The notes under the pieces are model-generated. The model saw only the letters and a program-made list of their open reading frames with translations, ran no database searches and had not been told where the DNA came from. A DNA stretch of 42,801 nucleotides from Rhodobacter sp. TJ_12 (GTDB lineage: Bacteria; Pseudomonadota; Alphaproteobacteria; Rhodobacterales; Rhodobacteraceae), in assembly GCF_020023995.1 (NCBI RefSeq), contig NZ_NRRD01000027.1, positions 1-42,801 of the forward strand, in the 5' to 3' direction. This document shows positions 1 to 42,801 of the stretch, piece by piece; within the stretch, counting starts at the first letter, position 1, and each line of letters starts with the position of its first letter. The translations under genes and the position numbers were made by a program.

Positions 1-119
1 GTCTAGCAAGCCCATCCCCCCGCCGCCAAGCCTTGGGCACGCCGCTATAGATGCGCTCCGCCTCCGGCTGTCAAGCGGCGTGCCCAAGGCTTGGCGGCGG
101 GGGGATGGGCTTGCTAGAC
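1..119. repeat. Perfect inverted repeat at the left window end, probable fold-back artefact
   Basis: Positions 1-46 are the exact reverse complement of 74-119, with a 27-base loop at 47-73. A 46-bp stem without mismatch is much longer than a normal terminator and ends exactly at base 1. A similar fold-back lies at the other end of the window, so both are best read as chimeric contig ends (fold-back priming in amplification or library preparation, or an assembly hairpin). Bases 74-142 are presumably the true upstream region of the glycerate kinase gene and bases 1-46 their copied complement. A natural cruciform or terminator is the less likely alternative. Confidence 0.9.
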
Positions 120-142
120 CAGAGCAAAGGGAGAGTGCCGCC

Positions 143-1405
143 ATGACCGACCCGCAAGATTTGTTGCGCGCCATGTTCGCTGCCGCCATCGGCGCGGCGC
201 AGCCCGCGCAATGCCTGCCGCCCTTTTTGCCCATGCGGCCCGAAAAGGGGCGGCTGGTGGTGCTGGGCGCGGGCAAGGCCTCGGCGGAAATGGCGCGGGT
301 GGCCGAAGCGCATTACGGCCCCCCCCTCGAAGGTCTGGTGGTGACCCGTTATGGTCATGCGGTGCCCTGTGCGGGGATCGAGGTGGTGGAGGCCGCGCAT
401 CCGGTGCCCGATGCCGCAGGCGAACGCGCCGCGCGGCGGATGCTGGCGTTGGCGCAGGATCTTGGCCCCGACGATACGGTTTTGTGCCTGATTTCGGGCG
501 GCGGATCGGCGCTTTTGCCGTTGCCCGCGCCGGGGGTCAGCCTTGACGACAAGCAGGCGATCAACCGCGCGCTGTTGAAAAGCGGCGCGACGATTGCGGA
601 AATGAACACCGTGCGCCGCCATCTGTCGGCGATCAAGGGCGGGCGGCTGGCGGCGGCCTGCGCGCCTGCGCGGGTCGTCACGCTGATGATTTCGGATGTG
701 CCGGGCGATGATCCAAGCATCATCGCCTCTGGCCCCACGGTGGGCGATGCCACCACCTGTGCTGCCGCGCTGGAGGTGTTGACCCGTTATGCGATCGCGC
801 TGCCCGAAGGTCTGTCCAAGGCGCTGAAAACGGGCACATTGGAAAGTGTCAAACCCGATGATCCGCGCCTTGCACGCAATGAAGCCCATCTGATTGCCAC
901 GCCCCAAGCCGCGCTTGAGGCGGCAGCGGATGTGGCGCGGCAGGCGGGGCTTGCGGCGCATATCTTAAGCGATGCGATCGAGGGAGAAGCGCGCGAGGTG
1001 GCGCGGGTGATGGCCGCGCTTGCACGTCAGGTCGTGCATCGCGGGCAACCCTTTGCGCGGCCCTGTGTTTTGCTGTCGGGCGGGGAGACCACTGTCAGCG
1101 TGCGCGGCACGGGGCGCGGCGGACGCAATGTGGAGTTTTTGCTCGCCCTTGCGCTGGCACTCGAGGGGCTGGCGGGCGTGCAGGCTGTGGCTGGCGATAC
1201 CGATGGCGTCGATGGCGCGGAAGAGGTTGCGGGCGCGCGCATCGATCCCGATACCTTGGTCCGCGCCCATGCGTTGGGGCTGGCGCCGCGTGCGATGCTG
1301 GACGCCAATGACGCGCATGCGTTCTTCGCCGCCTTGGGCGCGCAGGTGATCACCGGGCCGACCCTGACCAATGTGAATGATTTTCGGGCGGTGCTGATTA
1401 CCTGA
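143..1405 (+). CDS. Glycerate 2-kinase (MOFRL/DUF4147 family)
   Basis: The 420-residue protein has the two-part architecture of GckA/TtuD-type glycerate kinases: an N-terminal DUF4147 domain with an early VLGAGKASAEMARV stretch near residue 37 and the glycine-rich ISGGGSALL loop near 120, then a C-terminal MOFRL domain with SGGETTVSVRG near residue 311 and a GDTDGVDG motif. The family phosphorylates D-glycerate to 2-phosphoglycerate, linking glyoxylate, serine or tartrate breakdown to glycolysis; older records call it hydroxypyruvate reductase, which is misleading. I start it at 143, where GGGAGAG precedes ATG at normal distance; the frame is open further upstream but enters the fold-back repeat. 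It is followed by 115 bases before the next gene. The upstream neighbour is lost at the contig end. Confidence 0.92.
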   Translation: MTDPQDLLRAMFAAAIGAAQPAQCLPPFLPMRPEKGRLVVLGAGKASAEMARVAEAHYGPPLEGLVVTRYGHAVPCAGIEVVEAAHPVPDAAGERAARRMLALAQDLGPDDTVLCLISGGGSALLPLPAPGVSLDDKQAINRALLKSGATIAEMNTVRRHLSAIKGGRLAAACAPARVVTLMISDVPGDDPSIIASGPTVGDATTCAAALEVLTRYAIALPEGLSKALKTGTLESVKPDDPRLARNEAHLIATPQAALEAAADVARQAGLAAHILSDAIEGEAREVARVMAALARQVVHRGQPFARPCVLLSGGETTVSVRGTGRGGRNVEFLLALALALEGLAGVQAVAGDTDGVDGAEEVAGARIDPDTLVRAHALGLAPRAMLDANDAHAFFAALGAQVITGPTLTNVNDFRAVLIT

Positions 1406-1520
1406 GCGCCAAACCCGCGCTGCCGTTGGACAAAGCCGCTTGCGCGGCGTAGAGAGGAAGCACTGGCGGTCCGGCAGTTTCCTTTGCGCTGCGCCGCAGC
1501 AACATGGAGGCATGAGCGCG

Positions 1521-3143
1521 ATGCGGGTAGTCGTTCTTGGAGGCGGTTTCGGCGGCATGTATACGGCCCGGGCGCTGCGACGCGCGCTGGGGCGCAAGGC
1601 CGAGATCGAGATCATCAACGCCGAGAACTATTTTGTCTTTCAGCCACTGTTGCCCGAAGTGGGCGCAGGCTCGATCACGCCCGCTCATGCCGTCTCGCCG
1701 CTGCGTTTCATTTTGAAGGGCGTGGCAATCCGCAAAGCGGTGGTCGACAGCGTTGATTTCACCCGCAAGGTTGTGACCGTCTTCCAAGGCATTCAGCGCC
1801 GCCCGACCGAGGTGCCCTATGACCATCTGGTGATCGCGCTGGGGCAAGGGGCCGATTTTTCGCGCATGCCGGGGCTGGAAGAACATGCGCTGAAAATGAA
1901 AACGCTCGAAGATGCGCGCCGCCTGCGCGAGCATGTGATCGAGCAATTGGAACATGCCCAGGTAACCGCCCTGCCCGATACCAAGCGTGGTGCGCTGACC
2001 TTTACCGTGGTGGGGGGCGGCTTTTCGGGTGTGGAAACCGTGGGCGAGATGAAGGAACTCATCGACCGCTCGTTGCCGTTTTATTCCAACATTGATCCGT
2101 CCGAAGTGCGGGTGCTTTTGGTCGAATATGCGCCGCGTATCTTGAATGAGATGCCGCAAGAGCTGGCCGATTACGCCAGCGCGCATCTGCAAAAGCATGG
2201 GATCGAACTGAAGCTGAAAACCGGTGTGAAAAGCTGCACCCATCGTCAGCTTGTTACCTCGGATGGCGAGGTGATCGACACCCGCACCATCGTGGCGACC
2301 ATCGGCAATGCGCCGCTGCCGGTGATTACCCGGATGGGGCTGCCGATGGACAAGGGGCGGATCGTCGTTGACCGCAGCCTGAAGGTGCAGGGGCAAGACG
2401 CGGTTTGGGCGCTGGGCGATTGCGCCCTGATCCCGCTGAAAGAGGGCGCCACAGATCGGCATGATTTCGCGCCCCCCACCGCGCAATTCGCGGTGCGTGA
2501 GGCGAAGCGCGTGGCGAAGAACATTGCCGCCACGATCAAGGGTAAGACGCCGGGTATTTTTGCCTATTCCTCGCGCGGCTCGCTTGCTTCGCTGGGCGCC
2601 AAACGTGGCGTCGCAGATCTGATGGGGCGCTCGGTCACCGGCTTTCCGGCGTGGTTTGTCTGGCGCTCTTATTATCTGGCGCTGCTGCCGGGTCTGGGCA
2701 CCAAGATCCGCGTGATGATAAACTGGACGCTGGATCTGATCGGCGCGCGTTCGCTGGTGCAGTTGCGCACCTATCGCAAACCGCCGATGCGCTATGTCTA
2801 TTTCCGCGCGGGCGATCGGATTTACGAGGCGGGCGACCGCTCGGACGGGTTCTATACGGTGATTTCCGGCGCGGTCGAAATGGAACGCCCCGATCCCGAA
2901 ACCGGGGAAATGAAAACCCGGATCATCGGCCCCGGCGATCATTTTGGCGAGCGGATCATTCTGGGCGCCACGCGGCGGCGCACCACGGTGCGCGCGAAAG
3001 AAGATACCAAGGTTTTGGTGATGAATCGCGCCGAATTCCTGATGCTGACCGAAGGGTTCGAGGCGTTTCGGGACTATTTCCGACCCTATATGGAAAAACA
3101 TGACGTCGCCCTGCCGGACGACGCGCAGAAATCCGACAGCTAA
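1521..3143 (+). CDS. NDH-2-like FAD/NAD(P) oxidoreductase fused to a C-terminal cyclic-nucleotide-binding domain
   Basis: Residues 1 to about 400 form a type II NADH dehydrogenase-like flavoprotein: GGGFGG at residues 7-12 for FAD, a second Rossmann motif GGGFSGVETVGE near 165, and the ALGDCALIP flavin-contact motif near 300. The following stretch (GTKIRVMINWTLDLIG) resembles the membrane-associating tail of NDH-2. Residues of about 430-530 are a CRP-type cNMP-binding domain: FRAGDRIYEAGDRSDGFYTVISG and then GDHFGERI with a conserved Glu and a downstream Arg as in phosphate-binding cassettes. NDH-2 passes electrons from NADH to quinone at the inner membrane face without pumping protons; the fused domain suggests ligand control, which is inference. 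At 540 residues it is about 120 longer than ordinary NDH-2. Start: GGAGG at 1506-1510 lies 10 bases before ATG 1521; ATG 1512 is too close to it. Monocistronic, with a terminator after it. Confidence 0.85.
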   Translation: MRVVVLGGGFGGMYTARALRRALGRKAEIEIINAENYFVFQPLLPEVGAGSITPAHAVSPLRFILKGVAIRKAVVDSVDFTRKVVTVFQGIQRRPTEVPYDHLVIALGQGADFSRMPGLEEHALKMKTLEDARRLREHVIEQLEHAQVTALPDTKRGALTFTVVGGGFSGVETVGEMKELIDRSLPFYSNIDPSEVRVLLVEYAPRILNEMPQELADYASAHLQKHGIELKLKTGVKSCTHRQLVTSDGEVIDTRTIVATIGNAPLPVITRMGLPMDKGRIVVDRSLKVQGQDAVWALGDCALIPLKEGATDRHDFAPPTAQFAVREAKRVAKNIAATIKGKTPGIFAYSSRGSLASLGAKRGVADLMGRSVTGFPAWFVWRSYYLALLPGLGTKIRVMINWTLDLIGARSLVQLRTYRKPPMRYVYFRAGDRIYEAGDRSDGFYTVISGAVEMERPDPETGEMKTRIIGPGDHFGERIILGATRRRTTVRAKEDTKVLVMNRAEFLMLTEGFEAFRDYFRPYMEKHDVALPDDAQKSDS

Positions 3144-3151
3144 GGATCAAA

Positions 3152-3178
3152 GCGCCCCGGTTAACTCGGGGCGTTTTC
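3152..3178 (+). terminator. Rho-independent terminator after the NDH-2-like gene
   Basis: CGCCCCG at 3153-3159 pairs with CGGGGCG at 3167-3173 over a 7-base loop and is followed by TTTT. It lies 9 bases after the stop codon and separates this gene from the DNA repair module. Confidence 0.85.
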
Positions 3179-3206
3179 GATTTGCCGCGGTGATGCCGGA
3201 TCAGGC

Positions 3207-3239
3207 TTGCCGGATGTGAGGATGGAACATATGATGAAC
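3207..3239 (+). promoter_or_regulatory. Sigma-70 type promoter overlapped by an alphaproteobacterial LexA box
   Basis: A -35-like TTGCCG (3207-3212), a 17-base spacer and a -10 TATGAT (3230-3235) are visible. GAAC (3225-3228), seven bases, GAAC (3236-3239) is an exact match to the direct-repeat LexA box known from Rhodobacter and rhizobia (GTTC-N7-GTTC, read on the other strand). The -10 hexamer sits inside the seven-base spacer, so bound LexA would occlude it. The expected transcription start is about 3242, the first base of the next gene, which implies a leaderless mRNA and explains why no Shine-Dalgarno sequence is present. Confidence 0.72.
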
Positions 3240-3241
3240 AT

Positions 3242-4471
3242 ATGGTCTCCAAATCGCTTTCCGAAAAGCTTGCCATCCTGGCAGATGCTGCAAAATACGA
3301 TGCCTCCTGCGCCTCATCCGGGGGCGAACGGCGCAACTCGCGCGATGGCAAAGGGCTTGGCTCCACCACCGGGGCGGGTATCTGTCACGCTTGGGCGCCG
3401 GACGGGCGCTGCATCTCGCTTTTGAAAATCCTGCTGACGAATTTCTGCATTTACGATTGTGCTTACTGCATCAATCGCGCCTCAAGCGGGGTGGAGCGCG
3501 CGCGCTTCACGGTCGAAGAGGTCGTGACGCTGACGTTGGAGTTTTACCGCCGCAACTATATCGAGGGGCTGTTTCTATCTTCGGGGATCATCCGCTCCCC
3601 CGATGACACCATGGCAGAGATGGTGCGGGTCGCGCGCACCCTGCGCGAGCGCGAGCAGTTTCGGGGCTATATCCATTTGAAAACCATTCCCGATGCCGCG
3701 CCTGATTTACTGGCCGAGGCGGGGAAATGGGCAGATCGTTTGTCGATCAATGTGGAATTGCCCACAGAGACGTGGCTGAGCAAGCTGGCGCCGGAAAAGT
3801 CGGTGCGCACGATCCACGGCGCAATGGCCGAGGTCAAGGCGCGCGGCGAGGCCGCGAAAGACCGCACGGCACGCGGCACCCGCGCGCCGCGTTTCGCGCC
3901 TGCCGGGCAATCGACGCAGATGATCATCGGCGCCGATCCGGCGAGTGATGGGGAAATCTTGCATCGTTCGGCCCGGCTTTATGGCGAGTACGCCTTGCGC
4001 CGGGTCTATTATTCGGCCTTTTCGCCGATCCCCGATGCGTCAAAAATGCTGCCCTTGGTGCGCCCGCCCTTGGTGCGCGAACACAGGCTGTATCAGGCCG
4101 ACTGGCTGATGCGGAATTACGGCTTTGCGGCGCCAGAAATTGCTGCGCCGGGCAAAAACCTTGATCTGGAGATCGATCCGAAACTGGCTTGGGCTTTGGC
4201 CAATCGGCAGCACTTTCCGCTGGATGTGAACCGCGCCCCGCGCGAGATGCTGCTGCGCGTGCCGGGCATCGGCCCCCGCAGCGTGGAGCGGATATTGAAA
4301 GCCCGGCGCTATCGCACGTTGCGCTATGAGGATTTGGCTGCGATTGGCTGCGTAATCCGCCATGCCGAGCCGTTTATTACCCTGCCCGGTTGGTCGCCAC
4401 GCGGTCTGCCCGATGATGCCAACCTGCGCGCGCGCTTCGCCCCGCCGCCAGAGCAACTGAGCCTTTTCTGA
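3242..4471 (+). CDS. Putative DNA modification/repair radical SAM protein (TIGR03916-type)
   Basis: The 409-residue protein carries a radical SAM cluster motif C69-x3-C73-x2-C76 (FCIYDCAYC), so it should bind a 4Fe-4S cluster and cleave S-adenosylmethionine. The N-terminus (KLAILADAAKYDASC) and the GLFLSSGI stretch match the family annotated as radical SAM DNA modification/repair protein linked to uracil-DNA glycosylase-like proteins. The C-terminus has a helix-hairpin-helix DNA-binding motif (VPGIGPRSVERILKAR, residues about 335-350). The reaction is not known. It overlaps the next gene by one base, so the two are translationally coupled. ATG 3242 is the first in-frame start and coincides with the predicted transcription start; no ribosome binding site precedes it. 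The LexA box upstream suggests induction by DNA damage. Confidence 0.85.
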   Translation: MVSKSLSEKLAILADAAKYDASCASSGGERRNSRDGKGLGSTTGAGICHAWAPDGRCISLLKILLTNFCIYDCAYCINRASSGVERARFTVEEVVTLTLEFYRRNYIEGLFLSSGIIRSPDDTMAEMVRVARTLREREQFRGYIHLKTIPDAAPDLLAEAGKWADRLSINVELPTETWLSKLAPEKSVRTIHGAMAEVKARGEAAKDRTARGTRAPRFAPAGQSTQMIIGADPASDGEILHRSARLYGEYALRRVYYSAFSPIPDASKMLPLVRPPLVREHRLYQADWLMRNYGFAAPEIAAPGKNLDLEIDPKLAWALANRQHFPLDVNRAPREMLLRVPGIGPRSVERILKARRYRTLRYEDLAAIGCVIRHAEPFITLPGWSPRGLPDDANLRARFAPPPEQLSLF

Positions 4472-5307
4472 TGCAGATCGTGCTGCCCCGCATTGGCACC
4501 GTGGCGGCATGGCGCGCCGAAGCGCGCCGCTTGGCGGCGGCGGGCGTGGCGCCCGAAACCGTGATCTGGTCGGTGGGCGGTGCCGCGCCCGATCTTTTTG
4601 CCACTGCGCCGCCTGTTGCGGCATCTTCGGTCACGCTTACATTGCCGCGTGCCGCCGTTGATGGGCTTGAAACCGCGCTGATGCATGCCGAGCCGGAGCG
4701 TTTTGCCCGCGCCTATGCGCTGGTGTTGCGGCTGGCGCGGCGGCAGGTCCGTTGGGGCGACCGATCCGACCCGATGATGCGCCGCGTGCTTGACCAAGAA
4801 AAAGCCGTGCGGCGCGACATTCACAAGATGCATGCCTTTGTGCGCTTTCGCGAGGTCACGCCACCGGGCGCGAACCGGCGCGCCTTTGCCGCGTGGTTTG
4901 AGCCCGATCATCACATTGTGGAAGCCGCCGCGCCGTTCTTTGCGCGCCGCTTTGGCGATATGGATTGGTTGATTGCCACGCCCACGCTGACCGCGCGCTT
5001 TGAATGTGGCGAGATGCAGATTTCCGAAACGACCGAGTCCAAGCCGCCCCCCGCCGATGCGACCGAGCATCTGTGGCGGGTCTATTTCGCCAATATCTTC
5101 AACCCGGCGCGGCTGATGGTGCAGGCGATGCAATCCAATATGCCGCGCAAATATTGGAAGAACCTGCCCGAGGCGGATTTGATCCCCGATCTGATCCGCA
5201 GCGCGCCCGCGCGGGTGATGGCGATGCAAGAAGCCGAGGCCCGCGCCCCCGATCCGCGTCTGCAAAAGCGAATGCGGGCGATTGCGGCGCAACGGAGCAA
5301 GGGTTAG
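4471..5307 (+). CDS. DUF4130 (TIGR03915-type) putative DNA metabolism protein, without a UDG domain
   Basis: The 278-residue protein matches the DUF4130 family that is consistently encoded directly after the radical SAM protein: conserved stretches are LRLARRQVRWGD, HKMHAFVRFRE (from about residue 116), EPDHHIVEAAAPFFARRF and WRVYFANIFNPARLM. In many alphaproteobacteria this domain is fused at its C-terminus to a UdgX-like uracil-DNA-binding glycosylase; here the protein stops after the DUF4130 part, and no glycosylase is encoded next door. Its biochemical activity is unknown; a role with the radical SAM protein in handling damaged or modified bases is inferred from co-occurrence. ATG 4471 overlaps the previous stop codon (TGATG). 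Its stop overlaps the convergent mntR stop by four bases. Confidence 0.82.
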   Translation: MQIVLPRIGTVAAWRAEARRLAAAGVAPETVIWSVGGAAPDLFATAPPVAASSVTLTLPRAAVDGLETALMHAEPERFARAYALVLRLARRQVRWGDRSDPMMRRVLDQEKAVRRDIHKMHAFVRFREVTPPGANRRAFAAWFEPDHHIVEAAAPFFARRFGDMDWLIATPTLTARFECGEMQISETTESKPPPADATEHLWRVYFANIFNPARLMVQAMQSNMPRKYWKNLPEADLIPDLIRSAPARVMAMQEAEARAPDPRLQKRMRAIAAQRSKG

Positions 5308-5735
5308 CGGCGCGCCAAGAATGTCTCGAATGCTTTCAAAGTCACGTCAGAGACGTGATGCTCCAGCCCCTCGGCATCGATTTCCGCAGTCTCCTGTGGC
5401 ACGCCCACCGCGACCAGCAAATCCACCACGACCCGATGGCGCATCCGCACCCGCGCCGCCAAGGCGGCCCCTTGCTCGGTCAGGAAAACCCCGCGATAGG
5501 GGCGTGACACCGCTAGCCCCTCGCGTTTTAGCCGCGCCACCGCTTTGGTCGCGGTGGGGTGGGTGACCCCCATCCGCGCGGCTATATCGGTGATCCGCGC
5601 CTCGCCCAATTCCTGGGCCAGATCGTCGATCATCTCGGCATAATCTTCCAACACCGCCATGCTTTGCGCCGCCCGCGCTTGGGTAAAGCGTTCCGGCGTG
5701 GGGCATTGTCCCCCGTCTGCGGTGTCTTCGGTCAT
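5304..5735 (-). CDS. mntR: Manganese-responsive regulator MntR (DtxR family)
   Basis: The 143-residue protein has the DtxR/MntR layout: a winged helix (ITDIAARMGVTHPTATKAVARLKREGL, about residues 45-75, then RPYRGVFLTEQG) and a helical metal-binding/dimerisation part with RHRVVVDLL and AEIDAEGLEHHVS, whose Glu and His residues are the usual Mn ligands. There is no SH3-like domain, as in the short MntR class. With Mn2+ bound it should repress manganese uptake. The start at 5735 is chosen because GGGAGG lies seven bases upstream; an open frame continues further upstream without a good binding site. It is divergent from mntH, the expected target, and shares its operator region. Confidence 0.9.
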   Translation of the reverse strand: MTEDTADGGQCPTPERFTQARAAQSMAVLEDYAEMIDDLAQELGEARITDIAARMGVTHPTATKAVARLKREGLAVSRPYRGVFLTEQGAALAARVRMRHRVVVDLLVAVGVPQETAEIDAEGLEHHVSDVTLKAFETFLARR

Positions 5736-5813
5736 GTGCCGTCCTCCCGCGGTGGTTTTCGCAGTTTCACAGGGGTTTTGCAAATCGTTCACAGACCTGC
5801 GTTTCAATGCCAT

Positions 5814-5851
5814 TTGACAGAAATGTAGCCAAGGCTATAAATCAAGGTCAA
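5814..5851 (+). promoter_or_regulatory. mntH promoter with overlapping mntR promoter and a candidate MntR operator
   Basis: For mntH, TTGACA (5814-5819), a 16-base spacer and TATAAA (5836-5841) form a strong sigma-70 promoter. In the spacer and touching the -10 lies the dyad TAGCCAAGGCTA (5826-5837; arms TAGCC/GGCTA). On the other strand a possible mntR promoter has -35 TTGACC (5851-5846) and -10 TACATT (5827-5822), so the dyad could control both genes. Assignment to MntR is inferred from position. Confidence 0.65.
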
Positions 5852-5869
5852 GTCAACGAGAGTGCCGCG

Positions 5870-7165
5870 ATGCAGAATGACCGTTCCATGACCGGGCGCG
5901 CCCGGGCCACCATGTCTGCCGTCATCAGCGGCGAGCGGCGCGGGCCTTTGGCGATGCTCGCCTTTGTTGGCCCCGCAGTGATCGCCTCGGTCGCGTATAT
6001 GGACCCGGGCAATTACGCGACGAATATCCAAGCGGGCGCGGGCTACGGCTATGCGTTGTTGTGGGTCGTCTTGATGGCCAACCTGATCGCGATGCTGTTT
6101 CAGGCGCTGTCGGCGCGGCTGGGCATTGTGACGGGGCGCAATTTGGCGGAACTGAGCCGCGATCACCTGCCGCGCCCGTTGGTCTATGTGATGTGGTTCG
6201 TCTCGGAAATTGCCGCCATGGCCACCGATTTGGCCGAATTTCTGGGCGGAGCCATTGGCTTGTCGCTGCTTTTGGGCATTCCGCTGATCTGGGGTATGGT
6301 GATCACGGCGATCATCACCTATGCGATTTTGCTGATGGAGGCGCGCGGGTTTCGCCCGATGGAAATTGCCATTGGCGCGTTGGTGGGCCTGATCGGCCTG
6401 TGTTATCTGGCCGAAATCCTGATTGCACCGGTCGATTGGACGGCGGCGGGTCTTGGCCTTGTGACCCCCGATTTGCCCGATGCGGGGGCGTTGACGATTG
6501 CGGTGGGGATCATTGGCGCGACCGTCATGCCCCATGCGATCTTTCTACACTCGGGCCTGACGCAGGGCCGCGCCGTTTTGCGCAATGATGACGAGCGCCG
6601 CCGGGTGCTGCGGATCTCCAATATCGAGGTGATCGTGGCACTGGCGGTGGCGGGCATGATCAACATGGCAATGGTGATCATGGCGGCGTCGGCGTTCCAC
6701 CGAGGTCATGCCGAAGTGGCCGAGATTGAAACTGCCTACCATATGCTGACGCCGCTTTTGGGCGCCGCTGCTGCGGGGGCGTTTTTGATCTCGCTCATCG
6801 CCTCGGGGATTTCCTCCTCGGTGGTCGGGACGATGGCGGGGCAGTTGATCATGCAGGGCTTCTTGCGGATCACCATCCCGCTTTGGCTGCGCCGTGCCAT
6901 CACCATGCTGCCCGCCTTTGTCGTGGTGGCGCTGGGGGCGAATGCGACCGAGGCGCTGGTGATGAGCCAGGTCATCCTGTCCATTGCACTGCCGGTGCCG
7001 ATGCTGGCGCTGCTGTGGCTTATTCGCAAACCCGAGGTGATGGGCGATTTCGTGCCGCGTCAGGTAACACAGGCGCTTGCGGGGCTCGGGGCCTTGGTCG
7101 TGTTGGGGCTGAACTTCGTGCTGCTGGCGGGCGCTTTCGGGATGGCGATTCCATTCCTTGCCTAA
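5870..7165 (+). CDS. mntH: NRAMP-family divalent metal:proton symporter MntH
   Basis: This 431-residue, highly hydrophobic protein has both NRAMP signatures: DPGN in the first transmembrane helix (MDPGNYATN, about residues 44-52) and MPHAIFLHS in helix 6 (about 219-228), whose Asp, Asn and Met coordinate Mn2+. About 11 transmembrane segments are evident. It imports Mn2+ (and possibly Fe2+) with protons across the inner membrane. ATG 5870 is preceded by a GAGAG-containing binding site; the frame is open to 5807 but that would place the start upstream of the promoter. It is divergent from mntR and should be derepressed under Mn limitation. Confidence 0.95.
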   Translation: MQNDRSMTGRARATMSAVISGERRGPLAMLAFVGPAVIASVAYMDPGNYATNIQAGAGYGYALLWVVLMANLIAMLFQALSARLGIVTGRNLAELSRDHLPRPLVYVMWFVSEIAAMATDLAEFLGGAIGLSLLLGIPLIWGMVITAIITYAILLMEARGFRPMEIAIGALVGLIGLCYLAEILIAPVDWTAAGLGLVTPDLPDAGALTIAVGIIGATVMPHAIFLHSGLTQGRAVLRNDDERRRVLRISNIEVIVALAVAGMINMAMVIMAASAFHRGHAEVAEIETAYHMLTPLLGAAAAGAFLISLIASGISSSVVGTMAGQLIMQGFLRITIPLWLRRAITMLPAFVVVALGANATEALVMSQVILSIALPVPMLALLWLIRKPEVMGDFVPRQVTQALAGLGALVVLGLNFVLLAGAFGMAIPFLA

Positions 7166-7226
7166 GGCGCCCCGCTCTTGCACCTGTGCGGCAAGCTTGT
7201 AAGGCTCGTGCAAAACGGAGGGCAGT

Positions 7227-7622
7227 ATGGCCAAGATGATCCATTCGATGATCCGCGTGCGCGACGAGGCGCGATCATTGGCGTTTTACGAAACCGCCTT
7301 CGGGCTGAAGGTCGCTGACCGGCTTGATTTTCCCGACTTCACCTTGATTTACCTCTCGAATGACGAAGGCAGCTTCGAGTTAGAACTGACGGTGAACAAA
7401 GGGCGCGATGCCGCTTACGATCTGGGCGATGGCTATGGCCATCTGGCGGTATCGGTGCCCGATGTCGCGGCGGAACATGCACGGCTAGAGGCAGCGGGGC
7501 TCGCGCCGCGCAAGATCGTCGATTTTGCGCCTGCGGGCACGGTGATCGCGCGGTTCTTCTTCATTGCCGATCCGGATGGGTACCAGATCGAGGTGCTCGA
7601 AAGGGGCGGGCGCTATCTTTGA
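7227..7622 (+). CDS. gloA: Glyoxalase I-like VOC family protein (lactoylglutathione lyase)
   Basis: The 131-residue protein aligns well with bacterial glyoxalase I: MIHSMIRVRD at the N-terminus, FELELTVN, GYGHLAVSV and DPDGYQIEVLE. The four metal ligands of E. coli GloA (H5, E56, H74, E122) have counterparts at H6, E53, H72 and E122. It would convert the hemithioacetal of methylglyoxal and glutathione to S-lactoylglutathione in the cytoplasm; the partner gloB is also in this window, but about 6 kb away. GGAGGG lies four bases before ATG 7227. The N-terminal half is slightly shorter than in E. coli. A related VOC enzyme cannot be excluded, but ligand conservation favours glyoxalase I. Confidence 0.85.
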   Translation: MAKMIHSMIRVRDEARSLAFYETAFGLKVADRLDFPDFTLIYLSNDEGSFELELTVNKGRDAAYDLGDGYGHLAVSVPDVAAEHARLEAAGLAPRKIVDFAPAGTVIARFFFIADPDGYQIEVLERGGRYL

Positions 7623-7639
7623 TCTGTCGCGGGGCAAGC

Positions 7640-7655
7640 TGGCGCGCTCTTTGCT
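7640..7655 (+). promoter_or_regulatory. Candidate sigma-54 (-24/-12) promoter upstream of cowN
   Basis: TGGCGC-GCTCT-TTGCT matches the sigma-54 pattern TGGCRC-N5-TTGCW completely, including the GG/GC spacing. It lies 18 bases after the gloA-like stop codon in the space before cowN, with an expected start near 7667 and a leader of about 110 bases. No NifA site (TGT-N10-ACA) was seen upstream; the nearest such dyad is downstream. Confidence 0.5.
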
Positions 7656-7699
7656 GCTTTCTTGTGGGGAGGGCGGACAGTCCGGCATTTTGCCGAAAC

Positions 7700-7747
7700 T
7701 GTCGCTGAACTGACAGAATGCATGCCGGCGCTGTCGCAAAAACGACG
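7700..7747 (+). promoter_or_regulatory. Two tandem CooA/CRP-like dyads before cowN
   Basis: The first dyad is TGTCG-CTGAAC-TGACA (7700-7715); read on the other strand it is TGTCA-N6-CGACA, the form known for the CO sensor CooA of Rhodospirillum rubrum. The second is TGTCG-CAAAAA-CGACG (7732-7747), matching except for the last base. Their centres are 32 bp apart, about three helical turns. The first also fits the NifA pattern TGT-N10-ACA. Which regulator binds cannot be decided from sequence. Confidence 0.55.
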
Positions 7748-7777
7748 GCTAGGCAAAAGACAGACAGGACTATGAAG

Positions 7778-8056
7778 ATGAACGACGAGACGCCCGACCG
7801 TTACGTAACCTTCCTCGGCCTTGATTGCGATGCCAAGGCGGACAAGCTTTACAAGATGCTGCAAGCCCGGATGGCGGGAAATGACTCGCCTTGGGTGGGC
7901 TATTTCGAAAAGAAATTGGCCGAAAATACGCGCATGGGCCACGATATGCTGCGGTTCGTGGGCGCGCAGGTGAATGCGCTGATGAGCTTCTTCGAGGAAG
8001 AAGAAGATGAAGAGGCGCTCGTGCTGTTGCACCACCTCGAATATCACTGCTGCTAA
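7778..8056 (+). CDS. cowN: N2-fixation sustaining protein CowN
   Basis: The 92-residue acidic protein matches CowN over its whole length: TPDRYVTFLGLDCDAKADKL at the N-terminus, a central amphipathic region, FFEEEEDEEALVLLHHLE and a terminal Cys-Cys pair. CowN allows nitrogenase-dependent growth in the presence of low carbon monoxide, probably by protecting nitrogenase. ATG 7778 is chosen because AGGA lies eight bases upstream and the protein then starts like its relatives; ATG 7772 is an alternative. Nothing else in the window belongs to nitrogen fixation, so it is an isolated nif-associated gene, which implies that the genome encodes nitrogenase elsewhere. Confidence 0.85.
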   Translation: MNDETPDRYVTFLGLDCDAKADKLYKMLQARMAGNDSPWVGYFEKKLAENTRMGHDMLRFVGAQVNALMSFFEEEEDEEALVLLHHLEYHCC

Positions 8057-8067
8057 TCCGCGTCTTT

Positions 8068-8252
8068 CGCCCCGCTGGCGCGGGGCGACCCGCCGGGGGC
8101 TTTGCCCCCGGACCCCCAAGAACCTTGTGCCATAGCGGCGCTCTCTTGGCGAACCGTCGGCGTTTGCACGCCGGGCTTTCCTTCGACTTTGAAAAATATC
8201 CCGGGGGTGCGGGGGCAGCGCCCCCGCCGGGTCGCTTCGGCGAGGCCGAAGC
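8068..8252. repeat. Rhodobacter-type GC-rich intergenic dyad element
   Basis: The 280-base gap between cowN and rpsD holds four consecutive perfect hairpins: CGCCCCGC/GCGGGGCG (8068-8087), CCGGGGGC/GCCCCCGG (8093-8111), GCGGGGGC/GCCCCCGC (8209-8227) and GCTTCGGC/GCCGAAGC (8234-8252), with the AT-rich TTGAAAAATAT stretch before the third. This arrangement resembles high-copy intergenic elements I associate with Rhodobacter and Paracoccus genomes. No coding sequence is evident; the first hairpin may also terminate cowN transcription. Confidence 0.6.
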
Positions 8253-8290
8253 GAAATGCCTTCGTCTGATGCCCCCAACGGCCCAAAAGA

Positions 8291-8316
8291 AAAAGGCCGC
8301 CCAAAGGCGGCCTTTT
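8291..8316. terminator. Bidirectional terminator between cowN region and rpsD
   Basis: AAAAGGCCGCC (8291-8301) pairs perfectly with GGCGGCCTTTT (8306-8316) over a CAAA loop, giving a U-tract on either strand. It lies 22 bases after the rpsD stop and is its most likely terminator. Confidence 0.85.
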
Positions 8317-8338
8317 GCATAGGTCATGAAGAACCGGA

Positions 8339-8959
8339 TCAGTTCTTCGCGTAGAATTCGACCACGAGGTTCGGTTCCATTTGCACCGGATAGGGCACAT
8401 CGCTCAGGCCCGGGGTGCGCGTGAAGGTCGCGGTCATCTTGTTGTGGTCGACTTCGAGGTAATCCGGCACGTCGCGCTCGGCCGATTGCACGGCTTCCAG
8501 CACGATGGCGAGTTGCTTCGAACGGTCACGAACGGCGATCACATCGCCTTCTTTGACACGGTAGGAGCCGATGTTGACGCGTTTGCCGTTCACGGTGACG
8601 TGGCCGTGGTTCACGAATTGACGCGCGGCGAACACGGTCGGCACGAATTTCGCGCGATAGACGATCGCGTCGAGGCGGCGCTCGAGCAGACCGATCAGGT
8701 TTTCACCGGTGTCGCCCTTCACACGCTCGGCTTCGGCGTAGATGCGGCGGAATTGTTTCTCGGTCAGATCGCCGTAATAGCCTTTGAGCTTTTGCTTGGC
8801 GCGCAGCTGGGTGCCGAAGTCCGACATTTTGCCTTTGCGGCGCTGACCATGTTGGCCCGGGCCGTAATCGCGGCGGTTGAGCGGCGACTTGGCGCGGCCC
8901 CAGATGTTTTCGCCCATGCGGCGGTCGATTTTGTACTTGGCAGCGGTGCGTTTGGTCAT
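8339..8959 (-). CDS. rpsD: 30S ribosomal protein S4
   Basis: The 206-residue protein is a typical alphaproteobacterial S4: it begins [21 protein letters not shown], contains the [18 protein letters not shown] segment of the N-terminal domain and the S4 RNA-binding fold ([35 protein letters not shown], about residues 95-130). S4 is a primary binder of 16S rRNA in 30S assembly. The start at 8959 has AAGGAG seven bases upstream; the frame stays open upstream through the leader, which is not expected to be translated. Unlike in E. coli, it stands alone rather than in the alpha operon, with its own promoter and a leader of about 135 bases. Confidence 0.97.
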
Positions 8960-9100
8960 CGCTGATCTCCTTCTTATGTTACGAAGGGCGTTGTCCTTTC
9001 CCGCAGCCTTATCCGCAAAGCCTTGGGCGACAGGCTTCCCCTTGCGGGGTCCACCAACACCAATGAAAGGCCCGGCAGCTTTCGCCACCGGGATGGGCGG

Positions 9101-9128
9101 CTTATACAGGGCGGGGGCGGGGAGTCAA
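9101..9128 (-). promoter_or_regulatory. Sigma-70 promoter of rpsD
   Basis: On the minus strand TTGACT (9128-9123), a 16-base spacer and TATAAG (9106-9101) form a good housekeeping promoter. Transcription should start near 9094, giving a leader of about 135 bases before rpsD that is rich in possible stems and could hold an S4 autoregulatory site (inference). Confidence 0.65.
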
Positions 9129-9154
9129 CGTTGGGGCAGGGGAAAATTGGCCGC

Positions 9155-10177
9155 TTAGGGCAAAATCTCCACCACATGGGTCTGATGGCCCAAAGGGCGG
9201 CCTTCCCGGCCCAAGGTCACCTCGGCGCGGTAAAGGCCGGGGGCAAAGCCGCCTTCGGGTGCGCGCTTGCCACCATAGCGCAAAAACAGCGCCAGCGGCT
9301 TTTCCAGAACCGTCTGATGATCGTAAGCAAAGCCCCCCGGCCCTGTGATATGCAAGGTCATGGTATCGCCTTGGCGGCTGTCAAACCCGTAGGTCCACAG
9401 CACCAGCGCGGGGGCATCGCGGGGCAAGGTCGCGGGGCTTTCGTCGCCCTCCTTTACCGCCGCATAATCGGGGGGGCCGCTGGTGAGGCCCGCACGCAAA
9501 AGCCCGCCGCCCACATAGGCGATGGGCGTTTTCCATAGCCCGTCCGTGGGCGGGGCATCGCAGCTTTTCGAGGCTGCGGGAAGGAACGGGTCCAGCTCTT
9601 GCCCCGCATGGCGCACCGACAGATGCAGATGCGGGAATTCGGCCAAGCCCGACATTCCGATCAACCCCAAGGGGGCGCCCGCTGCAACCTCTTGGCCGAC
9701 GGTCACCGAAACCGAGCCTTGCCGCAAATGGCAATATTGCGTTTGCCAGCCATCGGCATGGTCAATCACCACGCCATTGCCGCATTCTTTGCCCTGAACG
9801 CTTTGACCAGACAGATAGGCGCCATCGGTTTCGCCATCGCGCAGGCCGCGCACGCGTCCCGGCGCCGCGGCCAAAACGGCAACACCCGCCCGCATTGCTG
9901 CGCGGGTGGGCAGGGCGAAATCGGTGCCGTCATGGCCATCATAACTTGCCGTGCCGCAGGCAAAATCCCGCACGCCCGGCCCCGGATCGCGGTCTACATA
10001 ATGTTGAATGTAGCAGGTGTCGCCCAACACACAGTCGACCGGTTGTTCTAGGGCAAAGGCCTGTGCTGCTCCGGGCAAAAGCGCCAGCGCCAAGGCCGCA
10101 AAAAGCCCCCGGCCCGGTATGCCGGGACGGGGGCGGATTGGAGGGCATAGGCGCCCGAGACCCGGGAGCCCACGCAT
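9155..10177 (-). CDS. Secreted M23-family metallopeptidase (LytM domain)
   Basis: The 340-residue protein has an N-terminal hydrophobic segment ending in LPGAAQAFA, typical of a Sec signal peptide, and an M23 domain with the zinc motifs HDGTDFAL (HxxxD) and HLHLS (HxH, about residue 185). The family cuts peptide crosslinks in peptidoglycan or, when degenerate, activates amidases; here the ligands are present. Several Cys residues (VDCVLGDTCYIQHY, KECGN, KSCD) suggest disulphides in the periplasm. The C-terminal 110 residues are an unassigned beta-rich part. It starts three bases after the clpA stop and is probably co-transcribed with it. AAGGG touches the ATG directly, so the exact start is uncertain; a start further in, nearer the signal peptide, is possible. 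Confidence 0.8.
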   Translation of the reverse strand: MRGLPGLGRLCPPIRPRPGIPGRGLFAALALALLPGAAQAFALEQPVDCVLGDTCYIQHYVDRDPGPGVRDFACGTASYDGHDGTDFALPTRAAMRAGVAVLAAAPGRVRGLRDGETDGAYLSGQSVQGKECGNGVVIDHADGWQTQYCHLRQGSVSVTVGQEVAAGAPLGLIGMSGLAEFPHLHLSVRHAGQELDPFLPAASKSCDAPPTDGLWKTPIAYVGGGLLRAGLTSGPPDYAAVKEGDESPATLPRDAPALVLWTYGFDSRQGDTMTLHITGPGGFAYDHQTVLEKPLALFLRYGGKRAPEGGFAPGLYRAEVTLGREGRPLGHQTHVVEILP

Positions 10178-10180
10178 CCC

Positions 10181-12499
10181 TTAGTCAGCAGGCAGAAGCC
10201 GCGGTTTGGAGCCGGAAAGGCGCGGCTTGCCGGGTTCTTCGACGTTGAGAACGATCGCATCGTCCTGCACGCCCACCTTGACCACGCCGCCTTTCATCAA
10301 GCGACCAAACAGAAGTTCTTCGGCGAGCGGCTTTTTGATGTGTTCTTGGATCACGCGGCCCAGCGGACGCGCGCCCATCTTGTCATCATAGCCTTTCTCG
10401 GCCAGCCAGTTGGCGGCTTCCGGCGTCAGCTCGATATGCACATTGCGGTCAATGAGCTGCGCTTCCAGTTGCAGCACGAATTTATCGACCACTTGCAAGA
10501 TCGTGTCACGCGGTAGCGGTGCGAAGCTGACCACCGCATCCAGACGGTTGCGGAATTCCGGCGTGAAGGTGCGCTCGATCGCGGCGGTGTCTTCGCCCTC
10601 GCGACGCTCGCGCCCAAAGCCAATGGCCGCTTTCGCCATATCCGAGGCCCCCGCATTCGAGGTCATGATCAAGATCACATTGCGGAAATCCACCTGACGG
10701 CCGTTGTGATCGGTCAGCTTGCCGTGGTCCATCACCTGCAACAGGATGTTGAACACATCGGGGTGGGCTTTCTCGATTTCGTCCAGCAGCAGCACGCAAT
10801 GCGGTTGTTGATCGACGCCATCGGTCAAAAGACCGCCTTGGTCGAAGCCAACATAGCCCGGAGGGGCGCCGATCAGACGGCTGACCGCGTGTTTCTCCAT
10901 GTATTCCGACATGTCGAAGCGCAGCAGTTCGACCCCAAGCGTATTGGCCAGTTGCTTCGCCACCTCGGTTTTGCCGACGCCGGTGGGACCCGCAAAGAGG
11001 TAGTTGCCAATCGGCTTTTCGGGTTCGCGCAGACCGGCCCGGGCCAGCTTGATCGCCGATGCCAGCGCATCGATGGCTTTGTCTTGACCAAAGACCACCC
11101 GTTTGAGCGATTTTTCCAAATCGCGCAGGATCGCGGCGTCGTCTTTCGAGACGTTTTTCGGCGGGATGCGGGCGATCTTGGCCACCACGGCCTCGATTTC
11201 CTTGGCGCCGAGCGTCTTGCGCCGCTTGCTGTCGGGCAGCAGATGCTGCGCCGCGCCCGCCTCATCGATCACATCGATGGCTTTATCGGGCAGCTTGCGG
11301 TCATGAATATAGCGCGACGACAGTTCCACCGCCGCCTTGATGGCGTCGTTGGTGTAGCGCACTTCGTGATGTTGCTCGAAATAGGGTTTGAGCCCCATCA
11401 AGATCTTGATGCTATCGGGCACCGAAGGTTCGTTCACATCGATCTTCTGGAACCGGCGCGACAGGGCGCGGTCTTTCTCAAAATGCTGACGGAACTCCTT
11501 ATAGGTGGTGGAGCCCATGGTGCGCAGCTTGCCGCCTTGCAGGGCGGGCTTGAGCAGGTTCGACGCATCCATCGCCCCGCCCGAGGTCGCACCCGCGCCG
11601 ATCACGGTGTGGATCTCGTCGATGAACAAGATCGCGTCGGGGTGATCTTCCAGCTCTTTCACCACGGCTTTGAGACGTTCCTCAAAGTCGCCGCGGTAGC
11701 GGGTGCCTGCGAGCAGTGCGCCCATATCGAGCGAATAGATCGTGGCATGGGACAAGATCTCAGGCGTTTCGCCACGGGTGATCTTCAGCGCCAGGCCTTC
11801 CGCAATGGCGGTTTTGCCCACGCCCGGATCACCCACCAAAAGCGGGTTGTTTTTGCGGCGGCGGCACAGCACCTGAATGCAGCGCTCAACTTCCTCGCCC
11901 CGGCCAATCAGCGGGTCGATATCGCCCTTTTGCGATTTCTGGTTCAGGTTCACGCAATATTTGCCAAGCGCGGATTCCTTCGCCTCGCCCGGTTGGGCGG
12001 CTTCGGCTTTCGCCTCGTCCTCGGCGCCGATCACCGGGCGCGCTTCGCCAAATTCCGGGTCTTTGGCCACGCCATGGGCGATGAAATTCACCGCATCATA
12101 GCGCGTCATATCCTGTTCTTGCAGGAAGAAGGCGGCGTTCGATTCCCGTTCAGCGAAGATCGCGACAAGGACATTGGCCCCCGTCACCTCGGTCCGGCCC
12201 GAGCTTTGCACGTGGATCGCCGCGCGCTGGATCACCCTTTGGAAGGCGGCGGTCGGAACGGCCTCCGAGCCTTCCACCTCGGTGATCAGCGTCGACAGAT
12301 CGTCGTCGATAAATTCGGTGAGTGTCTGGCGCAGCTCGTCCATATCCACGCCGCAAGCGCGCATGACGCGACTTGCATCGGGTTCGTCAAGCAGCGCGAG
12401 AAGCAGGTGTTCGAGCGTCGCCAGTTCGTGTTTGCGGGTGTTGGCAAGGGCCAAAGCCGCGTGAATTGCTTGTTCGAGCGTAGTCGAAAACGAAGGCAT
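10181..12499 (-). CDS. clpA: ATP-dependent Clp protease ATP-binding subunit ClpA
   Basis: At 772 residues this has normal ClpA size and order: N-domain ([26 protein letters not shown]), first AAA+ module with Walker [14 protein letters not shown] near residue 215 and [10 protein letters not shown], then the second with [12 protein letters not shown] near 500 and [13 protein letters not shown]. There is no ClpB-type coiled-coil middle domain. The ClpP-docking loop reads IGF ([12 protein letters not shown]). It unfolds substrates and feeds them to ClpP. AAAGGAG lies seven bases before the start. The adaptor gene clpS, which commonly precedes clpA in this class, is not present; the gene upstream encodes an HPP-CBS membrane protein 140 bases away. 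Confidence 0.96.
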
Positions 12500-12639
12500 C
12501 CGGCGCTCCTTTCCTGGGGTAAACCGATCCTGGCGTCACAAGGTTAAGTTTCGGTGGATTTTGCCGCGCTTCAAGTCCTGGGCGCGCTTTTTTCTGTCTG
12601 CGTGCAAACTCTGTTGCAATTGTGATCGATTGCGATGGT

Positions 12640-13812
12640 TTACGCCCGCGATTGTGGCGTCTGCGAGGATGAGGGGCCGGTTTCGGCAGGTGCGGGGGCC
12701 GCAAAGCCCGGCGCGCGGCTGGTCAAAGCGGCCACCAGATCGGCGCGACCGACCATGCCGACAAGCCGACCGCCCTCCAAAACCGGCACGGGGGGCGCGC
12801 CCGGCACGGCGAAGCGGCTTAACAAGGCTGCCAGCGGCAGATCGGCGGAAACCGGATGCGGCAGCGGGTCCATCAATTCGGCGGCTTGCGGTTCGAGCGC
12901 GCGCAAGCTGCGCGCAGGCACGCCAAAACCGGCCTCTAATGCCTCGATGATCCGGTTTTGATCCAAAAGGCCCAGCAAGCTGCCTTCGCTATCGGCCACA
13001 GCCAGCACCCGCACCCGCGCAGCGCGCATCCGGGCGATGACTTCGCGCAGCGGCAGTTCCGGGCCGACGGTAATCGCCGGATGCATGATGGCGCGGGCAG
13101 GCATTCTGGCCAAAAGTGCCTGCGCCGAGCGGGCCGCCACCGCCTCGGTTAACCGTTCCAGATCGGCAGGGGCGATGTTGGTGGATTGACGAAACTCCAG
13201 CAGCACCGATTCCAGCGCATCTTCATCCAACCCGGTGGCAAGGTTCGGCGCCTCGGGGATGCGCGGCAGCTTGTTCGGGTAACGCTGTTTGAAAAGACGA
13301 TGCCAGAGCAGCGCCAAAAGGATCAGCGCGGCCATCAAACCGCCCACCGGAAAGAGCGGAAACAGCGGATGCACCGGCTGGCCTGCCTCGGCCTCAAGCA
13401 CGACAAACAGCGCGACCCCGGCGGCGGGCGGGTGCAGCGCGCGCAAGACCATCATGCCAAAAACCGCGGCCGCCAGCGCCGTGCCTGCGGCGAAAGGGTA
13501 GGGGACGAAGGTGGTGGCCGCCACCGCCGCCTCGGCCGAGACCACCATTCCCATGAACGCCGACCATGGCTGTGCCAAGGGCGAATTGGGTATGGCGAAA
13601 ATCAAAACGGCGGAAGAGGCGATCCCCGAAACCAGAAAAATCCCGTTCGCGCGATCCCCATGCAGGGCGATCATCGCGACATCGGCCAGCGCCATCGCCA
13701 GCCCGACGCCAATGGCCGGTCGCACGATCTCGATCAGCGGGCGCCGCCCCATGGCCGGACCAAATGCCCCAAGGCGGCGGACAAGACGATGCAAGAGCGT
13801 TCCCTGCGCCAC
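12640..13812 (-). CDS. HPP-family membrane protein with C-terminal CBS domain pair
   Basis: Residues about 25-175 form an HPP transmembrane module with four to five helices and the family motif LRALHPPAAG. After a soluble linker, two CBS domains follow (IMHPAITVGPELPLREVI... and ELMDPLPHPVSADLPLAALL...), which usually bind adenine nucleotides. Some HPP proteins have been implicated in nitrite transport in plastids and cyanobacteria; the role here is unknown, and nucleotide-sensing regulation of a transporter is inference. The predicted start is GTG 13812, three bases after the gloB stop, without a clear binding site; ATG 13752 is an alternative. Probably co-transcribed with gloB upstream and perhaps clpA downstream. 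Confidence 0.8.
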   Translation of the reverse strand: MAQGTLLHRLVRRLGAFGPAMGRRPLIEIVRPAIGVGLAMALADVAMIALHGDRANGIFLVSGIASSAVLIFAIPNSPLAQPWSAFMGMVVSAEAAVAATTFVPYPFAAGTALAAAVFGMMVLRALHPPAAGVALFVVLEAEAGQPVHPLFPLFPVGGLMAALILLALLWHRLFKQRYPNKLPRIPEAPNLATGLDEDALESVLLEFRQSTNIAPADLERLTEAVAARSAQALLARMPARAIMHPAITVGPELPLREVIARMRAARVRVLAVADSEGSLLGLLDQNRIIEALEAGFGVPARSLRALEPQAAELMDPLPHPVSADLPLAALLSRFAVPGAPPVPVLEGGRLVGMVGRADLVAALTSRAPGFAAPAPAETGPSSSQTPQSRA

Positions 13813-13815
13813 CGC

Positions 13816-14586
13816 TTAGAACCGGTCCTTGCGCGCCCGTGCCTCGGTAAAGACGGTCAAGGGGCTGGTCCCTTCGGGCAAGCCAAGCGCGGCGCAAAGC
13901 GCCGGATCGGCGCCGCGCAAGAACGGGTTGGTGTTCAGTTCTTCGGCCAGCGCGACCGGCAGGGTCGGTTTGCCTTCGGCGCGCAACGCTTCGCACCGCG
14001 CCATGCGTTGCAAAAGCGTGGGATGCTCTGGCTCAAGGCTCAGTGCAAAGCGCCCATTGGCAAGTGTATATTCATGCCCTGAGCAGATCCGGGTTTCGCG
14101 TGGCAGCGCGGCAAAACGGGTAAGTGTTTCATGCATCTGCGCGGGGCTGCCCTCAAACAGCCGCCCGCAGCCCCAGCTCATCAGACTGTCGCCCGAGAAC
14201 AACAGCCCCGCGCCGGGCAGATGATAGGCGACATGGCCGATCGTATGGCCATCGGCGGGCATCACGAACACCTCTTCGGTGCCCAGTTGCAGCACTTCGC
14301 CGGGCCGCACCGGATGATCGAGCGACGGCAGACGGTGGGCATCGGCCATTGCGCCCACAATCTTTGCCCCGGTTGCCTGCGCCAAGGCTTCGGCCCCGGC
14401 GATGTGATCGCCATGGTGATGGGTCAGCAGAATATGGTGTAACTGCCAGCCGCGCTCCGCCAGCACCCGCATCAGCGGTGCGGCCTCGGGCACATCGACG
14501 GCCACCGTGGTATCGGTACCGGTGTCGCGCCACAGATAGGCGTAATTGTCGGTCAGGCAGGGAATTGTCAGAAGTTCGAGGGTCAT
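13816..14586 (-). CDS. gloB: Hydroxyacylglutathione hydrolase (glyoxalase II)
   Basis: The 256-residue metallo-beta-lactamase-fold protein has THHHGDH at residues 55-61 (ligands H56, H58, D60, H61), FSGDSLMSWGCGRLFEG with the bridging Asp, and CSGHEYTLANGRFAL; the C-terminal substrate-binding part ends with LNTNPFLR. It hydrolyses S-lactoylglutathione to D-lactate and glutathione, completing methylglyoxal detoxification begun by the GloA-like enzyme in this window. ATG 14586 gives the usual MTLELL start; ATG 14598 with AGGA 11 bases upstream is equally possible. It is divergent from a methyltransferase gene with only about 50-60 bases between starts, so promoters must overlap. Confidence 0.94.
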   Translation of the reverse strand: MTLELLTIPCLTDNYAYLWRDTGTDTTVAVDVPEAAPLMRVLAERGWQLHHILLTHHHGDHIAGAEALAQATGAKIVGAMADAHRLPSLDHPVRPGEVLQLGTEEVFVMPADGHTIGHVAYHLPGAGLLFSGDSLMSWGCGRLFEGSPAQMHETLTRFAALPRETRICSGHEYTLANGRFALSLEPEHPTLLQRMARCEALRAEGKPTLPVALAEELNTNPFLRGADPALCAALGLPEGTSPLTVFTEARARKDRF

Positions 14587-14646
14587 GGCGTTTTGCATCA
14601 CTTGCGCTATCCTGTGTAAGCTACGCCCAAGGAAGGCAAAACTGCA

Positions 14647-15405
14647 ATGCATCTCGACGTGCTCGACCTGCGGGAATTCTATTATCGCACCCAATTGGGC
14701 CGCGCGGCACAGAAATCCGTGCGCGACAAAGTGGTGGAACTGTGGCCCGCAAGCCCCAGCGGCATGGCGGGGCAGACGGTGGCGGGCTTCGGCTTTGCCG
14801 TTCCCTTGTTGCGCCCCTACCTGCCCTGCGCGCGCCGGGTCATCGGCTTGATGCCCGCGCCGCAAGGCGTGATGCCTTGGCCTGCGGGCGAACCCAATGT
14901 GTCCGTTTTGTGCGATGAGACCCGCTGGCCGCTGGAAACCGGGATGGTGGACCGGCTGGTGGTGTTGCACGGGCTGGAAGTGTCAGATCACCCCGATGCG
15001 TTGTTAGAGGAATGCTGGCGTGTGCTGGGCCCCGGCGGGCGGGCGCTGTTCATTGTGCCCAACCGCGCCGGGCTTTGGGCGCCGCAAGAAACCACGCCTT
15101 TCGGATTCGGCCGTCCCTATACGCCGGGGCAGCTGGATGCGCAGGCGCGTCGCGCAGGTTTCGTGCCAGAACGCCAGACCGCCGCGCTTTACATCCCCCC
15201 CTCGCAGCGACGGTTCTGGCTGCGTTCGTCGGAAATGTGGGAAGGTGTAGGCCGCCGCGCCGCGGGTGTTTTGGCGGCGGGGGTGCTGATCTTGGAGGTT
15301 TCCAAGCAGGTCCATGCCCCGCGCCGTCCCGGTCTGGGCGCGGCGGTGCGCAAGCCCCTTTCGATCCTTGAGGGCAGCCCAAAACCGGTTGCGGGCCGGG
15401 TCTAG
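14647..15405 (+). CDS. Class I SAM-dependent methyltransferase domain protein
   Basis: The 252-residue protein has a late part of a methyltransferase fold: [33 protein letters not shown] (about residues 110-140) is a typical motif-post I/motif III region, while the glycine-rich SAM-binding motif is weak ([14 protein letters not shown]). The C-terminus is basic and proline-rich. Substrate unknown. It is divergent from gloB, an arrangement I recall as common in Rhodobacterales, which suggests shared regulation but not shared chemistry. AAGGAAGG precedes ATG 14647 by about 9 bases. Moderate confidence in a functional methyltransferase because the first motif is poor. Confidence 0.75.
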
Positions 15406-15720
15406 CCCCGCAAAGAGAGAATCGCTTTTTTCCCGGCCTGCCCGAAATTCGTGCGTCGGTGCCGAAGCTTGCGCCCGTTTGGGCGCGCGCAGGCCCCCCC
15501 GTTGCGGGGCTTGGCGCTAACAGTCGCGACCTTGGCCTGAAATGTGCCCGATGCATTCACATTCTGTATGCCAAGACGGTTGCGAGGGTCACATTGCTCT
15601 GCTAATGCCAAGCCCGAATGTGGCGCGTGCTCGGGAGACTTGCGCGTTCCAGGGGGGCCTCTGCCCCGGTGGCACCACTGCCTGCCGGGGTGCGGAGGCA
15701 AAAGCATCGGAAGGGTGGAC
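15406..15720 (+). promoter_or_regulatory. 315-base region upstream of the ATP synthase operon
   Basis: No convincing gene is seen here. Near the left side are GC-rich hairpins GCGCCC/GGGCGC (15471-15486) and CCCC/GGGG (15497-15509) that may end the methyltransferase transcript. A possible promoter is TTGCGA (15580-15585), 17 bases, TAATGC (15603-15608), which would give a leader of about 105 bases before atpH. Both assignments are tentative. Confidence 0.35.
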
Positions 15721-16281
15721 GTGTCCGAACCAGCTTCGATTTCTGCATCCATTGCCGGGCGTTATGCCACGGCCATTTTCGACCTTGCGCAGGAGGCGGG
15801 CGGGCTTGACGCTTTGTCGAGCGACGTCGACGCGTTGCGTGACGCGCTCAATAGTTCGAGCGACCTGCGCGATCTGATCGCGTCGCCGATCTATACCCGC
15901 GCCCAGCAAGAGGCGGCGATTGCCGCGCTTGGCGCGAAGATGTCGCTGTCGGCGCCGCTGGCCAACGGTCTGAAACTGATGGCGCAAAAGCGTCGCTTGT
16001 TCGCGTTGCCGCAGCTTCTTAAAGGGCTGGCCGACGCCATTGCCGAGGCGAAAGGCGAAATGACCGCCGATGTCACCTCGGCTACCGAATTGAGCGAAGC
16101 GCAGGCGGGCAAGCTGGCCGCCACGCTCGCCAAGCAGACGGGTAAAACCGTCAAACTCAACGTCGCTGTCGATGAAAGCCTCATCGGTGGCATGATCGTC
16201 AAGCTGGGTTCGCGCATGATCGATAGCTCGGTCAAAGCCAAACTCGCTTCCCTTCAGAACGCCATGAAAGAGGTTGGATAA
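15721..16281 (+). CDS. atpH: F1Fo ATP synthase subunit delta
   Basis: The 186-residue protein is a typical delta/OSCP subunit: [16 protein letters not shown]-like N-terminus (here [15 protein letters not shown]), [12 protein letters not shown], and the conserved C-terminal [21 protein letters not shown]. It connects the F1 catalytic head to the peripheral stalk. GTG 15721 is chosen as start because GGAAGG lies 6 bases upstream and the protein then begins at the expected place; the frame is open further upstream but that part lacks family similarity. First gene of atpHAGDC; the stop overlaps the atpA start by one base (TAATG). Confidence 0.95.
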
Positions 16282-17810
16282 TGGGCATCCAGGCTGCTGA
16301 AATCTCTGCAATCCTTAAGGAGCAGATCAAGAACTTCGGGCAGGATGCCCAGGTTGCCGAAGTGGGCCGCGTGCTCTCGGTTGGTGACGGCATCGCGCGC
16401 GTGCACGGGTTGGACAATGTCCAAGCCGGTGAAATGGTCGAATTCCCCGGCGGTATCCGGGGCATGGCGCTGAACCTCGAAATCGACAACGTCGGTATCG
16501 TTATCTTCGGTTCGGACCGCGACATTAAAGAAGGCGACACCGTCAAGCGCACCAACGCCATCGTGGACGTGCCCGCCGGTGAAGGCCTGCTGGGCCGCGT
16601 CGTCGACGCGCTTGGCAACCCGATCGACGGCAAAGGCGCGATCGAAGGCAAAGAGCGTCGCGTGGCCGACGTGAAAGCCCCGGGCATCATCCCGCGCAAA
16701 TCGGTGCATGAACCGATGGCGACCGGCCTGAAATCGGTCGACGCGATGATCCCGATCGGCCGTGGCCAGCGCGAGCTGATCATCGGTGACCGTCAAACCG
16801 GGAAAACCGCGATCGCGCTCGACACGATCCTGAACCAGAAGTCGTATAACGACGCCAACCCGAACAACAAGCTGCACTGCTTCTATGTTGCCGTTGGCCA
16901 AAAGCGTTCGACCGTTGCGCAGCTGGTGAAGAAACTCGAAGAAGCTGGCGCGATGGAATACACCACCGTTGTGGCCGCGACCGCTTCGGACCCGGCGCCG
17001 ATGCAGTTCCTCGCCCCCTATTCGGCGACCGCGATGGCGGAATACTTCCGCGACAACGGCATGCACGCGCTGATCATCTATGATGACCTGTCGAAACAGG
17101 CCGTTGCCTACCGTCAGATGTCGCTGCTGCTGCGCCGTCCGCCGGGGCGTGAAGCTTACCCGGGCGACGTGTTCTACCTGCATAGCCGCCTGCTGGAGCG
17201 TTCGGCGAAGCTGAACGAAGATTTCGGCTCGGGCTCGCTCACCGCGCTTCCGGTTATCGAAACCCAAGGCGGCGACGTGTCGGCGTTCATTCCGACCAAC
17301 GTGATCTCGATCACCGACGGTCAGATCTTCTTGGAAACCGAACTCTTCTACCAAGGCATCCGTCCGGCCGTGAACACCGGTCTGTCGGTGTCGCGTGTGG
17401 GCTCGTCGGCGCAAACCAACTCGATGAAATCGGTGGCTGGCCCGGTGAAACTGGAACTGGCGCAATACCGCGAAATGGCGGCCTTCGCGCAGTTCGGGTC
17501 GGACCTCGACGCCGCGACGCAAAAGCTGCTCAACCGCGGTGCGCGTTTGACCGAGCTGATGAAGCAGTCGCAATACTCGCCGCTCACCAATGCTGAAATC
17601 GTGGCCGTTATCTTCGCGGGCACCAACGGCTTCCTTGACGCCGTTCCGGTGAAAGAAGTCGGCCGCTTCGAACAAGGCCTGCTGGCCTACCTGCGGTCTT
17701 CGCGCAAAGACATCCTCGACTGGCTCACCAACGAGGATCCGAAGATCAAGGGCGATGCCGAAACCAAGCTGAAGTCCGCGATCGAAGAATTCGCCAAGAC
17801 TTTCGCTTGA
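16281..17810 (+). CDS. atpA: F1Fo ATP synthase subunit alpha
   Basis: At 509 residues this is full length. It has the nucleotide-binding P-loop [11 protein letters not shown] near residue 169, the signature [14 protein letters not shown] near 365-380 and the DELSEL-region equivalent of the alpha subunit. Alpha alternates with beta in the F1 hexamer and holds the non-catalytic nucleotide sites. Codon use is strongly biased to C/G-ending optimal codons, as expected for a highly expressed gene. It is translationally coupled to atpH and followed by atpG after 21 bases. Confidence 0.98.
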
Positions 17811-17831
17811 TTGGCCTGAAAGGACAGGGAC

Positions 17832-18704
17832 ATGCCCAGCCTTAAGGACCTTAAAAACCGGATCACGAGTGTGAAGAACACTCGTAAGATCACGAAAGCG
17901 ATGCAGATGGTCGCGGCGGCGAAACTTCGCCGCGCCCAAGAAAGCGCTGAAGCCGCTCGGCCCTATGCCGAGAAGATGTCGGCCGTTCTGTCGAGCCTTG
18001 CCACTGCGGTGGGCTCGACCGAAGGGGCGCCGCGCCTTCTGGCCGGCACCGGGTCTGACACGGTCCAGCTTCTGGTCGTTATGACCGGTGAGCGTGGCCT
18101 GTGCGGCGGCTTCAACGCCAATATCGCAAAGCTCGCACGTACGCGGGCCAATGAACTCCTGGCCGAAGGCAAGACGGTGAAAATTCTCACCGTCGGCAAA
18201 AAGGGCCGCGACGCGCTGCGCCGTGACCTGGGTCAGTATTTCATCGGCCACGTCGATCTGAGCGAAGTGAAGAAGCTCACCTACGCCAACGCGCAGGAGA
18301 TCGCCGACGACATTCTGGGCCGCTTCGATGCGGGCGAATTCGATGTCGCCACGATCTTCTACTCGGTCTTCGAAAGTGTGATCTCGCAAAAGCCGACGGC
18401 TCAGCAGATCGTGCCCGCCGAGATCGAAACCGACGCGTCTGGGACTTCGACGGTCTATGACTACGAGCCCGGCGATCAGGAAATCCTCGCGGCGCTTCTT
18501 CCGCGCGGTGTGGCCACGGCGATCTTTGCCGCGCTTCTGGAAAACAACGCCTCGTTCAACGGGGCCCAGATGTCGGCAATGGACAACGCCACCCGCAACG
18601 CTGGCGAAATGATCGACAAGCTGACGGTCGAGTATAACCGCTCGCGTCAGGCCGCCATCACCAAAGAGCTTATCGAAATCATCTCGGGCGCCGAGGCGCT
18701 CTGA
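17832..18704 (+). CDS. atpG: F1Fo ATP synthase subunit gamma
   Basis: The 290-residue protein starts [36 protein letters not shown], the conserved N-terminal helix of the central stalk, has the [13 protein letters not shown] motif near residue 80 and ends with the matching C-terminal helix ([34 protein letters not shown]). It rotates inside the alpha-beta hexamer and couples proton flow to ATP synthesis. AGGACAGG precedes ATG 17832. Gap to atpD is 21 bases, and the length is normal for the family. Confidence 0.98.
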
Positions 18705-18719
18705 CGGAACCGGAGATAG

Positions 18720-20144
<1,425 letters not shown>

Positions 20145-20155
20145 GGGGGGCAGTA

Positions 20156-20554
20156 ATGGCCGATACGATGCAGTTCGATCTCGTCTCGCCCGAACGGAAG
20201 CTTGCTTCCGTGCAGGCCAGCGAGGTCCGTCTTCCCGGCGTGGAAGGCGATCTGACGGCGATGCCGGGCCATGCGCCCGTCATCCTCTCGCTGCGGCCGG
20301 GCATCCTGACCGTGGTCAGCACCGAGGGCACCTCGGAATTCGCCGTGACTGGTGGCTTTGCCGAGGTTTCGGGCGAGACGGTGACCGTTCTGGCCGAACG
20401 CGGTGTGACCAAGGCGGAACTGACCGCTGCGATCCACGCCGAAATGGTGGCCGAAGCGAAGAAAGTGCTGGAAGCGGCGCATCCTTCGGTGGCCGACGCC
20501 GCTGCCAAGATGCTGGCCGATATGGAAGCGCTTGGCTCGCATATGACGATCTAA
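20156..20554 (+). CDS. atpC: F1Fo ATP synthase subunit epsilon
   Basis: The 132-residue protein has the N-terminal beta-sandwich of epsilon ([39 protein letters not shown] and [20 protein letters not shown]) and a short C-terminal helical part. Epsilon sits on the central stalk and can inhibit ATP hydrolysis. GGGGGG precedes ATG 20156. It ends the atp operon and is followed by a clear terminator. Confidence 0.96.
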
Positions 20555-20580
20555 GCGCTTGCATTTTGCAAGCCTTGCCA

Positions 20581-20606
20581 AGCCCCGGCCCAGTGCCGGG
20601 GCTTTT
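20581..20606 (+). terminator. Terminator of the atpHAGDC operon
   Basis: AGCCCCGGC (20581-20589) pairs with GCCGGGGCT (20595-20603) over a five-base loop and is followed by TTTT. It lies 26 bases after the atpC stop. Confidence 0.88.
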
Positions 20607-20676
20607 CATTTGGGCTTTTTTCTTTTTTCGTAACATATTAGCGTGGTCGAACTCAGAAGCGGACGAGTGACCGATC

Positions 20677-21027
20677 ATGCAAAAAATCTCTTCCACGCGT
20701 ATCGGCATCACGCAGGGTTCAATCGTGCTGTTTTCCGACTTCCAAGATGGTGGCGCGATGTGGACAGGCGAGGGCCCGCGCGAGCTGCGCCGGGCGGTGC
20801 TGTTCGATGAACCCTTCCGCGAGCTTCCTGCCGTGCATGTGTCGTTGTCGATGTGGGACATCGATCAAAAGCACAACCCGCGCATGGACCTGTCTGCCGA
20901 TATGGTGACGGTGGAGGGGTTTGTGATCGTGTTTCGCACTTGGGGCGATACGCGGGTCGCGCGTGTGCGTGCCGATTGGATGGCGATTGGCGGCTGCGCG
21001 CATGAGGACGATTGGGAGGTTTTCTAA
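20677..21027 (+). CDS. H-type lectin domain protein
   Basis: The 116-residue protein lacks a signal peptide and fits the H-type lectin fold (Helix pomatia agglutinin type): VHVSLSMWDIDQKHNPRMDLSADMV, VEGFVIVFRTWGDTRVARVRADWMAIG. The invariant closing W-x-A-I-G type motif (DWMAIGG) is present. Eukaryotic members bind N-acetylgalactosamine; the bacterial ligand is unknown. It follows the atp operon terminator by 70 bases, a position I recall as conserved in Rhodobacteraceae, yet no link to ATP synthase is known. The region between has an AT-rich stretch (20611-20645) that may hold its promoter. The binding site before ATG 20677 is weak. Confidence 0.75.
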   Translation: MQKISSTRIGITQGSIVLFSDFQDGGAMWTGEGPRELRRAVLFDEPFRELPAVHVSLSMWDIDQKHNPRMDLSADMVTVEGFVIVFRTWGDTRVARVRADWMAIGGCAHEDDWEVF

Positions 21028-21052
21028 GCGCCGCAATCGCCGCCTCATGTGC

Positions 21053-21724
21053 TTAGGCGGGCTCCGCAGCGCGGGTTTCCCACATTTCGCGGAAAGCAGG
21101 ACGGGCTTGGCACAGGTCGAGCCAGCTTTTCACACGCGGGAATTTGGCAAACAGCGCTTCATGCGCCTGCGCATAGCGCAGGATTTCGGCCATGTTGATA
21201 TCGGCCACGGTGAAGCGCCCGCCGACCATGTGGCTGTGCATTTCTAGATGCGCCTCCAGCGCGGCAAGGGGGCGATCAAGCTGTGCGCAGGCGCTGACGA
21301 TCTTGGCCGCGCCGGTTTCGGCGGCCGCCTCGCCCCTGGCATAGGCGAAGGAAATATCGAGCGCGGCGGTTTCAATCGCGGTGGCGCCGTAAAGCGCCCA
21401 TTGCATCATCAGCGCGGTTTCGTGGGCATCTTTGGGGGCCAGTGGTCCGCCCGCCTTTTGCGCAAGATACAGGTTGATCGCGAGGGATTCCGCCAGCACC
21501 AGGCCGCCATCTTCCATCACCGGGATGGCGCCTGCGGGCGAGAGCCGCAAGAACTCTGCCGAACGGGTGTTGAACGGTGCCTCGGGGTGGTGCGGATCGA
21601 TACCCTGCGCTTCCAGCCGATAGGCTTGGATCACGGGTTTGAGCGTCCAGCCCAGCCCCAGTTCCATCAGCGCCCAGATATTGCGCGTCGCGCGCGAGCG
21701 ATACATGCCGTAAAGCGTGACCAT
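21053..21724 (-). CDS. Glutathione S-transferase family protein
   Basis: The 223-residue protein has the thioredoxin-like N-domain with GAIPVMEDGGLVLAESLAINLYLA (cis-Pro and Glu-Ser glutathione contacts, about residues 60-83) and an all-helical C-domain with the FTVADINMAEIL N-capping motif (about 175-190). The usual Ser/Cys region at the N-terminus reads YGMYRSRATRN, close to beta-class or nu-like forms. Substrate not predictable. GGGAGG lies nine bases before the start at 21724. It is divergent from ppk2, with 133 bases between the starts, and convergent with the lectin gene (25-base gap). Confidence 0.87.
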   Translation of the reverse strand: MVTLYGMYRSRATRNIWALMELGLGWTLKPVIQAYRLEAQGIDPHHPEAPFNTRSAEFLRLSPAGAIPVMEDGGLVLAESLAINLYLAQKAGGPLAPKDAHETALMMQWALYGATAIETAALDISFAYARGEAAAETGAAKIVSACAQLDRPLAALEAHLEMHSHMVGGRFTVADINMAEILRYAQAHEALFAKFPRVKSWLDLCQARPAFREMWETRAAEPA

Positions 21725-21857
21725 GATGCGATCCTCCCGCCGCCATGCTGCGCCTGTGGCGCGGCGAAGAAAAGGCCGACGTGACAATCTGACCCACATC
21801 AAGGCGATTTTCACGCTTTCTTGCTAGCAAAATCCAAACACCACGGGAGGGTTGCGC

Positions 21858-22925
21858 ATGGAAGATCACATTATGAAAGCTGCGGCGCAGGCGGAGCCTG
21901 CGGCGCCGCAGGCGGAGGTCGGCCCCGAAGCGCAACCCGCGCAGCCCAAGGCCCCCAAGCAGGGCAAGGCCATGCCCATGGAGGCCGACCCCACACCGGG
22001 AGAGGGGGCGTTGCAAGGGCCGCAGGCTTTCCCTTCGGTCAATGCCAAGGCGGCGAAGGCCGGGTTTGAAAGCGGCAAATACCCCTATCCGCACCGGATG
22101 GCGCGTGTCGCCTATGAAAAGGAAAAGGCAAAGCTGCAGGCCGAATTGCTCAAGGTGCAGCGGTGGGCGCAAGAGACCGGCGAGAAATTCGTGATCTTGT
22201 TCGAGGGGCGCGATGCGGCGGGCAAGGGCGGCACGATCAAGCGCTATACCGAACATCTCAATCCCCGGTTTGCGCGGGTCGTCGCGTTGAACAAACCCAC
22301 CGATGAAGAACGGGGCCAGTGGTATTTCCAGCGTTATATCCAATGGTTGCCCACGGCGGGCGAAATGGTCTTTTATGATCGCAGTTGGTATAACCGCGCG
22401 GGTGTGGAGCGGGTGATGGGCTTTTGCACCCCCACCGAATACCTGGAATTCATGCGCCAAGCGCCGGAGTTTGAGCGGATGCTGGCGCGCTCGGGGGTTC
22501 GTTTGTTCAAATACTGGTTCTCGGTGACGCAGGTGGAACAGCGCCGCCGCTTCGAACAGCGCGCGACCGATCCGCTCAAGCGTTGGAAGTTGAGCCCTAT
22601 CGATATGGCCAGCCTCGACAAATGGGATGATTACACCGAGGCGAAAGAGGCGATGTTCTTTTATACCGACACCGCCGATGCGCCTTGGGTCATCATCAAA
22701 TCGAATGACAAGAAACGCGCGCGGCTCAATTGCATGCGGCATTTCCTGTCGTCGCTGGATTACCCAGACAAGGATCTGTCGATTGTCACGCCACCCGATC
22801 CGCTGATCGTGGGTCATGCAAGCCATGTGGTGCATTCGGCTGAGCATATTCTGGGGGCTGCACAGCATCCCGAGGCGCGTCGGCGGCCCAGCAGCAAAAA
22901 GGCCAAGCCCGCAGACCCGTCCTAA
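21858..22925 (+). CDS. ppk2: Polyphosphate kinase 2
   Basis: Residues from about 75 onward form a PPK2 catalytic domain: KFVILFEGRDAAGKGGTIKR with Walker A near residues 116-125, a Walker B-type FYDRSWYNRAGVERVMG, and the lid with KYWFSVTQVEQRRRF and LSPIDMASLDKWDDYTEAKE. PPK2 uses polyphosphate to phosphorylate nucleoside diphosphates, mainly for GTP or ATP regeneration. The first 60 residues are an unusual low-complexity A/P/Q/K-rich extension outside the catalytic fold. ATG 21858 has GGGAGG seven bases upstream. Followed by a hairpin and a methyltransferase gene. Confidence 0.93.
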   Translation: MEDHIMKAAAQAEPAAPQAEVGPEAQPAQPKAPKQGKAMPMEADPTPGEGALQGPQAFPSVNAKAAKAGFESGKYPYPHRMARVAYEKEKAKLQAELLKVQRWAQETGEKFVILFEGRDAAGKGGTIKRYTEHLNPRFARVVALNKPTDEERGQWYFQRYIQWLPTAGEMVFYDRSWYNRAGVERVMGFCTPTEYLEFMRQAPEFERMLARSGVRLFKYWFSVTQVEQRRRFEQRATDPLKRWKLSPIDMASLDKWDDYTEAKEAMFFYTDTADAPWVIIKSNDKKRARLNCMRHFLSSLDYPDKDLSIVTPPDPLIVGHASHVVHSAEHILGAAQHPEARRRPSSKKAKPADPS

Positions 22926-22947
22926 GTCTCACTTGCATCAAGACACG

Positions 22948-22971
22948 GTTGCGGCAATTTTTTGCCGCAAC
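22948..22971. other. Perfect hairpin between ppk2 and the next gene
   Basis: GTTGCGGCAA (22948-22957) and TTGCCGCAAC (22962-22971) pair perfectly over a TTTT loop, 22 bases after the ppk2 stop and 19 before the next start. There is no downstream T-tract, so it is not a classical terminator; it may stabilise the ppk2 3' end or act as a leader element for the next gene. Confidence 0.6.
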
Positions 22972-22990
22972 TGAGGTTGGGGGCAAGACG

Positions 22991-23593
22991 ATGAGTTGGG
23001 ACGAACGTTTTTCAGGCACAGATTTTTATTATGGCACCGAACCCTCGGATTTCGTCACGCGGCAGGCTTGGCGGCTTGAACGTGGCGCCGCGGTTTTATC
23101 TGTCGCGGAGGGAGAGGGGCGTAACGCGGTGTGGCTGGCCGCACAAGGGATGTGCGTGCATGCGCTGGATGGCTCTGCCCCCGCGCTTGAAAAGGCACAT
23201 CGGCTTGCAGAGGCGCGCGGCGTGAGCATTACCTCTGAACATGCCGATCTGACGCGCTATATCTGGCCCATTGGGGCTTATGGTGCGATTTTCGGGGTGT
23301 TCATCCAGTTTGCGCCGCCCGCGTTGCGCGCGGCGATCTTTCGCGGCATGGCACAAGCGCTTCACCCCGGTGGGCTTTTGTTTTTGCACGGTTTTTCGAC
23401 GCGGCAGCTGGAAAATAGCTCGGGCGGGCCAAAAGCGATAGATCAGCTTTGGACGCTGGATCTGCTGCGCGCGGCCTTTGCGGGATGGGAAATCCTGCAT
23501 CAGGCGGATTACGACGCGCAGCTTGACGAGGGGCCGGGGCATGCGGGCCGGGCCGCGCTTTTGGATTTTGTCGCCCGCAAACCCGCCGCCTGA
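22991..23593 (+). CDS. Class I SAM-dependent methyltransferase (TehB-like small family)
   Basis: The 200-residue protein begins SWDERFSGTDFYYGTEPSDFV, then has motif I as VLSVAEGEGRNAVWLA (about residues 38-53), an acidic motif II LDGSAPAL and MAQALHPGGLLFLHGF. This pattern (DERF...YGTEPNDFL...GEGRNAVWLA) is common to a widespread small methyltransferase family annotated as TehB-like or thiopurine/tellurite related; the substrate is unknown. ATG 22991 has a G-rich binding site about seven bases upstream and removes a non-conserved N-terminal extension. It ends about 150 bases before cytochrome c'. Confidence 0.82.
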   Translation: MSWDERFSGTDFYYGTEPSDFVTRQAWRLERGAAVLSVAEGEGRNAVWLAAQGMCVHALDGSAPALEKAHRLAEARGVSITSEHADLTRYIWPIGAYGAIFGVFIQFAPPALRAAIFRGMAQALHPGGLLFLHGFSTRQLENSSGGPKAIDQLWTLDLLRAAFAGWEILHQADYDAQLDEGPGHAGRAALLDFVARKPAA

Positions 23594-23628
23594 TTGCCTG
23601 CGCGATGATGCCGCAGGGAAATTGCTGC

Positions 23629-23719
23629 CTGTGACCGTGTCACAGACAATTCATTACCTATTTCATAGACGGAACGGCACTGATTGTTCGTAGAACACCC
23701 ACCTGAGGTTGAAACCTCA
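23629..23719 (+). promoter_or_regulatory. Regulatory region of cytochrome c' with three perfect dyads
   Basis: Three inverted repeats lie in the 147 bases before the cytochrome c' gene: CTGTGAC-CGT-GTCACAG (23629-23645), TGTTC-GTA-GAACA (23685-23697) and TGAGGTT-GA-AACCTCA (23704-23719). The first resembles a CRP-family half-site pair with a spacer one base shorter than standard; the last is probably within the mRNA leader. The regulator is unknown. Confidence 0.5.
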
Positions 23720-23740
23720 CCTTCCCAAAGGAGATGTTAC

Positions 23741-24190
23741 ATGCGGAAAATTCTTCTCACCCTTCCGGTCGCTGCGATGGTTCTGGGCACGGCGGCTTAT
23801 GCCGACGGCATGGAAACCGTGAAAGCGCGCCAAGATTATTTCAAATCGCTCGGTGGGGCGATGAAAGCGCTTTCGGGCGTTGCCAAGAACTATGATGCCG
23901 AGGCTGCCAAAGCCGAGGCCGCCAAGCTGGAAGCGATCCTTGCCACCGACATCAAGCCGCTGTTCGCGCCGGGCACCTCGGACGCCGACTTCCCGGGCGA
24001 AAGCGAAGCCAAGGCTTCGATCTGGGAAAACATGGAAGATTTCGGTGCCAAGGGCCAAGCCATGCATGAAGCTGGCATGGAACTGATCGCCGCCGCCAAT
24101 ACCGGCGAAGCCTCGGCCTTTGGTCCGGCGCTGAAAAAACTGGGCGGCACCTGCAAAGCCTGCCACGACGACTATCGCGCCGAACACTAA
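23741..24190 (+). CDS. cycP: Cytochrome c' precursor
   Basis: The 149-residue protein has a signal peptide ([21 protein letters not shown]) and a mature four-helix-bundle domain ending in the haem-binding C138-K-A-C141-H142 close to the C-terminus, as is typical of cytochrome c' (class II). The N-terminal helix starts [20 protein letters not shown] with the expected spacing. Cytochrome c' is periplasmic, pentacoordinate and binds NO and CO; in Rhodobacter capsulatus it helps NO resistance. GGAG lies seven bases before ATG 23741. Followed after a hairpin by a cytochrome b561 gene, probably as a read-through operon. Confidence 0.93.
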
Positions 24191-24199
24191 GGCGCCACC

Positions 24200-24225
24200 G
24201 GGCGGGGGGAAACTCCCGCCCTTTT
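24200..24225 (+). terminator. Terminator or attenuator between cycP and the cytochrome b gene
   Basis: GGGCGGG (24200-24206) pairs with CCCGCCC (24215-24221) over an eight-base loop, followed by TTTT. Its position between two functionally linked genes suggests partial termination, giving more cytochrome c' than cytochrome b. Confidence 0.75.
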
Positions 24226-24253
24226 CCTGATCCGTTTGCCGTTCGAGAAAGCC

Positions 24254-24841
24254 ATGCCCGCCGATACCACCATTGCCGCCCCCGAAAACCGTCCGATCTG
24301 GGACCCGCTTGTGCGGGTGTTTCACTGGACCTTGTTGCTGTGCGTCGCGGGCGCCTATGTGTTGGGCCATTTCGGCCCGCTGGAAATGACGCTGCATTTC
24401 TACCTTGGCTATGCGGTGCTGGCGCTTTTGGCGATCCGTGTGCTTTGGGGCTTTGTCGGCACAAAGAACGCGCGCTTTGCCAATTTCGTGCGCGGCCCGA
24501 TCGCCGTGGTGCGCTATCTTTTCACGTTGCCCGCGCGCAAGCCGAGCCATGCCGAAGGGCATAACCCCTTGGGCGGTTGGTCGGTTGTTGCGATGATCGT
24601 GGTGCTGTTCTTGCAGGTGCTGACCGGCCTGTGCACCGACCCGGATGATTACCTTAACGTCGGGCCGCTGGCGCAATTCCTGCCCGAGGGTTGGCCGCGT
24701 CTGGCGCTGAGCTGGCATCACAAGCTGGGCTGGGTGTTGCTTGCGCTGATCGGCCTGCATGTCAGCGCGATCTACTTCTACAAGGTCTGGAAACGCGAAG
24801 ATCTTGTGACGCCGATGATCACCGGGCGCCGCCGCTCCTGA
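24254..24841 (+). CDS. Di-haem cytochrome b561-type membrane protein
   Basis: The 195-residue protein has four transmembrane helices with the histidines of a bacterial cytochrome b561/Ni-Fe hydrogenase b-subunit type fold: WDPLVRVFHWTLLL near the N-terminus (H-axial ligand), LHFYLGYAVL, and SWHHKLGWVLLALIGLHVSAIYFY near the C-terminus. It would transfer electrons between the quinone pool and periplasmic cytochromes. Placed directly after cytochrome c', it is the likely electron partner (inference from neighbourhood). Weak binding site before ATG 24254; an in-frame TTG 18 bases upstream is possible. Confidence 0.87.
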   Translation: MPADTTIAAPENRPIWDPLVRVFHWTLLLCVAGAYVLGHFGPLEMTLHFYLGYAVLALLAIRVLWGFVGTKNARFANFVRGPIAVVRYLFTLPARKPSHAEGHNPLGGWSVVAMIVVLFLQVLTGLCTDPDDYLNVGPLAQFLPEGWPRLALSWHHKLGWVLLALIGLHVSAIYFYKVWKREDLVTPMITGRRRS

Positions 24842-24882
24842 GGCATCTGGACGCTGCCTATGACCTCGGCTAGCGTCCGTCC

Positions 24883-26271
24883 ATGAACCAGACAGTCACA
24901 CCTTCGGCGGTGCGGTCTTCCGGCCTCGCCGCCAATTTATTTGCCACGCTCTCGCTTGGCCTGCCGCTTATCGGCTCCAACATTGCGCAGATGCTGCTGC
25001 ATGTCTCCGATACGATCATGCTGGGCTGGTATGGGGTGCCGGAACTGGCTGCGGTGGTGTTGGGCGCATCGTTCTTTTTCTTTCTGTTCATTCTTGGCTC
25101 GGGGTTTTCCTATGTGCTGATGGGGCGGATTTCCGCAGCCTTGGGGCGCGATGATGCGGTGCAGGTGCGCCGCGATGCGCGGATGGGGCTTTGGATCGCG
25201 CTTGGCTATGGCACGGCGGTGATGCCGCTGATGGCGCTGGCAGAGCCCATCTTGCTGGCCTTGGGGCAAGACCCGCATCTGGCCGGGCTGGCACAAGACT
25301 ATCTGGATATCGCCCTGTGGGGCATGGTGCCCGCGCTGGTTGTGGGGGCTTTGCGCGCCTATCTCGGGGCGCAAGAACATGTGCAGGCGGTGCTTTGGGC
25401 GACCTTGGGCGGCGTTGCGGTCAATGTGCTGGCCAACTGGATCTTTATCTTCGGCAATCTGGGCGCGCCGGAAATGGGCGTGCGCGGTGCGGCGCTGGCG
25501 TCTGTTCTGGTGCAGCTGACCTCGGGGCTTTTGCTGGCGCTTTATGCCGCGCGCCATCCGGCGCTACGCTCGGTCGAATTGTTCGCGCGGTTCTGGCGCC
25601 CCGATTGGGAGGCGCTGTTTTCGCTGATCCGGCTTGGCCTGCCCGCTGGGCTGACCCATTTGTCGGAGGCGGGGTTGTTTCAGGCCTCGGCGCTGATGAT
25701 GGGCTGGATCGGCACCAAGGAACTGGCCGCGCATGGGATTGCGCTTGAGATTACCTCGGTCACCTTCATGGTGCATGTGGGGCTGTCGACGGCGGCAACG
25801 GTGCGGGTGGGCCATGCCTATGGCGCGGGGGATCTGGCGCGGTTGCGCGCGGGGGCTTGGGCGGCACTGATCCTGTCGGCGGTTTGCGTCGTCGCGACGA
25901 TCGCGCTGTTTTTGGGGGTGCCCGAACTGATCGTCGGGCTGTTTTTGGATAACGCCAATCCCGATGCGCCCGAGATCATCGCTTTTGGCGCGGTGCTGCT
26001 TGCTGTGGCGGGGCTGTTTCAACTGTTCGATGCGGCGCAGGTGATGGCGCTGGGTTTGTTGCGTGGGGTGCATGACACACGTGTGCCGATGGTGGTGGCC
26101 ACGATCAGCTATTGGCTGATCGGTGTGCCGGCGAGCTATATTCTGGCCTTTCCGCTGGGGCTGGGCGGGATCGGGCTTTGGCTGGGGCTGGTGATCGGTC
26201 TTGCCTGTGTGGGCGTAGCGCTGATCTGGCGGTTCTGGCGGGGGCCATGGCTGCAAGAAAGCGCGGGCTGA
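24883..26271 (+). CDS. MATE-family multidrug efflux transporter
   Basis: The 462-residue protein has about 12 transmembrane helices in two homologous halves, opening with FATLSLGLPLIGSNIAQMLLHVSDTIMLGWYG, a NorM-type first helix (Pro and Asn on the substrate path), and containing AYLGAQEHVQAVLWATLGGVAVNVLANWIFIFG as the intracellular half-repeat. It exports cationic drugs or metabolites in exchange for Na+ or H+. It starts 41 bases after the cytochrome b gene. Substrate and coupling ion cannot be read from sequence. Confidence 0.93.
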   Translation: MNQTVTPSAVRSSGLAANLFATLSLGLPLIGSNIAQMLLHVSDTIMLGWYGVPELAAVVLGASFFFFLFILGSGFSYVLMGRISAALGRDDAVQVRRDARMGLWIALGYGTAVMPLMALAEPILLALGQDPHLAGLAQDYLDIALWGMVPALVVGALRAYLGAQEHVQAVLWATLGGVAVNVLANWIFIFGNLGAPEMGVRGAALASVLVQLTSGLLLALYAARHPALRSVELFARFWRPDWEALFSLIRLGLPAGLTHLSEAGLFQASALMMGWIGTKELAAHGIALEITSVTFMVHVGLSTAATVRVGHAYGAGDLARLRAGAWAALILSAVCVVATIALFLGVPELIVGLFLDNANPDAPEIIAFGAVLLAVAGLFQLFDAAQVMALGLLRGVHDTRVPMVVATISYWLIGVPASYILAFPLGLGGIGLWLGLVIGLACVGVALIWRFWRGPWLQESAG

Positions 26272-26296
26272 CGGGCGGCGCGCGCAGGCGTGGCCC

Positions 26297-26716
26297 TTAA
26301 CCTGCGTCCTCCGGGGCGGATTTCAGTATCCGCTCTGCCTTCTTGCGCACCAGAACCGAGCGCAGATCATGCATGGCCAGAAGCAACGCATCGGTCACCT
26401 CTTCCAGTTGCGCGTCGGTGGCCTTTGATTGCACCCATTGCGTGGTCAGGTTCAAATGATCGACCGTGCGCAGGATGTCATCCACATCGCGCTGCGCAAG
26501 CTGGGCAATGCGCCGCGTCATCCAGTCTTCGATCGCGCGCAGGTCATCGGCGGAAAGCTTACGCTCGCCTTGCGGTTTGATCTCGCCGTTCTTGATGTTG
26601 ACGACGGCGATCTGATCCATCTCGATGCGGCGTTGGCGGTTCTCGGTATCGACCCGGAACACCGCCGCCCCATTTTCACGGATCCGGAAATAATATTCCG
26701 GCAGATCCCCCGCCAT
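26297..26716 (-). CDS. Conserved hypothetical protein
   Basis: I do not recognise a named domain in this 139-residue charged protein. An N-terminal beta-rich part (LPEYYFRIRENGAAVFRVD, RRIEMDQIAVVNIKNGEIKP) is followed by helices (DDLRAIEDWMTRRIAQL and later). No signal peptide or membrane segment is present. AAGGAG lies six bases before the start, and the aspartate aminotransferase gene ends 25 bases upstream on the same strand, so the two are probably one transcript. The function is unknown; it may be lineage-specific to Rhodobacteraceae. Confidence 0.8.
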   Translation of the reverse strand: MAGDLPEYYFRIRENGAAVFRVDTENRQRRIEMDQIAVVNIKNGEIKPQGERKLSADDLRAIEDWMTRRIAQLAQRDVDDILRTVDHLNLTTQWVQSKATDAQLEEVTDALLLAMHDLRSVLVRKKAERILKSAPEDAG

Positions 26717-26741
26717 GCGCGTCTCCTTGGGCCTTGGGGCC

Positions 26742-27998
<1,257 letters not shown>

Positions 27999-28087
27999 TC
28001 AAGCGCTTGAAACCAAGGTGGTTGCGCTTGACGGGGCGGGGGCAGGGGTGCAAGGCAGGGGCGCAGCAGATCGGACGGAGGCGAGCG

Positions 28088-28360
28088 ATGAGCGAAACAC
28101 GGGACGCGCGATTGCGGCGGATGCGGATGCGCAGCTGGCGGCGCGGGATTCGCGAGATGGATCTGATTCTCGGCCCTTGGGCTGATTCTGAACTGGAAGG
28201 TTTGGATGCCGAGACGCTTGAACTTTACGATCAGCTTCTCGAAGAAAACGACCAAGATCTTTACCCCTGGATTTCGGGGGCGCAGCCCTGCCCGCCCCAT
28301 TATGTAGAAATCTTGGGTGTGATCGGCCATTTTGCGCGCACACGACATGGAAAAAGTTAA
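28088..28360 (+). CDS. sdhE: FAD assembly factor SdhE
   Basis: The 90-residue protein contains the SdhE core: RRMRMRSWRRGIREMDLILGPWAD with the RGxxE motif (RGIRE, about residues 18-22) that contacts the flavinylation site, followed by YDQLLEENDQDLYPWISG. SdhE promotes covalent FAD attachment to succinate dehydrogenase SdhA. GGAGG lies nine bases before ATG 28088. No sdh genes are nearby, so it acts in trans. Confidence 0.93.
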   Translation: MSETRDARLRRMRMRSWRRGIREMDLILGPWADSELEGLDAETLELYDQLLEENDQDLYPWISGAQPCPPHYVEILGVIGHFARTRHGKS

Positions 28361-28476
28361 GCACGCAATCTTCGCAAATTCGTCACGAATGTCATCACGG
28401 TGAAGATCGCTTAACCCTATATTCGGTTTTTTCCGCCAATTTGCACCTCAAGGAAGCGAGGATGGCGGAGTAAGGA

Positions 28477-28989
28477 ATGACGTTTCAAACCCCGATGAAA
28501 GCGCCCGATGCGGATGAGGGCGCCGCCCCCGGAATGATGTCTTGCTACCTCGACAGCCTGTCGCTGGTCGAGCGACTGCACAGGTTGTTGCTGGATGTCA
28601 TCAAGGATGAATTCGAACGGCTTGGTATTTTGGAGATCAACCCGGTTCAGGCGCTGCTTTTGTTCAACATTGGCGAGAACGAGGTGACGGCGGGCGAGCT
28701 GAAGACGCGCGGTTATTATCAAGGCTCGAACGTGAGCTATAACCTCAAGAAGCTGGTCGAGGCGGGCTATATGCACCACCAGCGTTGCGAGATTGATCGC
28801 CGCTCGGTTCGTGTGAAGCTGACGCCCAAGGGCGTGGATCTGCGCGCCGCCGTTTCGGCCCTGTTCGAGCGCCATGCCAAGGGCATGAATGATCGCAATG
28901 TGATCACGCTTGACGCGATGGATGAAATGAACCGCACCCTGCGCCGGATGGAGCGCTATTGGTCGGATCAGATCCGCTACATCTACTGA
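28477..28989 (+). CDS. ldtR: MarR-family regulator, LdtR-like
   Basis: The 170-residue protein has a MarR-type winged helix with extended helices: YLDSLSLVERLHRLLLDVIKDEFERLGILEINPVQALLLFNIG, then ELKTRGYYQGSNVSYNLKKLVEAGYMHHQRCEIDRRSVRVKLTPKG. This closely follows LdtR of Liberibacter and Sinorhizobium, a regulator of an L,D-transpeptidase and osmotic-stress genes. The start is ATG 28477 with AAGGA 3 bases upstream. No L,D-transpeptidase gene is nearby, so targets would be unlinked. The preceding 116 bases include the AT-rich sequence around 28420-28440 that may hold a promoter. Confidence 0.82.
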   Translation: MTFQTPMKAPDADEGAAPGMMSCYLDSLSLVERLHRLLLDVIKDEFERLGILEINPVQALLLFNIGENEVTAGELKTRGYYQGSNVSYNLKKLVEAGYMHHQRCEIDRRSVRVKLTPKGVDLRAAVSALFERHAKGMNDRNVITLDAMDEMNRTLRRMERYWSDQIRYIY

Positions 28990-29096
28990 GCTATCCGCTT
29001 CCGGGCTGACGCGGCGGCATTTGTGCCGCCGCTTGTTCTTGCGCGGGGGGCATGGTTCTTTGATCCCGGTCGTAAAATACGGCGGTGGGGGCAAAG

Positions 29097-30260
29097 ATGC
29101 GGCGAGCGGTGCGCGTTTTTCTGCGCGTTTTGGCGGTTGTGGCGGTGCTGGCGGCGGGGTTTGCCGTCGTCAAACGCGATGACCTGATCCGGCTGCGGGC
29201 AGCCATGGCGCTGTTCGACGAAAACCGGATCGTGCAGAATTTTTCGCATATGGATCGGCTGTTCCATGCCCGGGTTTTGGACCGGGGCACCGGGCCGGTT
29301 TCCGATCTGCCGCAAGGGTCCCCGATGGTGCTGGCGCCCGAGGTGACAGACTGGGTGCAGGCGCGCGCGGTGACCGCGCTGGTGATCTTGCGCGACGGGC
29401 AATTGGTGCATGAAAGCTATCATCTGGGCACCGGGCCAGAGGATTTGCGGATTTCTTGGTCGATGGCGAAATCGGTGCTGTCGGCGCTTTTCGGCATTTT
29501 GCACGAAGATGGGACGCTTCCCGATCTGGAGGCGCAGGTGGTCGATTACGCGCCCCTGCTCAAAGGCTCGGCCTATGAGGGCGCAGCGCTCCGCGATGTG
29601 CTGACCATGTCCTCGGGTGTCGGGTTCGACGAGGATTACATGGATTTCAGCAGCGACATCAACCGCATGGGCCGGGTGCTGGCGCTGGGGGGCTCGATGG
29701 ATCGCTTTGCGGCCTCGCTCACCACCCGCGCCCATCCGCCCGGCAGCCATATGCAGTATGTATCGATCGATACCCATGTGTTGGGCATGGTGATCGCGGG
29801 GGCCACAGGGCGCGATCCGGTGGATTTGATGGTGGAGCGGATCATTCAGCCGATGGGGCTGGAGGCAAGCCCCGAGATGCTGACCGATGGCGAGGGGACA
29901 GGCTTCGTTCTGGGCGGGCTGAACATGCGCACGCGCGACTATGCGCGCATCGGTCAGATGGTCTTGCAAAACGGCTTTTGGAACGGACGCCAAATCGTGC
30001 CCGCCGATTGGGTCGCGGCCTCAACGTCGCATCAAGCCGCCGATGGTGCGGGCTATGGGTTCCAATGGTGGGTGCCGAAGGACCATGCCCAGTTTGGCGA
30101 TGATTTCATGGCACAGGGCATCTATGGGCAGTTCATCTATGTGAATCCGGGTGCGCAGACGGTGATCGCGGTCAATGCGGCCGACCGGGGCTTTGATGCC
30201 GCAGGCGTGACCGATGAAAACCTTGCGCTGTTTCGGCGTATGGCGCAGGCTGGGCACTGA
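29097..30260 (+). CDS. Serine hydrolase of the beta-lactamase/NylB-like family
   Basis: The 387-residue protein has an N-terminal hydrophobic anchor or signal (FLRVLAVVAVLAAGFAVV) and a class C beta-lactamase-like domain: catalytic SxxK at S122-M-A-K125 (ISWSMAKSVLSALFG), a Y-x-S type second motif in MQYVSIDTHVLGMV and a C-terminal YGFQWWVP...GIYGQFIYVNP segment. This resembles 6-aminohexanoate-dimer hydrolase-type esterases rather than a true beta-lactamase. Substrate unknown. ATG 29097 has GGGGG upstream; GTG 29085 is a less likely alternative. Confidence 0.85.
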   Translation: MRRAVRVFLRVLAVVAVLAAGFAVVKRDDLIRLRAAMALFDENRIVQNFSHMDRLFHARVLDRGTGPVSDLPQGSPMVLAPEVTDWVQARAVTALVILRDGQLVHESYHLGTGPEDLRISWSMAKSVLSALFGILHEDGTLPDLEAQVVDYAPLLKGSAYEGAALRDVLTMSSGVGFDEDYMDFSSDINRMGRVLALGGSMDRFAASLTTRAHPPGSHMQYVSIDTHVLGMVIAGATGRDPVDLMVERIIQPMGLEASPEMLTDGEGTGFVLGGLNMRTRDYARIGQMVLQNGFWNGRQIVPADWVAASTSHQAADGAGYGFQWWVPKDHAQFGDDFMAQGIYGQFIYVNPGAQTVIAVNAADRGFDAAGVTDENLALFRRMAQAGH

Positions 30261-30270
30261 GGGAAACGGC

Positions 30271-30639
30271 ATGGAAATGGAATCTTCGGTCAATGTTCTG
30301 GGCGGCGTCTTGCAGCCCTGTTCGGTCTCACCGATGACCGGATTCTTTCGCGATGGCGCGTGCAACACCTGCTGGGAAGATCATGGGCTGCACACGGTTT
30401 GCGTGGTGTTGACCGCCGAATTTCTGGCTTGGTCGCGCTATATCGGCAATGATCTGACGACCCCGCGCCCTGATTTCGCTTTTCCCGGTCTCAAACCTGG
30501 GGAGCGCTGGTGCCTGTGCGCGGGGCGGTTCCTAGAGGCCCATGACGAGGGATGCGCGCCGCAGGTCGTGCTGGAATGCACGCATCGGCGCACGCTGGAA
30601 GTGGTGCCGCTTGAGGTGTTGCAGGGCTACGCGATCTGA
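30271..30639 (+). CDS. DUF2237 family protein
   Basis: The 122-residue protein has the conserved DUF2237 pattern: NVLGGVLQPCSVSPMTGFFRDGACNT, DHGLHTVCVVLTAEFLAWSRYIGNDLTTPRP, and GLKPGERWCLCAGRF. Five of its Cys are clustered, suggesting metal binding or redox chemistry, though no function is established. GAGGG lies seven bases before ATG 30271. It starts 10 bases after the serine hydrolase stop and overlaps the 3' end of the convergent epmA by 13 bases. Confidence 0.9.
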   Translation: MEMESSVNVLGGVLQPCSVSPMTGFFRDGACNTCWEDHGLHTVCVVLTAEFLAWSRYIGNDLTTPRPDFAFPGLKPGERWCLCAGRFLEAHDEGCAPQVVLECTHRRTLEVVPLEVLQGYAI

Positions 30640-31676
30640 TCGGAAACCGGCGTCCAGATCACGTCATCGATCCGCGGTGCCGAGGTGGCCAGCATCACCA
30701 ACCGGTCAAACCCCAGCGCGATGCCGCTTGCTGCAGGCATATGTGCAAGGGCGGCCAAGAAATCCTCGTCAATCGGGTAGCGTTCGCCGTAGATCGTTTG
30801 CTTTTCGTCCATTTCCGCCATGAAGCGCGCGCGCTGCACCGTGGCATCGGTCAATTCACCAAAGCCATTGGCCAGTTCCACCCCACAGGCATAAAGCTCG
30901 AACCGTTCGGCGACGCGTGCATCATCGGGGGCAGGGCGCGCCAAGGCGGCCTCGGCCAGGGGGTAGCGATCCAAGATCGTGGCGCGGCCATGACCCAGAT
31001 GCGGCTCGATCCGCGAGACAAGCACTTTCGACACGATCAACGACCAACTATCGTCCACGCCCACCTCAATCCCTGCCGCACGGCACTGCGCGCGCAGCCC
31101 CTCGGCATCGGTGATCCCGCCACAGCCGCAGGTGGTCAGCAGATCAAGCCCCGCATAACGTTCAAACGCCGCCGCGACCGAAAGCCGCTCGGGCTGGGCG
31201 AACGGGTCACATTCAATGCCCTTGTAGCACAACATCGTGCTGCCCGCCGCCTGCGCCGCAAGACGCAGAATCGCGGCGCAGTCTTGCATCAGCACGGTGT
31301 AATCGGCGCCCACCCGATACCATTCGAGCATGGTGAATTCGGGGCTGTGCAGCGCGCCACGCTCGCGGTTGCGCCAAACATGGGCAAAGGCGGCAATCCG
31401 CTCTTCCCCTGCCGCAAGCAGCTTTTTCATCGCGAATTCAGGCGAGGTATGCAGGAACATCTCGACCGGGGCGCCATCATTGCCAATCGCCGTGGTCGCA
31501 AAACCATGCAGATGCGCCTCATTGCCGGGGCTGACTTGGAGCGCGACCGGGTCCACCTCAAGGAACCCTTCCCCCTCTAGCCAGCGGCGCAGAGCGGTTT
31601 GAATGCGGGCGCGCGCCAAAAGCGCGGGGCGGCGGTCTGTGTGGCGGTCGGGGTGCCACCATGGGGTCGCGGGCAT
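30627..31676 (-). CDS. epmA: EF-P beta-lysylation protein EpmA (truncated LysRS paralogue)
   Basis: The 349-residue protein is a class II lysyl-tRNA synthetase-like catalytic domain without the N-terminal anticodon-binding domain: motif 2 in [24 protein letters not shown] and motif 3 in [12 protein letters not shown]. EpmA attaches (R)-beta-lysine (or lysine) to Lys34 of EF-P. Its partner gene efp is divergent 94 bases away, as commonly seen. EpmB, the lysine 2,3-aminomutase that supplies beta-lysine, is not in this window. The start at 31676 (MPATP) has no good binding site; GTG 31679 is an alternative. Confidence 0.93.
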
Positions 31677-31770
31677 CACAGGGCTTTTTGCTGGAAATAA
31701 GGTTCATATTGGTTTAGGCGCTTCGCCATCCGGGCGCCAGAGCCTGCTTTTGATATATAGGACCGTGACT

Positions 31771-32340
31771 ATGGCTAAAGTGATCGCTTCCTCGATCCGT
31801 AAGGGTAACGTGATCGACCTGAACGGCGTTCTGCACGTCGTTATCAACGCCGAAAACATTCACCCCGGCAAGGGCAACTCGGTGACCCAAGTCGAGATGC
31901 GCCGCATCTCGGATGGCGTGAAGGTGCAAGAGCGTTGGCGCACCGTGGATTCGGTGGAAAAAGCCCATGTCGACGAAGAGGAATTCGACTTCCTCTATGA
32001 AGACGGCGAAGGCTATCACTTCATGAACCCGCAAAACTACGAGCAGATCACCATCGGTGAAGACGTGGTGGGCGATGCCAAGGTGCACCTGCGCGACGGC
32101 ATCCGCGTTTGGCTGCTGCTGCATGAAGGCGTGGCGCTGTCCATTGAGCTGCCGCAAAAAGTGACGGTTGAAGTCGAAGAAACCGAGCCGGTGGTCAAAG
32201 GTCAAACCGCCTCGTCGAGCTATAAGCCCGCCACCTGCACCGGCGGCATTCGCGTGATGGTGCCGCCGCATATCGGTGTGGGCACGCGGGTGGTGATCAA
32301 CACGGCCGACAACTCGTATGTTGAGCGCGCCAAGGACTGA
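31771..32340 (+). CDS. efp: Translation elongation factor P
   Basis: The 189-residue protein is full-length EF-P with three beta-barrel domains: [15 protein letters not shown] at the N-terminus, the modification loop [10 protein letters not shown] in which Lys34 is the predicted EpmA target, and [30 protein letters not shown] at the end. EF-P relieves ribosome stalling at polyproline. Presence of Lys34 and of epmA agree with lysylation-type modification. TATATA (31754-31759) upstream may be a -10 for a very short leader. A strong terminator follows. Confidence 0.97.
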
Positions 32341-32365
32341 TCCGGGCAAGATAACGCGATAACAG

Positions 32366-32392
32366 GGCGTCCCTTTGCGGGGCGCCTTTTTT
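32366..32392 (+). terminator. Terminator of efp
   Basis: GGCGTCCC (32366-32373) pairs with GGGGCGCC (32379-32386; one G-T pair) over a five-base loop and is followed by six T. It ends nine bases before the stop of the convergent gene. Confidence 0.85.
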
Positions 32393-32400
32393 GTGGCGGC

Positions 32401-32844
32401 TCAGGCCGCCCGCTGGCCGCGGAACCGGAACGCCGAAAGCGGCAGGGTGGCCGCGTGGGTCGCCTCGATGATCAGGGCGGGAAACCCTTCGATCACCAGC
32501 CGGGCATCGGGACCGATTTGATCGATCCGCAGATCTTCGGCGCGTGGCAGCGGCCCCTCGATTTCCAGTTCGATGACATCGCCGGGGCAAAACCCTGTGA
32601 CGCGGGGCAGGGGCGTTGGCACGGGCTCTGGCGTGGTCAGAATCTGCGCCACGCGCGCCATGATCGCGTCATCCTCCTCGGTCGCTGGCTCGGGCGCTTT
32701 GGGGGCAGGGGGCGGTGTCTGCCGCGCCTGAGACAGCGGCGCGACCGGCGCCGGGGCCGATCTGCGCGCCGAAGGGCTGGGGTGCCACTCGGCCCACAGC
32801 ACCAGCGCAATCGCACAGCTTAGGGCAATGAAAAGCGCAAGCAT
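32401..32844 (-). CDS. Membrane-anchored hypothetical protein
   Basis: The 147-residue protein starts with a single hydrophobic helix (MLALFIALSCAIALVLWAEW), followed by a Pro/Ala-rich linker (residues about 25-60) and a C-terminal folded part (GFCPGDVIELEIEGPLP...PALIIEATHAATLPLSAFRF). It is probably an inner-membrane-anchored periplasmic protein; no family recognised. Between its start and the RTX gene lie 221 bases with a terminator for the latter and, presumably, its own promoter. It converges on efp. Confidence 0.72.
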   Translation of the reverse strand: MLALFIALSCAIALVLWAEWHPSPSARRSAPAPVAPLSQARQTPPPAPKAPEPATEEDDAIMARVAQILTTPEPVPTPLPRVTGFCPGDVIELEIEGPLPRAEDLRIDQIGPDARLVIEGFPALIIEATHAATLPLSAFRFRGQRAA

Positions 32845-33013
32845 CCTTCATACCTCGTCTTTTCGATAGGATGGGCGGGCCGCGATTGCGGCGCAAGCGC
32901 TTTGCTGCGCCGCTGGGCTGGCATTGTTAACCCCTGCTTTACCAATATCCCCGCGCAGGCGTGATTGGTGCCGGGGCAGGGCAAAGACCTGTCAAAGGGG
33001 CATGGCCGATCGC

Positions 33014-33041
33014 AAAACACCCCGCGCCGGGCGCGCGGTGT
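33014..33041 (-). terminator. Probable terminator of the RTX gene
   Basis: On the minus strand ACACC-GCGC pairs with GCGC-(GG)-GGTGT with a two-base bulge, followed by TTTT (33017-33014). It lies 25 bases after the RTX gene stop. Confidence 0.6.
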
Positions 33042-33065
33042 CGGGGATGCCAAAGGCCGAGCAGA

Positions 33066-34664
33066 TCAGCCGGTCGCAAGCTGGACCGTGATCCGCTCAA
33101 GCGGGAAATTGGCAGGGGTAATCCCGTCAATGATCATGATTGGCGCGCCATCGTAGCGGATCAATGTGCTGTCCACGCCATAAGCGGTTGTGGTGATCGT
33201 GCCGCCCAGCGTGTCCGTCAGCACTTCGACGCCATCCTCTGCGGGATCGAAATCGGTCACATGCACCGGATCGTAGGCCGTGGTGTCCGTCGCGACAAGG
33301 AAGCTGTCGGCCCCCGCACCGCCAGTCAGCAACGCGCCATCTTCGCCGTAAAGCGTATCTGCACCCGCGCCGCCATCCAAAACCGCAGGCCCTGCCGCGC
33401 CGGTTTCGCCTAGCGCGAAGATATAATCGTCGCCCTCGCCGCCGATCAGCGTGTCGCCCTCACCGCTGGCCAAGAGCGTGTCATTCCCCGCGCCCCCGTC
33501 GAGCTTGTTGGTCCCCGCATCATCGGCCAAAAGGTCATCTGCCGCGCCGCCGTTCAGCGTGTCGTCGCCCGCCCCGCCGCCAAGGCTATCCGCGCCGGTA
33601 TAGCCGTTCAGCAGGTCATTCCCCTCGCCGCCCACAAGGATGTCGTCACCCGCGCCGCCATCCAGCGTGTCATCGCCAGCATCGCCAGCCAGCGCATCAT
33701 TGTCGAGGTTGCCGTAAATCAGATCGTCGCCCTCGCCGCCCTCAAGGCTGTCATCACCATCAAACCCATAAAGCGTGTCATTGTTGCCGCCACCCAGCAC
33801 CGTGTCATCGCCATATCCGCCCAGAACGGTGTCATGGCCATAGCCGCCATTGAGCAGGTCATCGCCTGCCCCGCCTTCGATCCAGTCGGCGCCAAGCCAG
33901 CCGGCGATCTGATCGTCGAAGTTGGTGCCGGTCAGCGTGTCGGGCCCATTGGTCCCGGTCAGGTTTTGGCCGTCGAGGGGCAGGGTGGGGTAGATCGCGC
34001 TGTTGCTGCTGGTGACCCAGATCCCCACATTGCCGTCCAGTTCGGCGGCGGTATTGTTTTCGAACACCGCGACCGTTTCGCCATTGATATTCAGCAAGGC
34101 GCCATCATCGCTATCTTCCAGCGTGAACGGCGTCGCCGGGTCGAAATTGGCCGTTTCCAAGAAAAAGTCTTCGCCCTCTTCAGGGGCATAATCGGACAGC
34201 AAAAGCGGATCATTGCCCGGACGCCAATTCGCGATGAAATGGTCCGTGCCCTCGCCACCCATCAGCGTATCGCCATCATCCCCCACGATCGTGTCGCTAT
34301 TGGCACCGCCTTGCAGCAGGTCGGCGCCGCCATCGAGCGAGTCGACCCCATAGACGACGTCATTGCCATAGCCCCCATGCAAGGTGTCGGCCCCTTCGAT
34401 GTCGAAAATCTCATCCGCCCCAAGGTTGCCGCGCAGCGTATCATTGCCGGGACCGCCCAGAACCGAGTCATTGCCATGACCGGCGTCGATGTAGTCATTT
34501 CCGATAGAGCCGATGATCTCTTCGTCGTCTTCGGAGCCGAAGATGCGCTCGCCGGTTTCGCTAGCTTGCTCCCCGGTGCCGCCCCCCGCGTCGTCATCGT
34601 CATTGTTGAAGAACAAGCCAAGCAGAAAGAAAGGTGCAATCGAAAGAAGCATAAGGCTGCCCAT
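33066..34664 (-). CDS. RTX (haemolysin-type Ca2+-binding repeat) protein
   Basis: The 532-residue protein starts with a hydrophobic segment (SLMLLSIAPFFLLGLFF) followed by the acidic NNDDDDAGGG and then two blocks of GGxGxDxLxG nonapeptides: residues about 45-140 and 230-460, roughly twenty copies (GGYGDDTVLGGGNNDTLYG, GGAGDDTLNGG). Between them is a beta-rich domain without repeats, and after them a conserved-looking C-terminal segment (VHVTDFDPAEDGVEVLTD). Such proteins bind Ca2+ outside the cell and are usually exported by a type I system, for which no genes are present here. The start at 34664 has AGGAG about six bases upstream. The function (surface layer, adhesion or enzyme) is unknown, and no catalytic motif was seen. 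Confidence 0.85.
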   Translation of the reverse strand: MGSLMLLSIAPFFLLGLFFNNDDDDAGGGTGEQASETGERIFGSEDDEEIIGSIGNDYIDAGHGNDSVLGGPGNDTLRGNLGADEIFDIEGADTLHGGYGNDVVYGVDSLDGGADLLQGGANSDTIVGDDGDTLMGGEGTDHFIANWRPGNDPLLLSDYAPEEGEDFFLETANFDPATPFTLEDSDDGALLNINGETVAVFENNTAAELDGNVGIWVTSSNSAIYPTLPLDGQNLTGTNGPDTLTGTNFDDQIAGWLGADWIEGGAGDDLLNGGYGHDTVLGGYGDDTVLGGGNNDTLYGFDGDDSLEGGEGDDLIYGNLDNDALAGDAGDDTLDGGAGDDILVGGEGNDLLNGYTGADSLGGGAGDDTLNGGAADDLLADDAGTNKLDGGAGNDTLLASGEGDTLIGGEGDDYIFALGETGAAGPAVLDGGAGADTLYGEDGALLTGGAGADSFLVATDTTAYDPVHVTDFDPAEDGVEVLTDTLGGTITTTAYGVDSTLIRYDGAPIMIIDGITPANFPLERITVQLATG

Positions 34665-34799
34665 GGGGAGCTCCTGTATGTAAAGATTAATAAACCGCTA
34701 ATCTGACCCCATACTTTTGACAAGAATTAGATAAACCTTTGGCGTAATTTTCCTTGCGGCGGAAACAGTGGCGCAAGAAAGCCTGATTTTGTTGAGTTT

Positions 34800-35543
34800 T
34801 TAGAGGCCAGTTTCTGTGAGCGCGGTCACAAGGATCGGCGCCAGCCTTGCGGCCCATGCCCGCTGGCCCGACTCGGTCGCCACCAGATCCTGACGCAGTT
34901 CGATCAGCACATTGGGGCGGCCGGGGCCAAGGGCATGGCGCGCGATGCTGTCGCCCGCCAGATGGCCGGTGTAGGGTTCGTTGTCGCCCACACAAATGCC
35001 TTCGGCCGCAAGTGCCGCGATGAAGGGCAACGCCAACCGGCTATCAAGATGCGAATGCAACACACCCACTTCCCACGGGCGCGGCGCGCGCCCGCGCAGG
35101 CGCGGGGTAAACGTGTGAACCGCACAAATCACCGTATCGGACCGCCTTGCGGCCAAAAGCTCTAGCGCATCGTGATAGGGGCGGTGCAGCCGGTCGAGCC
35201 GGGTTTGCACCCCTGCGGCGGAAATGCCTCGGTTTGCCGGGATCACCGTGCCATCGTAAAGCTGCATCACCAGCGTTGGATCGTCTTCGCCCCGGTTCGG
35301 GTCGATCACAAGGCGCGAGAAATCCGACCAGACCATTGGCGATTGCAGCGCCTCGGCCAAAGCCCGCCCCAGCCCCAGACCGCCGATGTCATAGGCGATG
35401 TGGCGGTCCATCTCTTTGGGGTCGATGCCCAGATCGCCGCCGCCCACCCAATCGGGCACCCGGTTGGTGGCATGATCGACGGTGATCAGCCAGCGCCCGG
35501 GGCGATTTTCGGTGATTTGGTGAAAAGGCACATCTTTGGTCAT
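34800..35543 (-). CDS. N-formylglutamate amidohydrolase
   Basis: The 247-residue protein has the family motifs WLITVDHATNRVPDW (Asp-His near the N-terminus), GALGLGRALAE-like GLGLGRALAE, DFSRLVIDPNRGEDDPTL, CAVHTFTPRLRG with a metal His, and VLIELRQDLVAT. It hydrolyses N-formyl-L-glutamate to formate and glutamate in histidine degradation or acts on related amides; no hut genes are linked, so the true substrate is uncertain. ATG 35543 gives the usual length; GTG 35567 is possible. It is divergent from pyk, with 132 bases between starts. The 135 bases between it and the RTX gene (34665-34799) are AT-rich and probably carry the RTX promoter. Confidence 0.9.
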   Translation of the reverse strand: MTKDVPFHQITENRPGRWLITVDHATNRVPDWVGGGDLGIDPKEMDRHIAYDIGGLGLGRALAEALQSPMVWSDFSRLVIDPNRGEDDPTLVMQLYDGTVIPANRGISAAGVQTRLDRLHRPYHDALELLAARRSDTVICAVHTFTPRLRGRAPRPWEVGVLHSHLDSRLALPFIAALAAEGICVGDNEPYTGHLAGDSIARHALGPGRPNVLIELRQDLVATESGQRAWAARLAPILVTALTETGL

Positions 35544-35675
35544 GGTTTCTTCGTCATTTTGCGGCACACCAAATTTAAACGCCGCGAGACCGGAGTGCCA
35601 GTTGCCCTAGGCAAAGTTTTCCGGCATAGAGAATGCGGCCCACGAAATGACAGCAACACGAACACTCGAGGACGC

Positions 35676-37121
35676 ATGAGACGCCTTCGCAATGTCAAGA
35701 TCGTGGCCACGCTCGGCCCCGCATCTTCCGATTACAAAACCATCCGCGCGCTGTTTGAGGCAGGCGCAGACGTGTTCCGGCTTAACATGAGCCATGGCAC
35801 GCATGATGAACACCGGGTCCGCTACGATATCTTGCGCCAGATCGAGGCCGATACCGGCCGCCCGGTTGCGGTGTTGGCGGACCTTCAAGGGCCCAAGCTG
35901 CGGGTAGGCACCTTTGCCGCCGGCGCGACCGACCTTGAAGAAGGGGAGATGTTCCGGCTTGATCTGGACCCTGCCGAAGGCGACAGTCATCGGGTCTGCC
36001 TGCCGCACCCCGAGATTTTCGCCGCGCTTGAGCCCGGCGCGCGGCTTTTGGTCAATGATGGCAAAATCCGGCTTAAGGTGATTGATTGCGGCCCCGATTT
36101 CGCCAATTGCGAAGTTATGGTGGGTGGCACGATTTCCAACCGCAAGGGCGTGAACGTGCCCGATGTGGTGCTGCCCTTGGCGGCGCTTTCGGAAAAAGAC
36201 CGCGTCGATCTGGAATTTGCCTGCGAATTGGGGGCCGACTGGCTTGCGCTGAGCTTCGTGCAGCGCCCCGAGGATGTGACCGAGGCCAAGGAACTGGCCA
36301 AAGGCCGCGCGATGGTGCTTTCGAAAATCGAAAAGCCCTCGGCAGAGCGTGCCTTTGATGAAATCCTTGCCGTCTCTGACGGGATCATGGTGGCGCGCGG
36401 CGATTTGGGGGTGGAGCTTCCGGTGCATGCGGTGCCGCCGATCCAGAAACGGTTGATCCGCAAATGCCGCGCCGCCGCCAAGCCGGTGATCGTGGCGACG
36501 CAGATGCTTGAAAGCATGATCGAAAGTCCGATGCCGACTCGCGCCGAGGTTTCGGATGTGGCAACGGCGATCTACGAAGGCGCCGATGCGGTCATGTTGT
36601 CAGCGGAATCCGCTGCAGGGCGGTACCCGATCGACGCGGTGCAAACGATGAATGCCGTGGCGCAATCGGTCGAAGGCGACAGCACCTATCGCGACATCAT
36701 CGAAGCCAGCCGCATCGCAACGCGCCAGACGGTGACCGATGGCATTGTGGCCGCCGCGCGCGAAATTGCCGAAACCACCGATGTCTCTGCGATCTGCTGT
36801 TACACCCAATCGGGCAAGACCGTCGGCCTTGTGTGCCGCGAACGGCCGCGCGTGCCGGTGATTGCGCTGTCGCCGATCACCCAGACGTTGCGCAAACTGT
36901 GCTTGAATTGGGGCGTGCATGCGGTGCGCTGTGACGAGGTGAGCCGGTTCAAGGAAGCCGTGGTCAATGCCGCCCGTGCGGCGCGCGATTACGGTTTTGC
37001 CGATGAAAGCCATCAGATCATCGTCATGGCGGGGGTGCCCTTCAACGTCACCGGCACCACCAACATCTTGCGCGTCGCCCCCTGTGACGAGCGATTGATT
37101 TATCGCACCGATCCGGAATAA
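35676..37121 (+). CDS. pyk: Pyruvate kinase
   Basis: The 481-residue protein is a full-length pyruvate kinase: KIVATLGPASSDY at the N-terminus, FRLNMSHGTHDEH, the B domain, the active-site stretch IMVARGDLGVELP near residue 240, MLESMIESPMPTRAEVSDVATAIYEGADAVMLSAESA, and a C-terminal allosteric domain. It makes pyruvate and ATP from phosphoenolpyruvate and ADP. GAGGAC precedes ATG 35676. A small membrane protein gene follows after 34 bases. Confidence 0.97.
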   Translation: MRRLRNVKIVATLGPASSDYKTIRALFEAGADVFRLNMSHGTHDEHRVRYDILRQIEADTGRPVAVLADLQGPKLRVGTFAAGATDLEEGEMFRLDLDPAEGDSHRVCLPHPEIFAALEPGARLLVNDGKIRLKVIDCGPDFANCEVMVGGTISNRKGVNVPDVVLPLAALSEKDRVDLEFACELGADWLALSFVQRPEDVTEAKELAKGRAMVLSKIEKPSAERAFDEILAVSDGIMVARGDLGVELPVHAVPPIQKRLIRKCRAAAKPVIVATQMLESMIESPMPTRAEVSDVATAIYEGADAVMLSAESAAGRYPIDAVQTMNAVAQSVEGDSTYRDIIEASRIATRQTVTDGIVAAAREIAETTDVSAICCYTQSGKTVGLVCRERPRVPVIALSPITQTLRKLCLNWGVHAVRCDEVSRFKEAVVNAARAARDYGFADESHQIIVMAGVPFNVTGTTNILRVAPCDERLIYRTDPE

Positions 37122-37155
37122 GCAGCCTTCGTGATCGAAGTTTGCGGAGGGCGCG

Positions 37156-37386
37156 ATGATCGACGCCGATCTCTATCTGGTGCTGGGCATTATCGTTGCA
37201 GCGTTCGCGATCCCGGCGGTGATTTCGGCCTTTGCCGATAGCCGCCCGCCGCGTGCCGCCGCGATCGCCGTTTTGGTGGGGGGCGGGCTGATCTTGCTGG
37301 CCTTTATCGCGCATCCGGGCGGCTATACGCCCGGCCAGATCCCCGAGGCGTTTGCGCGGGTGATCGCGCGATTGCTCAACAGCTAG
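37156..37386 (+). CDS. Small two-helix membrane protein
   Basis: The 76-residue protein has two hydrophobic helices (YLVLGIIVAAFAIPAVISAFA and AAAIAVLVGGGLILLAFIAH) around a short basic loop, and a C-terminal amphipathic stretch. No named family was recognised. GGAGGG lies five bases before ATG 37156, and it lies just after pyk, so co-transcription is likely. Function unknown. Confidence 0.78.
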   Translation: MIDADLYLVLGIIVAAFAIPAVISAFADSRPPRAAAIAVLVGGGLILLAFIAHPGGYTPGQIPEAFARVIARLLNS

Positions 37387-37415
37387 AGGCTGCGGTTGGA
37401 TTTCCCTTGCCAAAG

Positions 37416-37440
37416 GGGCGCGCAGGGGCTAAACGCGCCC
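37416..37440 (+). other. Hairpin in the leader region of rpmI-rplT
   Basis: GGGCGCG (37416-37422) pairs with CGCGCCC (37434-37440) over 11 bases. There is no T-tract after it, so it is more likely a leader structure than a terminator. L20 represses its own operon through leader RNA in E. coli and Bacillus; whether this hairpin has that role is speculative. Confidence 0.35.
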
Positions 37441-37510
37441 ACCTGATCCCCGCGCGGCCGGCCGTTAGTGGCATGCCGAGTCGCGCGTTCACTCTGACAA
37501 GGAGATGGAA

Positions 37511-37711
37511 ATGCCCAAGATGAAGACGAAATCGGCCGCTAAAAAGCGGTTCAAATTCACCGCTTCCGGCAAAGTTGTCGCCGGCCCGGCGGGCAAGCGC
37601 CATGGCATGATCAAGCGCACGACCAAGTTCATCCGCGACAGCGCGGGCACGATGATCCTGTCCGACGCGGACACGAAGATCGTCAAAAAATACATGCCCT
37701 ACAACCGCTGA
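37511..37711 (+). CDS. rpmI: 50S ribosomal protein L35
   Basis: The 66-residue basic protein begins [20 protein letters not shown] and ends [11 protein letters not shown], matching L35 in length and sequence. The start at 37511 has AAGGAG six bases upstream; ATG 37505 overlaps that site. It is followed after 16 bases by rplT. infC, often the first gene of this cluster, is not here. Confidence 0.97.
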
Positions 37712-37727
37712 TCAGGAGGCCTGAAAC

Positions 37728-38096
37728 ATGTCCCGCGTTAAATCCGGCAAGGTCACTCACGCCTCGCACAAGAAAGTTCTGAAGAAAGCGAAAGGCTACT
37801 ACGCTGCCCGTTCGCGCAACTTCCGCACCGCCACCCAAGCCGTCGACAAGGCGAACCAATACGCCACCCGCGACCGCAAACAGCGTAAACGGAATTTCCG
37901 CGCGCTGTGGATCCAGCGGATCAACGCTGCTGTGCGCGCCTTCGACGCCGATATGACCTATTCGCGTTTCATCAACGGTCTGGCGCTGGCCGGGATCGAA
38001 GTGGACCGCAAGGTTCTGGCCGATCTGGCGATCGCTGAGCCCGAAGCTTTTGGCGCCATCGTCGAAAAGGCGAAGGCTGCCGCGGCCGCTGCCTAA
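37728..38096 (+). CDS. rplT: 50S ribosomal protein L20
   Basis: The 122-residue basic protein has the L20 N-terminal extension ([42 protein letters not shown]) and the globular RNA-binding C-domain ([28 protein letters not shown]). L20 is essential for early 50S assembly. CAGGAGG lies about nine bases before ATG 37728. A terminator follows, then pheS. Confidence 0.97.
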
Positions 38097-38120
38097 TTTC
38101 CCCTTTTGGGAACACGTTGA

Positions 38121-38153
38121 CCCCCGCGCGGCACCGCCCTCGCGGGGGTTTTT
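38121..38153 (+). terminator. Terminator/attenuator between rplT and pheS
   Basis: CCCCCGCG (38121-38128) pairs with CGCGGGGG (38141-38148) over 12 bases, followed by five T. It lies 24 bases after the rplT stop and 67 before pheS. No Phe-rich leader peptide was seen, so simple or partial termination is more likely than classical attenuation. Confidence 0.8.
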
Positions 38154-38220
38154 CTTTGATCTGCTTGAAATCGGGGCGCGGCGCGGTATGAACGGCGCAA
38201 CCACCCCAAGGAGAGACTTC

Positions 38221-39303
38221 ATGACCGCGCTCGATGTGCTCAAGACGAAATATCTCGAAGGCATCGAGGCCGCTTCCGACGAGGCGAGCCTTGAAGAGCT
38301 GCGGCTGGCCGCGCTGGGCAAGAAGGGCGAGATCAGCCTGAAAATGCGCGAACTGGGCAAGATGACCCCGGAAGAGCGTCAAACCACCGGCGCCGCGCTG
38401 AACCGTTTGAAAGATGAAATCGACGCCGCCCTGCGCGCCAAAAAAGAGGCGCTGGCCGATGCCGCGCTGGAAGCGCGTCTGCAATCGGAATGGCTCGATG
38501 TCACGCTGCCGGGCCGCCCGCGCCGCCAAGGCACGATCCACCCGGTTTCCCAAGTGATGGATGAAGTCACCGCGATCTTTGCCGATATGGGCTTTGCCGT
38601 GGCCGAAGGCCCGCAGGTGGAAAGCGATTGGTATAACTTCGACGCGCTCAACATCGCGCCCGAACACCCTGCGCGGCAAGAGCATGACACGTTCTTCATG
38701 GCGCGCGACGCGGCAGACCCGCGCCCGCCGCATGTGCTGCGCACCCACACCAGCCCGGTGCAAATCCGCGCCATGCAAGAGCGCGGCGCCCCGGTGCGGG
38801 TGATCGCGCCGGGCCGCGTTTACCGCATGGATATGGACCAGACCCATGCGCCGATGTTCCACCAAGTGGAAGGCATGGCGATTGGCAAAGACATTTCGAT
38901 GGCAAACCTGAAATGGGTGCTCGAAGAGTTTTGCAAAACCTTCTTTGAGGTGCCCTCGGTCGAACTCCGTTTCCGCGCCAGCCACTTCCCCTTCACCGAA
39001 CCCTCGGCCGAGGTGGATATTCGCTGCTCGTGGGAAGGCGGCCAGTTGAAGATTGGCGAAGGCAATTCGTGGATGGAAATCCTTGGCTCGGGCATGATGC
39101 AACCCAAGGTTCTGGCTGCGGGCGGGATTGACCCGACCGAATGGCAAGGCTTTGCCTTCGGTATGGGGATCGACCGTCTGGCGATGCTGAAATACGGCAT
39201 CCCCGACCTGCGCGCCTTCTTTGAAAGCGACCTACGCTGGCTGAAGCACTATGGGTTTGCGGCGCTGGATTTGCCGACGGTGTTTGGGGGGTTGAGTAAG
39301 TGA
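38221..39303 (+). CDS. pheS: Phenylalanine-tRNA ligase subunit alpha
   Basis: The 360-residue protein has the N-terminal coiled-coil domain (residues about 5-90) and a class II core with motif 1 in [19 protein letters not shown], motif 2 around [17 protein letters not shown], and motif 3 [14 protein letters not shown]. It forms the alpha2beta2 enzyme with PheT. AAGGAG lies nine bases before ATG 38221. Its stop overlaps the start of an AT-rich foreign-looking gene by four bases; pheT begins about 750 bases downstream instead of directly after. Confidence 0.97.
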
Positions 39304-39701
39304 ATATCAAACGATCCCACCTGATTTCTGTGCTTAGAGAAATTGAGCGCCAGAACACCGGTTGGATTGAACTTCGTACTTACTCTCCGAGCAATGACGC
39401 TGATTTGCTTCGAAGGCAAATCTTCCAAACACTAGAAGAAAAAGGCTTAGTCAGGCGAGGTGTCGAACAGAACTTTCTCGAGCTATCGCCTGAGTATGCA
39501 AAAGAAGACGGACGAATTGTGGTCTCGGAAGTGGTTTTCCATCTCAATGCTGCTGGTAGAGAGTTCGCTGCACCTTGGTATACTAGGGCGATAGATAACG
39601 TGTTGTCCAACATTTGGACCGTGGTCTTTGCCGTATTCACTTCACTAGCGCTGCCGCTTTTGGGGCGCTGGCTCGAAAAAGTGTGGGGATTTGCGCCGTG
39701 A
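39300..39701 (+). CDS. AT-rich ORFan between pheS and pheT, membrane-anchored
   Basis: This 133-residue protein is not recognised. The first 360 bases are about 47 % GC, far below the neighbouring genes, and use codons rare here (AGA, AGG, TTA, CTA). The N-terminal 90 residues look like a small winged-helix-type fold ([22 protein letters not shown]), and the C-terminus has one transmembrane helix ([17 protein letters not shown]). The start is GTG 39300, overlapping the pheS stop, with GGGGGG about eight bases upstream inside pheS. It lies in the pheS-pheT transcription unit and is probably a recent insertion. Expression of the protein is plausible but not shown. Confidence 0.65.
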
Positions 39702-39764
39702 ACTTTGCTCTCTCCTGGCGTAAAGCCACGATCGAAACAAAGATCTGTAGCTAAGAAACTCGCC

Positions 39765-40046
39765 ATGTCACCGCTTTTTGAAACAGATCACCGTCAAGGC
39801 TCGACCGAGCAGCGCCGCTTGTATGCGCTGTTTGAGATTGCCTATACCTTGGTCGATTTCGGGGCGGCGCTGTGTTTCATCGTGGGCTCGGTCTTTTTCT
39901 TTTTTGACAGCCTCGTCTTTCCCGGCACATGGCTCTTCCTGATCGGGTCGATCCTGTTTGCCGCCAAACCCACCCTGCGCCTTGTGCGCGAGTTGAAACT
40001 GCTGCGCATGGGCGATTATGCCGATATCGCCAAACGCCGAAAATAG
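39765..40046 (+). CDS. YrhK family membrane protein
   Basis: The 93-residue protein has two transmembrane helices in the YrhK-like arrangement: LFEIAYTLVDFGAALCFIVGSVFFFF and GTWLFLIGSILFAAKPTLRLVREL. Function unknown. Its GC content and codon use match the chromosome, unlike the gene before it, and I recall YrhK genes beside pheST in other Rhodobacteraceae, so it is probably the ancestral neighbour. The binding site before ATG 39765 is weak, possibly because the insertion upstream changed its leader. pheT starts nine bases after its stop. Confidence 0.8.
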   Translation: MSPLFETDHRQGSTEQRRLYALFEIAYTLVDFGAALCFIVGSVFFFFDSLVFPGTWLFLIGSILFAAKPTLRLVRELKLLRMGDYADIAKRRK

Positions 40047-40055
40047 GGGTCCACT

Positions 40056-42464
40056 ATGAAATTCACCCTCTCCTGGCTGAAAGACCATCTCGACACCGAC
40101 GCTTCGGTGGACGAGATCGCCGAAGCGCTTACCGACCTTGGCCTTGAGGTCGAAGAGGTCGTGAACCCGGCGGCGAAACTGGCCGCCTTCACGCTGGCCA
40201 AGGTGGTGCATGCCGAAAAGCACCCCGATGCGGATAAGCTGCGCGTATGCAAAGTGCTGACGAACGAGGGCGAGAAGGTCATCGTTTGTGGCGCGCCGAA
40301 TGCGCGTGAAGGCATCACCGTCGTTTTGGCGAAACCGGGCGATTATGTGCCGGGCATTGATACCACCTTGGGGGTGGGCAAAATTCGCGGCATCGAGAGC
40401 CACGGGATGATGTGCTCGGAACGCGAGTTGGAATTGTCGGACGAGCATAACGGCATTATCGAACTGCCCTCGGGCGAGGTTGGGGACAAATTCATCGACT
40501 GGCTGGCCGAAAACCGCCCCGAAGCGGTGGACCCGGTGATTGAAATCGCGATCACGCCGAACCGCCCCGATGCGTTGGGCGTGCGCGGTGTGGCGCGGGA
40601 TTTGGCCGCGCGCGGCATCGGGCGGTTGAAGCCGCTCGAAGTGGAAGCAGTGCCGGGCGGGTTTGACTGCCCGATTTCGGTGCAAATCGACCCGACGCTG
40701 AAGGAAAAGGGCTGCCCGCATTTCACCGGGCGTTTGATCCGGGGCGTGAAGAACGGCCCCTCGCCCGCATGGCTGCAAGCGCGGCTGATGGCGATTGGCC
40801 TGCGCCCGATCTCGGCGCTGGTCGATATCACCAACTACTTCACCTATGATCTAAACCGCCCGCTGCATGTGTTTGACGCGGCGAAAGTGGCGGGCAATCT
40901 GCGCATTGTCCCGGCCAAGGGCGGCGCGGAACTGCTCGCACTGGATGGCAAGACCTACACACTTGCGCCCGGCCAGATGGTGATTTGCGACGACAATGAA
41001 CCCGAAAGCTTGGCCGGTATCATGGGCGGCGAGCTTTCCGGCGCGACCGAAGATACCACCGATGTCTTCCTCGAAAGTGCCTATTGGGATCCGATCACCA
41101 TTGCCGCCACCGGCCGCGCGTTGAAAATCAACTCGGACGCGCGCTACCGCTTTGAACGTGGGGTGGACCCGGCTTTCACCCTGCCGGGGCTGGAGTTGGC
41201 CACGCAAATGGTGCTGGATCTGTGCGGCGGTGAAGCCTCGAACGTGGTTTCTGATGGTGCGCCGCTGGATACCACCCGCGCCTATAAGCTCGACCCGGCC
41301 CGCGTGATTTCGCTTGTTGGCATGGAGATCCCGGAAGCGACGCAACGCGAAACGCTGACCGCGCTTGGCTTTACGCTCAATGGCGATATGGCCACGCCCC
41401 CGAGCTGGCGCCCCGACGTTTTGGGTGAAGCCGATCTGGTGGAAGAGGTGGCGCGGATTGCCTCGCTCACCAAGCTTGAGGGTAAGCCGATGGCGCGCGA
41501 AACCTCGGGCGTGCCCGATGCCATTTTGACGCCGTTGCAGGTGCGCGAACGCACGGTGCGCCGCACGATTGCCGCGCTTGGCTACAATGAATGCGTGACC
41601 TACAGCTTCATCGATGCGAAATCGGCTACCCTTTTTGGCGGCGGGGCCGAGGCCACGCGGCTGGAAAACCCGATTTCCTCGGAAATGACCCATCTGCGCC
41701 CCGATCTTTTGCCGGGGCTGCTGCAAGCCGCCGCCCGCAACCAAGCGCGTGGCTTTGCCGATCTGGCGCTGTTTGAGGTGGGGCCTGCTTTTACCGGCGG
41801 CGAACCGGGCGACCAAGTGCTGCAAGCGGCGGGGCTTTTGGTTGGCGCCTCGGCCCCGCGCGATCCGTGGGGCTCGCGCCGCCCGGTCGATGTTTATGAG
41901 GCGAAAGCCGATGTCGAAGCCGTGCTGAGCGCCATTGGCGCGCCTGCGCGCGCGCAGATCAACCGCAAGGTGGCGGGCTGGTTCCATCCGGGCCGGTCGG
42001 GCAATATTGCCCTTGGCCCGAATGTGATGGCGAGCTTCGGCGAGGTGCATCCGAAAGTGCTGCGCGACATGGGCGTGAAAGGCCCGGCGGTCGCGTTCAC
42101 GCTGCATATTGCGGCGGTGCCCTTCCCGAAGGTGAAAACCCCGACCCGTGCGGCGCTGAAGCTGAGCGATCTGCAAGCGGTGGAGCGCGATTTCGCCTTT
42201 GTCGTCGATGCCAATGTCGAGGCCATCACCGCCGTCAACGCCGCCTACGGCGCCGATAAGGCGCTGATCGAGACGGTTTCGGTCTTTGACCAGTTCACCG
42301 GCGCGAAAGCCGAAGAGCAAATGGGCGCGGGCAAGAAGTCGATCGCACTGTCGGTGCGCATGCAGCCGCGCGACAAGACGCTGACCGATGCCGAGATTGA
42401 GGCTGTGGCGCAAAAGGTGATCGACAAGGTCACCAAGGCCACCGGCGGCACGCAGCGGAAATAA
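40056..42464 (+). CDS. pheT: Phenylalanine-tRNA ligase subunit beta
   Basis: The 802-residue protein has all domains of PheT in order: tRNA-binding OB fold (VVHAEKHPDADKLRVCKV), B3/B4 editing domain (VDITNYFTYDLNRPLHVFDA and DARYRFERGVDPAF), B5 domain, a class II-like core (LRPDLLPGLLQAAARNQARG) and the C-terminal FDX-ACB domain (SDLQAVERDFAFVVD). It works with PheS, and length is normal. The start is ATG 40056 with AGGGG close upstream. The 76 bases after it lead to the truncated oxidoreductase. Confidence 0.97.
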   Translation: MKFTLSWLKDHLDTDASVDEIAEALTDLGLEVEEVVNPAAKLAAFTLAKVVHAEKHPDADKLRVCKVLTNEGEKVIVCGAPNAREGITVVLAKPGDYVPGIDTTLGVGKIRGIESHGMMCSERELELSDEHNGIIELPSGEVGDKFIDWLAENRPEAVDPVIEIAITPNRPDALGVRGVARDLAARGIGRLKPLEVEAVPGGFDCPISVQIDPTLKEKGCPHFTGRLIRGVKNGPSPAWLQARLMAIGLRPISALVDITNYFTYDLNRPLHVFDAAKVAGNLRIVPAKGGAELLALDGKTYTLAPGQMVICDDNEPESLAGIMGGELSGATEDTTDVFLESAYWDPITIAATGRALKINSDARYRFERGVDPAFTLPGLELATQMVLDLCGGEASNVVSDGAPLDTTRAYKLDPARVISLVGMEIPEATQRETLTALGFTLNGDMATPPSWRPDVLGEADLVEEVARIASLTKLEGKPMARETSGVPDAILTPLQVRERTVRRTIAALGYNECVTYSFIDAKSATLFGGGAEATRLENPISSEMTHLRPDLLPGLLQAAARNQARGFADLALFEVGPAFTGGEPGDQVLQAAGLLVGASAPRDPWGSRRPVDVYEAKADVEAVLSAIGAPARAQINRKVAGWFHPGRSGNIALGPNVMASFGEVHPKVLRDMGVKGPAVAFTLHIAAVPFPKVKTPTRAALKLSDLQAVERDFAFVVDANVEAITAVNAAYGADKALIETVSVFDQFTGAKAEEQMGAGKKSIALSVRMQPRDKTLTDAEIEAVAQKVIDKVTKATGGTQRK

Positions 42465-42540
42465 CCCGGCGTCGCGTGATGCCTGTCACGTTATGCATCG
42501 TGGCAAAACAGGTTAGGCTCCTCCTGAACGGGAGGGGCCT

Positions 42541-42801
42541 TTGCAATTTGACTATGTGATTTTGGGCGGCGGCTCTGCGGGCGCGGTTTTGGCCGCACGG
42601 CTGAGCGAAGACGCCGATGTGCGCGTCTGCTTGGTTGAGGCGGGCGATGAAGCGCGCGATATTTCGGTGCGCGCGCCGGCGCTGGTTGCGGCCTTAGTGC
42701 CGGGCTATTTGCGCGCGCATAACTGGGCGCTGCACACCGTGCCGCAGCCGGGGCTGAACGGGCGGCGGGGGTTTCAGCCCCGGCTGCGGCACGGTGTGCA
42801 G
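42541..42801 (+). CDS. GMC oxidoreductase (choline dehydrogenase-like), 5' part only
   Basis: Only about 80 codons are present. They give FDYVILGGGSAGAVLAARLSE with the FAD-binding GxGxxG-type motif, LVEAGDEARD, and HNWALHTVPQPGLNGRRGFQPR, which fits the start of choline dehydrogenase/alcohol dehydrogenase-type GMC flavoproteins (usually 530-560 residues). The likely start is TTG 42541 with GGGAGG about five bases upstream. The last roughly 18 bases (from about 42784) belong to the contig-end fold-back, so residues after QPR are artefactual; the expected continuation is GKALGG-like. The substrate (choline or another alcohol) cannot be known from this part. Confidence 0.85.
   Translation, partial: MQFDYVILGGGSAGAVLAARLSEDADVRVCLVEAGDEARDISVRAPALVAALVPGYLRAHNWALHTVPQPGLNGRRGFQPRLRHGVQ
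42730..42801. repeat. Perfect inverted repeat at the right window end, probable fold-back artefact
   Basis: Positions 42730-42758 and 42773-42801 are perfect reverse complements (29 bp) around a 14-base loop and end on the last base of the window. The first 11 bases of the right arm (TTCAGCCCCGG) also fit the expected gene sequence (Phe-Gln-Pro-Arg), so they are a natural short inverted repeat that could have primed the fold-back; the remaining 18 bases do not fit the protein family. Confidence 0.92.

Follow-up and report, generated by a model that had tools for sequence, protein, structure and literature searches.

The segment 3207-3242 of the window, i.e. of the whole 42,801-nucleotide stretch of DNA analysed here, very probably constitutes a sigma-70 promoter which is repressed by LexA and drives a leaderless operon, as judged from its sequence and from that of its orthologues. 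Its putative LexA operator contains the -10 hexamer and ends two nucleotides before an ATG start codon whose first base coincides with the predicted transcription start. The features referred to in the following are:

3207-3212, + strand: -35 hexamer TTGCCG (promoter scan, conservation of the TTG among orthologues)
3225-3239, + strand: predicted LexA operator GAACATATGATGAAC (exact GAAC-N7-GAAC motif, conserved at orthologues)
3230-3235, + strand: -10 hexamer TATGAT within the operator spacer (promoter scan, TANNNT in orthologue spacers)
3242-3244, + strand: ATG start codon whose A (3242) is the predicted transcription start (only possible start, promoter spacing)
3242-4471, + strand: gene of a radical SAM protein, TIGR03916 rSAM_link_UDG, with a weak helix-hairpin-helix match (profile match, cysteine motif)
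4471-5307, + strand: gene of a DUF4130/TIGR03915 putative DNA repair protein in which a UDG domain is absent (profile matches)

Over 3207-3242 the elements follow each other in the order TTGCCG, 17 nt, TATGAT, six nt and ATG. The initial annotation had claimed an exact LexA-type site overlapping the -10 of a promoter that starts on the ATG. The exact GAAC-N7-GAAC motif is indeed present at 3225-3239, and an independent scan of both strands of 2900-3500 returned TTGCCG-N17-TATGAT at 3207-3235 as the single promoter-like site of this region (mean for shuffled sequence 0.2). Counting 12 nt from the start of the -10 hexamer at 3230 places the predicted +1 at 3242, the A of the ATG. This ATG is the only possible start codon since an in-frame TGA (3191-3193) lies upstream with no ATG, GTG or TTG in between and since the first invariant column in an alignment of 21 proteins is at residue 10. 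Pairing of the 20 nt preceding the ATG with the anti-Shine-Dalgarno (SD) sequence is weak (-3.3 kcal/mol). Thus, as in leaderless mRNAs, an AUG start is found together with a missing SD, while the location of the 5' end on this AUG is predicted from the hexamer spacing and from the family orthologues, 29 of 30 of which have a predicted leader within 3 nt of zero length.

The product of the first gene scores 575.5 bits with TIGR03916 (curated cut-off 343.5 bits), a family which we take to be equivalent to COG4277, and its radical SAM motif CX3CX2C (C69, C73 and C76) is invariant in the 21 aligned proteins. The DUF4130 gene, whose start overlaps the stop of the radical SAM gene by 1 nt, encodes a product reaching 181.3 bits with TIGR03915 (curated cut-off 112.25 bits) and 125.4 with Pfam DUF4130 (cut-off 27). 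A Pfam scan assigns DUF4130 alone and no UDG match to this 278-residue protein, which is hence no DUF4130-UDG fusion; the 279-residue partner at locus L184 likewise consists of DUF4130 alone, and the partners of the relatives L002 and L031 comprise DUF4130 plus a UDG domain. Among 124 complete downstream frames 105 encode at least 450 residues and 13 encode 250 to 349, the six shorter ones probably not representing the DUF4130 partner. The C-terminal half of a profile from 37 partners matches solved UdgX structures including 6ail (E 7e-67), a domain which the window protein, in contrast to these relatives, lacks. Nor does its genome contain a UdgX-type match over the cut-off, the best TIGR03914 match amounting to 123 bits (cut-off 189.95). 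The distribution of the module gene is patchy, as it is present in 37 of 198 family genomes and exceeds the cut-off in 25 of 385 genomes of the class.

Upstream of the orthologous genes the operator is conserved almost without exception. With either orientation accepted and minus-strand loci turned, the exact box is present at all 30 family orthologues examined (30 of 38 places; at L016 in GTTC orientation), at 78 of 80 GTDB orthologues (L075 and L090 deviating by one mismatch each) and at 24 of 25 class-wide orthologues over the cut-off, none being found at L186 and L187 having a single copy, in reverse orientation, some 97 nt upstream. Conservation of both GAAC blocks had been named in the initial annotation as the check on its reading, and these three samples bear it out. 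They overlap slightly, as 4 of the 25 class-wide and 1 of the 80 GTDB orthologues repeat earlier loci; with these five dropped, 130 of 135 are distinct. In addition, all 22 further alphaproteobacterial orthologues (the genomes with a locus in a wider search) carry the exact box, which in five of them, belonging to one family code, is located only 96-99 nt upstream.

The distance of the box to the start codon varies in a characteristic manner. Of the 130 orthologues, 87 have a box whose start precedes the ATG by 16-21 nt, 33 have one at 24-33 nt and four one further away, while an exact GAAC box nearby is absent in six; the start-codon rule underlying these distances gives preference to ATG and searches beyond the box, which biases it towards short gaps (131 ATG and 4 GTG starts in the 135 rows are to be read in the light of the same preference). 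At L058, L100 and L109 the rule settled on an ATG next to the box, for which reason these loci were re-classed by hand as class B and re-measured, and at L435 and L241 it probably took a wrong ATG. In class A, where the box covers the -10, 50 of 87 orthologues have a TTG whose first base precedes the box by 18 or 17 nt (38 and 12, respectively; median of other offsets 1), and the box spacer reads TANNNT in 51 of 87, compared to 3 of 33 displaced boxes (24-33 nt) and 2 of 38 lexA boxes. The -10 within the spacer therefore seems not to be part of LexA recognition.

By means of one fixed, E. coli-like promoter matrix a leader within 3 nt was predicted for 99 of the 130 orthologues (shuffled sequences 9%), leaving 31 without, or 28 once three start codons had been moved. 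Such a leader is found in 71 of 86 class-A orthologues, in all 26 of class B, in which the box precedes the -10, and in 4 of the 11 orthologues to which no class could be given. It occurs in one of seven hand-classed leadered orthologues, whose predicted leaders mostly measure 14-21 nt and whose strong SD is not an independent result because it served as selection criterion. Broken down by sample, 29/30 family, 64/79 GTDB, 9/21 new class-wide and 15/22 further alphaproteobacterial orthologues have a predicted leader within 3 nt, L409 being included in this count despite a box situated about 99 nt upstream; six of the 21 new class-wide loci look leadered and nine are without class. Hence, the layout is strong near the Rhodobacteraceae family of the window, as it is in many records of Rhizobiales and Caulobacterales, and becomes weaker in deeper lineages. 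An SD of -5 kcal/mol or below is present in 16 of the 130 orthologues. Absence of an SD alone, however, does not prove leaderlessness since some orthologues with a distant box (L190, L195 and L196, 41-43 nt before the ATG) also lack a strong one.

The operator thus adopts two registers which are about one helical turn apart, with the predicted start residing on the ATG in both. A quick tree of 129 proteins (L206 excluded; 41 of 126 inner branches weak) requires at least six changes between registers A and B and at least nine among the three classes, the A-B minimum on starred branches being four (A) or five (B). In this tree the class-B locus L002 belongs to a starred set of three together with the window gene. 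At L069 and L071 three GAAC blocks follow each other at 11-nt steps, so that both registers are present at once in a form between them. L080, L082 and L058, whose records bear the titles Acetobacter, Brucella and Sphingobium, are placed among Paracoccaceae rows in this tree and have the class-B operator of these rows, which looks as if the gene had moved together with its promoter.

The layout was compared with that of other SOS genes of the family, using for each the 30 best-scoring loci from the 71, 56, 57, 46 and 46 genomes in which a match occurred; no start was obtained for one mmcB and one lexA locus, and 29 uvrA loci entered the leader and SD counts. A TTG at -37 to -34 of the ATG is present in 27/30 TIGR03916, 16/30 SplB-like and 17/29 mmcB loci, compared to 2/29 for lexA, 1/30 for recA and 3/30 for uvrA. 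A predicted leader within 3 nt, for which shuffling yields about 9-10% (genes other than uvrA), is obtained for 29/30, 19/30 and 17/29 loci of the former three genes, and for 0/29, 5/30 and 0/29 of the latter three. Conversely, an SD of -5 kcal/mol or below occurs in 1/30, 5/30 and 4/29 versus 27/29, 26/30 and 27/29 loci. The agreement of operator, promoter and missing SD to which the initial annotation had pointed accordingly holds against both the orthologues and the other SOS genes of the family. The leaderless-type layout is supported by the orthologues but is not confined to this gene, since SplB-like and mmcB genes show a tendency towards it as well, nor does it extend to every orthologue (see the new class-wide loci above). 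SplB-like rSAM_PA0069 and mmcB (L213-L242 and L243-L272) are often of leaderless type, their LexA box being situated between -35 and -10 and ending 9-14 nt before the ATG in 24/30 and 9-12 nt before it in 22/29 loci, respectively; 11/30 SplB-like and 12/29 mmcB loci are off the layout. Among 11 ImuB-like genes none fits it. Since SplB-like and mmcB genes tend to conform to the layout and lexA, recA, uvrA and ImuB-like genes do not, it is a trait of a subset of the regulon rather than of LexA operators in general.

The short distance between box and ATG might simply reflect a generally compact placement of promoter and operator instead of selection for a leaderless message. Such an explanation gains from the ImuB-like genes, whose boxes end 14 nt before the ATG in 10/11 while the best promoter leads to a 23-nt leader in 9/11, and from the loss of the layout in many deeper orthologues. 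We nevertheless consider it unlikely, as the boxes of lexA, recA and uvrA in the family end 34, 51 and 65 nt (medians) before an ATG preceded by a strong SD, and as the predicted start of the TIGR03916 genes stays on the ATG in both operator registers. Alternatively, the box may be real and the main promoter located further upstream, in which case the operator would reside in the 5' UTR, LexA would act as a roadblock and the leader would be translated independently of an SD. Leadered mRNAs with non-SD initiation do exist in Caulobacter (PMC4117421), L190, L195 and L196 combine a box 41-43 nt before the ATG with the absence of a strong SD, and for 19 of 28 relatives outside the Alphaproteobacteria the best promoter implies a 15- to 26-nt leader. 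Yet the only promoter-like site in 2900-3500 sits on the ATG, the TTG of the family orthologues peaks at -35/-36 of the ATG (25/30), and the TANNNT spacer is typical of class-A and not of displaced boxes, which renders an upstream main promoter decidedly improbable for the window gene.

The preferred reading, a LexA-repressed promoter on the start codon, draws little from the mere occurrence of the motif. The exact GAAC-N7-GAAC is found six times in the window (1.2 expected; 0 of 100 shuffles reach six), the further copies being at 7383, 12137, 15213, 19987 and 21561, and 81 times in the 3.58-Mb genome, where 64 of 72 scored copies overlap a coding-like frame according to a rough codon score. 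Motif presence alone is of little proof and not significant by itself; the evidential weight of the box at 3225 derives from its position and its conservation at orthologues. That it arose by chance and has no function is, in spite of these 81 genomic copies, six of them in the window and most of the scored ones within coding-like frames, hardly conceivable, because both GAAC blocks are conserved with the exact box at nearly all orthologues examined and because 23 of 28 genomes outside the class carry a different LexA-type motif at this gene (counted without a shuffle control). The genome itself encodes a LexA (TIGR00498 188.7 bits, cut-off 110.95), and the motif is found upstream of its own lexA, of recA and uvrA, of the genes of a UvrD/PcrA-type helicase and rSAM_PA0069, of an ImuB-like gene (a label we gave on account of weak Y-family polymerase matches) and of mmcB. 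As for a LexA regulon member, the operator at 3225-3239 lies over a promoter, is conserved at orthologues and recurs at the lexA gene of the same genome. The latter bears two overlapping boxes in tandem, whose starts are 57 and 46 nt upstream of the ATG of this gene; paired boxes 11 nt apart are seen in several lexA genes including this one.

The motif found outside the Alphaproteobacteria is the E. coli-type LexA box CTG-N10-CAG within 60 nt of the start. The respective set comprises 28 of 29 genomes over the cut-off from seven family codes, 12 genomes stemming from one of them; in the 29th (L393) no LexA-type box was seen by eye in 110 nt. In 16/28 of these genomes 29-33 nt separate the start of the box from the ATG, and a leader within 3 nt is predicted in 5/28, so that the leaderless layout is not universal. 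In L426, L427 and L439, which share one family code, the last G of CTGTA-N6-TACAG is the first base of a GTG which is the only start codon before the conserved region, and the predicted leader is 0; two other genomes of this family show no overlap of box and GTG.

On the basis of the observed layout, its conservation, the contrast to lexA, recA and uvrA, and the weak SD, we infer the following sequence of events. In the undamaged cell a LexA dimer on GAAC-N7-GAAC would cover the -10 and the start site and thereby exclude RNA polymerase. Upon DNA damage, RecA stimulates the self-cleavage of LexA; this would clear the operator and enable polymerase to use TTGCCG-N17-TATGAT. The transcript would begin at A3242 or a few bases off, and the ribosome would initiate on the 5'-terminal AUG without an SD, with translation of DUF4130 presumably coupled to that of the radical SAM gene via the 1-nt overlap. 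This plan may be common to many of the family's SplB-like radical SAM and mmcB genes, in which the operator is located between -35 and -10. Going further, we lean cautiously towards the view that in many Alphaproteobacteria the SOS regulon is split by translation mode: leaderless effectors (radical SAM-DUF4130/UdgX, SplB-like radical SAM, MmcB) would be driven by an operator-promoter-start cassette of ~36 nt, in which selection holds the promoter on the AUG while the operator slides by one helical turn, and lexA, recA and uvrA would be leadered with an SD; the three genomes of one outside family exhibit a similar fusion. If confirmed, a set of alphaproteobacterial SOS effectors would be built for leaderless translation and, therefore, damaged cells would initiate some repair enzymes differently from LexA, RecA and UvrA; likewise, an unstudied radical SAM enzyme would be placed under damage control. 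Moreover, a naturally occurring range of arrangements (operator over the -10, operator placed between -35 and -10, leadered forms with SD) would be at hand for relating operator position to repression and timing.

SOS control of the radical SAM/DUF4130 module is already known: PMC8565304 states, with reference to Erill 2016 and da Rocha 2008, that the COG1573-COG4277 UDG-based repair system had earlier been reported to be SOS-controlled in Alphaproteobacteria and Verrucomicrobia. The membership in the SOS regulon put forward in the initial annotation is hence supported by box conservation but forfeits its novelty. With the module described there in Alphaproteobacteria, Verrucomicrobia and Bacteroidetes, the window shares a radical SAM and a UDG-type protein under LexA; it differs by a partner without the UDG half and by the fusion of the operator with a leaderless-type promoter and start codon, a feature not mentioned in the excerpted text of PMC8565304. 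DUF4130 has been described as a predicted mutagenesis-related enzyme (PMC3765255). The motif itself equals, on the other strand, the exact Caulobacter LexA consensus GTTC-N7-GTTC (PMC12907096), and lexA, recA and uvrA of the genome carry it as well; in contrast to the operators of these three genes in the family (medians given above), the window operator covers the -10 and ends 2 nt before the ATG. Leaderless mRNAs, 375 in Caulobacter (PMC4117421) and 171 in S. meliloti (PMC3616915), resemble the predicted transcript in starting on the first base of the AUG and lacking an SD, although they were mapped while ours is predicted, and the excerpts of both papers draw no link to LexA. In Caulobacter the distance of the LexA box to the coding sequence does not differ between early and late SOS genes, the word "leaderless" being absent from the corresponding excerpt (PMC12700426); a Caulobacter strain with a lexA sidA double deletion serves in that study. 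The parts consulted of PMC7739468, PMC6473078, PMC1839093, PMC13384398 and PMC12907096 have no bearing on the layout of operator, promoter and start. LexA and leaderless messages have been joined in other phyla, e.g. in Mycobacterium (PMC3062782); among the matches listed, mostly represented by title or beginning of the abstract, none brings LexA control and leaderless messages together in Alphaproteobacteria, an earlier remark being possible. Within the literature searched, the fusion of operator, promoter and start codon and its sharing by other SOS effectors thus appear new.

The gene upstream of the module (1440-3143) encodes pyridine-nucleotide oxidoreductase and NDH2_C domains fused to a cyclic-nucleotide-binding domain. 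Beyond its end at 3143, CGCCCCG-GTTAACT-CGGGGCG-TTTT at 3153-3177, for which the promoter scan of 2900-3500 contains no entry, was recognised by eye as a possible terminator of this gene.
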